From Actinomycetota bacterium (GTDB lineage: Bacteria; Actinomycetota; Actinomycetes; S36-B12): a DNA stretch of 64,000 nt. Below, piece by piece: positions 1-64,000 of the stretch. Under the pieces are notes generated by a model. The model did not search any database and was not told the DNA's origin. It saw only the letters and a program-made list of their open reading frames with translations. The stretch is taken from positions 62,001 to 126,000 of the forward strand of contig VGCC01000002.1 in the NCBI GenBank assembly GCA_016870195.1. The letters are read 5' to 3'. Within the stretch, counting starts at the first letter, position 1; every line of letters begins with the position of its first letter. The position numbers and the translations under genes were made by a program.

Positions 1-1
1 G

Positions 2-592
2 AATCCGGCGTTCTTCTACGAGCCGGGCGCGGGACCGCTGATGGATATGGGCCCCTATTACTTGTCCGCCTTACTGGGGCTCATGGGGTCCGTCGAATCG
101 GTCCAGGCTTCGTCGCAGGCGTCCTTCGGCCAACGTGAAGTATCAAGCGAGCCCTTGAAAGGCACCTGGATCGACGTGCACGTGCCAACGCACGTCGCTT
201 CGACCATGCGATTCGAGCGCGGCGGAATCGCCACCATGGTCACCAGTTTCGATGTCTGGGCTTCCCAGGCACCGCACCTGGAGATTTATGGATCCTCAGG
301 AACTCTCGTGCTGCCGAATCCAAATTGGTACGACGGGCAAGTGCTCTTGTGGCAGGTTGCCGGACAAGAGTGGGTGTCGCTGTCGCCACCGGTCTCTGCG
401 AACATCGACCGACGTGGTCTGGGTCTCGTTGACTTCGTCGAGGCGATCGCCGCGGGCGCGCAACCACGACTCGATGCGTCTCTCGGTTTGCACATTCTCG
501 ACATCATGGAGTCGATCGGTGTCAGCGCAAAAACTGATTGCTTAGTACCCGTGAGCAGTCGATTAAGTGGGCCACCTCTTCTGCAAGCATGA
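2..592 (+). CDS. Gfo/Idh/MocA-family oxidoreductase, C-terminal part (5' end outside window)
   Basis: The reading frame is already open at base 2 and closes with TGA at 590-592, so the N-terminal Rossmann NAD(P)-binding domain lies outside the window. The visible start contains FFYEPGAGPLMDMGPYYL, the conserved segment of the C-terminal alpha/beta dimerisation and substrate domain of the Gfo/Idh/MocA family, where the MDMGPYY helix lines the active site. Later stretches such as EIYGSSGTLVLPNPN and GLVDFVEAIAAG are also typical of the family. These enzymes oxidise or reduce sugars, inositols and similar polyols in the cytoplasm. The substrate cannot be read from this fragment, and the next genes run the other way, so there is no operon hint here. 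Confidence 0.85.
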   Translation, partial: NPAFFYEPGAGPLMDMGPYYLSALLGLMGSVESVQASSQASFGQREVSSEPLKGTWIDVHVPTHVASTMRFERGGIATMVTSFDVWASQAPHLEIYGSSGTLVLPNPNWYDGQVLLWQVAGQEWVSLSPPVSANIDRRGLGLVDFVEAIAAGAQPRLDASLGLHILDIMESIGVSAKTDCLVPVSSRLSGPPLLQA

Positions 593-677
593 CAGTCATC
601 GTTCACGCGGGCCGTACCCCTCGTGCTCGAGCCACTCGGGCAACGGGCACGAGATCGTGCGCTAGGCCCGAAGTGGC

Positions 678-998
678 CTAGTGCAAGTCGATGGCCTCGA
701 AGATGTGAACGCGGCCACCATGCTCCAGGTGAGGGTGGTCAGCGCAGGCGCTCGCTGCTGCATCGAGCGACGAGGCCTCAATGACTGTGTACCCGGACGC
801 AGGCATACCGCCATCACCATCAGCCGCTGGAGATCCGGGAGCCGAGATGAACTTCGACGACCCCAAGGGATCGCCGCCTGCGGCGATCGCACTTCCCATC
901 TTGGCGTACCACGCCTCCCAAGCAGCGAGAATCGCATCTTGCTCATCGCGCGATTCTGCAGTTTGTGAGCCTGAGTAGATCAAGACATAGCGGGACAC
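678..998 (-). CDS. YciI-like (YCII-related domain) protein
   Basis: A protein of 106 residues. It begins SRYVLIYSGSQ, continues with AWEAWYAKMGSAIAAGGDPL and ends with a beta-rich stretch, YTVIEASSLDAAASACADHPHLEHGG. That is the ferredoxin-like dimeric alpha+beta barrel pattern of YCII-related proteins. The family is mostly uncharacterised; some members are small lyases or act with dehydrogenases. I assign no reaction. The GTG start at 998 is preceded by an AGGA-type ribosome binding site (AGGAAAATT). It lies downstream of the P450 gene on the same strand with a 160-base gap, so co-transcription is possible but unproven. Confidence 0.75.
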   Translation of the reverse strand: MSRYVLIYSGSQTAESRDEQDAILAAWEAWYAKMGSAIAAGGDPLGSSKFISAPGSPAADGDGGMPASGYTVIEASSLDAAASACADHPHLEHGGRVHIFEAIDLH

Positions 999-1005
999 AA
1001 TTTTC

Positions 1006-1015
1006 CTAACGTTAG
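1006..1015. promoter_or_regulatory. Palindrome upstream of the YciI-like gene
   Basis: CTAACGTTAG is a perfect 10-base palindrome just upstream of the GTG at 998. It is placed where an operator would overlap the promoter of the minus-strand gene. No matching regulator gene lies next to it. Chance occurrence cannot be excluded. Confidence 0.3.
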
Positions 1016-1158
1016 CCGTGATCCAAGCTTAGTAGGCTTACAGGCTGCTCGTCCACGTAACGCAAATCCAAGATTCACCAAATTGACTAAAACAAAGTGC
1101 CGACGTGATGTTTCGATCGGATTGGACGAACTTCGATATAGCACGAGTGCATTCGTGA

Positions 1159-2370
1159 TTAACCCATGAGCTGAACGGGAATAGAGGCGTATCCGCGAAC
1201 GACGAAACCGTGGTGGCGAACGGGTTCTCCGCTCAATGAGATTCCTGGGAATCGGTTCAGCAGGTGCTCAAGAGCAGTCTTCATCTCCAGGCGCGCGAGC
1301 GATGCACCCAGGCAGAAGTGGGTGCCGGCGCTGAAAGTCAGGTGGGGGTTCGGGTTGCGATTCATGGTGAATCGCTCAGGCTGCACGAAGACGCTCGGAT
1401 CGTGATTGGCGCCCCCGAGTAACAGCCCTATCCGCTCACCGGCTGGAATCCGGATCGTTGCGGTCATGATCGGAGCGACGGCGAGACGCTCAAAGAGCTG
1501 CAATGGAGCGTCGAATCGCAAAATTTCGTCGACCACGGTTGACAGATCGATGGAATCGTTACTGAGCAGGGCCTGCCTGACCGTTACGTCCCGAAGGATA
1601 GTTACGACTCCCGTGCTCGACGCATTGATCACTGCGCCGGTACCACCGTTGAAAAGGAGAGCCGCACTGGCGACAGCCTCCTCGAAGGACAGGTGTGCAG
1701 GGCACTGGCTCATAAGGAAATCCAGGGGTATCGATTCAGTCGAACTCGATGCTCTCGACAGCCCAGCCGCCAGGATCTCCTCCATTTCCCGCGCACCGGC
1801 TTGGCTCAGGTACGCCTCGTTCGGTGTTTGGCACTTCTCAAAGGCTGCAACCATTTGCTCTGACGCCTCACGCAAGCGTTTGCCGTTGTTCTCGGAAAGG
1901 TTGAGGATCGAGCAGATCACTCGCACCGGCAAAGGTTCGAGGAATTCGGGCACGAGATCTCTCGTGGTGTGAGGATCGAGCAACATTGAATCGAGCAACT
2001 CTTTTACTACTGCCTCGACTACTGCCTCGATGGACATCCAGGTGCTCTTGCGGAAGGGCGGCGACATCGCCTTCCTCAACCGAGCATGGTCCGATCCCGA
2101 GCGATCCAGTGCTGACAGGGAGTTGAGTCGGTTGAAGCTCGCCCAGTCGGATTGAGGCGACCGGTCCTGAAATACACGTTGAGACCCGGGATGACGAAGG
2201 AGTGCGTTGGCTGTGCGGTAGTCCGCTGTCAACCACATGTCCCAGTCCGGACACCAGACGATGGGACCCTGGTTGCGTATCTGGGCGAGATACGGATAGG
2301 GATCATCCCAATCTTCGGCCGAAGTGACGTCGACGTCACGGAGAACCAAATCGTGCTTGTCTGCATCCAC
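1159..2370 (-). CDS. Cytochrome P450 with atypical I-helix
   Basis: A bacterial class I-type cytochrome P450 of 403 residues from the chosen start. Visible landmarks are the K-helix ExxR (EILR, near residue 282) and the heme-binding loop FSAGTHFCLG, with the ligand cysteine near residue 353. The I-helix is unusual: where the family has (A/G)Gx(D/E)T, this protein has GGTGA (about 242-246), so both the acid and the alcohol residue used for O2 activation are missing. The GTG at 2370 was chosen because a GAGGAA ribosome binding site lies six bases upstream and the length matches the family. A TTG at 2538 would add 56 residues. No ferredoxin or reductase gene is adjacent. The substrate is unknown. 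Confidence 0.88.
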   Translation of the reverse strand: MDADKHDLVLRDVDVTSAEDWDDPYPYLAQIRNQGPIVWCPDWDMWLTADYRTANALLRHPGSQRVFQDRSPQSDWASFNRLNSLSALDRSGSDHARLRKAMSPPFRKSTWMSIEAVVEAVVKELLDSMLLDPHTTRDLVPEFLEPLPVRVICSILNLSENNGKRLREASEQMVAAFEKCQTPNEAYLSQAGAREMEEILAAGLSRASSSTESIPLDFLMSQCPAHLSFEEAVASAALLFNGGTGAVINASSTGVVTILRDVTVRQALLSNDSIDLSTVVDEILRFDAPLQLFERLAVAPIMTATIRIPAGERIGLLLGGANHDPSVFVQPERFTMNRNPNPHLTFSAGTHFCLGASLARLEMKTALEHLLNRFPGISLSGEPVRHHGFVVRGYASIPVQLMG

Positions 2371-2619
2371 GATGTCTTCCTCGCGATACTCTGTTCTCTC
2401 GTTAAACTCGGGGCGGACGAGGATCGATAGTCTATCCTTTCGAGGCAATGACAAGTCTGTCCAATTGACCTGGGCGATCGAAGGTACAGAACGATATAGT
2501 GCCCTCCGGGGGAACTTGCCAACACTGCTGTCAGTCAAGTCTGTCCATCAGTATGCTCAATTCTGCAATTTGCACAGGCTTGATTCATGAGTGTTCTACT
2601 GAGTCCTGGCGTGGAAAGT

Positions 2620-3024
2620 TCATCGAAACGGGGGTTGGAGGTAGAACTTTTCCCAGCAGCCGTTCACGTGGGAAATGCGCTGCTTGCGGTATTCCCCGAG
2701 GCACCTGCCATTGGCGACTCCGGCCGTGTTCCAGAGGAACCCCGGTCCCACATCGTCGTAGACGGGCAGCACCATCACCATGCCCAGTTTCTTGGCCAGT
2801 GCTTGGAATCGCTCAATAACCAGACCCGTGACCGTCTCCGCGTACTCGAAAAACTGAGTGTCTTGGACCTGGCAGAAGTATGGGCCGAAGAAGAGCTCCT
2901 AGAAGCAGATCACCTGGGAACCCAGGGGAGCCGCCTCGCCGACATACTCCTCGTGCTTCGCGATCATCGACTCCTTGTCACCGGCCCAATCCGTCTAAGC
3001 CAGAGCCGCTCGAACGATGTTCAT
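2620..3024 (-). pseudogene. Nitrilase-superfamily amidohydrolase remnant (beta-ureidopropionase-like)
   Basis: The minus-strand frame from ATG at 3024 reads MNIVRAALA*TDWAGDKESM, then a second in-frame amber codon directly before ELFFGPYFCQVQD, and on to KKLGMVMVLPVYDD and YRKQRISHVNGCWEKFY before TGA at 2620. This matches the N-terminal half of carbon-nitrogen hydrolases of the beta-ureidopropionase / N-carbamoylputrescine amidase group. The catalytic glutamate (in ELFF) and lysine (in YRK) are present, but the sequence ends before the catalytic cysteine. Both internal stops, at 2995-2997 and 2899-2901, are TAG where the family has Gln (CAG). The frame is otherwise uninterrupted, which suggests recent decay. 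It sits head to head with a broken MocR-type regulator. Confidence 0.85.
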
Positions 3025-3078
3025 GCATACCCGCACGCCTATCGATGCCTTTTGTCATTCTTTACAGTAGACGTTCCG

Positions 3079-3091
3079 ATTGTGCGACAAT
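3079..3091. promoter_or_regulatory. Inverted repeat in the divergent control region
   Basis: ATTGT-GCG-ACAAT, five-base arms around a three-base centre, lies between the divergent nitrilase remnant and the MocR-type remnant. Position and symmetry fit an operator for the regulator encoded alongside. It may be a relic, because both flanking genes are decayed. Confidence 0.4.
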
Positions 3092-4487
3092 ATTTTTTCT
3101 ACAAAGTCGCATGGAATCGAGAACCAGGTGGCCGCACGATCCGAGCACCGTATCTTGGTGATGGGCGCTGTCCTCGAGAGCACCCCGAAGGGCATCGCGG
3201 TGGCCGTGAACCGGCTCATCCGGGATGACCGACTGCGACCCGGAGACCGCCTGCCCACCGTGCGTTAACTCGCTGCCGCCCTTGTGGTGGGTCCTGCGAC
3301 GGTGAGTGAGGCCTCGCAGGCGCTGTCCGCCGTGGGCTCCATCGTGTCCCGCGGCAGTACGGGCGCCCATGTGCGCGCCGCGGTGATTCCGAGCCGGCCC
3401 GTCCGATACCTCGGCGTTTGCGGGGCACCCTCCGCTCGCGGCCTCGATCTGTTGACCGGAACGCCAGACCCCGGGCTCCTTCCCTCGCTGACCGATGTAA
3501 TGGTGCGGGTCGGCGATCGCGGACGTCGAGCTACCCCGATGATCCAGTTCTCCCCAAACTGCGAGATCACCTTGCGGGCTCGTGGCCCTTCGCCCCCCTC
3601 GCCTGACGATCGTCGATGGCGCCCTCGACGCCGCCGCCCGGGTTGTCGGGGTAGTCGTGCGGCCCGACGACCGGGTTGTCATGGAGGACCCGGGCTTCCC
3701 CGCCTTGATCGACCTGCTCGAACGGGCGGGCGCGGACATCGTCCCGGTGCCCCTCGACCGACAGGGGATCGACGTCGATCTGTTGCGCAAGGCCATGGAG
3801 CTGAACCCGGTGGCCGTGTTCATCCAACCCCGAGCGCAGAACCCCACGGGAACCTCCATGACCCGCCTTCGCGCCTCGGAGGAGGCAGCGGTGGTGGATG
3901 GAACGCGGGCCATCGCCATCGAAGACGACCACAGCGGGGATATCGCGGTCGCCGACGTGGGCGTGGGTGCGTTCCTGCCCGATCGGACGGTCCACATCCG
4001 TAGCTACTCGAAATTGCACGGACCCGATCTCCGCATGGCTGCGGTGGGATGTACCGCCGATGTCCCAGACGCGCTGGCCGCACGTCGCATGTTCGGTGCT
4101 GGATGGACCAGCCGGGTCCTTCGAGGGGTCGTCCTCGAACTGCTCACCGACGCCGACGCCGTTGCTGCGGTGGCTGAGGCTCGCACGCGCTATGCCGCTC
4201 GAAGCGCGCGGGTTCGGGAGGGGCTTCGCGACCACGGCCTGTCGGTGAGCCCGGGGGATGGGATCAACGTCTGGGTCCAGGTTCCCGATGAGCGCGCGAG
4301 CCTGGTTGCCATGGCGGCTCGCGGTATCCGCGTCTCCCCCGGATCCCCTTTCCAAGTCGCACCCGGCCAGGTGCCGGCGATCCGGGTGACCTGTGGCGCG
4401 CTTCCCGATGACATGGATGTGATCGACACGGTCGCGGCCGGGATCGCCGGGGTGGAAGCGCCGGTGGGGATGACCGTCAGCGTCTAG
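3080..4487 (+). pseudogene. Decayed MocR-type (GntR plus aminotransferase domain) regulator
   Basis: The sequence encodes a winged-helix GntR domain (KGIAVAVNRLIRDDRLRPGD, then LPTVR) followed by a fold-type-I aminotransferase-like domain (QPRAQNPTG, EDDHSGDI, IRSYSKLHGPDLR, GDGINVWV), the layout of MocR/PdxR regulators. It is broken three times. TAA at 3266-3268 sits inside the helix-turn-helix. A frameshift near 3520-3527 moves to the frame reading SSYPDDPVLPKLRDHL. A second near 3595-3600 moves to the frame reading LTIVDGALDAAARVV. Each shift is consistent with loss of one base. The last frame is open from about 3582 to TAG at 4485-4487. The 5' end is uncertain: ATG at 3161, GTG at 3158, or further upstream. 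The family binds PLP and senses amines or amino acids, so it probably once controlled the adjacent genes. Confidence 0.82.
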
Positions 4488-4490
4488 CCT
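4485..4490 (+). promoter_or_regulatory. -10 box, leaderless start of aldehyde dehydrogenase
   Basis: TAGCCT lies six bases before the ATG at 4497, so transcription should begin at or next to the start codon. Its TAG is also the stop codon of the upstream MocR-type remnant. Confidence 0.6.
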
Positions 4491-4496
4491 TCGCAC

Positions 4497-5930
4497 ATGA
4501 CCGAAATCCTCAATCCCGCGAACGGCGTCGTGGTGGCGGACGTCGACTATGCGACCGCGGCGGGTGTTGACTCCGTCGTGCGCAGGGCCAGGGAAGCCTT
4601 CCCAGAGTGGTCGCGGGCAACCCCGGGTGAGCGCTCCGCTCGGATCGCGGCCCTGGCTGCTGCGATGGAGTCCCGCGCCGACGAATACGTACGCACCGAG
4701 ACCGCGCAGACGGGTAAGCCCCTGCGCCTCAGTCGCGAGTTCGATGTTCCCGGATCCATCGACAACGCGTTGTTCTTCTCGGGTGCAGCGCGCAACCTCG
4801 AGGGCAAGGCGTCGGCGGAGTGGGACGGGACCCACACCTCCCTGATCCGACGTGAACCCATCGGCGTCGTCGGGTCGATCGCACCGTGGAACTACCCCCT
4901 GCAGATGGCGATGTGGAAGATCCTCCCCGCGATCAGTGCCGGCAACACCATCGTTCTTAAGCCCGCAGAGATCACGCCGCTCACGGCGCTCATGGTTGCC
5001 GAGGATGCGCGGACCGCCGGCATCCCCGATGGAGTCGTCTCTGTCATCGTCGGCACCGGGCCCGAGGTGGGCGAGGCACTTGTCTCCCATCCTGGTGTGG
5101 ACATGGTGTCCTTCACGGGTTCGACTCCGGTGGGGAAGCGCGTGATGGAGCTCGCGACCCGCGACGTGAAACGTGTCCATCTCGAATTGGGCGGTAAAGC
5201 TCCGTTCGTCGTCTTCGACGACGCGAACCTCGACGCCGCAGTCCAGGGGGCTGCGGCGGGGGCCTTGATCAATACGGGTCAGGACTGCACGGCGGCCACG
5301 CGCGCCTACGTCCAGCGACCGCTCTACGAGGCCTTCGTCGAACAGGTAGCAGATCTCTTCGGTCGCATCGTCGTTGGAGACCCGCTCGTCGACTCGACGG
5401 ATCTCGGTCCGCTGATCTCACGCCGGCAACAGGAGCGGGTGGCGGCATTCGTGGAGCGGGCGCGGGATGCGGGCGCGAAGGTTCGGGTCGGCGGGTCCAT
5501 CCCCGGTGGCGATTTGGCCTGCGGCGCTTACTACACCCCGACCGTGATCACCGATGCAGGTCAGGACAGCGAGATCGTCCGATCGGAGGTCTTTGGCCCC
5601 GTGCTCGTGGTTCTCCCATTCGATTCCGACGATCAGGGACTCGAGCTCGCCAATGACACGGTCTACGGCCTCGCGGCGTCCGCATGGACCACCGATGTCT
5701 TTCGTGCGCTCCGGGCCCAGCGGGAGATCCGGGCGGGCTGCGTGTGGATCAACGATCACATCCCGATCGCGAGCGAAATGCCCCACGGCGGGTTCAAGCA
5801 GTCGGGGTTCGGCAAGGACATGTCCACGTATTCCTTCGAGGAGTACACCCAGGTCAAGCACGTGTCCCTGGACATCACCGGGGTTGCCGCCAAGCCCTGG
5901 CACCGCACGATCTTCGGAGAAAAGAGCTGA
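4497..5930 (+). CDS. Gamma-aminobutyraldehyde dehydrogenase-like aldehyde dehydrogenase
   Basis: NAD(P)-dependent aldehyde dehydrogenase of 477 residues, normal for the family. Visible motifs are the cofactor-binding APWNYPLQMAMWKI and KPAEITP, the FTGSTPVGK loop, the general-base glutamate in LELGGKAP and the catalytic Cys264 in NTGQDCTAATR. The QDC form resembles PatD-type aminobutyraldehyde dehydrogenases. Expected role: oxidise 4-aminobutanal to GABA in the cytoplasm. The neighbouring polyamine importer, FAD oxidase and GABA aminotransferase support this; betaine-aldehyde dehydrogenase activity is the main alternative. The start is fixed by a -10 box six bases upstream. Confidence 0.85.
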   Translation: MTEILNPANGVVVADVDYATAAGVDSVVRRAREAFPEWSRATPGERSARIAALAAAMESRADEYVRTETAQTGKPLRLSREFDVPGSIDNALFFSGAARNLEGKASAEWDGTHTSLIRREPIGVVGSIAPWNYPLQMAMWKILPAISAGNTIVLKPAEITPLTALMVAEDARTAGIPDGVVSVIVGTGPEVGEALVSHPGVDMVSFTGSTPVGKRVMELATRDVKRVHLELGGKAPFVVFDDANLDAAVQGAAAGALINTGQDCTAATRAYVQRPLYEAFVEQVADLFGRIVVGDPLVDSTDLGPLISRRQQERVAAFVERARDAGAKVRVGGSIPGGDLACGAYYTPTVITDAGQDSEIVRSEVFGPVLVVLPFDSDDQGLELANDTVYGLAASAWTTDVFRALRAQREIRAGCVWINDHIPIASEMPHGGFKQSGFGKDMSTYSFEEYTQVKHVSLDITGVAAKPWHRTIFGEKS

Positions 5931-5958
5931 GAAGCAGCCTGACGATATGGCTGAAATG

Positions 5959-5976
5959 GTCTAGGGTCGAAAGACC
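5959..5976 (+). promoter_or_regulatory. Promoter of the polyamine-binding protein gene, with inverted repeat
   Basis: TAGGGT (5962-5967) is a -10 box about 27 bases before the start codon. It lies inside GGTCT...AGACC, a five-base inverted repeat at 5959-5963 and 5972-5976. This suggests either a short 5' hairpin or an operator over the -10 element. Confidence 0.45.
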
Positions 5977-5994
5977 ACTTCACGAAGGGGAGAC

Positions 5995-7206
5995 ATGAAG
6001 GCGCATTCACTGCAGATCGTGGCGGCACTGGCGGGAACGATGCGTTCCTCCGTGTCCCGTCGTCGGCTTCTCCAGGCCGCGGGCATCGGCGGAGCGGCCA
6101 TGGCCGTTACCGCGTGCGGAACGGGCGGAGACTCCGCGTCGTCCGGCGAGGCCGCCTCGGCCGAGGACCTCTCCGACTCTGCCAAGTTGGTCAACTGGTC
6201 CAACTGGCCGTCGTACCTCGACATCAATGATGAGACCGGGGAGCGCCCGACCCTCCTCGCATTTCAGGAGCAGACCGGCATCTCGGTCACGTATACGGAA
6301 GACGTCAACGACAACAACGAGTTCTACGCGAAGGTGCGCACCCAACTCGAGCAGGGGCAGCCCATCGATCGGGATATCGTCGTCCTCACCGACTGGATGG
6401 CGGCCCTGTGGATCTCGAACGGCTATGCGCAGAAGTTGAACAAGGCCGAGATTCCCAATGAGGTGAACCTTGTGCCGAAGTACGTCGACGTTTCCTTCGA
6501 CCCAGGCCGGGAGTACTCGCTCCCTTGGCAGTCGGGATTCGGTGGACTCGGCTACAACAAAGCCGCCCTGAAGAGCGCCCTCGGTGTGGATGCGATCACG
6601 ACCCTCGACCAGCTCTTCGATCCGGCGCTGAGGGGCAAGATCACTGTTCTCTCCGAGATGCGCGACACCATGGGCTGCATCATGGCGTGGCAGGGGAACG
6701 ATCCGTCGAACTTCACCAAGGAACAGTTCGAGCAGGCGATCGAAGCGCTGGCGCAGCAGGTGGACTCCGGCCAGATTCGCCAGGTCACCGGCAACGATTA
6801 CATCGGTGCGCTGGAGAAGGGTGATGTCGTCGCGGTTATCGGCTGGTCGGGAGACCTCTTCGCCCTCGGGGACAACTTCGGGTTCGGTCTTCCGGAATCC
6901 GGCGGAATGCTCTGGACCGACAACATGCTGATCCCGCCGCTGGCAAGCCACAAGAAGAACGCCGAGAAATTGATGAACTACTACTACGACCCCGTGGTGG
7001 CGGCGACTGTGGCCGAGTACGTCAACTACATCTGCCCTGTGCAGGGTGCCCAGGAGGCGATGCTCGACATCGATCCTGCTCTCGCCGAGAGTCCGTGGAT
7101 CTTCCCGAATGCGGAGATCCTCGATCAGAGCTACGTCTTCATGGAGCTGACCATCGAGCAGGACGCCGAATACCAGCGGCTGTTCCAGACGGCGATCGGC
7201 AACTGA
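5995..7206 (+). CDS. Polyamine ABC transporter substrate-binding lipoprotein (PotD-like)
   Basis: Extracytoplasmic solute-binding protein of 403 residues. The N-terminus has a Tat-type signal (VSRRRLLQAAGIGGAAMAV) leading into a lipobox, VTAC, with Cys41 as lipidation site. The mature part starts LVNWSNWPSYLDI and includes NEFYAKVRTQLEQGQPIDRDI and NYICPVQGAQEAM, typical of spermidine/putrescine-binding PotD/PotF proteins. It should capture polyamines at the outer face of the membrane and deliver them to the PotB/PotC-like permeases encoded downstream. ATG at 5995 was chosen because AAGGGGAG lies just upstream. A hairpin and an internal promoter separate it from the ATPase gene, a common way to make more binding protein than pore. 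Confidence 0.9.
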   Translation: MKAHSLQIVAALAGTMRSSVSRRRLLQAAGIGGAAMAVTACGTGGDSASSGEAASAEDLSDSAKLVNWSNWPSYLDINDETGERPTLLAFQEQTGISVTYTEDVNDNNEFYAKVRTQLEQGQPIDRDIVVLTDWMAALWISNGYAQKLNKAEIPNEVNLVPKYVDVSFDPGREYSLPWQSGFGGLGYNKAALKSALGVDAITTLDQLFDPALRGKITVLSEMRDTMGCIMAWQGNDPSNFTKEQFEQAIEALAQQVDSGQIRQVTGNDYIGALEKGDVVAVIGWSGDLFALGDNFGFGLPESGGMLWTDNMLIPPLASHKKNAEKLMNYYYDPVVAATVAEYVNYICPVQGAQEAMLDIDPALAESPWIFPNAEILDQSYVFMELTIEQDAEYQRLFQTAIGN

Positions 7207-7207
7207 T

Positions 7208-7233
7208 CGCGGGAGTAGAAATCGCTCCTCGCG
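7208..7233 (+). terminator. Hairpin between binding-protein and ATPase genes
   Basis: CGCGGGAG pairs with CTCCTCGCG around a nine-base loop with one bulge. It begins two bases after the potD-like stop. No long U-tract follows, so it may be a partial terminator or a 3' stabiliser of the upstream message. Confidence 0.45.
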
Positions 7234-7247
7234 AGCTCTTTCGGCGT

Positions 7248-7253
7248 TAGGGT
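7248..7253 (+). promoter_or_regulatory. Possible internal -10 box before potA-like gene
   Basis: TAGGGT lies 29 bases before the ATG at 7283, after the intercistronic hairpin. A strong purine-rich ribosome binding site (GGGGAGGGGCGGG) follows. Supported by position and consensus only. Confidence 0.4.
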
Positions 7254-7282
7254 CTGGCAGGCACGGTGGGGAGGGGCGGGAT

Positions 7283-8371
7283 ATGCGGCAGGTCGATGAC
7301 CTCAGGCTCGACCACCTGACCAAGTCCTTCGGCGAGATGACGGCCGTCGACGATCTCAGTCTGACCATCCCGGCTGGATCCTTCTTCGCGCTTGTGGGTG
7401 CGTCCGGCTGCGGAAAGACCACCACACTGCGCATGGTCGCGGGTCTCGAAGACCCCACGTCCGGCCGGATCCTCATCGGTGATCGGGACATCACGGGGAT
7501 GCGCGCCTACCAACGCCCGGTGAACACCGTCTTCCAGAGTTATGCACTCTTTCCACACCTGGACATCTACGAGAACGTTGCATTCGGGCTGCGACGCCGA
7601 GGCATCAAGGACGTCAAGGGACCGGTGGAGTCGATGCTCGACCTCGTCGAGCTGGGCCCGATGGCTCGCCGTAAGCCGAGCCAGCTCTCCGGGGGGCAGC
7701 AGCAGCGCGTTGCGGTTGCCCGTGCGTTGATCAACGAGCCTGAAGTTCTCCTCCTCGATGAGCCGTTGGGCGCACTGGACCTCAAGCTTCGACGCCAGAT
7801 GCAGATCGAGTTGAAGCGGATCCAGACGGAAGTGGGCACAACCTTCGTGCACGTCACCCACGACCAGGAGGAGGCCATGACAATGGCAGACACCGTCGCG
7901 GTGATGAATGCAGGTCGCATCGAGCAGATGGGTTATCCGGCCGAGGTGTACGAGCTACCCCGAACACTCTTCGTGGCGAACTTCCTTGGACAGTCGAACA
8001 TCATCAGCGGTGCGGTTGCCGGATCGGACGGGTCCATGGTCACGGTGTCTGCCCATGGGGCAGCGTTCCGTCTCCCCGGTGACCGGAACTCGGCTTCGGG
8101 AGCTGCGATTCTCGTCGGCGTCCGCCCCGAGAAGGTCACCCTGCTTGACGCCGTGGACAGCGCACGAGTGCCCGCACCGCACAACAGGGTGGACGGAACG
8201 GTGACGGATGTCAGCTACACGGGTGTGTCCACCCAGTACCTGGTTCGTACGCCGTGGGGGCAGGAACTGACCGTCTTCGAACAGAATGACATCGTCGGTG
8301 ACCGCGCCGCCGTAGGGGATCCCGTGGTGATGCACTGGGCCGTGGAGCACACCTTCGGCCTGGAGCCCTAG
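7283..8371 (+). CDS. potA: Spermidine/putrescine ABC transporter ATPase (PotA-like)
   Basis: ATP-binding subunit of 362 residues. Visible are Walker A GASGCGKTT (39-47), the Q-loop in VFQSYALFPH, signature LSGGQQQRVAVARAL, Walker B LLLDEPLGALD and the switch histidine in HVTHDQEEAM. The C-terminal third carries a TOBE-type regulatory domain (GVRPEKV; MHWAVEHTFGLEP), as in PotA. It powers uptake through the two permeases encoded directly downstream. The next gene starts two bases after this stop. The PotA assignment rests on the PotD/PotB/PotC-like partners; related CUT1-type importers share the ATPase design. Confidence 0.92.
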   Translation: MRQVDDLRLDHLTKSFGEMTAVDDLSLTIPAGSFFALVGASGCGKTTTLRMVAGLEDPTSGRILIGDRDITGMRAYQRPVNTVFQSYALFPHLDIYENVAFGLRRRGIKDVKGPVESMLDLVELGPMARRKPSQLSGGQQQRVAVARALINEPEVLLLDEPLGALDLKLRRQMQIELKRIQTEVGTTFVHVTHDQEEAMTMADTVAVMNAGRIEQMGYPAEVYELPRTLFVANFLGQSNIISGAVAGSDGSMVTVSAHGAAFRLPGDRNSASGAAILVGVRPEKVTLLDAVDSARVPAPHNRVDGTVTDVSYTGVSTQYLVRTPWGQELTVFEQNDIVGDRAAVGDPVVMHWAVEHTFGLEP

Positions 8372-8373
8372 GC

Positions 8374-9264
8374 ATGGCGGCCGTCCTACCGAGTGGGGGA
8401 GTGAGCGCTACGCCGGTCGCCCAGCGGCGCTCCAGGACCGGGTACTTCCTCCTTCTCCCGGGGATGGCATGGCTCGGGATCTTCTTCGCGATCCCCTTCA
8501 TCACCCTGTTCGTGACGAGCCTTCAGGCGCCGTCACCAGACGCCGCCGGCCAGTTCGTGCCCGCCTTCCAGGTCTCCAACTACGCGGAGGCCTTCCTCAA
8601 CTACTGGCCGCAGTTCGTGCGGTCACTGGTCTACGCCGGTCTCGCCACGATCTTCGCGCTCCTCATCGGCTATCCGCTTGCCTACTTCATCGCTTTTCGC
8701 GGTGGGAAGTGGCGGGGTCTGCTGCTCGTGCTCGTGGTGGCGCCCACGTTCGCGTCGTTCCTGTTGCGCACCTACGCCTGGCAGACGATTCTGTCGGACA
8801 ACAGCCCGATCACCCAGTTCCTGAACTTCCTCCACCTGTTGCCCGACGAGCGGATCCTCAATACGGGGATCGCCGTGGTGGCTGGTCTGACATACAACTT
8901 TCTGCCATTCATGATCCTTCCGCTGTATGCCGCGCTGGAGAAGATCGATCCCCGATTGATTGAGGCAGGAAGCGACCTCTACGCATCTCCCGTCACCACG
9001 TTCCGAAAGGTGACCTGGCCCCTGTCGCTCCCGGGCGTGGTGGCAGGGACGTTGCTCACCTTCATTCCGGCCATGGGCGACTACATCAATGCCCAACTCC
9101 TGGGTTCGACGGGTGATCGCATGATCGGGAACGCGATCCAGGTGAACTTCATTCAGTTCCGGGATTACCCGATCGCCAGCGCTCTCTCGTTCATCCTCAT
9201 GGCGGCGATTCTCGTGCTCGTTTTCAGCTATATCCGCCGTGCGGGGACGGAGGACTTGGTCTGA
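8374..9264 (+). CDS. potB: Polyamine ABC transporter permease (PotB-like)
   Basis: Inner-membrane permease of 296 residues with six predicted hydrophobic segments. The first is near residues 25-45, after a basic cytoplasmic N-terminus. The EAA loop, which docks the ATPase, reads LIEAGSDLYASPVTTFRKVTWPL in the C-terminal third. FLLRTYAWQTIL and GDYINAQLLGS are characteristic of PotB-type proteins. It forms the membrane channel together with the PotC-like protein whose ATG overlaps this stop by one base (TGATG at 9262-9266), so translation is probably coupled. A GTG at 8401 is an alternative start. Confidence 0.92.
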   Translation: MAAVLPSGGVSATPVAQRRSRTGYFLLLPGMAWLGIFFAIPFITLFVTSLQAPSPDAAGQFVPAFQVSNYAEAFLNYWPQFVRSLVYAGLATIFALLIGYPLAYFIAFRGGKWRGLLLVLVVAPTFASFLLRTYAWQTILSDNSPITQFLNFLHLLPDERILNTGIAVVAGLTYNFLPFMILPLYAALEKIDPRLIEAGSDLYASPVTTFRKVTWPLSLPGVVAGTLLTFIPAMGDYINAQLLGSTGDRMIGNAIQVNFIQFRDYPIASALSFILMAAILVLVFSYIRRAGTEDLV

Positions 9265-10109
9265 TGAATTGGCTCCGCAAGAACCTCATCGCGATCATCG
9301 GAATCCTCGTCCTGATCTACCTCTTCATTCCCATCGCGGTGATCGCGGTGATGAGTTTCAACAAGCCCGAGGGCAAGTTCAACATCAGTTGGAATCAGTT
9401 CTCGACAGATGCGTGGCAAAACCTGTGCGGGGTTCCCGGTGTCTGCGACTCGTTCCTGGTGAGTATCCAGATCGGACTCATCTCGACGGTGGTTGCCACG
9501 ATCTTCGGAACGATGATCGCCTTCGCCCTGGTTCGCTACCGATTCCGCGGCAGGTCATCTACGAACCTGCTCATCTTCCTCCCGATGGCGACCCCGGAAG
9601 TGGTCATGGGCTCGAGTCTCCTGGCGCTGTTCTTGAACCTGCGGTTTCCGCTCGGGGAAGTGACCGTGATCATCGCCCACATCATGTTCATCATCTCGTT
9701 CGTTGTCGTGACGGTGAAGGCCCGATTGCAGGGGCTCGATCCCCGTCTCGAGGAGGCAGCGCGGGATCTCTATGCCAGCCCCAGGGCAACATTCCGGTAC
9801 GTGACCCTGCCGCTCGTGCTGCCAGGAATCATCGGGGCCGCGCTGCTGGGATTCGCCCTGAGCTTCGACGACTTCATCATCAGCTTCTTCAACGCGGGCA
9901 CGCTCGTAACCTTCCCGATCTTCATCTGGGGGGCCGCGCAACGGGGGATCCCGGTACAGGTGAATGCCTTGGCGACGCTCGTGTTCCTGGTGGCCCTCGT
10001 GGTCGTTCTGACGAGTCAGTTCGTGAGCTACCGCCGACGGAAGTCTCTAGAGATCCTCCCCGAGGAGGACCGGAGTCCAGCGACCGTGGATGTGATGTCC
10101 CGGTCCTAG
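9264..10109 (+). CDS. potC: Polyamine ABC transporter permease (PotC-like)
   Basis: Second permease of the importer, 281 residues. It has an N-terminal membrane segment (LIAIIGILVLIYLFIPIAVI), the periplasmic stretch MSFNKPEGKFNISWNQ, and the EAA loop LEEAARDLYASPRATFRYVTLPL. FDDFIISFFNAG is the typical PotC segment. It pairs with the PotB-like protein. Last gene of the four-gene importer set: 101 bases with their own -10 box and a hairpin precede the oxidoreductase gene. Confidence 0.92.
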   Translation: MNWLRKNLIAIIGILVLIYLFIPIAVIAVMSFNKPEGKFNISWNQFSTDAWQNLCGVPGVCDSFLVSIQIGLISTVVATIFGTMIAFALVRYRFRGRSSTNLLIFLPMATPEVVMGSSLLALFLNLRFPLGEVTVIIAHIMFIISFVVVTVKARLQGLDPRLEEAARDLYASPRATFRYVTLPLVLPGIIGAALLGFALSFDDFIISFFNAGTLVTFPIFIWGAAQRGIPVQVNALATLVFLVALVVVLTSQFVSYRRRKSLEILPEEDRSPATVDVMSRS

Positions 10110-10118
10110 TGCAGTGCT

Positions 10119-10124
10119 TAGGAT
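10119..10124 (+). promoter_or_regulatory. Possible -10 box before the FAD oxidoreductase
   Basis: TAGGAT ten bases after the potC-like stop. It would give a leader of about 80 bases that contains the hairpin at 10151-10196. Confidence 0.4.
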
Positions 10125-10150
10125 GGAGATAGTCGAGTTCGTGGAAGGGA

Positions 10151-10196
10151 CTGGTGGGACGGCGTGGCGATCGGCCGCGTCCCGCGTCCCGACCAG
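10151..10196 (+). other. Leader hairpin before the FAD oxidoreductase gene
   Basis: CTGGT-GGGACG pairs with CGTCCC-GACCAG, eleven pairs with one bulged base, around a 23-base loop. It ends 14 bases before the ATG at 10211. It could be an RNA regulatory element or simply shield the 5' end. Confidence 0.4.
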
Positions 10197-10210
10197 CACT
10201 GGAAGTGCCC

Positions 10211-11626
10211 ATGCGATTCGCCACCACCCCCACCCGCGAGGCCGAGGCGTCCCTCCGCGACGTCCAGCGTCGGGTCTACTGGCTCGATAGTCCTGACCGG
10301 CCGGCGCCCCGAAGTTACCTGTCCGGCGACACGACCGCCGACCTCGTCATCGTCGGTGGTGGGTTCACCGGTCTGTGGAGTGCGCTCCTCGCCCACGATG
10401 GCGACCTGGGAACCGACGTCATGGTCCTCGAGAGTGGGCGCATCGGCGACGGTGGCTCAGGACGTAATGGTGGATTCGTATCGGCGAGTCTCACCCATGG
10501 ATTCGGTAACGGGTTGTCGCGGTGGCCGGACGACATGCCCACCCTGCTGGAGCTCGGCATGCGGAATCTCGACGACATCGAGCGATTCGTGGCGCTTAAC
10601 ACGATCGAGTGTGAGTTCCGGCGAGCGGGCGAAATCGCTGTTGCAGTGGCGGAGCATCAGGTCGAGGAGTTGCGGGATGCCATCCACGATCAGAATCTGC
10701 TGGGAGTCGATGCGGAATTCCTCGATCGGGACGCCATCACCTCGATGATCCACTCGGATTCCTATCGAGCGGGTCTCCTCGACCGGCGAGGCGTCGCCCT
10801 CGCGGATCCGGCTCGCCTTGTGTGGGGGATGGCCCGGGTGGCCGAGGTGCAGGGAGTCCGAATCCATGAGAACACCCAGGTGATCGACTTCGAGGATCAT
10901 GGCGACACGGTGTCCCTGAGGACTCCGCAGGGACGCGTTCGCGCACGGCGGGTCATCGTTGCCACGAATGCCTTTCCGAGTCTGATCCCAGCCGTCCGGC
11001 ATCGTGTCGTTCCGGTATATGACTACGTCCTCATCACAGAGCCGCTGACGGACGTGCAGTGGAACTCGGTGGGTTGGGCAGAGCGACAGGGTCTGAGCGA
11101 CGTGGGAAACCAGTTCCACTACTACCGGCCTACCGCAGATGGTCGAATCCTCTGGGGCGGATACGACGCGGTCTATCACCCGGGTAACGGCTTCGGGCCC
11201 CAGTTCGAGAACGACGAAGACAGTTACCGTCGTCTCGCCACCCACTTCCTGCAGACGTTTCCGCAGTTGGAGGGGGTGCGCTTTTCCCACGCGTGGGGTG
11301 GTGCCATCGATACATGCTCGCGATTCACCGCATTCTGGGGGACCGAAGCGGGCGGCAAGGTGGCGTACGCCGCGGGCTTCACCGGTCTCGGGGTGGGATC
11401 CAGTCGCTTTGCCGCGCACGTGATGTTGGATCTCCTCTCCGGGCGCGTTACGCAACGGACGCGTCTTGAGATGGTCCAGACGAAGCCAGTGCCGTTTCCG
11501 CCTGAGCCCCTGCGTTCTCTGGGAATCAAATGGACGACCCTGTCGCTGCAGAAGGCCGATGTGCGCGGTCATCGGAACCTCTGGTTGCGCATCCTGGACA
11601 GACTGGGCATGGGTTTCGACTCCTGA
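10211..11626 (+). CDS. FAD-dependent amine oxidoreductase (PuuB / gamma-glutamylputrescine oxidase-like)
   Basis: DAO-fold flavoprotein of 471 residues. It has the FAD dinucleotide-binding GGGFTG (49-54), the GSGRNGGFVS segment typical of PuuB/OrdL oxidases, the second FAD contact RVIVATNAFPS and a C-terminal GFTGLGVGSSRFAA. In PuuB the enzyme oxidises gamma-glutamylputrescine to the aldehyde with H2O2 release. Here it would supply the aldehyde for the dehydrogenase at 4497. No glutamylpolyamine synthetase is in the window, so direct oxidation of putrescine or another amine is equally possible. ATG at 10211 was preferred over a GTG at 10154 because the latter adds 19 low-complexity residues that overlap the leader hairpin. 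Confidence 0.82.
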   Translation: MRFATTPTREAEASLRDVQRRVYWLDSPDRPAPRSYLSGDTTADLVIVGGGFTGLWSALLAHDGDLGTDVMVLESGRIGDGGSGRNGGFVSASLTHGFGNGLSRWPDDMPTLLELGMRNLDDIERFVALNTIECEFRRAGEIAVAVAEHQVEELRDAIHDQNLLGVDAEFLDRDAITSMIHSDSYRAGLLDRRGVALADPARLVWGMARVAEVQGVRIHENTQVIDFEDHGDTVSLRTPQGRVRARRVIVATNAFPSLIPAVRHRVVPVYDYVLITEPLTDVQWNSVGWAERQGLSDVGNQFHYYRPTADGRILWGGYDAVYHPGNGFGPQFENDEDSYRRLATHFLQTFPQLEGVRFSHAWGGAIDTCSRFTAFWGTEAGGKVAYAAGFTGLGVGSSRFAAHVMLDLLSGRVTQRTRLEMVQTKPVPFPPEPLRSLGIKWTTLSLQKADVRGHRNLWLRILDRLGMGFDS

Positions 11627-11633
11627 CAACGGA

Positions 11634-11639
11634 TAGGGT
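11634..11639 (+). promoter_or_regulatory. -10 box, leaderless start of the ureohydrolase gene
   Basis: TAGGGT six bases before the ATG at 11646. Confidence 0.6.
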
Positions 11640-11645
11640 CGCGGC

Positions 11646-12647
11646 ATGGCACGGTACGGCGCTCAGTACGGCCCGGACTACACATTCCTTGGTGTCCCGG
11701 AGGCTGACGTTGCGGATCCGGCAACGTACACAGGGGCCGATGTTGTCATTCTCGGCGCACCCTTCGACGGGGGCACGTCGTATCGGTCGGGTGCACGCTT
11801 CGGGCCGGGTGCGATGCGTGCCGCCTGTTACCTGGGGCACGACGGTTCCCGGCCCTCGCTCGCCCTTCGTGTGGACGGCCTGAAGGACCTCGGCGTCGTC
11901 GATGCAGGAGACGTGGAGATGTACTCCGGCGATGCGGTGAGATCGTGCGCCAGTCTCGAGCGGGTGGTGGAATCCATCGCAGCCACGGGTGCAGTCCCCC
12001 TGGTGCTCGGCGGCGACCACACGATCACCTGGTCCGATGTCACGGGTGTTGCGCGGGCGCGGGGATGGGGGCGTGTGTCGGTCATCCATTTCGACGCGCA
12101 CGCGGACACAGGGGATATCGAATTCGGCTCCCTGATCGGTCACGGGCAACCGATGCGTCGACTGATCGAGTCAGGTGCTGCACGGGGTGATCGATTTTTC
12201 CAGATCGGACTCCGCGGTTACTGGCCACCGCCGGACATCCTGGATTGGATGGCTGACCAGCGGATGCGCTCGTACGAGATGACGGAAATTGTGTCCCGTG
12301 GATTCGAAGCGATCCTCGACGAGGTACTTGCCGCTGCGATGGACGAGTGCGACGGAGTGTTCCTCTCCGTCGACATCGATGTGGTGGATCCGGGATCGGC
12401 GCCGGGAACCGGAACCCCGGAACCGGGTGGCCTCACCTCGCGGCAACTCCTTGATGCGGTGCGCCGAATCGCCTATGAAGTGCCGTTGGTGGGAATCGAC
12501 GTCGTCGAGGTCTCACCTCCATTCGATCACGCCGACATCACGGCGATCCTCGGCAACCGAGTCGTCCTTGAGGTGCTGAGCGGCATGGCGAAGCGGAAAG
12601 CCGGCGGGGTCTGGGATCCGGCCTCCGGCCTGCTGGAGGGGCGTTGA
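11646..12647 (+). CDS. speB: Agmatinase-family ureohydrolase (SpeB-like)
   Basis: Binuclear manganese ureohydrolase of 333 residues. The metal ligands are all visible: His125 in GGDHT, the DAHAD cluster (150-154) and Asp243/Asp245 in VDIDVVDP. The N-terminal GAPFDGGTSYRSGARFGP is the family fold signature. Agmatinases split agmatine into putrescine and urea. Between a polyamine importer and GABA-forming enzymes that role fits well, but guanidinobutyrase and related guanidine-releasing enzymes share these motifs. The stop codon is one base from the stop of the convergent gabT gene. Confidence 0.82.
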   Translation: MARYGAQYGPDYTFLGVPEADVADPATYTGADVVILGAPFDGGTSYRSGARFGPGAMRAACYLGHDGSRPSLALRVDGLKDLGVVDAGDVEMYSGDAVRSCASLERVVESIAATGAVPLVLGGDHTITWSDVTGVARARGWGRVSVIHFDAHADTGDIEFGSLIGHGQPMRRLIESGAARGDRFFQIGLRGYWPPPDILDWMADQRMRSYEMTEIVSRGFEAILDEVLAAAMDECDGVFLSVDIDVVDPGSAPGTGTPEPGGLTSRQLLDAVRRIAYEVPLVGIDVVEVSPPFDHADITAILGNRVVLEVLSGMAKRKAGGVWDPASGLLEGR

Positions 12648-12648
12648 C

Positions 12649-13992
12649 CTAGGCGCACTCCTCGAATCCCTGCTGGAGGACCGAGAGGGCCTCTTCCAGA
12701 AGGTGGTCCGGCATGGTGAGGGGTGGCAGGAAACGGAAGACATTGCCGTAGGTGCCCGTCGTCAAGGTCACTACTCCGTTGCGGTGGCAGAACTTGTTCA
12801 GATCCGCCGCAAGGGTGCCATTCGGATTGGTGGTCCCTGGCTCCACGAGCTCGATCGCGAGCATCGCGCCACGTCCACGGATGTCGCCGACGTGCGGGAG
12901 GTTGGCCTGGATGTCACGCAGACGAGGCACCATGATCGACTCGATCGCGCGCGCGCGGCCGCAGGCGTCGTTCTCCTCCATCCACCGGATCGCTCCGAGT
13001 GCCCCTGCGCACGCGACGGGGTTGCCGCCGTAGGTGCCACCGAGCCCACCCGCGTGCACGGCGTCCATGATGTCCGCACGTCCGGTGAGTCCGGACAACG
13101 GCATGCCACCCGCGATGCCCTTGGCCGTGGTGATGAGGTCCGGGACGATGTTCTCGTGTTCGGAGGCGAACCAATCGCCCGAGCGGCAGAAGCCCGACTG
13201 GATCTCGTCCGCGACGAACACGATGCCGTTGGCGGCCGCGTACTCGGCCAAGGCGGTCAGGTACCCGGGTGCAGGAACGATGAATCCGCCTTCGCCCTGG
13301 ATCGGCTCGACGATGATCGCTGCGACGTTGTGGCCCCCAATTTCCTTCTCAATGCGCGTGGTCGCCCAGAGCGCGACTTCCTTCCCGCCATGGGGACCAT
13401 CGCGGAATGGGTAACTCGTGGGGACGCGATAGATCTCCGGGGCGAAGGGGCCGAAGCCGTTCTTGTAGGGCATGTTCTTCGCGGTCATACCCATCGTGAG
13501 GTTCGTGCGACCGTGGTAGCCGTGCTCAAGGACCACGATTGCCTGGCGACGTGTGAAACTTCTCGCCACCTTCACGGCGTTCTCGACTGCCTCCGCACCT
13601 GAGTTGAACAGGGCGCTGCGCTTCGGGTGGTCGCCGGGCGTGAGCCGGTTGAGTGCTTCGCAGACTTCGACGTATCCCGCGTACGGAGTGACCATGAAGC
13701 AGGTGTGCGTGAATGCGTGCGCCTGCGCTGCAACAGCATCCGCTACGTAGGGATTCGCATTGCCGGCGGTTGTGACGGCGATGCCCGAGCCCATGTCGAT
13801 GAGAGAGTTCCCGTCGACATCCACGATGACCCCGCCACCTGCCTTGTCGACGAAGACGGGGAGTGTGATGCCCACTCCCGCGGACACCGCGCCATCCTTG
13901 CGCGCAAGCAGCGCGGTGGAGACGGGGCCGGGGATGGACGTGACGAGACGCCGCTGTTGGCTGATCCCGTTATCGACGGACACTGCGGTCAT
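12649..13992 (-). CDS. gabT: 4-aminobutyrate (GABA) aminotransferase
   Basis: PLP-dependent class III aminotransferase of 447 residues. It has the substrate/PLP segment FNSGAEAVENAVKVAR, the YHGRTNLTMGMT stretch, EPIQGEGGF, the VADEIQSGFCR region whose Asp contacts the pyridine nitrogen, and the Schiff-base lysine near residue 291 in TTAKGIAGGMPL. FMVTPYAGYVEVCE is typical of GabT. It converts GABA plus 2-oxoglutarate to succinate semialdehyde plus glutamate. ATG at 13992 is clear from the consensus ribosome binding site AAGGAGG. The frame runs further upstream, but that part is not coding-like. Confidence 0.93.
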   Translation of the reverse strand: MTAVSVDNGISQQRRLVTSIPGPVSTALLARKDGAVSAGVGITLPVFVDKAGGGVIVDVDGNSLIDMGSGIAVTTAGNANPYVADAVAAQAHAFTHTCFMVTPYAGYVEVCEALNRLTPGDHPKRSALFNSGAEAVENAVKVARSFTRRQAIVVLEHGYHGRTNLTMGMTAKNMPYKNGFGPFAPEIYRVPTSYPFRDGPHGGKEVALWATTRIEKEIGGHNVAAIIVEPIQGEGGFIVPAPGYLTALAEYAAANGIVFVADEIQSGFCRSGDWFASEHENIVPDLITTAKGIAGGMPLSGLTGRADIMDAVHAGGLGGTYGGNPVACAGALGAIRWMEENDACGRARAIESIMVPRLRDIQANLPHVGDIRGRGAMLAIELVEPGTTNPNGTLAADLNKFCHRNGVVTLTTGTYGNVFRFLPPLTMPDHLLEEALSVLQQGFEECA

Positions 13993-14010
13993 GGTGGCCT
14001 CCTTGTTCCT

Positions 14011-14016
14011 AGCGTA
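14011..14016 (-). promoter_or_regulatory. -10 box of gabT
   Basis: On the minus strand TACGCT lies 18 bases before the gabT ATG, allowing a leader of about 12 bases that carries AAGGAGG. Confidence 0.5.
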
Positions 14017-14064
14017 GGCCCGACACCGAGGGTCGAGCATCCGTGAGGGCCCGCATGGCATCGG

Positions 14065-14070
14065 TACCGT
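14065..14070 (+). promoter_or_regulatory. -10 box, leaderless start of the second aldehyde dehydrogenase
   Basis: TACCGT six bases before the ATG at 14077. Confidence 0.5.
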
Positions 14071-14076
14071 GTGCCC

Positions 14077-15540
14077 ATGTCGAGCAAGGCAGCCACGGTG
14101 GTGCGGGAGTGGCCGAGTCTCATCGCAGGGTCCCCCTGGTCGGGCGGGCAACTCTGTGACGTGGTGCATCCAGGGGATGGATCCGTGGTCGGGCGCGTGC
14201 ACGTCCCTGACGAGGACGCGACAGAGCAGGCACTGGCGGCCGCGTGGGCGGTACGGGGAATCGGGCGGGCGATGTCCGCAGCGGATCGTGCTGAGTGCCT
14301 CATGCATGTCTCTCACGGGCTCGCACGACGCGTAGACGAGGTGGCAGCACTCATCACGGCCGAGAACGGCAAGCCGATCACGTGGGCCCGGGCGGAAGCC
14401 ACGCGCGCGGCATCGACGTTCCGGTGGGCGGCCGAGGAGGCCCGTCGGTTCAACGGCGAATTCCAACGCCTTGACACGGAGAAGGCGACCGAGAGGCGTG
14501 CTGCCATCATCCGCCGATTCCCCTACGGACCGGTGTTGGGCATCTCACCCTTCAACTTCCCGATCAACCTCGTGGCGCACAAGGTCGCACCGGCGATAGC
14601 CGTTGGCGCGCCGATCGTGATCAAGCCGGCGCCGGCGACACCGCTGGGAGCGCTCCTACTCGGAGAACTCTTGGCTGAGACGGACCTCCCCTCGGGGATG
14701 TTCTCCGTGCTTCCCGTCGGCAACGACGTTGCTCCGACGTTGGTCGCCGACCCGCGCCTTCCTGTGATCTCGTTCACGGGTTCGGAATCCGTCGGCTTCG
14801 CCATCAAGCGTGAGGTCCCGAACAAGCTCGTGATCCTGGAACTCGGTGGGAACGCCGCGGCCATCGTCCTCGATGACTACTCGAGCGATGCGGACATCGC
14901 GTGGGCCGCCCAGCGCATCGCCATGTACGGCAACTCGCAAGCGGGCCAGACGTGTGTGTCGGTTCAGCGGGTGTTCGTGGAGCAGGCGCTCGCCGATCGC
15001 TTCATCCCAGCACTGACAACCGCCGTGGCCGAACTTCCGAGCGGTGATGTGTGGGATCCCGCAACCGTGGTGGGCCCGGTTATCAACGACGCCGCCGCGG
15101 AACGTGTCATGAGCTGGATTGACGAGGCGATCGAAGCGGGGGCGACCGTGCTCGCGGGCGGGGGAAGGGAGCGGACCTTCATCGAGCCGACCCTTCTCGC
15201 TGATGTCCCGTCCCACGTGAAATTGTCCTGCGAGGAAGTCTTCGGGCCTGTCATGTCCGTGCAGGCGATCCGGGACTTCGACGAGGGCATCGCGTTGGTG
15301 AATGACTCTCGTTTCGGATTGCAGACGGGCGTGTTCACGCATGACATCCAGAAGATTTTCCGTGCCCATCGGGAACTCGATGTCGGGGGCGTGATCATCG
15401 GAGACGCGCCGACCTTCCGCGCGGATCAGATGCCCTACGGCGGAATCAAAGCGTCGGGAGTAGGTCGAGAGGGGCTTCGATTCGCCATGCAGGACCTCAC
15501 CTACGACAAGGTGCTGGTCTTGACCGACCTCGACCTGTAG
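14077..15540 (+). CDS. Aldehyde dehydrogenase, probable succinate-semialdehyde dehydrogenase
   Basis: NAD(P)-dependent aldehyde dehydrogenase of 487 residues. It has SPFNFPINLVAHKVAPA, the FTGSESVG loop, the catalytic glutamate in LELGGNAA and the catalytic Cys293 in SQAGQTCVSVQR. The sequence type (FNFPINL; GQTCVSVQR; YGGIKASGVGREG) resembles succinate-semialdehyde and lactaldehyde-type dehydrogenases rather than the aminobutyraldehyde group at 4497. Next to gabT it most likely oxidises succinate semialdehyde to succinate, completing GABA breakdown. It is divergent from gabT. A GTG two codons upstream (14071) is less likely, since the ATG has the -10 box at the standard distance. Confidence 0.78.
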   Translation: MSSKAATVVREWPSLIAGSPWSGGQLCDVVHPGDGSVVGRVHVPDEDATEQALAAAWAVRGIGRAMSAADRAECLMHVSHGLARRVDEVAALITAENGKPITWARAEATRAASTFRWAAEEARRFNGEFQRLDTEKATERRAAIIRRFPYGPVLGISPFNFPINLVAHKVAPAIAVGAPIVIKPAPATPLGALLLGELLAETDLPSGMFSVLPVGNDVAPTLVADPRLPVISFTGSESVGFAIKREVPNKLVILELGGNAAAIVLDDYSSDADIAWAAQRIAMYGNSQAGQTCVSVQRVFVEQALADRFIPALTTAVAELPSGDVWDPATVVGPVINDAAAERVMSWIDEAIEAGATVLAGGGRERTFIEPTLLADVPSHVKLSCEEVFGPVMSVQAIRDFDEGIALVNDSRFGLQTGVFTHDIQKIFRAHRELDVGGVIIGDAPTFRADQMPYGGIKASGVGREGLRFAMQDLTYDKVLVLTDLDL

Positions 15541-15548
15541 CCGCGGCC

Positions 15549-15554
15549 TAGACT
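15549..15554 (+). promoter_or_regulatory. -10 box, leaderless start of the hypothetical pair
   Basis: TAGACT six bases before the ATG at 15561. Confidence 0.6.
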
Positions 15555-15560
15555 GCCGAT

Positions 15561-15854
15561 ATGACGAAATCCCAGGAACACGACATCGGTGGACACCACC
15601 TCAATCACAAGCAGGTCTCCGTCTTGGAGAAGGTGTTCGCGCACCCGGTGAGCCATAGCGTGACTTGGCACGACGTGACGACCCTGCTCGATGCGCTGGG
15701 CACCCTAGAGGAAAAGCACAACGGTTCCTGGCACCTCACGATCGGTGGGCAGATGCAGGTGTTCGATCCGAATCACGGCAAAGAACTCTCCACCCAGCAG
15801 GTCATCGACCTCCGGCACATGTTGGCGGCTGCCGGACTGGAACCGGGCGCATGA
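15561..15854 (+). CDS. Conserved hypothetical protein, HicA-like character
   Basis: A 97-residue cytoplasmic protein with no signal or membrane segment. After a short polar head comes a region with a possible alpha-beta-beta-beta-alpha arrangement: VTWHDVTTLLDALGTLEE, then SWHLTIGGQMQVFD, then STQQVIDLRHML. The helix followed by two strands resembles small dsRBD-like folds such as HicA, but I see no clear HicA catalytic histidine context, so this is only an impression. Its stop overlaps the start of the next gene (ATGA), so the two are probably made together. Function unknown. Confidence 0.6.
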   Translation: MTKSQEHDIGGHHLNHKQVSVLEKVFAHPVSHSVTWHDVTTLLDALGTLEEKHNGSWHLTIGGQMQVFDPNHGKELSTQQVIDLRHMLAAAGLEPGA

Positions 15855-16312
15855 GTCAGCCTGTGGAGGTTCCCGGTCCGCACGGGGTCGTGAATGTCAT
15901 CGACGTTTCTGGACGCTTCGTCGTGGTTGCGATCGATTACGCGGAGTCTCGGATCTATGTTCTTGAGGGCTCGCCACGGCCCGAGCGTGTGGTTCCATCG
16001 GACCCGCGGGGCTATCACCGGCATTTGCATTCGAAGGCGGGAACCCTGAGTGGCTTCTACGATCCCGACGATGTCGAAGTGTGGCGTTCACTCGCCGAAC
16101 AATTGAAGGGTGCGGACGCGATCCTCGTTCTTGGACATGGATCGGGGAAAGCGAATGCGTCGCACCAATTCATCACGTACGTGGAGAAGCATGTTCGCGA
16201 TGTCGCGCGGGCTATCCTCGGCGATGTTCGGGTCGATGTCGACGATCTGACGGACGCTCAGGTACTCCGCTTGGGTCAGCAGTTCTTCGACATGGCACCG
16301 CCCCGGAGTTGA
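15851..16312 (+). CDS. Conserved hypothetical protein, possible eRF1/L30e-like domain
   Basis: A 153-residue soluble protein. The N-terminal half is strand-rich ([21 protein letters not shown]). The C-terminal half has a putative strand ending in a small-residue loop, [16 protein letters not shown], followed by [18 protein letters not shown] and [16 protein letters not shown]. Loop and helices recall bacterial eRF1-like or host-attachment-type proteins that share an L30e-like fold, but the assignment is tentative. It starts inside the stop of the gene at 15561 and ends one base before the dxr GTG, so it could be transcribed through into dxr. Confidence 0.6.
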
Positions 16313-16313
16313 C

Positions 16314-17510
16314 GTGCGCCGGGTGGTGATCCTCGGTAGCACGGGATCTATCGGTACCCAAGCCCTCGACGTCATCCGGCGGAATCCCGACCGATTCACC
16401 GTCGTGGGCCTCGCTGCATCGGGCTCGCGCCTCGATCTCCTGATCGACCAGGTATGCGAGTTCGAGCCCCAGACCGTTGCCGTGTCCCAGGCGACCAGCG
16501 CCCAAGATCTGCAGTTGGCGCTGTACTCGTGGGCGAAGGGTCGTGGCTACTCCCAGGGGGATGCGCGCATTCCACGGATCGTGGCCGGGCCGGAGGCCCT
16601 CGAGTCGATCGCGGGGATGGAGTGCGATGTCGTCCTGAACGGCTTGGCTGGGGCGGCCGGATTGACTCCGACGCTGGCGGCTCTGTCCGCGGGGAGCGTC
16701 GTGGCCCTCGCGAACAAGGAATCACTAATCATCGGTGGCGACCTCGTGAGATCGCGCGCACGTCCCGGGCAGATCGTCCCGGTCGACTCCGAGCACTCGG
16801 CCATCGCCCAGGCGCTCCGCGCCGGATCGAAGAACGAGGTAAGGCGCCTGGTGCTCACGGCGAGCGGTGGCCCCTTCCGGGGCTGGTCTCGTACCGCTCT
16901 TGAATCGGTGTCCCCGGAGCAAGCACTCGCGCATCCCACGTGGTCAATGGGCCCGCTGGTGACGGTCAATTCGGCAACGATGATGAATAAGGGACTCGAA
17001 GTTATTGAAGCGCACCTGCTGTTCGATGTGCCTTTCGACGCAATCGAGGTGGTGGTGCACCCTCAGTCCATCGTGCATTCGATGGTCGAGTTCGTGGATG
17101 GGTCGACCATGTGCCAGGCGAGCCCTCCGGACATGCGCCTGCCCATCGCGCTGGGTCTCGACTGGCCCGACCGGGTCCCGGGGGCCGCTCCGGGCTGCAC
17201 CTGGACGTCCGCGACCACGTGGGAGTTCCAGCCCCTCGACGAGGAGGTGTTCCCGGCGATACGCGTCGCCCGCGCCGCGGGCGGTGCCGGTGGCACGGCC
17301 ACGTCCGTTCTCAATGCGGCGAACGAGGCGTGCGTGGGGGAGTTCCTGAACGGTCGGATGGCCTTTCCCGCGATAGTCGCCACCGTGTCGCGGGTACTGG
17401 AGGAGCACATGGGTGCCGGGTGGGTGGGTCCTGGAGAGGTCACCGTGAAGTCGGTACGGGATGCGGACACATGGGCCCGTAATCGCGTCGCCGCACTCAT
17501 GACCGCCTGA
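16314..17510 (+). CDS. dxr: 1-deoxy-D-xylulose 5-phosphate reductoisomerase
   Basis: Second enzyme of the MEP isoprenoid pathway: it rearranges and reduces DXP to 2-C-methyl-D-erythritol 4-phosphate with NADPH and a divalent metal. 398 residues, normal length. The NADPH-binding [15 protein letters not shown] is at the N-terminus. [11 protein letters not shown], the metal and substrate segment [35 protein letters not shown] and [15 protein letters not shown] are all present. The GTG start follows the previous stop by one base. ispG, another MEP enzyme, lies two genes downstream. Confidence 0.97.
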
Positions 17511-17561
17511 GGGATCCACCGTGGCATGCCGAGCGTCTCACCCGTCGGGGAGAATGGGGAC

Positions 17562-18878
17562 ATGAGTATGGAGATCGTGGGCATCGCACTGTTCGTGCTG
17601 CTCATCGGGCTGTCCATCGCCCTCCATGAACTCGGTCATTTGATCCCAGCGAAGATCTTCGGCGTTCGGGTTACCCAATACATGGTGGGTTTCGGTCCCA
17701 CCATCTGGTCGCGGACACGGGGAGAGACCCAATACGGGCTCAAGGCCATCCCGGTGGGTGGATACATCCGAATGATCGGGATGCTCCCGCCGGGCAAGGA
17801 CGGCACGACTCGATCCATGAGCACCGGGCGATTCGCATCAATGATTTCCGATGCGCGACAGGCGTCCCTCGACGAGATGCAGCCTGGCGACGAGGACCGT
17901 GCGTTCTATCGGCTCCCCGTGTGGAAACGGCTGATCATCATGCTGGGTGGCCCGGTCATGAACCTCGCGCTGGCGTTCATCCTCTTTGGGGTCGTCCTGG
18001 TGGGGATCGGTACTCCGTCGCCCTCGGCGCAGATCGCCGGGCTCGTGGCCTGTACCCCGACGTCCAGCGCTGCCACGGTCCAGCCGCTCCCGTCGGGTAA
18101 CTGTCCGACGGGGTCGCTCACGTCCCCGGCCGCCGCCGCGGGACTCCAATCAGGAGACCGACTCGTGGGAGTCGGACCCATCCAGACGGATCAGTGGGAC
18201 GAGGCGACAGCGTGGATCCGGGCGAATCCGGGTCGCACCGCGGACCTTGTGGTCGTTCGTGATGGAACTCGGCTCTCGCTCCCGGTGACCATCGCCGAGG
18301 TCGAACGTCCGGTGCTCGACTCTGCCGGCGAACCCACGGGGGCTACGGAGACCGTTGGCTTCGTGGGGATCCGTCCTGCGATCGACTACGTGGGCCAACC
18401 CCTGTCGAGCGTCCCTCCGGTTATGTGGTCGCTGACCCAAGACAGTGTTGTTGCGCTCATCTCCCTGCCGGTGCGTCTCTACGAGCTCGTGGACGAGACC
18501 CTCATCGGGGGTGGGGAGCGCGAACTCGACAGTCCGGTCAGTGTCGTTGGCGCGAGCAGGCTCGGAGGCGAGATCGCGGCACTGGATGATCCGGTTGAGG
18601 GACGGATTGCCATCTTCCTTGGGCTTGCGGCGTCGCTGAACCTATTCCTCTTCCTGTTCAACCTGCTGCCGATACTCCCCCTCGATGGGGGACATGTCGC
18701 GGCCGCGCTCTATGAGGGTTCCCGACGTACCTTCGCGCGTCTGACCAAGCGGCCCGACCCTGGTCCCGTGGATACTGCCCGGCTCCTGCCCGTTGCCTAC
18801 GTCGTAGCCGTTGTCCTCATCGGAGCAGGAGCGATCGTGATCTTCGCCGACCTGGTCAAGCCCATCACGCTGGGGTGA
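17562..18878 (+). CDS. RIP site-2 metalloprotease (RseP/Rip1-like)
   Basis: Intramembrane zinc metalloprotease of 438 residues. HExxH (HELGH, 22-26) lies in the first membrane segment. The third metal ligand is the aspartate of [10 protein letters not shown] near residue 375. A PDZ-like region in the middle contains [14 protein letters not shown]. An insertion of about 110 residues after GGYIRM is normal for actinobacterial members. It cleaves membrane-bound anti-sigma factors and similar substrates within the membrane. ATG at 17562 was chosen because it starts just before the first hydrophobic helix and follows GGGGAGAATGGGGA. The place between dxr and ispG is conserved in actinobacteria. 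Confidence 0.93.
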
Positions 18879-18912
18879 CCCCGCCTCTGTGGTGGGGAGC
18901 CCAGTGGGCGGC

Positions 18913-18918
18913 AATAAT
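18913..18918 (+). promoter_or_regulatory. -10 box, leaderless start of ispG
   Basis: AATAAT six bases before the GTG at 18925. It matches the consensus TATAAT at five of six positions and supports this start. Confidence 0.5.
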
Positions 18919-18924
18919 GTTGGC

Positions 18925-20082
18925 GTGACAATCAATCTCGGTCTCCCGGCAGCGCCACCGCCCGTTGTCGCGGCTCGTCGTCCGACCCGGCAGATCCTGT
19001 TGCGTCATCCCACCCATCCCGTTGCGGTAGGTGGGGATGCCCCCGTAAGTGTCCAGTCGATGACGACCACGCTCACCGCGGATGTGAACTCCACTCTCCA
19101 GCAAATTGCGGAGCTGACTGCGGCAGGCTGCCAGATTGTCCGGGTCGCGGTGCCTTCCCAGGATGACGCGGACGCGCTGCCCGCGATCGCACGGAAATCC
19201 GGAATCCCGGTGGTCGCGGACATCCACTTCCAACCCAAGTACGTATTCGCGGCGCTCGAGGCGGGTTGCGCTGGCGTTCGGGTCAATCCGGGCAACATCA
19301 AGCAGTTTGACGACAAGGTCGCAGAGATTGCGCGAGCGGCGAAGGATGTCGGGACCCCAATTCGAATCGGCGTCAACGCCGGCTCCTTGGACAAGAGGTT
19401 GCTCGAGAAGTACGGCAGGGCGACCCCGGAAGCACTCGTCGAGTCCGCCCTGTGGGAAGCATCTCTCTTCGAGGAGCATGATTTCCGCGATATCAAGATC
19501 TCGGTGAAGCACCATGATCCGGTCATCATGATGCAGGCGTACATGCAGCTGGCGGAACAGTGCGACTACCCGCTGCACCTGGGTGTCACGGAGGCGGGAC
19601 CCACGTTTCAAGGCACGATCAAGTCGGCCGTCGCATTCGGAGGCTTGCTATCACGGGGCATCGGAGACACCATCCGGGTGTCGCTCTCGGCGCCGCCTGT
19701 CGAGGAGGTCAAGGTCGGCATCCAGATCCTCGAGTCGCTCAACCTCCGCCAGCGTGGTCTCGAGATCGTGTCGTGCCCTTCGTGCGGACGCGCGCAAGTG
19801 GATGTGTACACGCTGGCCGAGCAGGTGACGGCAGGGCTCGAGGGACTGGATGTGCCACTCAGGGTTGCCGTGATGGGCTGCGTCGTGAATGGCCCCGGTG
19901 AGGCGCGCGAGGCAGACCTCGGTGTGGCGTCGGGTAATGGCAAGGGTCAGATCTTCGTGAAGGGCGAGGTCATCGCCACGGTTCCCGAGTCCCAGATCGT
20001 CGAGACGCTGATCGAAGAGGCGATGAAGTTGGCGGAGACGATGGAGGGTGGCACCGGTAGCCCCGAGATCGTGGCGGGGTAG
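18925..20082 (+). CDS. ispG: 4-hydroxy-3-methylbut-2-en-1-yl diphosphate synthase
   Basis: Iron-sulfur enzyme of the MEP pathway that reduces methylerythritol cyclodiphosphate to HMBPP. 385 residues from the chosen start. The TIM-barrel half carries [26 protein letters not shown] and the GVRVNPGN segment. The C-terminal half carries the 4Fe-4S ligands Cys284 and Cys287 (SCPSCGR) and Cys319 ([10 protein letters not shown]). GTG at 18925 is preferred over GTG at 18889 because of the -10 box spacing and because the extra 12 residues are not conserved-looking. Confidence 0.96.
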
Positions 20083-20105
20083 TCCTGACCATCCATGCCG
20101 ACTCA

Positions 20106-20939
20106 GTGGCGGTCGTGCGACCCCTCGTCGGGTCCGATATCGACGGCCTGATTCCACTCTTCGACCGTGATCCCGTGGCGCACTGCTTCGTGGAGGGGCG
20201 CACCCGGCTGGTGGGCCTCGACCCCTATCGACTCGGGGGAGAGGTGTGGGGATTTCTGCGTGGCGACATCGTCGAGTCCGCCCTCTACTACGGCGCGAAT
20301 CTCGTCCCGGTCGAGACGACCCCCGCAGCCCGGGTGGCTTTCGCCGACCACGCGCGAAGGACACCGCGACGATGCTCCTCAATCGTCGGCAACGCTGAGG
20401 AAGTCCTAGACCTCTGGCGGCTCCTCGAACCCGCGTGGGGTCCAGCCCGGGAGGTTCGCAGCGATCAACTCCTGCTCGTCCATGATCGGGAGCCGTTGGT
20501 GGAGGCCGATCCACTTGTCCGGTACGCCACGCTCGCGGACGTTGACACCCTCTTTCCCGCGTGCGTGGAGATGTTCTCCGAAGAAGTGGGTGTCTCGCCC
20601 TTGGCGGGTGGGGCGGGGAGCATGTACCGGGCACGGGTCGCCGATCTTGTGCGCGAGGGGCGGTCCTTCATCCGGCTCACAGGAGACACGGTGGAGTTCA
20701 AGGCTGAGGTAGGAGCCGTCAGTACGCGCGTCTGCCAAGTCCAGGGGGTCTGGGTGCCTCCCCATCTTCGTGGCCGAGGGATCTCGCTCGGTGGCATGGC
20801 GTCGGTGGTGCGTGCGGCGCAGCGAGACATCGCGCCCGTCGTATCCCTGTACGTGAACAACTACAACACCGCGGCGCGGAAGTGCTACTCGCGGGTCGGC
20901 TTCGTTCGCCACGGGACTTTCGCCACGGTCTTGTTCTAG
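20106..20939 (+). CDS. GNAT acetyltransferase with N-terminal DUF4081-like domain
   Basis: A 277-residue protein. The N-terminal 120 residues (VRPLVGSDIDGLIPLFDRDP; ESALYYGANLVPV) match the DUF4081 type found in actinobacterial GNAT proteins. The C-terminal half is a GNAT fold with VCQVQGVWVPPHLRGRGIS as the acetyl-CoA loop and SLYVNNYNTAARKCYSRVGF as the final motif. The position between ispG and proS is conserved in actinobacteria. The substrate is unknown. The start is uncertain: GTG at 20106 is used; GTG at 20115 is possible. Confidence 0.8.
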   Translation: MAVVRPLVGSDIDGLIPLFDRDPVAHCFVEGRTRLVGLDPYRLGGEVWGFLRGDIVESALYYGANLVPVETTPAARVAFADHARRTPRRCSSIVGNAEEVLDLWRLLEPAWGPAREVRSDQLLLVHDREPLVEADPLVRYATLADVDTLFPACVEMFSEEVGVSPLAGGAGSMYRARVADLVREGRSFIRLTGDTVEFKAEVGAVSTRVCQVQGVWVPPHLRGRGISLGGMASVVRAAQRDIAPVVSLYVNNYNTAARKCYSRVGFVRHGTFATVLF

Positions 20940-20962
20940 TAAACACATCTGTAGCTGCTGGG

Positions 20963-20968
20963 TAGGGT
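20963..20968 (+). promoter_or_regulatory. -10 box, leaderless start of proS
   Basis: TAGGGT seven bases before the ATG at 20976. Confidence 0.6.
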
Positions 20969-20975
20969 TCGCTCC

Positions 20976-22739
20976 ATGATCTTGCGCATGTCTCAGCTCT
21001 TCGTGCGCACGCTCCGCGATGATCCGGCGGATGCGGAGGTGCCGAGTCACCGGCTCCTGGTGCGAGCGGGCTACGTGCGTCGGGTTGCCCCCGGGATCTT
21101 CAGCTGGCTGCCGCTGGGCTACCGCGTGTACCGCAACGTGGAGCGGATTGTGCGCGAGGAGATGGACGCAGCCGGATTCCAGGAGGTGCATTTTCCGGCT
21201 CTGCTTCCGCGAGAGCCCTATGAGCGCACGGGGAGATGGACGGAGTATGGGGACAACCTGTTCCGTCTCCAGGACCGGAGGGGCAATGACATGTTGCTCG
21301 GTCCGACGCACGAGGAGATGTTCACCCTCATGGTGAAGGGTGAGTACTCCTCCTATAAGGACCTACCTCTGTGCATCTATCAGATCCAGACGAAGTACCG
21401 AGATGAGGCGCGTCCCCGAGCAGGGATTCTCCGGGGCCGTGAGTTCGTCATGAAGGACTCCTACTCGTTCGATGTGGACGATGAGGGTCTGGCGCGCTCC
21501 TACGCACGCCACCGGGATGCCTACATCTCGACCTTCGACCGGCTCGCGCTCGACTACATCATCGTAGGTGCGATGTCCGGGGCTATGGGGGGCTCGAAGA
21601 GCGAGGAGTTCCTCGCCCCGACCCCTGTCGGCGAAGATACGTTCGTCAAGTGCACCGTCTGTGACTATGCCGCCAACGTCGAAGCGATGCGCACCGTGGC
21701 CCCGCCAACAATCCCGCCTGCTGAGTCACCAGCATTGCACGTGGAGGAGACACCGGACACCCCCACCATCGAGACTTTGGTGGCTGTAGCCAACTCGGAG
21801 GCCCTCCGCCGGCCGGATCGGGAGTGGACGGCCGCAGACACCTTGAAGAACGTTGTCCTGATCACCACGGATGTGGAAGGGACGGAGTCACCTCTCGTCA
21901 TCGGAGTGCCCGGCGACCGCGACGTTGATATCAGACGGCTCGAGGCCGCCGTGCATCCGCTCGCTGCGCGTCCCTTCGAAGAGGCCGATTTTGCGAAATT
22001 CCCGGGGTTGGTGAAGGGATACATCGGGCCCCAAGCGCTGGGGGAGGCGCGCGGGCTCCGGTATCTGGTCGATCCCCGCGTCGTGATTGGGACCCGGTGG
22101 ATCACGGGGGCCAATCAGGTGGGGCACCATGTCTTCGACCTCGTATGCGGTCGAGATTTCACGCCTGATGGCGTCATCGATGTCGCCGAGATCGTCGGGG
22201 GTGATCCGTGCCCTGAGTGTGGGTCCGCCGTGACGATCGCTCGGGGAATCGAAATCGGACACATCTTCCAACTGGGCCGCAAGTACGCGGAAGCACTCGA
22301 TCTCGAAGTCCTGGACGAGACTGGCACGCGCATCACCGTGACGATGGGTTCCTACGGAATCGGAGTCTCTCGCGCTGTCGCGGCCATCGCCGAGCAGCAT
22401 CACGATGACAAGGGCCTGGTCTGGCCTCGCGAAGTAGCGCCCGCCGACGTCCACATCGTCGTCGCAGGCAAGGATGATGACGCCTACGAATTCGCGGACG
22501 GGCTCGCGACGGATTTGGACGACCTCGGGGTGCGCATCTTGATCGACGATCGCCGAGGTGTCTCCCCGGGTGTCAAGTTCAATGACTCGGAGTTGCTGGG
22601 AATACCGACCATCGTCGTGGTGGGTAAAGGTCTCGCCGCCGGCGTCGTCGAAGTCAAGGACAGGCGAACCGGGGATCGCACCGACGTCGCGACGTCGGAC
22701 ATCAGTGAGTACCTGCGGGGTCTGGTCCTGGCTTCATGA
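20976..22739 (+). CDS. proS: Prolyl-tRNA synthetase
   Basis: Class II aminoacyl-tRNA synthetase of 587 residues, the long bacterial form with an editing insertion. Motif 2 and neighbouring segments are visible as [12 protein letters not shown] and [26 protein letters not shown] (read in two blocks). The INS editing domain lies between about residues 220 and 390 ([19 protein letters not shown]-like region). Motif 3 is [17 protein letters not shown]. The C-terminal anticodon-binding domain contains [21 protein letters not shown]. It charges tRNA-Pro and clears mischarged Ala. The last base pairs overlap the next gene (ATGA), so the permease gene is probably translationally coupled. Confidence 0.97.
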
Positions 22740-23518
22740 TCGACGGGCTGGACCCGGCGACTCTCGCGCTCCTACTCCTCGCTGCACTCGCAGCGGGGTG
22801 GGTCGACGCAGTGACAGGTGGCGGGGGAATGCTCCAGGTTCCGTCACTCTTGCTGGCACTTCCACAAGCACCGGCGGCCGTGGCCTTGGGGACCAACAAG
22901 GTTGCAAGTGTCTTCGGCACGGCCACTGCCGCGGTCACCTATCTCCGCTCGGTACGACCCCATCTCTTGACGGCGGTGCCGATGGCGGGCGCAGCCTTCA
23001 TTGCGGCTCTGGTGGGCGCGCGAATGGCAATCCTCCTGCCGAAGGACGTCATTGAACCAATCATCGTCGTGGCACTATCCGTGGTCTGGCTCTTTCTATT
23101 GCTTCGTCCCTCGCTTGGTGTGGAGGAGGCGCTTCGGTTCCCGGCGGGCCGTCGTCACTACGTGATCGCCATCACGGCCGGTGTCGGCATCGGCTTCTAC
23201 GACGGAATGGTGGGCCCTGGCACCGGTTCATTCCTGATCATCGTGCTCGTGGCGGGTCTCGGCTACTCGTTCCTCAACGCGTCCGTGACCGCCAAGATCG
23301 TGAACCTGGGAACGAACATCGCTGCCATAATCGTGTTCGGTACAGCGGGGACCATCCTCTGGTCGGTGGGGCTCCTGATGGCTGCCGCAAACATGATCGG
23401 AGCGTTCCTGGGGGCACGCACGGCACTGAGGCGCGGAAGCAGATTCGTCCGAGTGGTGTTTCTCGCGGTCGTGGCTCTACTGATCCTGCGACTGGGTTGG
23501 GACATCGCCGTCGGGTAG
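22736..23518 (+). CDS. TauE/SafE-family membrane permease
   Basis: A 260-residue integral membrane protein with about eight hydrophobic segments and the family repeat: [19 protein letters not shown] near the N-terminus and [20 protein letters not shown] in the second half, the paired glycine-rich loops of TauE/SafE (DUF81) proteins. Members export sulfite, sulfoacetate and other small anions; the substrate here is unknown. It overlaps the proS stop by four bases. Its 3' end overlaps the convergent ferritin-like gene by 42 bases. Confidence 0.88.
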
Positions 23519-23908
23519 CGATTGAGGGAAGGCCATGCTTCGACCACCCCATCGGATTCCCGTGACCGCGCAGTCGATCGCCTGATCCACCGCCCAGGAT
23601 CTCTCGGTTCCAGACGATGCGGCGGCGGCGTCCGCGAACACCGGTACGAGCGCGTTCTCGGTGTTCGAAACAAGTGTCCGACCGTCCTCGGGGGTGGTGA
23701 GATCGCCTGCACGCCCGTACGCGGGCGGTAGGGCGGGAAGTTCACGCGGATCCGCAAGCAGGGTCTGGATTCGCGTTCGGTTCGCCGCGTGGGTGGCAGC
23801 CCGCACGAGCGCACGCCGACGTTCGCGGCCGATGAGGACGACGCTTGCGGCACGGCAGGCGTTCTCGGCAGCGTTCGTCGCCTGGAATGCCGCTTCCCAC
23901 GCGCTCAC
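23477..23908 (-). CDS. DUF4439-like ferritin-fold protein
   Basis: A mostly helical protein of 143 residues: SAWEAAFQATNAAENACRAA, RERRRALVRAATHAANRTR and a C-terminal helix AVDQAIDCAVTGIRWGG. The pattern fits the actinobacterial DUF4439 ferritin-like family, which often sits upstream of rimP. I do not see a complete carboxylate-bridged diiron site, so a metal role is not claimed. GTG at 23908 overlaps the upstream stop (GTGA), indicating coupling with the lipoprotein gene before it. Its 3' end overlaps the permease gene by 42 bases. Confidence 0.65.
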   Translation of the reverse strand: MSAWEAAFQATNAAENACRAASVVLIGRERRRALVRAATHAANRTRIQTLLADPRELPALPPAYGRAGDLTTPEDGRTLVSNTENALVPVFADAAAASSGTERSWAVDQAIDCAVTGIRWGGRSMAFPQSLPDGDVPTQSQDQ

Positions 23909-24384
23909 GAAATCTCCGAGAGAACGGTGAGTTCGAGAACGTGGGTGGCTTCCGATGCCGCGATCAGCGCCAGGAGTCGGACCCGCTCCGGTTCAGGCTC
24001 GACGGCGCATCCCTCCTGACGGTCGCGGGCAGCTCTCTCCTCGGCGTCGATGAGTTGTCGTAGCGCTTGGCGCGATGTGGGCGGTATCTGCAATGCCCCC
24101 AATGGTGCGTCCGCACGGTAGCCCAGGGCGCGCGCATGTTCGCGGTGTTGGTCCGCGATCGGCGTCAAGGGTCCCGCGAGGTCGGGGAACGCTTGGGTGA
24201 TAGCCGAGTACAGAGCGATGAGCTCCAACTCAGAGGCCACGTGTACATCCCCGGGTGCAGCAGGATCTGACTCTAGGGCTACCGGGGTCGGCGAATCCGA
24301 ACCGCAGGACGCCACCAAAGCAGCGGTACCTATCGTCCCCACGCTCACTAGGAATGCACGGCGAGAGGTCGGACGGGTCGGCAC
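23905..24384 (-). CDS. Predicted exported lipoprotein with Tat-like signal
   Basis: A 159-residue protein beginning VPTRPTSRRAFLVSVGTIG, with a twin-arginine signal and a hydrophobic core, then ALVASC as a lipobox, so it should be anchored outside the membrane. The mature region is helical (ASELELIALYSAITQAFPDL; QHREHARALGY; RQLIDAEERAARD; ATHVLELTVL). Paired with the DUF4439-like protein, it may form part of a ferritin-like envelope complex. Function is not known. GTG at 24384 is supported by AATATT six bases upstream, a weak -10 match suggesting a leaderless message that diverges from rimP. Confidence 0.65.
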   Translation of the reverse strand: MPTRPTSRRAFLVSVGTIGTAALVASCGSDSPTPVALESDPAAPGDVHVASELELIALYSAITQAFPDLAGPLTPIADQHREHARALGYRADAPLGALQIPPTSRQALRQLIDAEERAARDRQEGCAVEPEPERVRLLALIAASEATHVLELTVLSEIS

Positions 24385-24414
24385 GAGGTCAATATTCCAC
24401 CCCGTCGCGCGGGT

Positions 24415-24420
24415 TATGCT
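24415..24420 (+). promoter_or_regulatory. -10 box of the rimP-nusA-infB operon
   Basis: TATGCT, preceded by TT, lies 49 bases before the rimP ATG. This gives a leader of about 43 bases ending in GGGAGGG. It is about 20 bases from the divergent lipoprotein promoter. Confidence 0.5.
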
Positions 24421-24469
24421 CCAGGTCACAAGTTGGACCCACAACAGGATGCGCTCGACGGGAGGGCAC

Positions 24470-24937
24470 ATGTCCCCACGGGTGATGGCGATTCGCGTCC
24501 GCGTCGAGCCGGTAGTCATTGCGCGTGGCCTGGACCTTGAAGACGTACAGTTGAGTGCGGTCGGGCGCCGTGAGGTGGTCACGATCGTCGTCGATCGCGA
24601 TGGTGGTGTCGACCTCGATGTGATCGCCGAGGCAAGTGCGGATATCTCAAGTGCGCTCGATGAGGCCCCAACGTTGTTTCCTGGGGCATATGTCGTGGAA
24701 GTGACGTCCCCCGGTGTGGATCGCCCACTGGCCGAGCCTCGTCACTGGCGTCGAGCGCTCGGTCGGCTAGTGACCGTGGAGCGTGCGTCCGAGGGGTCCA
24801 TCACGGGTCGCGTCAACGCCGTGACCTCGAATGTGGCAACGCTCGCACTGCCTGACGGCACTGACGTGGACGTGGAATTCGACTCGGTTGATCACGCCCG
24901 CGTCGAGGTCGAATTCGACCGGAAGGACGCTTACTGA
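24470..24937 (+). CDS. rimP: Ribosome maturation factor RimP
   Basis: A 155-residue protein needed for 30S subunit maturation. The N-terminal alpha/beta domain shows VIARGLDLEDVQLSAVGRRE and VVTIVVDRDGGVDLDVIAEAS. The central GAYVVEVTSPGVDRPLAEPRHW is the RimP hallmark. The SH3-like C-terminal domain follows (ALGRLVTVER; GRVNAVTSNVATLALPDG). The ATG at 24470 has GGGAGGG just upstream. The stop and the nusA ATG share one base (TGATG). Confidence 0.93.
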   Translation: MSPRVMAIRVRVEPVVIARGLDLEDVQLSAVGRREVVTIVVDRDGGVDLDVIAEASADISSALDEAPTLFPGAYVVEVTSPGVDRPLAEPRHWRRALGRLVTVERASEGSITGRVNAVTSNVATLALPDGTDVDVEFDSVDHARVEVEFDRKDAY

Positions 24938-25941
24938 TGGACATCGACGTCGCAGCACTCAAATCACTGGTCCGCGAGAAGGATCTATCCCTCGATCTTG
25001 TCGTCGAGACGATCGAGGCTGCCCTCCTGGTCGCCTACCAGCGCACACCGGGTCGTGCTGAGCAGGCGCGCGTCTCCTTGGATCGCAAGAGCGGCCACGT
25101 GACTGTATGGGCAACGAAACTCGGCGACGACGGTAGCCCGATTCGAGAGTTTGATGACACTCCAAGCGACTTCGGTCGTGTCGCGGCGACGACCGCGCGG
25201 CAAGTGCTGCTGAGTCGTCTCCGCGAGGCCGAAGGGAACGCGACCCTGACGGAGTTCACTGGACGTGAAGGCGATGTCGTTTCCGGAGTCATTCAGCAGT
25301 CGAACAACCCGCGCATGGTGCGTGTCGACCTGGGCAAGGTCGAGGCGAACCTCCCCCCGGAGGAGCAGGTTCCGGGGGAGACCTACCCGCACGGTGATCG
25401 AATCAAGTGCGTCATCACGGCAGTCCGGAAGGGTTTCAAGGGACCGCAGGTGACGGTGTCGCGAACCCATCCCAATTTGGTCAAGGGTCTGTTCGCGTTG
25501 GAGGTGCCCGAGATCGCCGACGGCACGGTCGAGATCACCGCGATCGCTCGCGAGGCTGGCCATCGTTCGAAAATCGCCGTCCGATCCACCAAGAACGGGG
25601 TCAACGCCAAGGGATCGTGTATCGGCCCCATGGGGGCCCGGGTTCGACAGGTCATGTCGGAGCTCGGAGGTGAGAAGATCGACATCGTCGATCACAGCGA
25701 CGACCCGGCGGAGATGGTTGCCCACGCCCTCTCGCCCGCCCGGGTATCCGGCGTCATGATCGTGGATCGCGCTGCGAAGGCGGCACGAGTCTCAGTTCCG
25801 GACTACCAACTCTCCCTCGCCATAGGCCGAGAGGGTCAGAATGCGCGGCTCGCCGCCCGCCTCACAGGATGGCGCATCGATATCCGACCCGACTCCACGC
25901 CCGGTGGCACCCCCGACGCCGGGCAGGACACGCGGAGTTAG
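24937..25941 (+). CDS. nusA: Transcription termination/antitermination factor NusA
   Basis: A 334-residue RNA polymerase-associated factor. Order: N-terminal polymerase-binding domain (LKSLVREKDLSLDLVVETIEAALLVAY begins it; read in blocks), S1 domain (GDVVSGVIQQSNN; MVRVDLGKVEANLPPEEQ), then two KH domains (GSCIGPMGARVRQVMSELGGEKID region and LAIGREGQNARLAARLTGW). There is no acidic C-terminal repeat region, as is normal in actinobacteria. It modulates pausing, termination and rRNA antitermination. In an operon with rimP, ylxR and infB. Confidence 0.96.
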   Translation: MDIDVAALKSLVREKDLSLDLVVETIEAALLVAYQRTPGRAEQARVSLDRKSGHVTVWATKLGDDGSPIREFDDTPSDFGRVAATTARQVLLSRLREAEGNATLTEFTGREGDVVSGVIQQSNNPRMVRVDLGKVEANLPPEEQVPGETYPHGDRIKCVITAVRKGFKGPQVTVSRTHPNLVKGLFALEVPEIADGTVEITAIAREAGHRSKIAVRSTKNGVNAKGSCIGPMGARVRQVMSELGGEKIDIVDHSDDPAEMVAHALSPARVSGVMIVDRAAKAARVSVPDYQLSLAIGREGQNARLAARLTGWRIDIRPDSTPGGTPDAGQDTRS

Positions 25942-25943
25942 AC

Positions 25944-26237
25944 TTGGCGGCTGAGCGTGGTGCGGGGCCTGTGCGAACGTGCATTGGATGCCGGACCCGT
26001 GACGAGGTTGGAAATCTGATTCGAATCACCGCGCACGATGGCGTGTGCGTGGTGGAGCAGGGTCGGGGTACTCCCGGCCGTGGGGCGTACGTTCACCCGC
26101 GGGCGGAATGCCTTGATCGTGTGGAGCGCACCTCCACCCTGGCTCGGGCCCTCCGGGTGCCCGGGCAGCTGTCGATGGACGGGGTGCGCGCCGCGGTGCT
26201 TCAGGCACCGAACTCCGCGGGCAACCGTTCGCGGTGA
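25944..26237 (+). CDS. ylxR: YlxR-family RNA-binding protein (RnpM-like)
   Basis: A small basic protein of up to 97 residues with the family signature VRTCIGCRTRDEVGNLIRI near the N-terminus and TPGRGAYVHPRAECLDR in the middle. YlxR/RnpM proteins bind RNA, including RNase P in some bacteria, and are nearly always encoded between nusA and infB, as here. The start is ambiguous: TTG at 25944 follows the nusA stop by two bases, while GTG at 25971 sits directly before the conserved block. Confidence 0.88.
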   Translation: MAAERGAGPVRTCIGCRTRDEVGNLIRITAHDGVCVVEQGRGTPGRGAYVHPRAECLDRVERTSTLARALRVPGQLSMDGVRAAVLQAPNSAGNRSR

Positions 26238-26266
26238 CGGACACTTCCACCAGGGAGTAGTTGGAG

Positions 26267-26315
26267 ATGAACACCCCATGAGTGCGCGAGCATGAACGTG
26301 CAGCGCAGCCACTGA
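26267..26315 (+). other. Chain of three ATGA-linked mini-ORFs in the infB leader
   Basis: Between ylxR and infB three tiny reading frames follow one another, each starting inside the stop of the previous one: MNTP (26267-26281), MSARA (26278-26295) and MNVQRSH (26292-26315). The first has GGAG directly upstream of its ATG. Chain and hairpin together fill most of the 117-base gap. They could be translated as a coupling or attenuation device, or be chance; nothing here proves translation. Confidence 0.4.
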
Positions 26316-26316
26316 C

Positions 26317-26340
26317 GGTCCGGGGTGCATAACCCGGACC
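26317..26340 (+). other. Perfect hairpin upstream of the infB ribosome binding site
   Basis: GGTCCGGG pairs with CCCGGACC, eight perfect base pairs around GTGCATAA. It ends five bases before the AGGAGA of infB and begins two bases after the mini-ORF chain. There is no U-tract, so it is more likely a leader structure affecting infB translation or RNA processing than a strong terminator. Confidence 0.55.
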
Positions 26341-26354
26341 AAGACAGGAGAGTC

Positions 26355-28982
26355 GTGTCGAAGGTTCGGGTCTACGAGCTCGCGAAGGAGCTCGGGGTTG
26401 AGAGCAAGGACGTCCTTGCGAAGCTCCAAGAATTGGGCGAATTCGTTCGCTCTGCCTCATCGACCATTGAGGCGCCCGTTGCCCGTCGCCTGAAAGAGGC
26501 GATGCCCGCGGCCGCACCCAAGAAGGCGCCCGCGAAGAAGGCAGCTGCAACGAAGCCCGCCGCGGAGAAGCCGGCGGCCGTGGAGAAGGCCGCTGTCGCA
26601 CCCGAACCGGCCCCCGTCGCACCCGAGTCACCTCCGCAGTCACCTGCCACCCCTCCGTCGGCGCCGGACGCGCCCGTTGCCGGGCCGCGACCCGCGGGCC
26701 CTAGGCCCATGGGCCCCCGCCCCGGCAACAACCCCTTCTCCTCCGGTGGCGGGGCCGGCATGGGTCGGCCCGCGCCCCGGCCCGGCAACAACCCGTTCAG
26801 CACCGGAGCCCCGCGGCCGAGTGGCGTGCCCGGTGCCCCGCGCCCGAACCCCGGAATGATGCCGACCCGGCCCGCGCGTCCCGCCGGACCCGGTCGTGGA
26901 CCCAGCGGACCCGGTCGTGGACCCGGCGGACCCGGTCGTGGACCCGGCGGTGGACGCCCCGGCTCACCGTCGATTCCCCTGGGGGCACCCCCACAGGGCC
27001 CCGGGGCGCCCGGTGGTCGTGGCGGATTCGGCCGCGGGGGAGGCCGCGGCACCACGGCGGGTGCCTTCGGCAAGCCGGGTGGGCGTCCCTCGCGCGGCCG
27101 GAAGTCCAAGCGCGCAAAGCGCCAAGAGTTCGACAATATGGAGGCGCCCAGCCTCGCCGGTGTGCGGATTCCCCGGGGCAGCGGTGACATCGTCCGTCTG
27201 CCTCGCGGTGCATCCCTCACTGATTTCGCGGAGAAGATCGATGTATCGCCCGCCGATCTCGTCAAGGTCCTCATCCAGCTCGGGGAGATGGTGACCGCTA
27301 CGCAGTCCATCGACGACGAGACGTTGGTCCTCCTGGGTAACGAGCTGAACTACGACGTCCAGGTCGTATCCCCTGAAGACGAAGATCGCGAACTGCTCGA
27401 GTCGTTCGACCTCGAATTCGGCGAGGACGAGGGGGACTCGTCGGATTTCGTGGCGCGCTCACCGGTGGTGACCGTCATGGGCCACGTCGACCATGGCAAA
27501 ACAAAGTTGCTGGATGCCATTCGCAAGACCAACGTTGTCAGTGGCGAGGCCGGAGGCATCACCCAGCACATCGGCGCCTACCAGGCGATCGCGCACACCC
27601 CCGATGGCGAACGCTTCCTGACCTTCATCGACACACCGGGCCATGAGGCATTTACGGCCATGCGTGCTCGTGGTGCCCAGGTCACGGACATCGCAGTCCT
27701 GGTCGTGGCGGCAGACGATGGCGTCAAACCGCAGACGATCGAGGCGCTCAACCACGCGCAGGCGGCCGGCGTCCCCATCGTCGTCGCGGTCAACAAGGTG
27801 GACAAGGAGGGAGCCGACCCGGTCAAGGTCCGCTCCCAACTGACGGAATACGGACTCGTGGCCGAGGATTTCGGCGGGGACACGATGTTCGTCGACGTGT
27901 CGGCGTTGAAGGGCGGTGGGATCGAGACCTTGCTTGAAGCGGTGCTCCTCACGGCCGACGCGGCCCTTGACCTTCGGGCGAATCCGAACCAGGACGCGCA
28001 GGGCGTCGCGATCGAGGCACACCTCGACCGTGGACGTGGCCCGGTGGCCACGGTCCTGGTGCAGCGCGGCACCCTGCGACCAGGTGACTCGATCGTCGCC
28101 GGAGACGCATTCGGACGCGTGCGAGCGATGCTTGACGACGCTGGCAATCCGGTTGAGGAGGCAGGCCCCTCCACACCTGTGCAAGTTCTCGGGCTCACAT
28201 CCGTCCCAGGTGCCGGCGATTCCTTCCTCGTCGTTCCCGAGGATCGGACGGCACGCCACATCGCCCAGACTCGCCAAGCGCGCGAACGCAATGCGCTCCT
28301 GGCCAAGAACCGCGTCAAGAGATCGCTTGAGGACTTCCTGGAGTCCTTGGAGAAGGGCGATGTTGCGGAGTTGACGCTCATTCTCAAGGGCGACGTCTCA
28401 GGATCCGTCGAGGCACTCGAAGACGCGCTGACGAAGATCGATGTAGGCGCTGAGGTGTCCCTGCGCGTCATCCATCGTGGCGTTGGCGCCATCACCAAGA
28501 ACGACGTGACCCTCGCGAGTGCCTCCAAGGCCGTCATCATCGGCTTCAACGTGAGGCCCGAGGGCAAGGTGGCGGAATTCGCGTCGCACGAGGGTGTGGA
28601 CGTGTGCTACTACAGCGTGATCTACCAGGCGATTGACGAGATCGAAGCCGCTCTGAAGGGCATGCTCAAGCCCGAGTTTGAAGAGGTGCAGTTGGGCATG
28701 GCTGAAGTTCGCGAGGTCTTCAAGTCATCGAAATTCGGGACCATCGCGGGGTGTCTCGTGCAATCCGGTGAGGTGCGCAGAAACGCGAAGGCACGTGTCA
28801 TCCGTGATGGAGCGGTTGTTGCGGACAATGTATCCATTGCAACCCTTCGCCGGTTCAAGGACGACGTGACGGAGGTGAAGGAAGGGTTCGAATGCGGCAT
28901 CAACCTTGGTTCCTTCCAGGATCTCAAGGTTGACGACCAGATCGAGACCTTCGAGATGCGCGAGAAGCCACGTAAGCCATGA
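26355..28982 (+). CDS. infB: Translation initiation factor IF-2
   Basis: An 875-residue GTPase that positions initiator tRNA on the 30S subunit and promotes subunit joining. N-terminal IF2_N module ([20 protein letters not shown]), then a long low-complexity linker rich in Ala, Pro, Gly and Arg (about residues 55-265) with three GPGRGP[SG] repeats. The G domain has G1 GHVDHGKT (376-383), DTPGHEAF and NKVDK. Domains II to IV follow, including [14 protein letters not shown] at 26355 was chosen: AGGAGA lies just upstream and the protein then begins with the standard VSKVRVYEL. Upstream codons belong to the leader hairpin. The stop overlaps rbfA (ATGA). Confidence 0.97.
26886..26948 (+). repeat. 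Three 21-base tandem repeats inside infB
   Basis: Three copies of a 21-base unit starting GGACCCGGTCGTGG encode [14 protein letters not shown] and GPGRGPG in the flexible IF-2 linker. Copy number is likely to vary between strains by slippage. Confidence 0.85.
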
Positions 28983-29404
28983 GCGCAAGTGAGGCCCGGC
29001 AACGGAAGCTCGCGGAGCGGATCCAGCACATCGTCGCGGAGATGCTGGAGTCACGGGTCAAGGACCCCCGCATGGGGTTCATCACCGTGACCGACGTACG
29101 TGTCACCCCGGACCTGCGCGAGGCCTCCATCTTCTACACCGTGCTGGGATCTGCGGAGGATCAGGAGAACACGCGCGTGGCACTGGACTCGGCAACGGGC
29201 CTGTTGCGGTCGGAGGTGGGCCGCCAAACGGGAATCAAGTTCACTCCGACGCTCACATTCATCGCCGACGCAGTGCCGGAGAACGCCCGGCATGTCGAAG
29301 ACCTGTTGGCTCAGGCCGCGGCCGCGGACGCCGAGGTCCACCAGCAAGCCAGCAACGCCCGGTATGCCGGTGATGCAGATCCCTACCGCCATCCGGTTGA
29401 GTGA
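28979..29404 (+). CDS. rbfA: 30S ribosome-binding factor RbfA
   Basis: A 141-residue KH-fold protein that matures the 5' end of 16S rRNA in the 30S subunit. Visible features are [18 protein letters not shown] at the start, [19 protein letters not shown] in the middle and [21 protein letters not shown] near the end. The ATG overlaps the infB stop and the stop overlaps the truB GTG, so infB, rbfA and truB are tightly coupled. Confidence 0.95.
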
Positions 29405-30285
29405 TCGTGCAGGCACCTCGGGGATTTGCTGTTATCGACAAGCCCCCGGGAATCACCTCGCATGACGCCGTTGCGCGCGCTCGCCGGGTCCTTGGGATCC
29501 GGCGCATCGGGCACGGCGGAACCCTCGACCCCATGGCCACAGGTGTGCTCATCTTGGGTGTCGGAGATGCAACGAGGCTCCTGCAATGGGTGTCCCGCGG
29601 GGATAAGTGCTACGAAGCAACGGTGCGACTGGGGAGCTCGACATCAACCGATGATGCGGAGGGCGAGATCCTCGAGGTTGCCTCACCGGATGCCCTGAGC
29701 CACCTGACGGACGCCCTGATCGGTGCAGCCATAGCGCGATTTCATGGATCGATCATGCAGGTTCCGAGCAAGGTCTCCGCGATCAAAGTGGACGGCGTCC
29801 GGGCCTACGCCCGCGCTCGCACGGGAGAGGCATTCGAGTTGGCGCCCCGCCCAGTCACGATCTCGAGCATCGACTGGTCCGTGTCAGCCCGGATGAGCGA
29901 TCACATCGACATCCACCTGAATGTGTGCTGTTCCTCGGGGACCTACGTGCGCGCACTTGCGCGCGATATCGGAATCGCACTCGGTGTCGGAGGGCATGTG
30001 ACAGCGTTGAGACGTACCCGTGCGGGAGGTTTCACACTCGATGATGCCGTTCCGCTCGATGCACTCACAGATTCCGACCTCATCCCACTCGCGAGTGTGG
30101 CCAAGCGGGTTTTTCCTACCATCACGGTATCTCCCGAGATCGCGGTGAGTGTTCGACATGGCCGCCCGATCCCATGGCCACCGGACGTCGTGGGCACCGC
30201 GGCCTTACTGGCGCCGGATGCGTCGCTCCTCGCTGTGTGTCATGAGGTTGATGGGGCAGCCCGCTACGACTGCGTGTTTGCGTAG
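29401..30285 (+). CDS. truB: tRNA pseudouridine(55) synthase TruB
   Basis: A 294-residue enzyme that converts U55 of the tRNA T-loop to pseudouridine. The N-terminal GFAVIDKPPGITSHDAV and catalytic Asp43 in HGGTLDPMATGVL are diagnostic. KCYEATVRLGSSTSTDD and CSSGTYVRALARDIG are also typical. The GTG start overlaps the rbfA stop. Its TAG stop is reused as the first bases of the -10 box of ribF. Confidence 0.96.
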   Translation: MIVQAPRGFAVIDKPPGITSHDAVARARRVLGIRRIGHGGTLDPMATGVLILGVGDATRLLQWVSRGDKCYEATVRLGSSTSTDDAEGEILEVASPDALSHLTDALIGAAIARFHGSIMQVPSKVSAIKVDGVRAYARARTGEAFELAPRPVTISSIDWSVSARMSDHIDIHLNVCCSSGTYVRALARDIGIALGVGGHVTALRRTRAGGFTLDDAVPLDALTDSDLIPLASVAKRVFPTITVSPEIAVSVRHGRPIPWPPDVVGTAALLAPDASLLAVCHEVDGAARYDCVFA

Positions 30286-30288
30286 GCT
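30283..30288 (+). promoter_or_regulatory. -10 box, leaderless start of ribF
   Basis: TAGGCT six bases before the GTG at 30295; its TAG is the truB stop codon. Confidence 0.6.
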
Positions 30289-30294
30289 CGACGC

Positions 30295-31209
30295 GTGCCC
30301 GCCGATGAGCGCTGTGTCATCACCATGGGTGTCTTCGATGGCGTCCATCGTGGTCATCAGGCGTTGTTGCAGAAGGCCCGTGACGTTGCCGACACCTACG
30401 GGCTCCCGCTGGTTGTCCTGACCTTCGATCCGCATCCAGCGTCGGTCTTGAGGCCCGGGTTCGAACCGGCACGCGTGATGTCCGTGCCACGGCGTTGCGA
30501 GGAGCTCAAGGCTCATGGCGCGGACTGGGTCGAGGTGGTCCCCTTCGACTCAACCGTGTCCACCATGACAGAGGAGGAGTTCGCCCGCGAATACTTCACG
30601 CGCCGAAACAGGGCCGCTGCAGTCGTCGTGGGTGACAACCTTCGATTTGGCCGAGATGCGGCGGGGGATGTCGCGCGACTCAAGAAACTGGGCGAAGCCC
30701 TCGGCTTCGAGGGTGTGGGCGTGGAGTTGTCACGAGATGCGGCGCCGTGGTCATCCACGCGGGTGCGCGCGGCACTCTCGGCAGGCGACATCGCCGGTGC
30801 GCGCACGATCCTCGGGAGGGATCCCGAGATCGAGGGTGTCGTGGTGAGCGGAGATCGGCGCGGGCGTGAACTCGGCTATCCGACCGCCAACGTTCACGCC
30901 GATTCCGGAGTCGCCCTTCCCCCCGAGGGGGTGTATGCCGGGTTTCTCGTAGCGGGAGGGGAGCGCCTCCCCGCCGCGATATCCGTGGGAACGAACCCGC
31001 AGTTCGGGGGAGTGGAGATGCGCGTCGAGGCCTATGTGCTCGACCGCGATGACCTCGATCTCTACGGGGGTCGTGTCCGCCTGGAGTTCCGCTCGCGCCT
31101 GCGGGACCAAGCCACGTTCCCCACGCTTCAGGACTATCTCGCCCAAATGGAGCGCGATGTGGAGTCGGTGCGGCGCGCGCTGGCCGAAGCCCCTCGGTCC
31201 GCGCCGTGA
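30295..31209 (+). CDS. ribF: Bifunctional riboflavin kinase / FAD synthetase
   Basis: A 304-residue enzyme making FMN and then FAD. The N-terminal nucleotidyltransferase domain shows MGVFDGVHRGHQALL, LTFDPHPASVL, VVVGDNLRFGRDAAGD and the SSTRVR motif. The C-terminal kinase domain shows GRELGYPTANVH, GVYAGFLV and SVGTNPQFGG. Flanked by truB and rpsO, the usual bacterial order. The GTG start is fixed by the -10 box. Confidence 0.95.
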   Translation: MPADERCVITMGVFDGVHRGHQALLQKARDVADTYGLPLVVLTFDPHPASVLRPGFEPARVMSVPRRCEELKAHGADWVEVVPFDSTVSTMTEEEFAREYFTRRNRAAAVVVGDNLRFGRDAAGDVARLKKLGEALGFEGVGVELSRDAAPWSSTRVRAALSAGDIAGARTILGRDPEIEGVVVSGDRRGRELGYPTANVHADSGVALPPEGVYAGFLVAGGERLPAAISVGTNPQFGGVEMRVEAYVLDRDDLDLYGGRVRLEFRSRLRDQATFPTLQDYLAQMERDVESVRRALAEAPRSAP

Positions 31210-31220
31210 TGATGCCCTGC

Positions 31221-31226
31221 TAGCCT
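31221..31226 (+). promoter_or_regulatory. -10 box of rpsO-pnp
   Basis: TAGCCT about 93 bases before the rpsO ATG gives a leader of roughly 85 bases. The leader is GC-rich (GGCGGGCGCTTCGCGG) and could fold, as in rpsO leaders that bind S15. Position and consensus only. Confidence 0.45.
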
Positions 31227-31319
31227 GACCTCCGACGGTCGTGAGGCGGGCGCTTCGCGGCACGTGACCCGAGCGGAGCAATCCGCAGTGCCAAACCGCA
31301 CGCGCCCGAGAGGAAATGT

Positions 31320-31589
31320 ATGTCACTCGATACTGCTACGAAGTCCGCCATCATCGCCGAGTACGGCACGAAGCCTGGCGATACGGGTTCACCCGAGGTT
31401 CAGATCGCGCTTCTCACGCGCCGAATCCAGGACCTCACCGAGCACCTCAAGTCCCACAAGCACGATCACCACAGCCGCCGTGGGCTGCTCATCCTGGTCG
31501 GACAGCGACGTCGCCTGCTGGGGTATCTGTCGAACGTGGATATCGAGCGGTATCGAAGCCTGATCGAACGATTGGGCATCCGCCGCTGA
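31320..31589 (+). CDS. rpsO: 30S ribosomal protein S15
   Basis: An 89-residue primary rRNA-binding protein of the 30S subunit. [21 protein letters not shown] and [21 protein letters not shown] are the S15 signature. A GAGGAAA ribosome binding site precedes the ATG. Followed by pnp after 176 bases, the widespread rpsO-pnp arrangement. Confidence 0.98.
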
Positions 31590-31695
31590 TTTTTGGCACA
31601 ACTGCACAACCGGACTTCATGTCCGCACAACCACAGATGGACGCTAGATGGTGTGCGTCGGTCCTCGGTAGTGGCTGCCGGGCCTTGATCCCGTT

Positions 31696-31712
31696 GGTCT
31701 CGATCGAAGACC
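31696..31712 (+). other. First hairpin in the rpsO-pnp spacer
   Basis: GGTCT pairs with AGACC around CGATCGA. Part of a two-hairpin spacer of the type cut by RNase III in rpsO-pnp transcripts of other bacteria. Confidence 0.4.
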
Positions 31713-31727
31713 GTCCGACTCCACGGC

Positions 31728-31754
31728 GTCTCGGGCATCGTGCCCGGTAGAGAC
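31728..31754 (+). other. Second hairpin, directly upstream of the pnp ribosome binding site
   Basis: GTCTC-GGGCA pairs with TGCCC-(GGTA)-GAGAC around TCG: ten pairs with a four-base bulge, just before AAGGAG of pnp. Likely site for processing and autoregulation of PNPase. Confidence 0.5.
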
Positions 31755-31765
31755 AAGGAGATCTC

Positions 31766-33955
31766 ATGGACGGATTCCATGTATCCACGGCTGAAGCCGT
31801 GATCGACAACGGGTCCTTCGGCACCCGAACCATCCGATTCGAGACAGGGAGATTCGCGCGGCAGGCCGCTGGCTCCGTGACTGCGTATCTCGATGACGAG
31901 ACCGTGTTGCTGAGTGCCACCACAGCGTCCAAGCAGCCCAAGGAGCATTTCGACTTCTTCCCCCTCACGGTGGATGTCGAAGAACGCATGTACTCGGTTG
32001 GCCGCATCCCAGGGTCGTTCTTCCGCCGCGAGGGCCGGCCCACCGAGGATGCCATCCTCACGTGTCGGCTGATCGACCGACCGTTGCGCCCGAGTTTCGC
32101 GAATGGCCTGCGCAACGAAGTACAGGTTGTCGTGACGGTGCTCGCGCTGAACCCGAATGACCTGTACGACGTCGTGGCGATCAATGCGGCATCTACCTCG
32201 ACTCAGTTGGCGGGTCTTCCCTACAGCGGTCCTGTCGGCGGCGTCCGCGTGGCACTCATCAGGGATCAGTGGGTTGCGTTCCCGACGCATGAGCAACTCC
32301 GCGAGGCCGTCTTCGACATGGTTGTCGCAGGTCGTATCGCAGGGAGTGACGTTGCGATCATGATGGTCGAAGCGGAAGCCACAGACCGCACAGTGGAGCT
32401 GGTCGCCGGCGGCGCCACCGCGCCAACCGAGGAGGTTGTCGCCGCTGGTTTGGAAGCGGCTAAGCCCGCGATACGTGCGCTCTGCGTGGCGCAGCAGCAA
32501 CTTGCAGAGGCGGCAGGCAAGCCACCTGTCGACTACCCCGTGTTCCTTGACTACGAATCGGATGCCTACGACGCCGTTGAGCGTCTCGCGATTGCCGATC
32601 TCCGACAGGCGATGCAGATCGCGGGCAAATCCGAGCGCGAGGCCCGCCTCGATGACATCAAGACGGTCCACATCGCTGAACTTGCCCCGAGTTTTGAAGG
32701 GCGTGAGAAGGAGCTCTCTGCCGCGCTGAGGTCGGTGACGAAGAAGGTCGTGCGCGAACGGGTCCTGCGCGACAAGGTGCGAATCGACGGCCGCGGCCTC
32801 ACCGATATCCGCACCTTGACTGCGGAAGTCGACGTGCTACCCCGCGTGCATGGCTCGGCGCTGTTCGAACGGGGCGAGACCCAGATCCTGGGCGTCACAA
32901 CACTCAACATGCTCAAGATGGAGCAGATGCTGGACACCCTCAACCCGGACAACCGCAAGCGCTACATGCATAACTACAACTTCCCGCCGTACTCGACAGG
33001 TGAGACCGGGCGGGTCGGATCGCCGAAGCGTCGCGAGATCGGCCACGGGGCTCTCGCGGAGCGAGCACTCATCCCCGTTCTGCCCTCGCGGGAAGAGTTT
33101 CCCTATGCCATCCGTCAGGTATCGGAGGCTCTCGGGTCGAACGGATCGACGTCGATGGGATCGGTCTGCGCATCGACGATGTCTCTCTTGAACGCTGGTG
33201 TCCCACTCCGGGCACCCGTGGCGGGAATCGCGATGGGTTTGATCTCCGGTGATATTGACGGCCGCACGGAGTACGTGGCGCTGACGGACATCCTCGGTGC
33301 GGAGGACGCCTTCGGTGACATGGACTTTAAGGTTGCTGGTACACGAAATTTCGTCACAGCCCTTCAGCTGGATACGAAGTTGGACGGCATTCCTGCTGAG
33401 GTCCTTGCCAAGGCGCTTACCCAGGCGCGGGATGCACGTATGACCATTCTCGATGTGATGACAGAAGCCATCGATGCTCCCGATGAAATGGCCGTGACCG
33501 CGCCACGCGTGATCAGTATCACCATCCCGGTGGACAAGATCGGCGAGGTGATCGGGCCCAAGGGCAAGATCATCAACCAGATCCAAGAAGACACGGGTGC
33601 GGACATCACCATTGAGGACGATGGAACCATTTACATCGGAGCGACCGATGGCGCGTCTGCTGAGGCGGCGCGCACCGCGATCAATCAGATTGCGAATCCG
33701 ACGATGCCCGAGGTGGGGGAGCGCTACCTGGGCACCGTGGTCAAGACCACAACGTTCGGAGCCTTCATCTCCCTGGTTCCAGGTCGAGACGGGCTACTGC
33801 ACATCTCCGAGGTGAAGAAGATGGCGGGCAAGCCACGGATCGAGAGTGTGGAGGAGGTCCTCAAGGTGGGTGACAAGGTCCAGGTGGAGATCAAGGAGAT
33901 CGATTCCCGGGGCAAGCTGTCCCTGATCCCGGTGACCCCCGACTCCGAGGGCTAG
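31766..33955 (+). CDS. pnp: Polyribonucleotide nucleotidyltransferase (PNPase)
   Basis: A 729-residue 3'-5' phosphorolytic exoribonuclease. Two RNase PH domains (first: [20 protein letters not shown]; second: [14 protein letters not shown] and the catalytic [14 protein letters not shown]) are separated by the alpha-helical domain. A KH domain ([18 protein letters not shown], from about residue 597) and an S1 domain ([26 protein letters not shown] begins near 655, read in blocks) follow. The ATG has a consensus AAGGAGAT upstream. It degrades and tails RNA and can control its own message through the upstream hairpins. Confidence 0.97.
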
Positions 33956-33962
33956 ACCCCTC

Positions 33963-35273
33963 ATGGGGCGCGCACGCACGCAGACCCTCGTCGAGGACAG
34001 GGATGGCAGCACGATCCGCAGGACAGTCCTGCCCGGCGGGGTCCGCGTGGTCACTGAGTGGGTCCCGGGCGTCCGGTCCGCAGCGATGGGGGTCTGGGTG
34101 GGGGCGGGATCGCGCGACGAGTCACCCGTCACGACCGGGTCTGCGCACTTCCTCGAGCATCTGCTTTTCAAGGGGACGCGGCGACGGACAGCCCTGCAGA
34201 TCTCCGCGGAGATCGAGGCTGTCGGCGGTGATTTGAATGCCTTCACGTCCAAGGAGTACACCTGCTACCACGCACGTGTCTTGGATCAAGACCTCGATCT
34301 CGCGATGGACGTCGTCTTCGACGTGGTGTCATCGGCGGTACTCGCGCCCCCCGATGTCGAGTCCGAGCGTGGCGTGATCCTCGAGGAAATCGCGATGCAC
34401 GAGGACGATCCCGGGGAGATGGTGCACGACGAGTTTGCCCTCGCGCTCTTCGGCAACGAACCACTTGGACGACCGATACTCGGCTCCGTGGAGTCGATCA
34501 ACGGGTTGAGCCGCGATGCCATCCGTCGCTTCTACCGCACGCATTACCAGCCCCACCGTCTCGTGGTCTCGGCAGCGGGCAACGTCGACCACTCCCGGGT
34601 CGTGTCGGCGGTGCGTCGGAGTTTCGGGCACCTCGTTACAGAGGATCGCGAGCCCCATCGTCGGCGCCCCGGGCGCGCAAAAACAGTCATCTCGGGTGGA
34701 TCCAGGATCGTCACGCGGCCAACGGAGCAGGCGCACCTTGTGCTCGGGGCGCCGGGGTTTCCACGGTCGGACGACCGTCGCTACGCGACGTCGATCCTGG
34801 CCACCGCCCTAGGCGGCGGCATGAGTAGTCGACTCTTCCAAGAGGTGCGTGAGAAGCGGGGCCTCGCCTACTCGGTGTACTCCTACGCGCAAGGGTTCTC
34901 CGACACCGGGGTATTCAGCGTGTATGCGGGATGCCTGCCCGCCAAGGCGGACACGGTCCTGGAGGTGTGTCGCACGGAGCTCGAGTCCGTCGCGCGGTCC
35001 GGGCTCTCCGCTGAGGAGATTCGTCGGGCACAGGGGCAGGTACGGGGCGCGGCGGTTCTGGGCCAGGAGGACACAGGCGCACGTATGCACCGGATCGGCA
35101 AGGCGGAGCTCGTGGGCGAGGAGATCATCAGCATCGGAGAGGTTGTCCGCAGGGTTGAGCGCGTGAGCGCCACTGAAGTGGCGGATGTGGCTGCACTGCT
35201 TCTGGGGCAACCCATGACACTTGCGGTCGTCGGTCCCTTCGACGATTCGCACAGGTTCACCGCGGTCGCGTAG
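33963..35273 (+). CDS. M16-family zinc metallopeptidase (pitrilysin/processing-peptidase type)
   Basis: A 436-residue protein with the inverted zinc motif HxxEH (HFLEH, 62-66) followed by LLFKGTRRR, and the downstream metal glutamate in SERGVILEEIAMHEDDP. The C-terminal M16 domain is recognisable from LGGGMSSRLFQEVREKRGLAYSV, read across SSRLFQEVREKRGL. Such peptidases degrade oligopeptides or process precursors; the substrate is unknown. The place between pnp and dapB is standard in actinobacteria. The ATG sits within CCCCTCATGGGG, a small inverted repeat that could partly hide the start. Confidence 0.93.
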   Translation: MGRARTQTLVEDRDGSTIRRTVLPGGVRVVTEWVPGVRSAAMGVWVGAGSRDESPVTTGSAHFLEHLLFKGTRRRTALQISAEIEAVGGDLNAFTSKEYTCYHARVLDQDLDLAMDVVFDVVSSAVLAPPDVESERGVILEEIAMHEDDPGEMVHDEFALALFGNEPLGRPILGSVESINGLSRDAIRRFYRTHYQPHRLVVSAAGNVDHSRVVSAVRRSFGHLVTEDREPHRRRPGRAKTVISGGSRIVTRPTEQAHLVLGAPGFPRSDDRRYATSILATALGGGMSSRLFQEVREKRGLAYSVYSYAQGFSDTGVFSVYAGCLPAKADTVLEVCRTELESVARSGLSAEEIRRAQGQVRGAAVLGQEDTGARMHRIGKAELVGEEIISIGEVVRRVERVSATEVADVAALLLGQPMTLAVVGPFDDSHRFTAVA

Positions 35274-35279
35274 TCCCGG

Positions 35280-35285
35280 TAGCCT
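35280..35285 (+). promoter_or_regulatory. -10 box, leaderless start of dapB
   Basis: TAGCCT six bases before the ATG at 35292. Confidence 0.6.
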
Positions 35286-35291
35286 GCGGCC

Positions 35292-36038
35292 ATGTCGGAT
35301 CCCATCAGAGTCGGGGTTCTCGGTGCCCGCGGGCGTATGGGCCAGACCGTCGTCGAGGCGATCACCGGTGCTCCTGATCTTGAGCTGGCATGTGCCCTCG
35401 ATCTGGGTGACCCCCTTGCGCAGGTGATTGAGTCAGGCACCCGGGTCCTCGTCGACTTCACGACACCGCAGGCCGTCTTGGACAACATCACCTTTGCGGT
35501 AGAGCACGACATCGTGTGCGTCGTCGGTACGAGTGGGTTCACGCCCGATCGAATCGAGCAGGTACGCCACCTCGTTGATGCGCATTCCGGAAGTTCGGTG
35601 CTCATCGCACCGAACTTCGGAATCGGTGCGGTTCTGATGATGCGTTTCGCGCGGATGGCCGCCCCCTACTTCGACTCAGTCGAAATCGTCGAAATGCACC
35701 ACCCGGGCAAGGTCGATGCACCATCGGGAACCGCACTCCACACGGCACAGCTGATCGCTCAAGCGCGCGAGGGTCGAACGGGCGCGCCGGATGCAACGCG
35801 CGTCGAGGATCGGGATGCGCGGGGGAGACCGGTGCACGGCGTTCCGATCCACTCGGTCCGCCTTCAAGGCCTAGTCGCCCATCAGGAGGTCCTTTTCGGC
35901 TCGGCTGGGGAGACTCTGACCATCCGTCACGACTCACTCGACCGCGGCAGCTTCATGTCCGGGGTCTTGCTGGCGATCCGGGACATGAGTGGTCGCACAG
36001 GTCTCGTGGTCGGCCTGGAGAACCTGCTGGATCTCTAG
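35292..36038 (+). CDS. dapB: 4-hydroxy-tetrahydrodipicolinate reductase
   Basis: A 248-residue NAD(P)H-dependent enzyme of the lysine/diaminopimelate pathway. The nucleotide-binding GVLGARGRMGQTV is at the N-terminus. VDFTTPQAVLDN, CVVGTSGFTPDR, APNFGIGAVLM, the catalytic block VEMHHPGKVDAPSGTAL and the C-terminal FGSAGETLTIRHDS are diagnostic. Its stop overlaps the stop of the convergent PH-domain gene. Confidence 0.96.
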   Translation: MSDPIRVGVLGARGRMGQTVVEAITGAPDLELACALDLGDPLAQVIESGTRVLVDFTTPQAVLDNITFAVEHDIVCVVGTSGFTPDRIEQVRHLVDAHSGSSVLIAPNFGIGAVLMMRFARMAAPYFDSVEIVEMHHPGKVDAPSGTALHTAQLIAQAREGRTGAPDATRVEDRDARGRPVHGVPIHSVRLQGLVAHQEVLFGSAGETLTIRHDSLDRGSFMSGVLLAIRDMSGRTGLVVGLENLLDL

Positions 36039-36532
36039 CGACGCGCCCACCAATTCTCGAGCCGATCGCGAGCGATGGCGTAGGCCTCGGGCCTACCCAC
36101 ATAGTCCAACCCGTGGCGCGAGATGTGAGTGGACATCAGTGACTGGTCCGATAGCACGCGCACGCGTTGCCCAGTCAACTCGATCGAGGTGACCCGTGAC
36201 CAGGGCACCCGAATGGTGCGACGAAATGTGATGACCCGGACGCCGTGGTCATTCACATAGGTACCCAACTGCCAGCAGCGAGCCAGGACGAGAAAGAGGG
36301 TTGAGAGTGCGGCGGAGAGGACGACGAGAGCCGTTATCGAACGCGACGCGCTCACGACGAGGGTGCCGACCAAGCCGACCCCGAAGGTCAGGAGACCCAG
36401 TGCCATGAGCAGCAGGAGGCGTACCGGACCACGCCCGCTGATCCGGAGGTACCGGTCTTGCCGAACCTCGTCGTCCACGGGCCCCGGAAGTGGGTCCGGC
36501 CACAGGGAAGCGAAGAGTCGGCGCTCGGTCAT
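36035..36532 (-). CDS. Membrane protein with PH-like domain
   Basis: A 165-residue protein. Two adjacent hydrophobic segments (LLLLMALGLLTFGVGLVGTL and ITALVVLSAALSTLFLVLA) are followed by a strand-rich domain, GTYVNDHGVRVITFRRTIRV then PWSRVTSIELTGQRV. That layout, two membrane helices and a cytoplasmic bacterial PH domain, is common in actinobacteria. Function unknown. The ATG at 36532 overlaps the azlD stop (ATGA). The stop overlaps the dapB stop from the other strand. Confidence 0.75.
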   Translation of the reverse strand: MTERRLFASLWPDPLPGPVDDEVRQDRYLRISGRGPVRLLLLMALGLLTFGVGLVGTLVVSASRSITALVVLSAALSTLFLVLARCWQLGTYVNDHGVRVITFRRTIRVPWSRVTSIELTGQRVRVLSDQSLMSTHISRHGLDYVGRPEAYAIARDRLENWWARR

Positions 36533-36840
36533 GTGCTCCACCCTCCCGCTCGGAGAAGTGCGGCGGTGATGGCGGCGACGAGCACGACGACGATGAAGGG
36601 TGCCCGGGCGACGAGCGCGATGATCGCAGCGGCGAGGCCCGCTACTCGTGCATCGATGACGAGTGCCTGGCCGGACGCGAAGGTCTGAACGGCAACGAGT
36701 GCCGCGAGGAGCGCGACGGGTAGCAGCGAGGTGAGTCTGCGGAGACCGGCACTCTCGATGAGTCGTGCGGGGAGTATGAAGCCCGCGAGCTTCTCGATGT
36801 ATGTCCCCAGGCTTGCGATCAGTACGGCGGCCCAGATCAT
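36529..36840 (-). CDS. azlD: AzlD-family branched-chain amino acid export subunit
   Basis: A small membrane protein of 103 residues with about four hydrophobic segments: IWAAVLIASLGTYIEKLAG, TSLLPVALLAALVAVQTFA, RVAGLAAAIIALVAR and PFIVVVLVAAITAALL. Size and pattern match AzlD, the partner of AzlC in branched-chain amino acid efflux. ATG at 36840 has GGAGGTG upstream and overlaps the azlC stop (ATGA). Confidence 0.85.
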   Translation of the reverse strand: MIWAAVLIASLGTYIEKLAGFILPARLIESAGLRRLTSLLPVALLAALVAVQTFASGQALVIDARVAGLAAAIIALVARAPFIVVVLVAAITAALLRAGGWST

Positions 36841-37508
36841 CCGACCCACCTCCGTCGCGCGATCCACTCGACCGCCAGGGCCACGGCCGCAGCCCCCAGC
36901 ACAGGCAGCCCGGCTGGCACGAAGGGAACGAGGACCAGAGCGACCACTGCTGCGAGCAGGGCGAGGACCCGGGTGCGGCGATCTGTAAGACGGGGGCAGA
37001 GCAGTGCGATGAAGCCGGCCGGTATGGCCGCATCGAGGCCGAGCACGGAGGGGTCGTCCAAGGCTGTGGCACCGAGGGCGCCGATCGCCGTCCCGATGTT
37101 CCAGAGAACGAAGACGGAGAGCCCCGTCGCCCAGAACGCGTGACGTGCGGCGGCGGGGTCATCGGCGTGGCGGATGGCCATGGCGGTGCTCTCATCGATG
37201 GTCACCTGCGCGGCGATGAGTGAACGACCTCGCCCGAGTCTCAGGAGGGGAGCCAAGCTCATGGCGTAGAGCCCGTTGCGAGCGCCGAGAAGCAGAGCCG
37301 TCACCACCGCGGCTGCAATCCCACCACCCGCGCCGAGCACGCCGACGAGGGCGAACTGCGATGCTCCGGTGAACATCGCCAGAGACAGGGTCTGCGTCTG
37401 CCAGAAATCCAATCCACTGGCGACGCTGATCGCGCCGAAGGACAACCCGTAGGCACCGGTGGCGGCCCCGATACCTATGGCATTCGAGGTGATGGAGCGG
37501 TGTAACAC
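36837..37508 (-). CDS. azlC: AzlC-family branched-chain amino acid exporter
   Basis: A 223-residue integral membrane protein. GLSFGAISVASGLDFWQTQ, FTGASQFALVGVLGAGGG and LLLGARNGLYAMSLAPLL are the family signature; several further membrane segments follow. With AzlD it exports branched-chain or related amino acids. The GTG start is set by TACTGT six bases upstream. Followed by azlD and the PH-domain gene in one run of overlapping genes. Confidence 0.9.
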   Translation of the reverse strand: MLHRSITSNAIGIGAATGAYGLSFGAISVASGLDFWQTQTLSLAMFTGASQFALVGVLGAGGGIAAAVVTALLLGARNGLYAMSLAPLLRLGRGRSLIAAQVTIDESTAMAIRHADDPAAARHAFWATGLSVFVLWNIGTAIGALGATALDDPSVLGLDAAIPAGFIALLCPRLTDRRTRVLALLAAVVALVLVPFVPAGLPVLGAAAVALAVEWIARRRWVG

Positions 37509-37514
37509 GTCGTG

Positions 37515-37520
37515 ACAGTA
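37515..37520 (-). promoter_or_regulatory. -10 box, leaderless start of azlC
   Basis: Minus-strand TACTGT six bases before the GTG at 37508. Confidence 0.6.
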
Positions 37521-37529
37521 GCGACCTCG

Positions 37530-38039
37530 TCAGGGCTTCCCGATACTCGTCCACCACTGATGCTGCGCCAGCTGCATGTCTGGGGCAACTTCGAGTATCC
37601 GTCGTCGTCCCCGTGGGCCCCAGCCGCTGTCGACGAGGAAGCGTCCGGCATCCGAGCCCTGGTCGATCCAGAGAAGTAGGCCCTCCTGTCCCTCCGCATG
37701 GACGGCCGAGGCGCTCATCAGCCGCGATCCATGCCCGGTGCGTCGAAACGGGGGGTCCACCTCGAGGAGATCGATGAGCGTGTGGTCCTGGTCCTGGTCG
37801 TCGGGTACGAGGGTCGCGAACCCGCAGATCCGATCGGTGTCATCGGTAGCAACAAGGACCAGGTGATGCGTACTGGGCGTGTCGACGAGGGAACGTCGCC
37901 AGGTGTCTGATGTCACCGCGGGTGCGAGTCGGGCCCAGATGGACTCCGGCCAATCGCGATACCTGTCACGCCAGGCACGGAGATGAATTCCCGCAATCGT
38001 CTCAGCGTCATCAGGTCGCGCGGCTCGAACGAAGGCCAT
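37530..38039 (-). CDS. GNAT-family N-acetyltransferase
   Basis: A 169-residue GNAT protein. The N-terminal VRAARPDDAETIAGIHLRAW is the usual beta1-alpha1 unit, LIDLLEVDPPFRRTGHGSRL is the acetyl-CoA loop (RxxGxG form) and GLLLWIDQGSDAGRFLVDSGW is the last motif. The substrate is unknown. ATG at 38039 faces thyX; a weak CATGAT lies six bases upstream on its strand and would overlap the thyX promoter. Confidence 0.82.
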   Translation of the reverse strand: MAFVRAARPDDAETIAGIHLRAWRDRYRDWPESIWARLAPAVTSDTWRRSLVDTPSTHHLVLVATDDTDRICGFATLVPDDQDQDHTLIDLLEVDPPFRRTGHGSRLMSASAVHAEGQEGLLLWIDQGSDAGRFLVDSGWGPRGRRRILEVAPDMQLAQHQWWTSIGKP

Positions 38040-38056
38040 ATCGCGATCATGCCGGA

Positions 38057-38062
38057 TAGGGT
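38057..38062 (+). promoter_or_regulatory. -10 box, leaderless start of thyX
   Basis: TAGGGT seven bases before the GTG at 38070. It lies within about 20 bases of the divergent GNAT gene start. Confidence 0.55.
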
Positions 38063-38069
38063 TTCGCCC

Positions 38070-38789
38070 GTGTCCGATGCGATCGAATTCCGAAGCGACA
38101 TCATGGTTGAACTGGTGCGCGCAAGCGCCCGGGACGCCGATGTCATATTCGCTGCGCGAGTGTCGACTGCGGGCGAGTCAACGCTGGAGGATCTTGATAC
38201 CGACCCTGAGCGTTCCCGGGGCCTGATCAACTACCTCATGCGCGAGCGTCATGGCAGTCCGTTCGAGCACAATTCGATGACCTTCTTCGTGCGCGCACCG
38301 ATCTTCGTGTGGCGGGAACATATGCGACACCGCATGGCCTCCTACAACGAGGAGTCGGGCAGGTACCGCGAGCTCGAGCCGGTCTTCTACATCCCGGATC
38401 GATCGCGCAACGTCGTCCAGATCGGGAAGACAGGGGCGTATGAGTTCATCCCGGGTGACGACGGCCAGTACGCACTCATCGACTCAGAGATGAAGGGCGC
38501 GTGCGTCCAGGCATACGCGGCGTACAGGAACCTGCTCGAAGCGGGCGTGGCGCGCGAGGTGGCACGTATGGTCCTTCCGGTCTCGATTTACTCAAGCGCC
38601 TACGTGACCCTCAACGCTCGGTCGTTGATGAATTTTCTGTCATTGCGTCGGAAGTCGGACGACTCGCGATACCCCAGCTATCCGCAACGGGAAATCGAGA
38701 TGGTCGCCGAAAGGTATGAGGACGCATGGTCGACCTTGATGCCGATCACCCATGACTCTTTCGTGGCCAACGGACGTGTGGCACCATGA
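38070..38789 (+). CDS. thyX: Flavin-dependent thymidylate synthase ThyX
   Basis: A 239-residue FAD enzyme that methylates dUMP to dTMP using methylenetetrahydrofolate and NADPH. The ThyX signature RHRMASYNEESGRY is at residues 86-99. HGSPFEHNSMTFFVRAPIF precedes it and LNARSLMNFLSLRRK follows. It replaces the unrelated ThyA in many actinobacteria. GTG at 38070 is chosen from the -10 box spacing; the frame is open further upstream but overlaps the divergent gene. Followed 19 bases later by dapA. Confidence 0.95.
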   Translation: MSDAIEFRSDIMVELVRASARDADVIFAARVSTAGESTLEDLDTDPERSRGLINYLMRERHGSPFEHNSMTFFVRAPIFVWREHMRHRMASYNEESGRYRELEPVFYIPDRSRNVVQIGKTGAYEFIPGDDGQYALIDSEMKGACVQAYAAYRNLLEAGVAREVARMVLPVSIYSSAYVTLNARSLMNFLSLRRKSDDSRYPSYPQREIEMVAERYEDAWSTLMPITHDSFVANGRVAP

Positions 38790-38796
38790 GCCCCAC

Positions 38797-38802
38797 TAGC
38801 CT
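38797..38802 (+). promoter_or_regulatory. -10 box, leaderless start of dapA
   Basis: TAGCCT six bases before the ATG at 38809. Confidence 0.6.
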
Positions 38803-38808
38803 GATCCC

Positions 38809-39702
38809 ATGAGTTCCGCGCCCTTCGGTGTCATGCTCACCGCGATGGTGTCGCCGTTCGCAGCCGATGGATCATTGGATCTCGACGGGGCGCAGAGGCT
38901 CGCTGTGCACCTGGTGGACGAGCGCCGCCACGACGGGTTGGTCGTCAACGGCACCACGGGTGAGTCGGCCACGAAGACCGATGCGGAAGACGAAGCGATT
39001 CTGCGGGCGGTCGTGGAGGCCGTAGGGGATCGGGCTCGCGTGATTGCGGGTGTGGGCACCAACGACACGGTCCACTCGATCCATGCTGCGCGCACGGCCG
39101 AGAAGTGTGGGGCGCACGGGGTCATGGCGGTGACTCCGTACTACAACCGTCCTCCTCAGGAGGGTCTCGTCGCGCATTTTCTTGCGATTGCTGATGCGAC
39201 GAATCTCCCGATGATTACCTACGACATCCCGAAGCGAACCGGCACGGCCATCGAACTCGACACGCTCAAGCGGATTGCGGAGCATCCGCGCATTGTGGCT
39301 AACAAGGACGCGAAGGGAGACCTTGAGTTCGCGCAGTGGGGGATGCGCGAGACAGGGCTGTCGTGGTACTCGGGCGACGACGCCCTGAACCTTGCGCTGT
39401 TGAGCGTGGGAGCCTGCGGGATGATTTCCGTCGTGGGTCACATCGTGGGCGATCGACTCGCGCAGATGGCGGATGCTCTCCAGGCTGGGGATCTGACTCG
39501 CGCTCGTGAGATCAATTTCTCACTGCTCCCCGTGTACACGGGGATGTTCCGCACACAGGGCGTGATCCTGACTAAGGCAGCGTTGACGCATGTGGGACTG
39601 CCAGGCGGGCCGGTTCGTCTACCTCTCGTCAACGCCACACCCGAACAGGTCGCCCGGTTGCGCGCTGATCTGACCGCCGGTGGCGTCCCGGGCTTCGAAT
39701 AG
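38809..39702 (+). CDS. dapA: 4-hydroxy-tetrahydrodipicolinate synthase
   Basis: A 297-residue TIM-barrel aldolase that condenses pyruvate with aspartate semialdehyde, the first committed step to lysine and diaminopimelate. Visible are VNGTTGESATKTDAE, the catalytic tyrosine in VTPYYNRPPQEGL, YDIPKRTG and the Schiff-base Lys166 in VANKDAKGD. In the same region as dapB and dapF. Confidence 0.96.
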   Translation: MSSAPFGVMLTAMVSPFAADGSLDLDGAQRLAVHLVDERRHDGLVVNGTTGESATKTDAEDEAILRAVVEAVGDRARVIAGVGTNDTVHSIHAARTAEKCGAHGVMAVTPYYNRPPQEGLVAHFLAIADATNLPMITYDIPKRTGTAIELDTLKRIAEHPRIVANKDAKGDLEFAQWGMRETGLSWYSGDDALNLALLSVGACGMISVVGHIVGDRLAQMADALQAGDLTRAREINFSLLPVYTGMFRTQGVILTKAALTHVGLPGGPVRLPLVNATPEQVARLRADLTAGGVPGFE

Positions 39703-39703
39703 C

Positions 39704-41380
39704 GTGCATCACACCGACATCGGACCACCACCTGCGCTACCGACGGGTGTTCTGCGCATAACGCCCCTGGGCGGACTTGGCGACATCGGTCGCAACATGA
39801 CCGTGTTCGAAATCGATGGAAAGATCCTCGTGGTCGACTGCGGCGTCTTATTCCCTGCTGAAGCCCAACCCGGTGTGGATTTGATCCTGCCCGACTTTTC
39901 GCCCATCGCCGAGCGTCTTGGTGAGATCGTCGCAGTCGTTGTCACTCATGGGCATGAGGATCACGTTGGTGCATTGCCGTATCTGCTCCGGTTGCGTTCC
40001 GATATCCCAATCCTGGGCTCGCGCCTGACACTGGCTCTAGTCGAGGCGAAGCTCAAGGAGTTCCGACTCTCTCCGCCCATGACACGTGTCGCGGACGGCG
40101 AGGTGGTGTCGTCTGGGCCTTTCACGCTCGAGTTTCTCGCGGTCAACCACTCGATCCCCGACGCTATGGCGGTTTCGATCGGAACATCGGCGGGACGGGT
40201 TCTGCATACGGGTGATTTCAAGATGGATCAACTCCCTCTCGACGGGCGGGTGACGGATCTCAACGGTTTCGCCCGCCTTGGTGATCTCGGAGTTGATGTC
40301 CTGATGATCGACAGCACGAACGCCGAGATTCCCGGCTTTGTACCCAGCGAGAAGGACATCGTCCCGGTGCTGGACCGTGTCTTCACTCGAGCTCGCGGGC
40401 GGATCATCGTCGCGTCCTTTGCCTCCCACGTGCACCGCGTGCAGCAGATCATCGACACCGCGGTAGCGCACGGGCGCCACGTAGCCTTCGTCGGGCGCTC
40501 GATGGTCCGAAACATGGCGATCGCCCGTGATCTCGGCTACCTGAGGATCCCGGGCGAGACTCTCGTCGCCAGTGACGACGTCGCGGCGCTGCCCGATGAT
40601 CGCGTGGTATTGATCTGTACCGGGTCCCAGGGGGAGCCGATGTCGGCGCTGTCGCGGATGGCCAATCGTGACCACGCCGTCGTGATCGGAGACGATGACA
40701 CGGTAATCCTGGCGTCCTCGCTGATCCCCGGGAACGAGAATGCCGTTAATCGGGTGATCAATGCCCTGGCTCGCCAGGAGGTGAACGTCGTGCACAAGGG
40801 GAACGCCCTCGTGCACGTCTCCGGCCACGCCGCTGCAGGCGAGCTGCGTTACGTCTACAACATCGTGAAGCCCCGCTACGTCATGCCCATCCATGGCGAG
40901 TGGCGGCATCTTCGGGCGAACGCACGGATTGCTGAGAGCGTCGGCATCGCCGAGGATCACGTGCTCGTCGTGGACGACGGAGTGAGCGTCGATCTGAGTG
41001 CGGGTGAGGCGCGGGTAAGCGGCTTCACCCCTGTCGGTCACGTCTACGTCGATGGGGCGGGTGTGGGGGACATCACCGAGGCGCACCTGAAGGACCGGCG
41101 GATCCTGGGCGAGGAGGGGTTCATCTCGGTCTTCGCCGCGGTCGACTTCGTATCCGGTGCGGTCGTAGCAGGACCGGAGATCCATGCCCGGGGTTTCGGT
41201 TCGGACGTCGATGTCGGCGACGTCACCGGGCAGGTGCGCCAGACGCTCCTGGACGCCCTCGCCTCGGGCGACGAGGATCTGCACGATCTCCAACAGCGGG
41301 TGCGCCGTGTGGTCGGACGGTGGGTGAACACCACCCATAGGCGGCGCCCGATGATCGTTCCGGTCGTCGTTGAGGCCTGA
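39704..41380 (+). CDS. rnj: Ribonuclease J
   Basis: A 558-residue metallo-beta-lactamase/beta-CASP RNase with 5'-3' exo- and endonuclease activity in mRNA decay and rRNA maturation. LGGLGDIGRNMTVFEIDGK leads in; the zinc motif HGHEDH is at 82-87. Further metal segments are HTGDFKMDQ and IDSTNAEIPGF. The beta-CASP part has ASFASHVHRVQQI and CTGSQGEPMSALSRM, and HVSGHAAAGEL with MPIHGEWRHL closes the site. GTG at 39704, two bases after the dapA stop, is preferred over GTG at 39680 inside dapA. Confidence 0.95.
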   Translation: MHHTDIGPPPALPTGVLRITPLGGLGDIGRNMTVFEIDGKILVVDCGVLFPAEAQPGVDLILPDFSPIAERLGEIVAVVVTHGHEDHVGALPYLLRLRSDIPILGSRLTLALVEAKLKEFRLSPPMTRVADGEVVSSGPFTLEFLAVNHSIPDAMAVSIGTSAGRVLHTGDFKMDQLPLDGRVTDLNGFARLGDLGVDVLMIDSTNAEIPGFVPSEKDIVPVLDRVFTRARGRIIVASFASHVHRVQQIIDTAVAHGRHVAFVGRSMVRNMAIARDLGYLRIPGETLVASDDVAALPDDRVVLICTGSQGEPMSALSRMANRDHAVVIGDDDTVILASSLIPGNENAVNRVINALARQEVNVVHKGNALVHVSGHAAAGELRYVYNIVKPRYVMPIHGEWRHLRANARIAESVGIAEDHVLVVDDGVSVDLSAGEARVSGFTPVGHVYVDGAGVGDITEAHLKDRRILGEEGFISVFAAVDFVSGAVVAGPEIHARGFGSDVDVGDVTGQVRQTLLDALASGDEDLHDLQQRVRRVVGRWVNTTHRRRPMIVPVVVEA

Positions 41381-41420
41381 AGCCACCCGACACGTTGTGC
41401 GTGTGACTACCGGGACAGGT

Positions 41421-41433
41421 GGGGTTAAGCCCC
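41421..41433 (+). other. Short inverted repeat abutting the ftsK -10 box
   Basis: GGGG-TTAAG-CCCC ends directly before TAGAGT. It could be a weak terminator for rnj or an operator for ftsK. Confidence 0.3.
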
Positions 41434-41439
41434 TAGAGT
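41434..41439 (+). promoter_or_regulatory. -10 box, leaderless start of ftsK
   Basis: TAGAGT six bases before the GTG at 41446. Confidence 0.6.
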
Positions 41440-41445
41440 GAAGGC

Positions 41446-43911
41446 GTGGCGTCCCGTACGTCCACTCCGGCGCGCCGGAGTCGACCTTCCTCGGCGGGCC
41501 GGAAGACCGGCCGGCGTAAGCCTGCACGGAAACCACTCAAGCCCGGTCCGCTCGTCCGTGTGGCACTGGGCCTCGGCACCGCGCTCGGCGCACTCTGGTC
41601 GGGGCTCGCGGCTCTGACGGGGGCCGGCGTGCGTGGGATCGGACGAGGGGCTCGGGAGCTCGACCCGGAGACCCGTCGCGACGGCGTTGGGCTCGCCTTG
41701 GTTGCGTCGGCAATCGTGGTCGCTGCGGCCACCTGGTTCGGCGTCGACGGTTGGTTCGTCGCGTGGACCGCTCAGATCGGGCGTACCTTGCTCGGGGTTC
41801 TCTCGCTCGCGGTCCCCGTCTTCCTCCTCCTCCTCGCGTGGAGATTCCTGCGCCACCCGGATGAAGGTTCCACCACGGGGCGCCTGACTATCGGATCCGT
41901 GGCCTTAGTCATCGCCCTGGTGGGGATGTGGCACGTGGCCACAGGAACGCCGACGCCGAGCGATGGCGCTGTGCGCATGGACTCCGGCGGTGGTGTGCTG
42001 GGCTGGCTGATCAGCGCACCTCTGACGTCGGCCGTGGGGCCGATCGTGACGTTTCTTCTTCTGCTCGTCCTGCTGGCATTCGGCGGCATGGTCGTGACCG
42101 GGACGTCGGTGCGACGGGTGCGCGGGTGGGTCATGACCCTGGCCGGCTGGGGAGCGACACGGATTCGAGACATGCGATCCGCCGTCCAGCTATCTGGCAC
42201 CGGCGACGTGCACGCAGCCGTTGAGCGAGGCGAGGTCGAGGCAACCGAGAGCTACGACGACGAGACTTTCTTTGACGTTGACGTTGATGACCTGCCTTTG
42301 CCCGCCACGCACGTGGGCGCGTCTGTGGCGGACGTGCCGCTGATTGATCCGTGGGCGGATACCCAGGCCATCCCCGCTGTGATGGATGACGTGCCCACGG
42401 CACCGATCGTCCGACCCACGACCGATGTTGTGCAGGCGCGCCCGAGGGGTGCCTATCGGCTTCCGAAGGCGGACACGCTGTCCGCCGGGCCTCGACACAA
42501 GTCGGCCACTGTGGCTAATGACTCGGTGGTGAGTGCTCTGACGGAGGTGCTCGAGCAGTTTGGCATCGATGCGGAGGTGTCCGGGTTCATGCGTGGCCCA
42601 ACAGTGACCCGCTATGAGATCGAACTCGGCCCCAGCGTCAAGGTCGAGCGCGTGACCGCTCTGAGCAAGAACATCGCGTACGCCGTAGCCAGCGCCGATG
42701 TGCGAATTCTGAGCCCGATCCCCGGAAAGAAGGCGATCGGCATAGAGATCCCGAACTTGGATCGCGAACTCGTGTCCCTCGGAGAGGTCCTGCGCAGCGT
42801 GTCGGCGAAGTCCGACCGTCACCCTCTCACCGTGGGTCTCGGGAAGGACGTTGAGGGCGGTTTCGTCACCGCCAACCTCGCCACGATGCCGCACATCCTC
42901 GTTGCGGGAGCCACGGGTGCGGGAAAGTCAAGTTGCATCAACGCATTGATCACCTCGATTCTGATGCGTGCGACACCCGCCGACGTTCGCATGATCCTGG
43001 TCGATCCGAAGCGGGTCGAACTGAGCATCTACGAAGGTGTGCCGCACCTGATCACCCCCATCATCACGAATCCCAAGAAGGCGGCGGACGCGCTGCAGTG
43101 GGTCGTCAAGGAGATGGATCGCCGCTACGACGATCTCGCCCAATTCGGTTACCGACACATCGACGACTTCAACAAGGCTGTTCGAGAAGGAGCCGTGACA
43201 GCTCTGCGCGGTAGTGAGCGTCGTATCGAGCCCTACCCCTACTTGCTGGTGATCGTTGACGAGTTGGCCGATCTGATGATGGTTGCCCCGCGTGATGTCG
43301 AAGATGCGATCGTGCGGACTACTCAGCTTGCACGCGCAGCAGGCATCCATCTGGTTCTCGCAACTCAACGTCCGAGCGTCGACGTCGTCACAGGATTGAT
43401 CAAAGCGAATGTTCCGAGTCGTCTAGCCTTCGCAACGTCCAGCCTCGCGGATAGTCGGGTGATTCTGGACCAGCCGGGCGCGGAGAAGCTCGTGGGACAG
43501 GGCGACGCACTCTTCCTGCCGATGGGCGCCAACAAGCCGACCCGCATCCAGGGTGCCTTCGTGGGAGAGCGTGAGATCCGGGCGATCGTCGAGCACTGCA
43601 AGAACCAGGGACCGGCCGAGTGCGTCCCCGAGGTGACCGCATCGGGCGCGCCGGCAAGGGAGGTTGATGAGGAGATCGGTGACGACCTCGATCTGCTCCT
43701 GCAGGCAGTGGAGCTGGTCGTCTCGACGCAATTCGGATCGACGTCGATGCTGCAGCGCAAACTTCGCGTGGGGTTCGCGAAGGCGGGACGCCTGATGGAC
43801 TTGATGGAGTCCCGGGGAGTGGTCGGACCGAGCGAGGGTTCCAAGGCGCGTGAGGTCCTGGTGACCCCCGAGGAGTTGGCAGCCACGCTGGCCTCCATCC
43901 GCGGGACCTGA
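41446..43911 (+). CDS. ftsK: DNA translocase FtsK/SpoIIIE
   Basis: An 821-residue septal DNA pump. A very basic N-terminus is followed by about four membrane segments (residues 75-230), a linker, then the RecA-like motor: Walker A AGATGAGKSSCINALI (from about 487), the Walker B region LLVIVDELADLMM and LVLATQRPSVDVVTGLIKAN. The C-terminal gamma winged-helix domain, which reads KOPS sites, begins around GDDLDLLLQAVELV and ends with GRLMDLMESRGVVGPSEGSK, all seen. It clears chromosome DNA from the closing septum. GTG start fixed by the -10 box. Confidence 0.96.
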   Translation: MASRTSTPARRSRPSSAGRKTGRRKPARKPLKPGPLVRVALGLGTALGALWSGLAALTGAGVRGIGRGARELDPETRRDGVGLALVASAIVVAAATWFGVDGWFVAWTAQIGRTLLGVLSLAVPVFLLLLAWRFLRHPDEGSTTGRLTIGSVALVIALVGMWHVATGTPTPSDGAVRMDSGGGVLGWLISAPLTSAVGPIVTFLLLLVLLAFGGMVVTGTSVRRVRGWVMTLAGWGATRIRDMRSAVQLSGTGDVHAAVERGEVEATESYDDETFFDVDVDDLPLPATHVGASVADVPLIDPWADTQAIPAVMDDVPTAPIVRPTTDVVQARPRGAYRLPKADTLSAGPRHKSATVANDSVVSALTEVLEQFGIDAEVSGFMRGPTVTRYEIELGPSVKVERVTALSKNIAYAVASADVRILSPIPGKKAIGIEIPNLDRELVSLGEVLRSVSAKSDRHPLTVGLGKDVEGGFVTANLATMPHILVAGATGAGKSSCINALITSILMRATPADVRMILVDPKRVELSIYEGVPHLITPIITNPKKAADALQWVVKEMDRRYDDLAQFGYRHIDDFNKAVREGAVTALRGSERRIEPYPYLLVIVDELADLMMVAPRDVEDAIVRTTQLARAAGIHLVLATQRPSVDVVTGLIKANVPSRLAFATSSLADSRVILDQPGAEKLVGQGDALFLPMGANKPTRIQGAFVGEREIRAIVEHCKNQGPAECVPEVTASGAPAREVDEEIGDDLDLLLQAVELVVSTQFGSTSMLQRKLRVGFAKAGRLMDLMESRGVVGPSEGSKAREVLVTPEELAATLASIRGT

Positions 43912-43966
43912 GGGTTGCCGGATCGTCCCGCAGTCCGTAGCGTTCGTGGGGGTCGAGGAGGGATAG

Positions 43967-44200
43967 ATGGTTGGAGCTCGGATCACCTCGGCGCGCACCG
44001 AAGCCGGCCTGACGGTCGAAGACCTGGCACACCGAACCAAGATCCGCGCATCCATCCTGATGGCCATGGAAGATGACGACTTCTCGGCCTGCGGAGGAGA
44101 CGTCTACGCCCGTGGGCACCTCAAAGGCATCGCATCGGCATTGGGGATCGACCCTGCCGAGTTGCTTGATCTCTTCGACGCGTCCTTGGGCGGCACGTAG
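43967..44200 (+). CDS. Small RodZ-like helix-turn-helix protein
   Basis: A 77-residue protein consisting almost entirely of a RodZ/HTH_25-type domain: [40 protein letters not shown] and [20 protein letters not shown]. Full-length relatives continue into a membrane segment and a C-terminal domain; here the gene ends after the HTH with TAG and no downstream remnant. The ATG follows GGAGGGATAG. Located between ftsK and rimO, a usual position for this gene in actinobacteria. It may bind DNA or act as a truncated cytoskeletal partner. Confidence 0.78.
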
Positions 44201-44208
44201 CCACTCCG

Positions 44209-44214
44209 TACGCT
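44209..44214 (+). promoter_or_regulatory. -10 box, leaderless start of rimO
   Basis: TACGCT six bases before the GTG at 44221. Confidence 0.55.
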
Positions 44215-44220
44215 AGGGCG

Positions 44221-45591
44221 GTGAATCAGGAATCCCGGCGCGTCGCGCTCGTCACGCTCGGTTGTGCGCGCAACGAAGTCGACAGTGAGGAACTTGCCGC
44301 GCGCCTTCAGAGTGGAGGCTGGTCGCTGGCGGAATCACCGGAGGATTCCGACGTCGTTGTCGTCAACACCTGCGGGTTCATCGAGGCAGCGAAGAAGGAC
44401 TCCATCGACACGTTGCTGGCCCTCGCGGACTCGGGTCGGACCGTCGTGGCTGCAGGATGCATGGCGGAGCGATACGGACGGGAGTTGGCCGAGGCCCTCC
44501 CCGAAGCCGCAGCGATCATCGGATTCGATTCCTACGCCACCATCGATCGTGTGCTCGACGATGTCAGAGCGGGCTCACCCATCAGGGCTCACGAGCCCGT
44601 GGACCGCCGCACGCTCATTCCGTTGGCGCCGGTCGAGCGCACCCGGGGGTGGGCCCCTCCAATGCTGCGACACCGCCTCGCCGGCAGTCCCGTCGCACCG
44701 CTCAAGTTGGCATCGGGGTGCGATCGTCGATGTTCCTTCTGCGCCATCCCGCGATTCCGCGGTGCCTTCGTGTCTCGCACGCCCGAGGAGATCATCCAGG
44801 AAGCGACCTGGTTGGCGGAGCAGGGCGTACGTGAGATCAACCTGGTCAGTGAAAACTCGACGTCATACGGGAAGGATCTGGGAGATCTCCGGCTATTGGA
44901 GAGTCTCCTGCCCCGCATCGCGGACGCCGCGCCGGGAGTCCGTCTCCGGGTCGCGTACTTGCAGCCTGCGGAGATGCGTCCCGGACTGGTCGAGGTGATC
45001 GCACAACACCCGTCCATCGCCAGCTACTTCGATCTTTCTTTCCAGCACGCGAGTCCAGATGTGTTGCGTCGGATGCGTCGCTTTGGTGGCTCTGCACCCT
45101 TCCTGGAGCTCGTGGACCAGATCCGCTCCCTCGCACCGCAGGCCGGAATCCGGAGCAACGTCATCGTAGGTTTCCCGGGCGAATCAGAGGGAGACCTCGC
45201 GACGTTGACGGAATTCTTGGAGCGGGCACAGCTCGATGCTGTCGGCGTCTTCGGCTACAGCGATGAGGACCAAACCGAGGCGGAACAGCTGTCCGGCAAG
45301 ATCGAGCAGCGCGAGATCGACCGACGCGTAGCCGCGGTTGCCTCCCTCGCCGAGGAACTCATGACCCAACGCGCCTTGGCTCGCCACGGGGAGGACGCTG
45401 AAGTCCTCGTGGAGTCCGTGGATGGTGCAGGTCGGGATTGGCGCGCGGAGGGACGTGCGGCGCACCAGGGTCCAGACGACAGCTCCACGGAGATTCGGGG
45501 CGACGGAACTCCGCCGCGCATCGGCGATCTTCTGACGGGCGTCGTCGACGATGCGGACGGTGTCGACCTGATCGCGAGAGTCATGGCGTGA
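44221..45591 (+). CDS. rimO: Ribosomal protein S12 methylthiotransferase RimO
   Basis: A 456-residue radical-SAM methylthiotransferase that modifies an aspartate of S12. The N-terminal MTTase domain holds three cluster cysteines ([34 protein letters not shown]). The radical SAM motif CDRRCSFC is at 167-174, and [13 protein letters not shown] and a C-terminal TRAM domain follow. [14 protein letters not shown] is the RimO-type segment that separates it from MiaB. It overlaps the frame of pgsA at its stop. Confidence 0.94.
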
Positions 45592-45602
45592 GTGGGGGAA
45601 TT

Positions 45603-46139
45603 GTGAACGTCCCGAACAGCCTGACGTTGCTGCGGTTAGCCTGCGTCCCCGTCGTCGGCGTTCTCGTGCTGGGTTCGGATACCGCAGCGGCGCGGTGGGC
45701 GGCGGCACTGGTGTTCGTTGCCGCCTCGCTCACAGACATGGTGGATGGCGCCGTGGCTCGTTCCCGGCAGCAGGTCACATCCTTCGGCACCCTGCTGGAT
45801 CCGATAGTGGACAAGGCCCTTACAGGCATGGCTTTGGTCGCCCTTTCGATAGTCGGAGAGGTGGCCTGGTGGATCACGATCGTGATCATGGTGCGCGAGA
45901 TCGGCGTGACCGCACTCCGGCTCTCGGTGGTTCGCACCGTTGTCGTGCCGGCTTCGCGGGGCGGGAAGGTGAAGACGATCGCCCAGATCATCGCGATCAC
46001 CATGCTGCTCGTCCCGCTCGACCAACTGGAGCTCTGGGGTGCGGCAGCGCAGGTTGCGCTGTGGATCGCGCTCGTCATTACCGTGGTCACCGGTATCGAA
46101 TATGTCATCGCGATCACCAGGGTGCGGGGTCGACGGTGA
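45603..46139 (+). CDS. pgsA: CDP-alcohol phosphatidyltransferase (PgsA-like)
   Basis: A 178-residue membrane enzyme with the complete CDP-alcohol phosphotransferase motif, DxxDGxxARx8Gx3Dx3D, seen in MVDGAVARSRQQVTSFGTLL followed by DPIVD. NVPNSLTLLRLACVPVVGVL starts the protein as in phosphatidylglycerophosphate synthases. It joins CDP-diacylglycerol to glycerol 3-phosphate. GTG at 45603 follows GGGGGAATT; a GTG at 45588 overlapping the rimO stop is possible. The stop overlaps the cinA-like GTG. Confidence 0.9.
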   Translation: MNVPNSLTLLRLACVPVVGVLVLGSDTAAARWAAALVFVAASLTDMVDGAVARSRQQVTSFGTLLDPIVDKALTGMALVALSIVGEVAWWITIVIMVREIGVTALRLSVVRTVVVPASRGGKVKTIAQIIAITMLLVPLDQLELWGAAAQVALWIALVITVVTGIEYVIAITRVRGRR

Positions 46140-46603
46140 GCCCCGCCGAGGTCCTCGTCACGACGCTGAGGCAGAAGGGACTGACCGTGGCGGTCGCCGA
46201 ATCACTCACAGGGGGTTGGGTGTGCGGTGCACTGGTCAGTGTTCCCGGCAGTTCAGATGTGCTGCGTGGGGGCGTGGTGGCCTACACCATCGAGGCGAAG
46301 CGAATCCTGCTCGGTCTGGATGACGAGGTGCTGGCGAGAGGGGTGGTCAGCGAGTCGGTGGCCGGTGCCATGGCGCGGGCTGTCTCAGGCATCCTCGGCG
46401 CGGATATCGGCATCGCCACCACGGGGGTGGCAGGACCGACGCCGCATGAGGGTGCTCCGGTCGGTCAGGTCTGTCTCGGGGTCTGGAGTCCCTCGGCAAC
46501 CTGCACGTGGACGCTCCATTGTGGTGGTGACCGGGAGGCGATCCGGGCCGCGAGCGTCAGCGCGGTGATCGAGGGAGCGCGGGAACTCATCGACAGCATG
46601 TGA
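46136..46603 (+). CDS. cinA: CinA C-terminal-type nicotinamide-nucleotide amidohydrolase (PncC-like)
   Basis: A 155-residue single-domain protein. [20 protein letters not shown], the catalytic loop [29 protein letters not shown] and [15 protein letters not shown] are the CinA C-terminal signature. It deamidates NMN to NaMN in NAD recycling. The N-terminal MoCF-like domain of long CinA proteins is absent, as is normal for this locus in actinobacteria. The GTG overlaps the pgsA stop. Confidence 0.92.
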
Positions 46604-46619
46604 CGTCCAAGGGCTGGGA

Positions 46620-46646
46620 GCGCCCTCGCGTCCGCTCGCAGGGCGC
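46620..46646 (+). promoter_or_regulatory. Inverted repeat upstream of clgR
   Basis: GCGCCCT and AGGGCGC are perfect seven-base arms with a 13-base spacer. It ends two bases before the clgR -10 box. It could be the ClgR autoregulatory site or a terminator for cinA. Confidence 0.45.
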
Positions 46647-46648
46647 GG

Positions 46649-46654
46649 TACTGT
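46649..46654 (+). promoter_or_regulatory. -10 box of clgR
   Basis: TACTGT 17 bases before the ATG at 46671, leaving room for GGAGGGAGG in a short leader. Confidence 0.5.
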
Positions 46655-46670
46655 GTCGGAGGGAGGTATC

Positions 46671-46922
46671 ATGATCGTTCTACGCCAGGTCATCGGTGAC
46701 GAGTTGCGTCGTCGACGTCAGGATCAGGGTCGCACGCTGCGCGACGTCTCCGGTGCTGCGGCGGTGTCCCTTGGCTACCTCTCCGAGGTGGAGCGTGGGC
46801 ACAAGGAGGCCTCGTCGGAGTTGCTGGCTGCCATCTGCTCCGCCCTCGACGTCTCCCTCGCCGACGTCCTCGCATCCGTCAGCAGCCACGTGGCCGCCGA
46901 GGAGTCCAAGGCCCACGCCTGA
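46671..46922 (+). CDS. clgR: XRE-family regulator ClgR
   Basis: An 83-residue helix-turn-helix protein: [20 protein letters not shown], then [20 protein letters not shown], the ClgR recognition helix region, and [20 protein letters not shown]. ClgR activates Clp protease and other stress genes in actinobacteria and is usually turned over by ClpP; the C-terminus here ends SKAHA, a small-residue tail that could serve for recognition. A strong GGAGG site precedes the ATG. The position after pgsA-cinA is conserved. Confidence 0.92.
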
Positions 46923-46923
46923 C

Positions 46924-47115
46924 GTGCGGCTCAGCGATTTCTGGGAGCGCATGACCGCGGTGTTTGGGCACGAGTATGCGGCATCCTGGGCACGGGACAC
47001 GGTTCTCCCCGAATTGGGCTGCACGGTCGACCAGGCCATCGCCTGCGGGATCGAAACGAAGCAGATCTGGGCGGCCGTGTGCGCCAACGCCGAGGTGCCT
47101 TCGATCCTGACGTAG
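46924..47115 (+). CDS. DUF3046 protein
   Basis: A 63-residue actinobacterial protein: RLSDFWERMTAVFGHEYAAS, WARDTVLPELGCTVDQAIAC and GIETKQIWAAVCANAEVP. It matches DUF3046, which normally sits just upstream of recA. Function unknown. GTG at 46924, directly after the clgR stop, gives the expected length. Confidence 0.88.
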   Translation: MRLSDFWERMTAVFGHEYAASWARDTVLPELGCTVDQAIACGIETKQIWAAVCANAEVPSILT

Positions 47116-47121
47116 GCCCCC

Positions 47122-47127
47122 TAGGGT
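47122..47127 (+). promoter_or_regulatory. -10 box, leaderless start of the sulfotransferase gene
   Basis: TAGGGT six bases before the ATG at 47134. Confidence 0.6.
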
Positions 47128-47133
47128 CGTCGT

Positions 47134-47827
47134 ATGCGACTCCGCGCATCACGCGATCTCGAGTTCCTCACGATCGTCACTTTCGGTCGGTCTGGAAGCA
47201 CGGTTCTGCAAGCGGCTCTGAATGCGCACCGGGACACTCTGATCCGCGGTGAGAACTACCTCGCAGCTCGCGGTTTACAGGAGTACGTGCAGTCACTGGC
47301 CGCGGCCGCTGATCGGCACCACTCAGGACGACCCGACCATCCATGGTTCGGCACGGCGCGGTTGGATCCAGCTGTTGTCCTCGAGTCGGCCCGACGGACC
47401 TTCATCGACGACGTGCTCCGTCCGAAACCCGAGACTCGATGGGTGGGTTTCAAGGAAGTTCGTTACGAGATCGGGTATTTCCCTGATAGCGACCACCTGC
47501 TCTGCCATTTGCTGTTCCTTCAGGATCTCCTTCCCGGCGTGAGATTCGTGGTGAATGTGCGCGGCGCGGACGCCTCGCAGTCCAGTGGTTGGTGGCCGGA
47601 CAACCCCCAGGCGAGAGATGTGTTGACCGCGACGATCGAGAACTTGAGGCGGGCGTCCGACCAACTCGCCGAAATCCTTGGTCCGGGGCGAGTCACCCTG
47701 GTGGAGTACGAGCAGTGGGCCGGTGACGCGCAAGCACTGTGCACCGCACTCGATGCCGTCGGATTCCCTGTCGAGCGGCGCCTCGTGACGGAGGTCCTGG
47801 CCCATCGACTGGAACACGGAAGGTCCG

Positions 47828-47835
<8 letters not shown>
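47134..47835 (+). CDS. PAPS-dependent sulfotransferase-like protein
   Basis: A 233-residue protein. The N-terminal LEFLTIVTFGRSGSTVLQAA is the 5'-phosphosulfate-binding loop of sulfotransferases (GRSGST, 18-23). A later FVVNVRGADASQSSGWW matches the 3'-phosphate-binding strand and helix, where RxxxxSxxS-type residues occur. It would move sulfate from PAPS to an unknown acceptor such as a sugar or lipid. Not part of the usual clgR-recA block. It overlaps the MFS gene by eight bases, so the two were probably acquired together. Confidence 0.75.
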
Positions 47836-50484
<2,649 letters not shown>

Positions 50485-50487
50485 CTA

Positions 50488-50493
50488 AACCTA
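50488..50493 (-). promoter_or_regulatory. -10 box, leaderless start of argG
   Basis: Minus-strand TAGGTT six bases before the GTG at 50481. Confidence 0.6.
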
Positions 50494-50536
50494 GGACCTG
50501 AGCGTGCCCCCCACGGAGACGGCGTGTCGCAGTCAT

Positions 50537-50552
50537 TCGAACATGCGTTCGA
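50537..50552 (+). promoter_or_regulatory. LexA (SOS) box of recA
   Basis: TCGAAC-ATGC-GTTCGA is an exact match to the actinobacterial SOS box TCGAACNNNNGTTCGA. It abuts the -10 element at 50553-50560, so LexA bound here would block RNA polymerase. Confidence 0.9.
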
Positions 50553-50560
50553 TATAGATT
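50553..50560 (+). promoter_or_regulatory. -10 region of recA
   Basis: TATAGATT contains two overlapping candidates, TATAGA and TAGATT, directly after the SOS box. It gives a recA leader of about 100 bases. Confidence 0.55.
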
Positions 50561-50668
50561 CACATCCAGCACGGCTGACGGACAAGCGCACACGGTTCGC
50601 GCGGGGTCGGAGGCAGTGTCAGAGGCTCGCCCTAGCGTCCCGCTTCCACCCGCGAACAAGGAGTGAAT

Positions 50669-51736
50669 ATGGCCAGCGCAGCAGCAGACCGCGAGAAAGC
50701 CCTCGAGGCCGCCCTTGCCCAGATCGAGCGGTCCTTCGGCAAGGGCTCGGTGATGCGACTCGGCGAAGAGGGCCGGGCCCCGATCGAGGTGATCCCGACC
50801 GGGTCGATCGCCCTCGACGTAGCTCTCGGAATCGGCGGTCTGCCACGGGGACGCATCGTGGAGATCTACGGTCCGGAGTCCTCGGGCAAGACCACGGTGG
50901 CGCTGCACGCCATCGCGAGTATCCAAGCCGCGGGCGGCCTTGCCGCGTTCATCGACGCGGAGCATGCTCTGGATCCCGATTACGCCTCCTCTCTCGGCGT
51001 TGACCTGGACAACCTGTATGTCTCCCAGCCCGATACAGGTGAGCAGGCACTCGAGATCGCCGACACCCTGGTCCGATCGGGAGCCATCGATTTGATCGTC
51101 ATCGACTCCGTGGCGGCACTCGTGCCCCGCGCGGAGATCGAGGGAGAGATGGGTGACTCCCACGTGGGCTTGCAGGCCCGGCTGATGAGTCAGGCCCTGC
51201 GCAAGATGGCGGGTGCCCTCAGCAACACGAACACGACCGCGATCTTCATCAACCAACTCCGCGAGAAGATCGGTGTGATGTTCGGATCACCGGAGACGAC
51301 CACCGGCGGCAAGGCCCTCAAGTTCTATGCATCCGTCCGACTCGACGTCCGCCGGATCGAGACCCTCAAGGGCGGCACGGAGGCCGTTGGAAACCGCACG
51401 CGCGTCAAGGTGGTCAAGAACAAGGTGGCTCCACCGTTCAAGCAGGCCGAGTTCGACATCATCTACGGCGAGGGAATCTCCCGTGAGGGCTCACTCATCG
51501 ACATCGGCGTCGATGTTGGGCTCGTGAAGAAGTCCGGTGCCTGGTACACCTATGAAGGTGATCAGTTGGGACAGGGCAAGGAGAACGCGCGCGCGTTCTT
51601 GAAGGACAACCCCGACCTGGGCATCGAGATCGAGAAGCGGATCAAGGAGGTCCTGGGCATCGGAGCGCGTGTGGATGCACCTGCCACCGAAGCCACGATC
51701 GCCTCCCCGGTGACCGATGGCCCGCCGGAAGGGTGA
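50669..51736 (+). CDS. recA: Recombinase RecA
   Basis: A 355-residue DNA strand-exchange ATPase and LexA co-protease. The Walker A GPESSGKT is at 68-75. [33 protein letters not shown] and [20 protein letters not shown] (loop L2) are all present and continuous, so there is no intein. ATG at 50669 was chosen over GTG at 50663 because AAGGAG lies five bases upstream. SOS control is visible in the promoter. recX overlaps the 3' end by 20 bases. Confidence 0.98.
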
Positions 51737-52226
51737 CGAGGGAGAGATCTCCGAGTCCGCCGTCCGCGAGATCGTCCGGCGTCGCCTGGCGCATGCACCC
51801 CGTACGCGCGCGGAATTGGCGCGTGACCTCGCTAGGCGGGGAGTACCCCAGGAAGTGTCGATCACGATCCTCGACGGTCTCGAGGAGTGTGGACTGATCG
51901 ATGACGACCAGTTCGCTCGCCTCTGGGTGGAATCACGGCACCGTGTCCGGGGACTCGCACGCGGCGCCCTCCGCCGGGAGCTGGCGGATCGCGGGGTAGC
52001 CGCGGAGACCGTCACGGAGGCTCTCGAGCAGATCGATTCGGACTCCGAGGCCTCGCGAGCACGAGACTTGGCGGAGCGACGGCTTCGCACGATGGCTGGT
52101 TGTGATCGCGCAACACAGCAGCGACGCCTATCGTCGTATCTCGCGCGTCGTGGTTACAGCGGATCGGTCATTTCGACGGTGATCGCGGAGGTAACGAGGC
52201 ACGACTGCGTCGACCACGGGCTGTGA
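51717..52226 (+). CDS. recX: RecA regulator RecX
   Basis: A 169-residue helical-repeat protein that caps RecA filaments. [39 protein letters not shown] and [20 protein letters not shown] are the three-helix repeat units of RecX. It starts 20 bases inside recA, the usual actinobacterial overlap that couples the two genes and gives co-induction in the SOS response. Confidence 0.93.
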
Positions 52227-52245
52227 TCAGGCTCCCGTAGTACCC

Positions 52246-52255
52246 GTTCATGAAC
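52246..52255. promoter_or_regulatory. Palindrome upstream of the MMPL transporter
   Basis: GTTCATGAAC, a perfect 10-base palindrome in the 99-base gap between recX and the transporter, about 40 bases upstream of its probable -10 box. Candidate operator for an unknown regulator. Confidence 0.3.
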
Positions 52256-52296
52256 AATGGCTGGCACGCCGGCGCGCCTAAATCCTCCCATGTTGT

Positions 52297-52302
52297 TAGC
52301 GT
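52297..52302 (+). promoter_or_regulatory. Probable -10 box of the MMPL transporter gene
   Basis: TAGCGT 24 bases before the ATG at 52326; AAAGGAG follows in the short leader. Confidence 0.4.
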
Positions 52303-52325
52303 TGGGGCCCTTCCAAAGGAGTGTC

Positions 52326-54650
52326 ATGCCTGGTCTTTCCGCATGGGCGGTTCGTCGTCCCATCGTCGCCCTAGTCGCCTGGGTCCTCGCACTCGCTGCC
52401 TTCGCCGGCCTCGGCCTGGGCCTCGGCGGTGCCTATAACGACTCATTCGATCTTCCCGACACGGAGTCGAAGGTGGCGACGGATCTGCTTGTGGCCAACG
52501 GCACCGACCTTGGAAATGTCGATGGAGGCGCGACGATCGTCTGGTCCCCGGCATCTGGTGCATCAACAGACCAGAGCACGGCTGAGCAAGTACTCCCGGT
52601 GCTGCAGGAGATTGCGTCGCTGGAGAGTGTGACGTGCGTGACCAATCCTTTCGACCCCCGTGGGGCCAACCTGGGACGGGCATGTACCGCGGGTGGTGGC
52701 ATCGACCCGACAGCCGCCGTGCAGGTGCTCACTCCTGCAGAACTTAGGCAACTGGCTTCGAGTTTCTCGCCGGTGAGTCCTGATGGCCGTGTCGCGTTCG
52801 CGACGGTGAACTTCGCGACGGATGACAGCGGTGCGCCTGTCGTCTCCGTCGAGGATGCAAAGGTGATCCTCGGCGCCGTCAAGGCACTCCAGACGGACAC
52901 CCTTCAGATCGGCGCTCAGGGACAGTTGCTGGAATTCGCGGGTCAAGAGCCGCCGAGCAGTGAGGGCATCGGAATCGCGGTTGCCATAGTCATCCTGCTC
53001 ATCGCCTTCGGCTCCATCGTCGCCGCCGGCCTGCCCATCGTCACGGCTCTCGTGGGCCTCTTCGCCGGATTGATGTTCGTGGCATTCGTAGCCAACTTCC
53101 TGGATGTTGCGACATTCGCGCCGACTCTGGCTGCGATGATCGGGCTCGGTGTCGGTATCGACTACGCCCTTTTCGTGATGAATCGATTCCGTCAGGCGCT
53201 GCTAGCGGGTCATGGATCTAAAGCCGCTGCGATGGAATCGATTCATACGGCCGGTCGTGCGGTCGTGTTCGCGGGTTCCGCGGTGATCATCGGGTTGCTC
53301 GGGTTGCTCGTCCTCCGAATCAACTTCTTCACCGGCCTGGCAATCGGCGCTGCGATGACCGTGGTGATGGTGATGCTCTCGGCTGTGTGGATGCTGCCGG
53401 CACTTCTCAGCCTGCTCGGCACCAAGGCACTGGGCTTGCGGCTTCCCTGGGGAAAGCGTCCGGGATCGGGCGGAGGCGAAGGACGGGGGTGGGCGCACTA
53501 CGGCCGACTTCTTCAGCGCATTCCGTGGCTGACATCGCTCCTCGCCCTGTCGTTCGTCGTGGTCCTCGCGATTCCGGCCCTCAGTCTGCGTCAGGGTTTC
53601 GCTGATGATTCGGGGAAGCCGGAAGGCTCCACTGCTCGCGTGGCCTACGACCTGCGTTCGGAGGGATTCGGGCCGGGCTCGAACGGGCCGTTCCTGGTGG
53701 TCGCCGACCTCGAGGGGGTCGGGGATCCGCAGGCATTCCGTGCGATTGTCGCTGGTTTGGCGCGGTCGGAGGGAGTCGCCGGCACGTCGCCGAGCCTGGC
53801 GACCTTGCCGATTCTCGCAAAGTTGGCCAAGCCGGGGGAGCCGCCGCAAACCGTGCAGGCGATCGCCGTCTACCCGTCTTCGGCTCCTCAGGATGAGGCC
53901 ACGGCGCAGCTCCTCGATCGCTTGCGCTCCGAGGTGAATCCCGCGCTAGAGGAGGCAACCGGTGCCCAGCTTTACGTGGGTGGAACGCAGGCGATCACCC
54001 AGGACTTCACACTCGTTCTCACCGACGCGTTGCCACTGTTCCTGACCGTCGTCGTGGGACTGGGCTTCCTGGCGCTCGTAGTCCTGTTCCGATCCATCGT
54101 CGTCCCACTGACGGGGGCGGTCACGTCGTTGCTGAGTCTCGCAGCCGCCATGGGTATCACGGTGGCGGTGTTCCAGTGGGGTTGGTTCGCCGATGTCCTA
54201 GGCGTACCTGGCACCGGACCGATCTTCCCCTTCGTTCCGATTATGGTGTTTGCAATCCTCTTCGGGCTCTCAATGGACTACCAGGTATTCCTCGTCTCCC
54301 GCATGCAGGAGGAGTGGGCGCGCACCGGGGACAACCTGCTCAGCGTGCGCAGGGGATTGGCGGGCTCGGGTCGCGTCGTGGTCATCGCGGCCGCGATCAT
54401 GTCCAGCGTCTTCCTCGCCTTCGTTCCAAGTACGAATGCGACCATCAAGCTCTTCGGAGTCGCACTCGCATCTGCAGTTCTCGTCGATGCCTTCGTTGTG
54501 CGCCTGATTCTCGTCCCCAGTGTGATGTCCATGTTGGGATCAGCGAACTGGTGGCTACCCGGTTGGCTGGAGCGAGTTCTCCCGAAGGTCACCATCGAAG
54601 CAGGCGACGACGAGGTGGTCGATGACGAACCAGCGCCCGTGACGGTGTAG
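52326..54650 (+). CDS. MMPL/RND-family transporter
   Basis: A 774-residue inner-membrane protein with two halves, each of one membrane helix, an extracytoplasmic domain and five clustered helices. The proton-relay tyrosine/aspartate motif appears twice: GLGVGIDYALFVMNRFRQAL in the first half and FGLSMDYQVFLVSRMQEEW in the second. Such MmpL-like proteins export lipids, glycolipids or drugs, energised by the proton gradient. The substrate is not evident. ATG at 52326 has a consensus AAAGGAG and avoids an upstream stretch overlapping the palindrome. It is monocistronic; the next gene is convergent. Confidence 0.92.
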   Translation: MPGLSAWAVRRPIVALVAWVLALAAFAGLGLGLGGAYNDSFDLPDTESKVATDLLVANGTDLGNVDGGATIVWSPASGASTDQSTAEQVLPVLQEIASLESVTCVTNPFDPRGANLGRACTAGGGIDPTAAVQVLTPAELRQLASSFSPVSPDGRVAFATVNFATDDSGAPVVSVEDAKVILGAVKALQTDTLQIGAQGQLLEFAGQEPPSSEGIGIAVAIVILLIAFGSIVAAGLPIVTALVGLFAGLMFVAFVANFLDVATFAPTLAAMIGLGVGIDYALFVMNRFRQALLAGHGSKAAAMESIHTAGRAVVFAGSAVIIGLLGLLVLRINFFTGLAIGAAMTVVMVMLSAVWMLPALLSLLGTKALGLRLPWGKRPGSGGGEGRGWAHYGRLLQRIPWLTSLLALSFVVVLAIPALSLRQGFADDSGKPEGSTARVAYDLRSEGFGPGSNGPFLVVADLEGVGDPQAFRAIVAGLARSEGVAGTSPSLATLPILAKLAKPGEPPQTVQAIAVYPSSAPQDEATAQLLDRLRSEVNPALEEATGAQLYVGGTQAITQDFTLVLTDALPLFLTVVVGLGFLALVVLFRSIVVPLTGAVTSLLSLAAAMGITVAVFQWGWFADVLGVPGTGPIFPFVPIMVFAILFGLSMDYQVFLVSRMQEEWARTGDNLLSVRRGLAGSGRVVVIAAAIMSSVFLAFVPSTNATIKLFGVALASAVLVDAFVVRLILVPSVMSMLGSANWWLPGWLERVLPKVTIEAGDDEVVDDEPAPVTV

Positions 54651-54658
54651 GTGGACGA

Positions 54659-55177
54659 TCACATCAAGACGATGATGACGTCGTCACCCTTGTCGAAGGC
54701 AGCATCTTCGACATCCGCGTCTCCGGTAACCCGGTAGTCGATACGCGCACCTCGCCACCCGTTGTTGTAGTCCAGAGCCGCGGAGATGAATCCCCACAGG
54801 ACACTGTCCTGTGCGTCACCGTAGGGCTTGTCCATGGGCGGGAACGCGAGCGTGAACGGGATTCGCTTTGACTCACCCTCCGTGAGCGAGAACGAAGAAG
54901 TGTCCTTCCACTCCGAGATCGTGGCCGTGTTGGTTCGCGTCTCCCAGCGGACATCGAAGAGGTTGGTACTTGTGTTAAACGTCTCAACACGCTCCTCCCA
55001 CGACTGGAGGCGCTCAAGTCTCACCTCGACGTCATTGATCTTCTGCTCGCTTTTCGCGGTGATCACAATGAAGCCGTCGATAGTTCCCGATGTTGCTGGA
55101 ACCTGAGCGGGCACCTCCAGGTCGAAGGAGACCGTGCCGATTCCCATGCCCTGCTTGAGCTTCTTGAATAGTCCCAT
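54659..55177 (-). CDS. Spo0M-like arrestin-fold protein
   Basis: A 172-residue, strand-rich soluble protein: [55 protein letters not shown] and [16 protein letters not shown]. This matches Spo0M-type (sporulation-control protein) arrestin-like sandwiches, which in non-sporulating bacteria have unknown roles in cell envelope or stress. ATG at 55177 begins with the standard GLFKKL and has GGAAAGGG upstream. It faces away from the miaB fragment. Confidence 0.75.
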
Positions 55178-55252
55178 GGGGCCCTTTCCACAATTGTTGG
55201 ACAACCCTTGCCGAGGTGAGGTCAGCGCGTCAAGGACCTTCGACAGCTTCCC

Positions 55253-55258
55253 TACAAT
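55253..55258 (+). promoter_or_regulatory. -10 box in front of the miaB 5' fragment
   Basis: TACAAT 21 bases before the GTG at 55279, followed by GAGGAGG. The complete expression signals of a miaB-like gene are retained although the gene is truncated. Confidence 0.5.
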
Positions 55259-55278
55259 CACATGCGCGAGGAGGCGCG

Positions 55279-55593
55279 GTGACGTCGATCACAGAGGGCC
55301 ATGGGGCTCGCACGTTCCGGGTGCGAACGTACGGCTGCCAGATGAACGTGCACGATTCGGAGCGGATCGCCGGCCTCTTGGAGGATGCCGGATACGAACC
55401 GGCGGGCAGCGATGTCACCCCTGACGTGGTCGTGCTCAACACCTGTGCGGTCCGGGAGAACGCGGACAACCGGCTGTACGGCAATCTGCGTCATCTGGCC
55501 TCGGTGAAGGCTGGACATCTGGGGATGCAGATCGCGGTTGGCGGCTGCCTGGCGCAGAAGGACCAGGGGCGGATCGTGGAGCGCGCCCTCTGA
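55279..55593 (+). pseudogene. Truncated extra copy of the miaB 5' region
   Basis: The frame encodes 104 residues that align with the start of the intact MiaB encoded at 56212: [37 protein letters not shown] and [19 protein letters not shown], with roughly 70 percent identity by eye over about 94 residues. It stops with TGA right after ERAL, so only the N-terminal MTTase cluster domain is made, without the radical SAM and TRAM domains. All three MTTase cysteines are present. A GTG with GAGGAGG four bases upstream means it may still be translated. The divergence is too large for a fresh duplication; transfer or recombination with a relative is likelier. Confidence 0.85.
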
Positions 55594-55623
55594 TCGGCTG
55601 GCGACGGGCGATCCGGTGATCGC

Positions 55624-56202
55624 ATGACGGTCCAGGCACCGGCTTATCCACCGATCCGAACACCGCGCCTGGAGTTGGATGTGGTGCTCCCACATGAGTA
55701 CGACCTGCTTGCCCTGGACCGCACCGATCCACGACTGTGGATCGATCGCGGCTTCAGCAACCCGCACCTGCACCTGGTGGATGATCCTGGCCCGCTGCCG
55801 TACCGATGGCCGCAGATCCAGCGGCGCCCCGAGCTGGCCCCGTACCTGCTTCGCCTGGCCGTGCATCGGCAGGAGCGGGTCATCATCGGCAGCGCCGGCT
55901 TCCATGCCATCCCGGATGAGGCCGGAATGGTGGAGATCGGGTTGGAGATCGTGCCGCCGTGGCGTCACCAGGGGTTCGCCACCGAGGTGTTGCACGGGAT
56001 GTGGGGATGGGTGATCGAGCAACCAGGGGTTCGCATGCTTCGCTACACCGTCAGCCCGGCCAACGCCCCATCCCAGTCGATCATCCGGGGCTTGGGCTTC
56101 ACCTGGCAGGGCCAGCAACAGGACCCCGTGGATGGGCCCGAGGACATCTACCAGATGTCGGCAGAAGAGTACCGACAACGGTACCTGCCATCGCCTTCTT
56201 AG
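55624..56202 (+). CDS. GNAT-family acetyltransferase (RimJ/RimL type)
   Basis: A 192-residue protein. PPIRTPRLELDVVLPHEYDL is the RimJ/RimL-like start, AGMVEIGLEIVPPWRHQGFA is the acetyl-CoA loop region, and TVSPANAPSQSIIRGLGFTW the final GNAT motif. The substrate is unknown. It lies between the truncated and the complete miaB, so it was probably brought in by the event that produced the fragment. Its TAG stop forms the first bases of the -10 box of miaB. Confidence 0.85.
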   Translation: MTVQAPAYPPIRTPRLELDVVLPHEYDLLALDRTDPRLWIDRGFSNPHLHLVDDPGPLPYRWPQIQRRPELAPYLLRLAVHRQERVIIGSAGFHAIPDEAGMVEIGLEIVPPWRHQGFATEVLHGMWGWVIEQPGVRMLRYTVSPANAPSQSIIRGLGFTWQGQQQDPVDGPEDIYQMSAEEYRQRYLPSPS

Positions 56203-56205
56203 AAT
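56200..56205 (+). promoter_or_regulatory. -10 box, leaderless start of miaB
   Basis: TAGAAT six bases before the GTG at 56212; its TAG is the stop of the upstream GNAT gene. Confidence 0.6.
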
Positions 56206-56211
56206 CATCGC

Positions 56212-57660
56212 GTGGCTTCGACCGAATCACTGACGCGGAGCACTGATCGGCGTACCTACGTGGTGCGCACCTACGGCTGCCAGATGAACGTCCATGATTC
56301 CGAACGCCTGGCGGGCCTCCTGGAGACAGCGGGGTATCGGGCGGTCTCAACGGACCAGGAGGCGGACGTCATCGTCTTCAACACGTGCGCGGTGCGGGAG
56401 AACGCGGATAACCGTCTGTATGGGAATCTTTCCCATCTCGTCCCACTCAAAGAGTCACGGCCCGGTCTGCAAATCGCTGTGGGAGGGTGCCTGGCGCAGA
56501 AGGATCGCGGGGAGATCCTGGAGCGCGCGCCATGGGTGGACGTAGTTTTCGGGACCCATAATGTGGCGTCGCTCCCCATCCTCTTGGAGCGTGCGCGAAT
56601 ACACGAGGAAGCCCAACTCGAGATCCTCGAGTCGCTGGATGTTTTTCCCTCCACGCTCCCGAGCCGGCGAGACTCCGCCCACTCGGCGTGGGTCGCGATT
56701 AGTGTCGGGTGCAACAACACGTGCACGTTCTGCATCGTTCCCACGTTGCGGGGCCGGGAGAAGGACAGACGCCCGGGTGAGATCCTCGCCGAAATCTCGG
56801 CTCTGGTCGACGACGGCGTCGTCGAAGTGACGCTGCTCGGGCAAAATGTGAATGCGTACGGCGTTGAGTTCGGCGACCCGTCGGCATTCGCCAGTCTCCT
56901 CCGCGCGTGCGGCTCTATCGAGGGATTGGAGCGCGTCCGTTTCACGAGTCCACATCCCCGGGACTTCACCGACGACGTGATCGCCGCGATGGCGGAGACG
57001 CCCTGCGTGATGCCTGCTTTGCACATGCCGCTGCAGTCGGGATCTGATCGCGTCCTCCGCGAGATGCGCCGCTCCTACCGTGCTGAGCGATTCCTCGGGA
57101 TTGTCGACCGTGTGCGATCGGCGATGCCCGACGCTGCGATCACCACAGACATCATCGTGGGGTTTCCCGGCGAGACGGAAGAGGATTTCCAGGCCACCAT
57201 CGATGTGGTGCGCGCCGCTCGCTTCTCGAGCGCATTCACCTTCCAGTATTCGAAGCGACCGGGCACGCCTGCGGCGGAGCTGCCGAACCAGGTCTCCGCC
57301 GACGTTGTGTCCGAGAGGTACTCACGCCTTGTCGAGACCGTCAACGAGATCGCCTGGACAGCGAACCGCGCCCTGATCGGTAGAACCGTCGAGGTGCTCG
57401 TCGCACGCCACGAGGGTCGCAAGGATGGGACCACCGAGCGCGTCTCCGGCCGAGCCGCCGACAACCGACTCGTCCATGTGCGCGTCCCCGAGGGTGAGGA
57501 GCCCCCGGGTCCGGGGGACTTCGTCACGGCACGGGTCACCTACGCGGCACCCCATCACCTCATTGCCGATGACTGGGGTGGGGCGCGGCGGCGGAACCGC
57601 GAGCAGGAGCCCGCACGCGGTGTAGCACTCGGCTTGCCCACCGTTCCCGGCCGCACGTGA
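56212..57660 (+). CDS. miaB: tRNA-2-methylthio-N6-dimethylallyladenosine synthase MiaB
   Basis: A 482-residue radical-SAM methylthiotransferase acting on i6A37 of tRNA. MTTase domain cysteines are in [24 protein letters not shown] and [11 protein letters not shown]. The radical [11 protein letters not shown] is at 167-174. [31 protein letters not shown] and [14 protein letters not shown] are MiaB-type, and a TRAM domain ends around [14 protein letters not shown]. It works after MiaA, whose gene overlaps the stop (GTGA). Confidence 0.97.
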
Positions 57661-58562
57661 CCCCACGTGTCCTGGCCATTGTGGGCCCCACAGCAGCGGG
57701 GAAGACCCGACTCGCGATCGAGGTGGCCACGCGCGTGGGCGGGGAGGTGATCAGTCTCGACTCGATGCAGGCTTATCAAGGAATGAACATCGGCACCGCA
57801 ACCCCGTCGATGGAGGAGCGTGCTGGGGTTGCGCACCACATGTTCGACGTATGGCCCATCTCGCACCCGCTCACGGTCGTCGAGTTCCGGGACGCCGCTC
57901 GGGCGGCAATCGAGGATGTGTGGGGGAGGGGCGGGGTACCGATCGCGGTGGGTGGCAGCGGACTCTACGTCCGGGTGGTTTTGGAGAACTTGGACCCGCC
58001 CGGCACGGACACCGACGTCCGTGCGGCCCTCGAGGACCGTCTCGCCGAGAGTGGCCCACGGGCGCTGCACGAGGAGCTCGGACGCATCGATCCTGCCGCG
58101 GCGGCCGTGATAAACCCCATGAACGGACGCCGGATTGTGCGAGCTCTGGAAGTGAATGCCATTACGGGTGGTCCGTTCCAGGCGAATCTCCCAGAGCCAC
58201 ACGATCGGTATCGGACTACTCGCGTGGGGATCGCAATCGACCGCACATCACTCGATGCGCGGATCGAGGCGCGCGTGGACGACATGTGGCGTCGAGGAAT
58301 GGTCGATGAGGTGCGGAGCCTCCTGGCACAGGGCCTCGCAGAGGCACCCACCGCGCGAGCGGCACTTGGCTATGGACCCGTGATGGACTCCCTCGCAGGT
58401 GAGATCAGCGAGGAGCAGGCGCGCATGCAGACCTCGGCGGATACGAAGAAGTTCGCTCGACGTCAACAGCGATGGTTCGCTGCGGACTCACGCATTCACT
58501 GGGTGGAGTTCGACGAGTCATCCCTCGTGGACGATGTGGTGTCGGTGGCGACTCGGACGTAA
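57657..58562 (+). CDS. miaA: tRNA dimethylallyltransferase MiaA
   Basis: A 301-residue enzyme adding a dimethylallyl group to A37 of tRNA. P-loop GPTAAGKT (10-17), [20 protein letters not shown] (substrate Asp), [22 protein letters not shown] and RRIVRALEV are diagnostic; FARRQQRWF near the end contacts tRNA. It provides the substrate for MiaB. The 3' end overlaps the convergent deacetylase gene by 67 bases. Confidence 0.96.
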
Positions 58563-59296
58563 TACTCCGTACCCAGGAGAAGGCGCGCGACCGGCCGAGG
58601 CAGCCTCCCCAGAACACCGACAGTTCGCATTCCGGAATCGGACACCGACTGGGATGCATGGGCCCGGAGCGCGGCGAGCTTTGCATCGAGGAATCGACGC
58701 ACATCCACGCGATGGGTGATGTGGGCGCGGGGAGTCCACGCGGAGTTGAACTCGCGTGGATCAAAGCTGGAGGGAGTGATTCGGAGTCGTGCGGCAGTGT
58801 GGACAGCCCACACGATGGGTTCTCGCGGCAGTGTCGATTCGTACAGGTGCGGTCGCCGCACGCAGAGCTGCATCGCTGTGCGCACCGATCGGTGTACATG
58901 CACATGGTCAGGGTGTCCGTAGCCTCCTGTCGGGTCGTAGCCGACGATGACGTCCGCCCCTTCCTCATCGATGATGGATGCAATGGATCGCCCGATCGTG
59001 AAGCATCCCGTGTTAACGAAGGCGTCGGGGACGTCACCGGAGAGTCCGGAATCCGCGTAACCGAGGTGAACAACGCGGGACACCCCCAGCACATCCGCCG
59101 ACGCCTGCAACTCCCGAGCCCGATGCGTGACCAGGTCCTGAGTCATGTCCGATGCGGTGAGCCCCGCGGCGCCATCCGTGGCCATGACCAGGACGACCCG
59201 GTGACCCTCGGACACCGCTCGGGCCATCGTTCCCGCGGTGAGGAGCGCCTCGTCGTCGGGATGGGCGTGGACGAAGATCAGGGTCCGAGGGGGCAC
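58496..59296 (-). CDS. PIG-L family deacetylase
   Basis: A 266-residue (from the chosen start) zinc-dependent N-acetylglucosaminyl-type deacetylase. The metal motif HAHPDDE (10-16) is followed by TAGTMARAVSEGHRVVLVMA and ATDGAAGLT, and the third ligand lies in GYGHPDHVHVHR. The fold is shared with MshB, BshB and teicoplanin deacetylases. GTG at 59296 is preferred: CAGAAT lies six bases upstream on its strand. ATG at 59338, which would add 14 residues and reach within three bases of the divergent gene, is the alternative. The partner gene is a GT4 glycosyltransferase, suggesting a shared glycoconjugate. Confidence 0.87.
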   Translation of the reverse strand: MPPRTLIFVHAHPDDEALLTAGTMARAVSEGHRVVLVMATDGAAGLTASDMTQDLVTHRARELQASADVLGVSRVVHLGYADSGLSGDVPDAFVNTGCFTIGRSIASIIDEEGADVIVGYDPTGGYGHPDHVHVHRSVRTAMQLCVRRPHLYESTLPREPIVWAVHTAARLRITPSSFDPREFNSAWTPRAHITHRVDVRRFLDAKLAALRAHASQSVSDSGMRTVGVLGRLPRPVARLLLGTEYYVRVATDTTSSTRDDSSNSTQ

Positions 59297-59329
59297 TGCC
59301 ACATTCTGTAGCAGTGTGCGGGAGTGCCG

Positions 59330-59335
59330 TACGGT
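59330..59335 (+). promoter_or_regulatory. -10 box, leaderless start of the glycosyltransferase gene
   Basis: TACGGT six bases before the GTG at 59342. Confidence 0.55.
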
Positions 59336-59341
59336 CATCCC

Positions 59342-60442
59342 GTGCGGATCGTCCACATCAGCGACTGTTTCGCACCCCGCACCGGTGGGATGGAGACGCA
59401 GGTGCGCGCCTTGGCGACCGAACAGGTGAAGGCCGGCCACCAGGTCACCGTCCTCACGGCGACCCCGGGTTCATCAACGAGCCACGTCGACGACGGCGTC
59501 GGGGTTGTCCGACTGACGGTGCGGACCCCGGGAGACCTCCCCATCCATCCGAGGACGCGCACGGTGGTCACGGCGTCGCTGGCGGAGATGTCGCCCGATG
59601 TGGTCCATGTGCATGTGGGCGAGGTCTCGCCCTTCGCCTGGGGGGGCATCAGAGCCGTTTGCGGACTGGGACTCCCGCGCGTCGTCACCGTGCACAGCGT
59701 GTGGAGTCCGGTCATGCGTAGGTTGGTGGCCCCCATGGCACGGAGGTGGGCCCGGCCTCCCACGGTGGTGTCTGCGGTCAGCGTCATGGCCGCTGACCGT
59801 GTCGGGTTCGCGCTCGCGGTGAACGTCCATGTACTGCCCAATGGGATCGACGCCTCGGTGTGGGGTCCCGAGCCGCCGTTAGCCCATACCGGAGTTCGAT
59901 TTGTTGCAGTTCAGCGTCTGGCGCCGAGGAAGCGGACAGGGGCGCTCGTGCGCGCGTTCGCTGCGGCATCCACCGGATATCCGGACATGCATCTGGTCAT
60001 CATTGGTGACGGACCGGCACGCAGATCGTTGGAGCGCCGGGTCGCGTCCTGGGGTCGCGCCGAGGCGATTACCTTTCTTGGGCGAGTCACACCCGAGTCG
60101 ATCCGTGAGACCTTCCGCTCGAGTGACACGTTCGTGCAGGCGAGTCGACGTGAGTCGTTTGGGATCGCCGCTCTCGAGGCTCGTGCCTCGGGACTTCCGG
60201 TGATCGCGTACGGCGAATCGGGGACCGCGGATTTCATCAGCCATGGGGTCGATGGCTTACTGGTGGACGATGACGCGGGGCTGGCACGGGCGATAGGCGA
60301 CATGGGACGGGACTCCGTGCTCAGGTCCCGTCTGACCTCGAATGCCAGGGGAAAACCAGTCGAGCACGCGTGGGACCAGGTCATCCCCGCTGTGGACGAG
60401 CTCTACGAGAGGGCCGTCACCGCGATTAGGCTCCCCAGGTGA
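59342..60442 (+). CDS. GT4-family glycosyltransferase
   Basis: A 366-residue GT-B enzyme. The N-terminal RIVHISDCFAPRTGGMETQV is the usual start of GT4 proteins with the GG acceptor loop. The C-terminal nucleotide-sugar domain shows VQRLAPRKRTGALVRAFAAA, HLVIIGDGPARRSLERR and the EX7E-type block SRRESFGIAALEARASGLPV. The sugar and acceptor are unknown. Divergent from the PIG-L deacetylase; GT4 plus PIG-L is the combination that opens mycothiol and bacillithiol synthesis. The stop overlaps the dapF GTG. Confidence 0.87.
   Translation: MRIVHISDCFAPRTGGMETQVRALATEQVKAGHQVTVLTATPGSSTSHVDDGVGVVRLTVRTPGDLPIHPRTRTVVTASLAEMSPDVVHVHVGEVSPFAWGGIRAVCGLGLPRVVTVHSVWSPVMRRLVAPMARRWARPPTVVSAVSVMAADRVGFALAVNVHVLPNGIDASVWGPEPPLAHTGVRFVAVQRLAPRKRTGALVRAFAAASTGYPDMHLVIIGDGPARRSLERRVASWGRAEAITFLGRVTPESIRETFRSSDTFVQASRRESFGIAALEARASGLPVIAYGESGTADFISHGVDGLLVDDDAGLARAIGDMGRDSVLRSRLTSNARGKPVEHAWDQVIPAVDELYERAVTAIRLPR
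60427..60432 (+). promoter_or_regulatory. -10 box, leaderless start of dapF
   Basis: TAGGCT six bases before the GTG at 60439, inside the end of the glycosyltransferase gene. Confidence 0.6.
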
Positions 60443-61263
60443 GTGTGATCCTCCCGTTCGTGAAGGGCCACGGCACACATAACGACTTCATCGTGCTCCT
60501 CGATCCAGACAACAACGCCGATCTCACTCCCGAACAGGTGCGGTGGCTGTGCGCCCGTCATTCCGGGCTTGGTGCCGATGGCGTCCTTCGGGTCGTCGAG
60601 ACGCAGTCGTATGCCGCAGGGCGTGACGTCTGTCCGGGTGCGCGCTACTTCATGGACTATCGGAACGCCGACGGTACGACGGCGGAGATGTGCGGAAACG
60701 GCATCCGGGTGTTCGCCCATGTTCTTGTCAGGCGCGGTTGGGAGACCAACGACACGTTCGCCATCGGGACCCGAGGGGGGTGTATGGAGGTCACGCAGCT
60801 GGGATCGGATAGGTACGCGGTACATCTGCCCGCGTCTGCCGATCCCTTCGGAGACGGCTTCGATGTCGTTGTTGCCGATTCCACCTGGCGGGGAGTCGGC
60901 GTGCTGGTGCCGAATCCCCATGTCGTCGCACTGGTCGTGGATCTCGAAGCCCTCGGACCCCTACGTGAAGCCCCACGGCTCGACCCGTCGCCGTCCGAGG
61001 GGGCGAATGTGGAGTTCGTGGAGTTGCGTGCCCCGGGTCGGATCGCGATGCGGGTGCACGAGCGGGGGGTGGGCGAGACCCAGTCCTGCGGGACGGGCGC
61101 GTGCGCCGCTGCCTGGGTGGCCCGGCTGCGCGAGCCAGCACGGAGCGAGTGGATCGTCGAAGTCCCGGGCGGCCACCTCGAGGTGATGATTCACGGAGAC
61201 GATTCCTTCACCCTGATCGGACCCGCCGAGATCGTCGCGGAGGGGGTTGTGACGATTCCGTGA
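60439..61263 (+). CDS. dapF: Diaminopimelate epimerase
   Basis: A 274-residue cofactor-independent epimerase making meso-diaminopimelate. The two catalytic cysteines are Cys85 in AEMCGNGIRVFAH and Cys217 in TQSCGTGACAAAW. GHGTHNDFIVLLD at the start contacts substrate, and SGLGADGVLRV is conserved. It overlaps the glycosyltransferase stop and the hflX start (GTGA on both sides). Confidence 0.96.
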   Translation: MSVILPFVKGHGTHNDFIVLLDPDNNADLTPEQVRWLCARHSGLGADGVLRVVETQSYAAGRDVCPGARYFMDYRNADGTTAEMCGNGIRVFAHVLVRRGWETNDTFAIGTRGGCMEVTQLGSDRYAVHLPASADPFGDGFDVVVADSTWRGVGVLVPNPHVVALVVDLEALGPLREAPRLDPSPSEGANVEFVELRAPGRIAMRVHERGVGETQSCGTGACAAAWVARLREPARSEWIVEVPGGHLEVMIHGDDSFTLIGPAEIVAEGVVTIP

Positions 61264-62630
61264 CTGCCGGCGAATTCGATCTCGAGGATCGCAGTGCGCT
61301 GCGACGTGTGTCCGGGCTCTCCACCGAGATCGAGGATGTCCGGGAAGTCGAGTATCGACAAGTTCGCCTCGAGCGCGTGATCCTGGCGGGGGTCTGGACA
61401 TCCGGGACGCTGGCGCAGGCCGAGCGCGCAATGCGCGAGTTGGCCGCGCTCGCGGAGACGGCTGGCTCCATAGTGGTGGATGGCGTCATCCAACGTCGTG
61501 ACTCCCCGGACCCGGCCACGTACCTGGGCTCGGGCAAGGCGGTGGCACTCCGCGACCTCGTTCGAACGTGCGGCGCCGACACCGTGATCTGCGACGGCGA
61601 GTTGAGTCCTGGTCAACTTCGTCAATTAGAAGACATCGTCAAGGTGAAGGTCGTGGATCGCACGTGGCTGATCCTCGACATCTTCGCGCAGCATGCCCGG
61701 AGTCGTGAAGGCAAGGCGCAGGTATCGCTGGCTCAGATGCAATACCTGCTCCCGAGGCTTCGTGGTTGGGGTGAGTCCCTGTCTCGACAGGCGGGTGGCC
61801 GTGCGGGCGGTGCATCCGGAGGGGTAGGAACCCGAGGGCCAGGTGAGACCAAGATCGAAACCGATCGCCGCCGGATCCGGTCTCGCATGGCCAAGCTCCG
61901 CGCCAGCCTGCGAGACATGGACACTGCGCGGGACACACAGCGATCAGCACGTTTCCGATCGAGTGTCGCCTCCGTCGCCGTCGCCGGTTACACCAATGCC
62001 GGCAAATCGAGCCTTCTCAATCGATTAACGAACGCGGGTGTGCTGGTTCAGGACGCCCTCTTCGCCACCCTCGAACCAACGGTGCGCAAGGCACGGACAC
62101 CTGGTGGCCGGGAATTCACGCTGACCGACACGGTCGGGTTCATCCGCCACCTACCCCACGACCTGGTTGAGGCATTCCGATCCACCCTCGAGGAGATTCG
62201 CGAGGCCGACCTCATCCTCCATGTCGTGGACGGCTCGGACGAGGCGCCCTGGGAGCAAATCGCGGCCGTCCGGGCCGTACTCGGAGACCTGGGCGCGGCG
62301 GAGGTCCCGGAACTAGTCGTGATCAACAAGGCCGATATCGCCGATGCAGAGACGCTCGCGGAGCTCTCACGGCGCGAGCCCGATGCGGTGACCGTGTCGG
62401 CGCAGACGGGCCTGGGGATCTCGGCGCTCGAGTTCCGCGTCGAGGAGTTGCTGCCGCGCAGGTGGGTTCCCGTCGACCTGGTGATTCCCTTCGATCGTGG
62501 TGAACTCATCTCCCGCCTGCATGCGTCGGGCCGCGTCGACTCAGTCGAATACCGGGACGACGGAACCCATGTGATCGGTCAGGCGCCGAAAGACCTGGCG
62601 TCCGCTCTGCGGGAAGCGAGCCGTGCCTGA
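61260..62630 (+). CDS. hflX: GTPase HflX
   Basis: A 456-residue ribosome-associated GTPase that can split stalled 70S ribosomes. The N-terminal HflX domain contains YLGSGKAVALRDLV and DGELSPGQLRQLED. The linker RGPGETKIETDRRRI is the family hallmark. The G domain has G1 GYTNAGKSS (243-251), DTVGFIRHLPHDLVEAFRST and NKAD. GTG at 61260 overlaps the dapF stop. The place after dapF is the actinobacterial norm. Confidence 0.96.
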   Translation: MTAGEFDLEDRSALRRVSGLSTEIEDVREVEYRQVRLERVILAGVWTSGTLAQAERAMRELAALAETAGSIVVDGVIQRRDSPDPATYLGSGKAVALRDLVRTCGADTVICDGELSPGQLRQLEDIVKVKVVDRTWLILDIFAQHARSREGKAQVSLAQMQYLLPRLRGWGESLSRQAGGRAGGASGGVGTRGPGETKIETDRRRIRSRMAKLRASLRDMDTARDTQRSARFRSSVASVAVAGYTNAGKSSLLNRLTNAGVLVQDALFATLEPTVRKARTPGGREFTLTDTVGFIRHLPHDLVEAFRSTLEEIREADLILHVVDGSDEAPWEQIAAVRAVLGDLGAAEVPELVVINKADIADAETLAELSRREPDAVTVSAQTGLGISALEFRVEELLPRRWVPVDLVIPFDRGELISRLHASGRVDSVEYRDDGTHVIGQAPKDLASALREASRA

Positions 62631-64000
62631 CGAGGCAGTCGAGGCGCTTCGAGTGGTCGTGGGCGATCTCGGCGGTGATGTTCGCGAGGGCCAGGAGGCC
62701 ATGGCTGGCGCTATCGAAGAGGCCATCCAGAGCGGCAGATCACTGGTGGTGCAGGCCGGCACGGGGACAGGTAAGTCGTTCGGGTACCTGGTGCCCGCAG
62801 TCCTCGCGGCCCGGGACGCGGGAGCGCGTGTGGTGATCGCGACCTCCACTCTCGGCCTCCAGCGACAGCTCTCGGAGAGGGATCTCCCGCGCGTTCTTGA
62901 GAGCCTGAAGGCGACGGATCAGGTTGACGCGGCGGTCTTGAAGGGTCGCCAGAACTACGTCTGTCTGAATCGGCTACGCGTCGATACCCCAGATGACGAA
63001 GACACCCTTTTCGGCATCGAGACTGGACGTCTTGCACAGCAGGTGCGGGATGTGCGCGCCTGGGCTGAGGTGACCACCACCGGTGACCGCGACGACTTCC
63101 CCGAGGACGTTGATGCGCGCGTCTGGCGGTCCCTATCGGTCACATCGCGAGAATGCGTCGGGGAGAGTAGGTGCGTTTACGCAGCGGAGTGCTTTTCGGC
63201 GCGACGACGCGCCGATGCCATGGGCGCGGACATCGTGATCACGAATCACGCGCTGGTTGCGATCAACACGACTGGGGAATCCCAGGTGTTGCCCGCGCAC
63301 GATGTCCTCATCCTTGACGAGGCACATGATTTCGTAGATCGGGTGACGTCCGCAATCGCCGTGGAGTTGGACACGTCAGCGGTCCGGCGCGTGCTCGGGA
63401 GGCTCGGACGTCGTGTTGAGGATGAGCTAAGTGTGCGGGCCAATGAGGCGTTAGCCGCACTTACGCAGGCTCTTGCGGCGCATTCCACGGGTCGACTTCG
63501 CGTACTGCCAGCCGACCTACTTCTCGCACTCACCCTGATACGTGACGTTGGCCATTCCATTCTCACAGCGCTCACCACCGTGGATTCCGTGGATTCCGTG
63601 ACCGACTCTCGAGTCCGCGCAGGTGTGGAGGAGTTCCACGCGGCGGCCGCCCGGGTCCTCGCGATCGGTGATGACGATGTGATGTGGGTCGATGGGAGCG
63701 GCGCCGAGTACGCGCTGCATGTCGCTCCCTTGGATATCGGGGATGTGGTCCGAGAGGCACTGCCGGACAGCACGATCGCGACGAGCGCCACCTTGGTCGT
63801 CGGAAACGATGACGAACGGACGGTGGCAAGCCTCGGCCTGCCGGAGGGAACGGTGGTTCTTGACGTGGGAAGTCCCTTTGACTTCGCACAGCAGGGGATG
63901 CTGTACGTGGCCCGGGACCTTCCGGCCCCGGACCGCGAGGGCATCGCGATGGAGGCACTGGACGAGTTGGCCGATCTGATTGCGGCCGCAGGAGGGCGTG
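62623..64000 (+). CDS. DinG/XPD-like DNA helicase (3' end outside window)
   Basis: The first 459 codons of a superfamily 2 helicase. Walker A AGTGTGKS (about 45-52), QRQLSERDLPRVLE (motif Ia region), DEAH (232-235) and ATSATLVVG (motif III) are visible. Cys114, 178, 184 and 190, the last three in ECVGESRCVYAAEC, are spaced like the 4Fe-4S cluster of XPD/DinG helicases. Such enzymes unwind damaged DNA, R-loops or G-quadruplexes 5'-3'. GTG at 62623 overlaps hflX by eight bases. The frame is open to base 64000. Confidence 0.9.
   Translation, partial: MPDEAVEALRVVVGDLGGDVREGQEAMAGAIEEAIQSGRSLVVQAGTGTGKSFGYLVPAVLAARDAGARVVIATSTLGLQRQLSERDLPRVLESLKATDQVDAAVLKGRQNYVCLNRLRVDTPDDEDTLFGIETGRLAQQVRDVRAWAEVTTTGDRDDFPEDVDARVWRSLSVTSRECVGESRCVYAAECFSARRRADAMGADIVITNHALVAINTTGESQVLPAHDVLILDEAHDFVDRVTSAIAVELDTSAVRRVLGRLGRRVEDELSVRANEALAALTQALAAHSTGRLRVLPADLLLALTLIRDVGHSILTALTTVDSVDSVTDSRVRAGVEEFHAAAARVLAIGDDDVMWVDGSGAEYALHVAPLDIGDVVREALPDSTIATSATLVVGNDDERTVASLGLPEGTVVLDVGSPFDFAQQGMLYVARDLPAPDREGIAMEALDELADLIAAAGGR

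Follow-up and report, generated by a model that had tools for sequence, protein, structure and literature searches.

Translational attenuators of the erm type select between two hairpins around the gene start according to the position of a ribosome on the leader ORF, and they depend on a drug-stalled, sequence-specific peptide. In yeast GCN4 and animal ATF4, several uORFs let the downstream gene read initiation capacity (eIF2, Met-tRNAi), and E. coli infC, which encodes IF3, is controlled by its AUU start codon. Here, we describe a leader in front of infB in Actinomycetes that is composed of chained mini-ORFs (ORF1 to ORF3) and usually a hairpin (H1). Mutually exclusive hairpins as in the erm attenuators are conceivable here: H1 is well supported and a rival helix (H2) moderately so, and a simulation of Shine-Dalgarno (SD) accessibility does not support the exchange. 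In contrast to erm, several short ORFs are passed and the leader peptides vary, i.e., there is no conserved stalling peptide (110 distinct ORF3 peptides in 115 spacers). A likeness to GCN4 and ATF4 would lie in the fact that infB encodes the bacterial fMet-tRNA factor IF2; both of these systems differ by their scanning eukaryotic ribosomes and long spacers and have no homology with the infB leader. For infC as well as for the infB leader, the control concerns an initiation-factor gene, with that of infC sitting in the start codon itself.

For gene pairs that overlap (ATGA, TGATG), termination-reinitiation has been well documented (Huber et al. 2019, PMC6728339). The infB leader shows the same stop/start overlaps, and the downstream starts of the described pairs depend on arriving ribosomes. 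In contrast, the coupled units of Huber et al. are genes, while those of the infB leader are mostly 4-7 codons long and chained, and the last of them ends before the gene, without an overlap and usually with the hairpin in between. Shell et al. (2015, PMC4633059) describe an excess of small ORFs with RTGA coupling in mycobacteria, that is, in the same bacterial class, with the same RTGA tetramer and with small ORFs before annotated genes. However, the mycobacterial coupled ORF overlaps the annotated start, whereas the infB chain stops 20-66 nt short of infB; the main text of that paper contains no mention of infB. For uPPE2-PPE2 of M. tuberculosis, coupling is described as mainly due to reinitiation (PMC11260477). 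As proposed for our case, the pair combines a translated uORF and an AUGA overlap with a regulatory RNA structure beside it, and the translation of the uORF controls the next gene; it differs by its single uORF, which overlaps the gene directly, and by its B12 riboswitch.

Control of the operon as a whole has been reported. The rimP-leader, located before rimP, is predicted to attenuate transcription of the rimP-nusA-infB operon (PMC2965389), and NusA exerts feedback on the same operon (PMC4448216). Both resemble the infB leader in that they concern an operon that also yields IF2. The rimP-leader acts on whole-operon transcription via a terminator, while the infB leader sits before infB itself, shows no T run and carries mini-ORFs. 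The account of infB cold-shock control in E. coli given in PMC6511841 deals with promoters, and a mini-ORF leader is not part of it. For M. abscessus, PMC10727445 lists a WhiB7 binding site upstream of infB; the mention of infB in PMC7157823 has no bearing here.

In full-text searches of open-access papers, whole-operon control of rimP-nusA-infB came up, and no infB mini-ORF leader was described. As far as these searches and Rfam go, the leader is undescribed, which is in accordance with a first-pass annotation of this DNA that knew of no infB leader of such kind. A leader of infB's own would be new next to the control described in these sources, which concerns the whole operon. The novelty would be translational-leader control via a chain of coupled mini-ORFs before an initiation-factor gene. 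The element precedes a gene that encodes a core translation factor, recurs across the class, including Streptomyces and Arthrobacter, and offers a natural, compact system to measure reinitiation. Judged by sequence comparison, the leader is real and class-wide and its anatomy well supported, while its working is what we infer.

Anatomy of the leader in the window

The locus was studied within the window, i.e., the whole 64-kb stretch of DNA that was analysed. The identities of nusA, located upstream, ylxR and infB are backed by domain matches. Table 1 lists the features of the leader and its surroundings.

Table 1. Features of the infB leader and its neighbours in the window (feature, position, strand, basis and remarks)
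ylxR	25944..26237, stop 26235-26237	+	TTG assumed start; PF04296 YlxR, E 5.3e-16; upstream neighbour, outside the leader
AGGGAG, probable SD site of mini-ORF 1	26252..26257	+	sequence; 9 nt 5' of the ATG
Mini-ORF 1, MNTP (ATG AAC ACC CCA TGA)	26267..26281	+	sequence; TGA stop within ATGA
Mini-ORF 2, MSARA (ATG AGT GCG CGA GCA TGA)	26278..26295	+	sequence; ATGA overlap at both ends
Mini-ORF 3, MNVQRSH (ATG AAC GTG CAG CGC AGC CAC TGA)	26292..26315	+	sequence; last of the chain; stop 1 nt 5' of the hairpin
Hairpin H1, 5' (up) arm GGTCCGGG	26317..26324	+	fold; compensatory changes in 7/7 pairs, 87 sequences
Hairpin H1, 3' (middle) arm CCCGGACC; doubles as 5' arm of rival helix H2	26333..26340	+	fold, pair counts
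AGGAG, SD site of infB	26346..26350	+	sequence
infB, translation initiation factor IF-2, GTG start	26355..28982	+	IF2_N, GTP_EFTU, IF-2 domains
Rival helix H2, 3' arm GGTTCGGG, within infB codons 3-6	26363..26370	+	fold, complementarity vs recoding, moderate pair counts

The first-pass annotation had reported MNTP, MSARA and MNVQRSH as ATGA-chained mini-ORFs at 26267-26315. Direct reading of the window sequence gives the same coordinates, and both junctions are ATGA. The GGAG that was named as preceding mini-ORF 1 is present (26263-26266) but abuts the ATG, such that the AGGGAG of Table 1 is better placed. The perfect 8-bp hairpin announced just before the infB SD site was found as well. It consists of eight perfect pairs with an 8-nt loop and starts one base past the last stop, where a gap of two bases had been given.

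The window segment from the last stop onward folds better than 195/200 shuffles, and its fold shows H1. The whole spacer folds better than 200/200 shuffles, with a lowest-energy fold that contains H2. In this long fold of the spacer, ORF1 codons (26272-26277) pair with the hairpin region (26322-26327) and displace H1, so that ribosomes early in the chain could act opposite to one at its end.

Within 25900-26500 of the window, we found no intrinsic terminator-like site, no T run after the hairpin and no sigma-70-type promoter. A comparison with Rfam at E<=1 was negative around the leader, both in window positions 22000-31000 and in four further loci (L097, L072, L045, L005); the two Rfam matches listed sit elsewhere than the leader and are under their gathering scores.

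On both strands of the window, a single further three-member chain with ORFs of up to 12 codons was detected, which is of GTGA type and located at 44564-44618 on the minus strand. Throughout the 2.1-Mb genome, 2/25 matches of a three-ATGA pattern are in frame, namely the infB leader and one on contig C34 (3628-3665, corresponding to 628-665 of L286). The latter encodes MNLTDG and MNLTVG and consists of a near-perfect repeat, which is placed 3'-terminally in an ORF of Rieske-like appearance (by eye); it is probably a coincidence. No second copy of the leader was found in the own genome, where the next-best match of the covariance model introduced below scores 18.1 bits compared to 96.3.

Conservation of the chain and signs of its translation

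We sampled infB upstream regions from the window's family and order (none of them of the window's own genus), from genomes across the class and from 80 named infB loci. The named loci are the best 80 of 356 confirmed ones and belong mostly to Streptomyces, besides Arthrobacter, Paenarthrobacter, Brachybacterium, Dermabacter, Microtetraspora and others. From 237 loci, 235 provided an infB start (L037 and L148 gave none); these comprise 222 distinct spacers, of which 118 are under 80% identical over 110 nt (ungapped). Chains were counted with a strict rule (NTGA overlaps only, ATG first) and a relaxed rule (next start at most 3 bases past the stop). Shuffles for the chain rules preserve dinucleotides, while those used for folding z-scores, H2 complementarity and folded distance preserve base counts only.

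With the strict rule, at least three chained mini-ORFs are present in 103/118 spacers compared to 1.0% of the dinucleotide shuffles. The relaxed rule finds such chains in 115/118 spacers and in 215/222 distinct spacers, as opposed to 138/11800 dinucleotide shuffles (1.2%), 0/106 stretches within infB and 1/40 spacers from other classes. Most of the exceptions (6/7 among the 222 and 2/3 among the 118 spacers) have an ORF1 with a GTG start behind AAGGAG. When this GTG-start family (2 spacers) is counted, at least three coupled mini-ORFs precede infB in 117/118 divergent spacers, a number that does not reflect independent events since the spacers share descent. The sole true exception, L231 (genome G272, family f27), stems from a reduced genome with one mini-ORF remaining before infB.

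A covariance model based on alignment A2 (41 sequences of 57 eligible) detects the element in 360/393 genomes of the class and 117/123 genera, training genomes counted in. It misses 33 genomes. Among the 20 listed misses, nine belong to family f9, for which a divergent chain (ATGA..GTGA..ATGA) and the hairpin are still visible in the fetched loci, and seven are assemblies of 150-880 contigs (families f14, f16, f18, f21 and f23). For the other classes of the phylum sample, weak matches of 21.7-25.4 bits occur in 6/137 genomes. Five of them are on a contig that differs from that of the infB match, while G350, the sixth genome, lacks a listed infB match. We thus dismissed all six as chance, given that none is found at the genome's listed infB match. 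Reading the infB upstream regions of other classes directly, no chain of three was seen in 39/40; the remaining one (L273) has a chain of different make-up, which we take as incidental.

The leader precedes infB also where no YlxR match was found, e.g., in genomes G058, G121 and G156, and is thus tied to infB rather than to ylxR. In most spacers the chain covers about 50 nt. The infB start is GTG, a weaker start codon than ATG, in 117/118 divergent Actinomycete spacers.

Between successive ATGA motifs, distances of 11, 14 or 17 nt prevail. That is, their spacing is 2 mod 3, which is required for the stop of one ORF to overlap the following start and which holds for 186/202 spacings (67 expected). 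Over all 222 distinct spacers, 367/445 spacings are 2 mod 3; 59 of the remaining 78 are at 12 nt and by eye mostly due to an in-frame ATG AAG in Streptomyces. The reverse strand, as a control, shows 2/10 pairs with 2 mod 3, which are too few pairs to weigh.

Within the 115 spacers chosen by the relaxed rule, the 230 junctions split into 204 ATGA, 12 GTGA, 5 TGATG, 3 TAATG and 6 with a 2-nt gap. Stop and start are within 2 nt of each other for 230/230 junctions, given that the rule allowed for gaps of up to 3. As judged from these 115 spacers, the letters of the junctions change while the coupling is kept.

We also compared the pairing with the anti-SD sequence in the same spacers. The mean energy is -4.6 kcal/mol for ORF1, -2.6 for ORF2 and -1.8 for ORF3, compared to -2.8 for random upstream sites and -7.0 for infB. 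A pairing of -5 kcal/mol or better is reached by 48%, 11% and 1% of ORF1, ORF2 and ORF3, by 24% of the random upstream sites and by 100% of the infB starts, i.e., 52% of the spacers have an ORF1 without it. The idea that the ATGAG of one start serves as SD site for the next was rejected, since the pairing of ORF2 and ORF3 is no better than that of random upstream sites.

ORF1 has 4 codons in 82/115 spacers and ORF2 has 5 codons in 85/115. The number of distinct peptides increases from 60 (ORF1) and 78 (ORF2) to 110 (ORF3), with ORF1 encoding MSTR or MSAR in 43/115 spacers. For ORF3, the interior shows a high base entropy while start and stop are fixed; given this entropy and the 110 distinct peptides, we rejected a functional ORF3 peptide. 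The first-pass annotation had expected a functional chain to show conserved ATGA steps with variable peptides among close relatives. This is what we observe, and well beyond near relatives: the three coupled mini-ORFs recur, their junctions survive changes of letters, and the third peptide varies. The frames look translated, and based on these comparisons we are nearly certain that the leader is functional and translated.

Hairpin H1, rival helix H2 and the distance to infB

From the last stop to the infB SD site, the median folding z-score is -3.0, with values below -2 in 96/118 spacers. Base pairs were assessed in alignment A1, which holds 87/118 spacers after removal of 16 by a distance filter and 15 by eye due to another hairpin sequence type (L150-L153, L171-L173, L179, L182, L191, L193, L195, L203, L231, L237). 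For H1, two-sided changes are found in 7/7 pairs (41 cells), bearing in mind that the omission by eye flatters the pair figures of both H1 and H2. None of 500 shuffles was as high on any of five measures, and no slid version of the helix reached these counts. RNAalifold, applied to a MAFFT alignment of 102 sequences, returned no structure, which we think is caused by alignment gaps. The first-pass annotation had argued that ribosomes moving down the chain would reach the base of the hairpin. A hairpin that is conserved with compensatory changes directly past the last stop is consistent with this view.

Distances were evaluated for the 113/118 spacers whose stem has 5 or more pairs. Here, the hairpin follows the last stop with a median of 1 nt, and the last stop is 33-66 nt away from infB (20-66 nt in 118/118 spacers). 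This total distance tracks the hairpin length with r 0.93, while shuffled segments reach at most 0.69. Once the hairpin is folded out, 16 nt separate the last stop from infB (sd 2.5, range 11-23), compared to an sd of 7.0 (minimum 6.0) for shuffled segments. This near-constant folded distance hints more strongly than any other feature at a joint action of the last stop and the infB start. It fits a plain coupling as well as a switch.

Family f16 (L136, L158) represents a natural experiment on the role of H1: the chain is retained, H1 is absent and the last stop is found 20-21 nt before the infB GTG. Given this family with a chain but no hairpin, a switch can not be universal.

The middle arm of H1, CCCGGACC, is also complementary to infB codons 3-6, and the resulting helix H2 would enclose both the SD site and the GTG of infB. 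H2 complementarity, the unpaired state of the SD site and opening energies were computed for 116/118 spacers, i.e., all but the hairpin-less L136 and L158. At rank 0.05, the complementarity exceeds that of synonymous infB recodings in 43/116 lineages (5.8 expected) and that of shuffled leaders in 58/116. When infB starts are swapped between lineages, the native pair is within the best 5% in 17/116 only. Lineages with a differing infB start have a matching arm: GCTCAGGG with CCCTGAGC in L029, GGTCCGTGT with ACACGGACC in L187 and GGTCCGAG with CTCGGACC in L188.

In the 87 aligned sequences, H2 is 84.3% paired with double changes in 4/9 pairs. Its covariation score and its 16 double-change cells exceed all 500 shuffles, while its pair and pair-type counts are equalled or surpassed by 76 and 48 of the 500 shuffles, respectively. 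Sliding H2 by -2, -1 and +1 columns results in 24, 16 and 19 double-change cells, respectively, compared to 16 in place. The best covarying pair involves the wobble base of an Arg codon, with 11 double changes and 21/87 unpaired. Comparison of the leaders brings out the coupled frames, the compensatory hairpin and the near-constant folded distance. The second complementarity emerges less firmly, with a support that is moderate and weaker than that of H1.

We further modelled the effect of ribosomes on the leader. With a ribosome on the last stop, opening the infB start costs 1.2 kcal/mol more when averaged over the 116 lineages (up by more than 1 kcal/mol in 60/116, down by more than 1 in 16/116), while for seven earlier positions the mean change is at most +0.2. 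Placing a ribosome on the upstream arm lowers the SD accessibility by more than 0.1 in 5 and raises it in 29 of the 116 lineages; the accessibility of the start codon goes down in 14 and up in 20. The simulation of the unpaired SD site thus gives no support for a switch and that of the opening energy supports it weakly, where both rest on folding parameters and an assumed footprint.

Proposed mechanism and alternative explanations

In our preferred reading, the infB leader would be a cis-acting, translated relay of termination and reinitiation that controls IF2 synthesis. Ribosomes would load at the SD site of mini-ORF 1. ORF2 and ORF3 have no SD sites, and their starts coincide with the previous stop or are at most two bases away from it, such that they would be passed by termination-reinitiation. 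The last stop would set the ribosome at the foot of H1, from where the infB start is about 16 nt off when H1 is folded out. The middle arm of H1 would have two possible partners, namely the upstream arm (H1, infB start open) and infB codons 3-6 (H2, SD site and GTG enclosed). With a ribosome on the last stop, the upstream arm would be hidden and H2 favoured, i.e., inhibition by finishing ribosomes is our best guess for the direction of the control.

Normal initiation needs IF2 and fMet-tRNA. We assume that reinitiation at each of the three serial starts needs them as well, such that the number of finishing ribosomes would report the initiation capacity. The result would be a homeostatic control of IF2: many finishing ribosomes would lead to less infB translation and few to more. 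That the leader senses translation, as the first-pass annotation had it, is, like the translation of the leader, the switching between H1 and H2, its direction and the role of IF2 as signal, what we infer from the anatomy.

As a whole, we consider the translated cis relay with H1/H2 exchange and homeostatic IF2 control the best explanation, with a probability of about 0.65. A control of infB translation in cis by the leader, taken for itself, is quite likely. More tentative, and in our eyes slightly short of an even chance, is that the leader provides negative feedback on initiation capacity. Feedback by IF2 is an attractive idea given three serial starts, each presumably with IF2. It would make the leader a meter of initiation, where serial reinitiation over three mini-ORFs multiplies the dependence on IF2/fMet-tRNA and the finishing ribosome closes the infB start via H1/H2; we regard this as a possibility to which we lean somewhat less than to its opposite. 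If true, IF2 would govern its own synthesis throughout Actinomycetes, i.e., a GCN4-like logic fed back on the factor.

The main rival explanation does without a switch and feedback: the chain would bring ribosomes to the foot of H1 for reinitiation at infB about 16 nt on and thereby raise infB translation. The near-constant folded distance is in accordance with such a delivery, as are the junctions, which are tight throughout, the position of the last stop 20-21 nt from infB in the hairpin-less family f16 and the SD accessibility simulation, which is against a switch. For one mycobacterial uORF, translation is reported to be essential for the downstream gene (PMC11260477). However, infB has a strong SD site of its own in 115/115 spacers, such that delivered ribosomes are not obviously needed. 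Furthermore, delivery explains neither the match of the hairpin arm to infB codons 3-6 nor the retention of three serial ORFs in place of a single one overlapping the infB start. We consider it rather unlikely.

Ribosomes on the chain might instead cover the gap between ylxR and infB and guard the mRNA from Rho termination or decay, with infB initiation unaffected. The chain indeed sits in an operon gap that is otherwise untranslated, but it spans only about 50 nt in most spacers, keeps a near-constant folded distance from infB and is retained in genomes without a YlxR match. Mere cover would also not require overlap junctions that are preserved through letter changes, so that we judge such upkeep improbable. 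Even less credit can be given to an element where the ATGA repeats are recognised as sequence by an RNA or protein without being translated. While the strong conservation of ATGA and its flanking bases would agree with that, the spacings vary by lineage yet keep the frame (186/202), and lost ATGA motifs are replaced by TGATG, TAATG, GTGA or 2-nt gaps, which are equivalent to a ribosome only. A stalling or bioactive leader peptide, as known from drug-induced attenuators, is just as hard to believe: the frequent MSTR or MSAR of ORF1 (43/115), a likeness partly due to the fixed ATGA and NNATGA letters, is opposed by the 110 distinct peptides and the high internal base entropy of ORF3, which is the one located at the hairpin. 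Chance, finally, can point to the other in-frame ATGA chain on contig C34, but position and frame of the infB chain are conserved in 117/118 divergent spacers. Given this conservation, the shuffle, infB-internal and other-class controls and the class-wide model matches, we reject a chance arrangement.

For the preferred exchange of H1 and H2, which would exclude ribosomes from the infB start, a further observation was made in L050, L190, L201 and L207. In the folds of these loci, the loop of H1 appears by eye to be complementary to the infB SD region, which would be an alternative route to the same exclusion.
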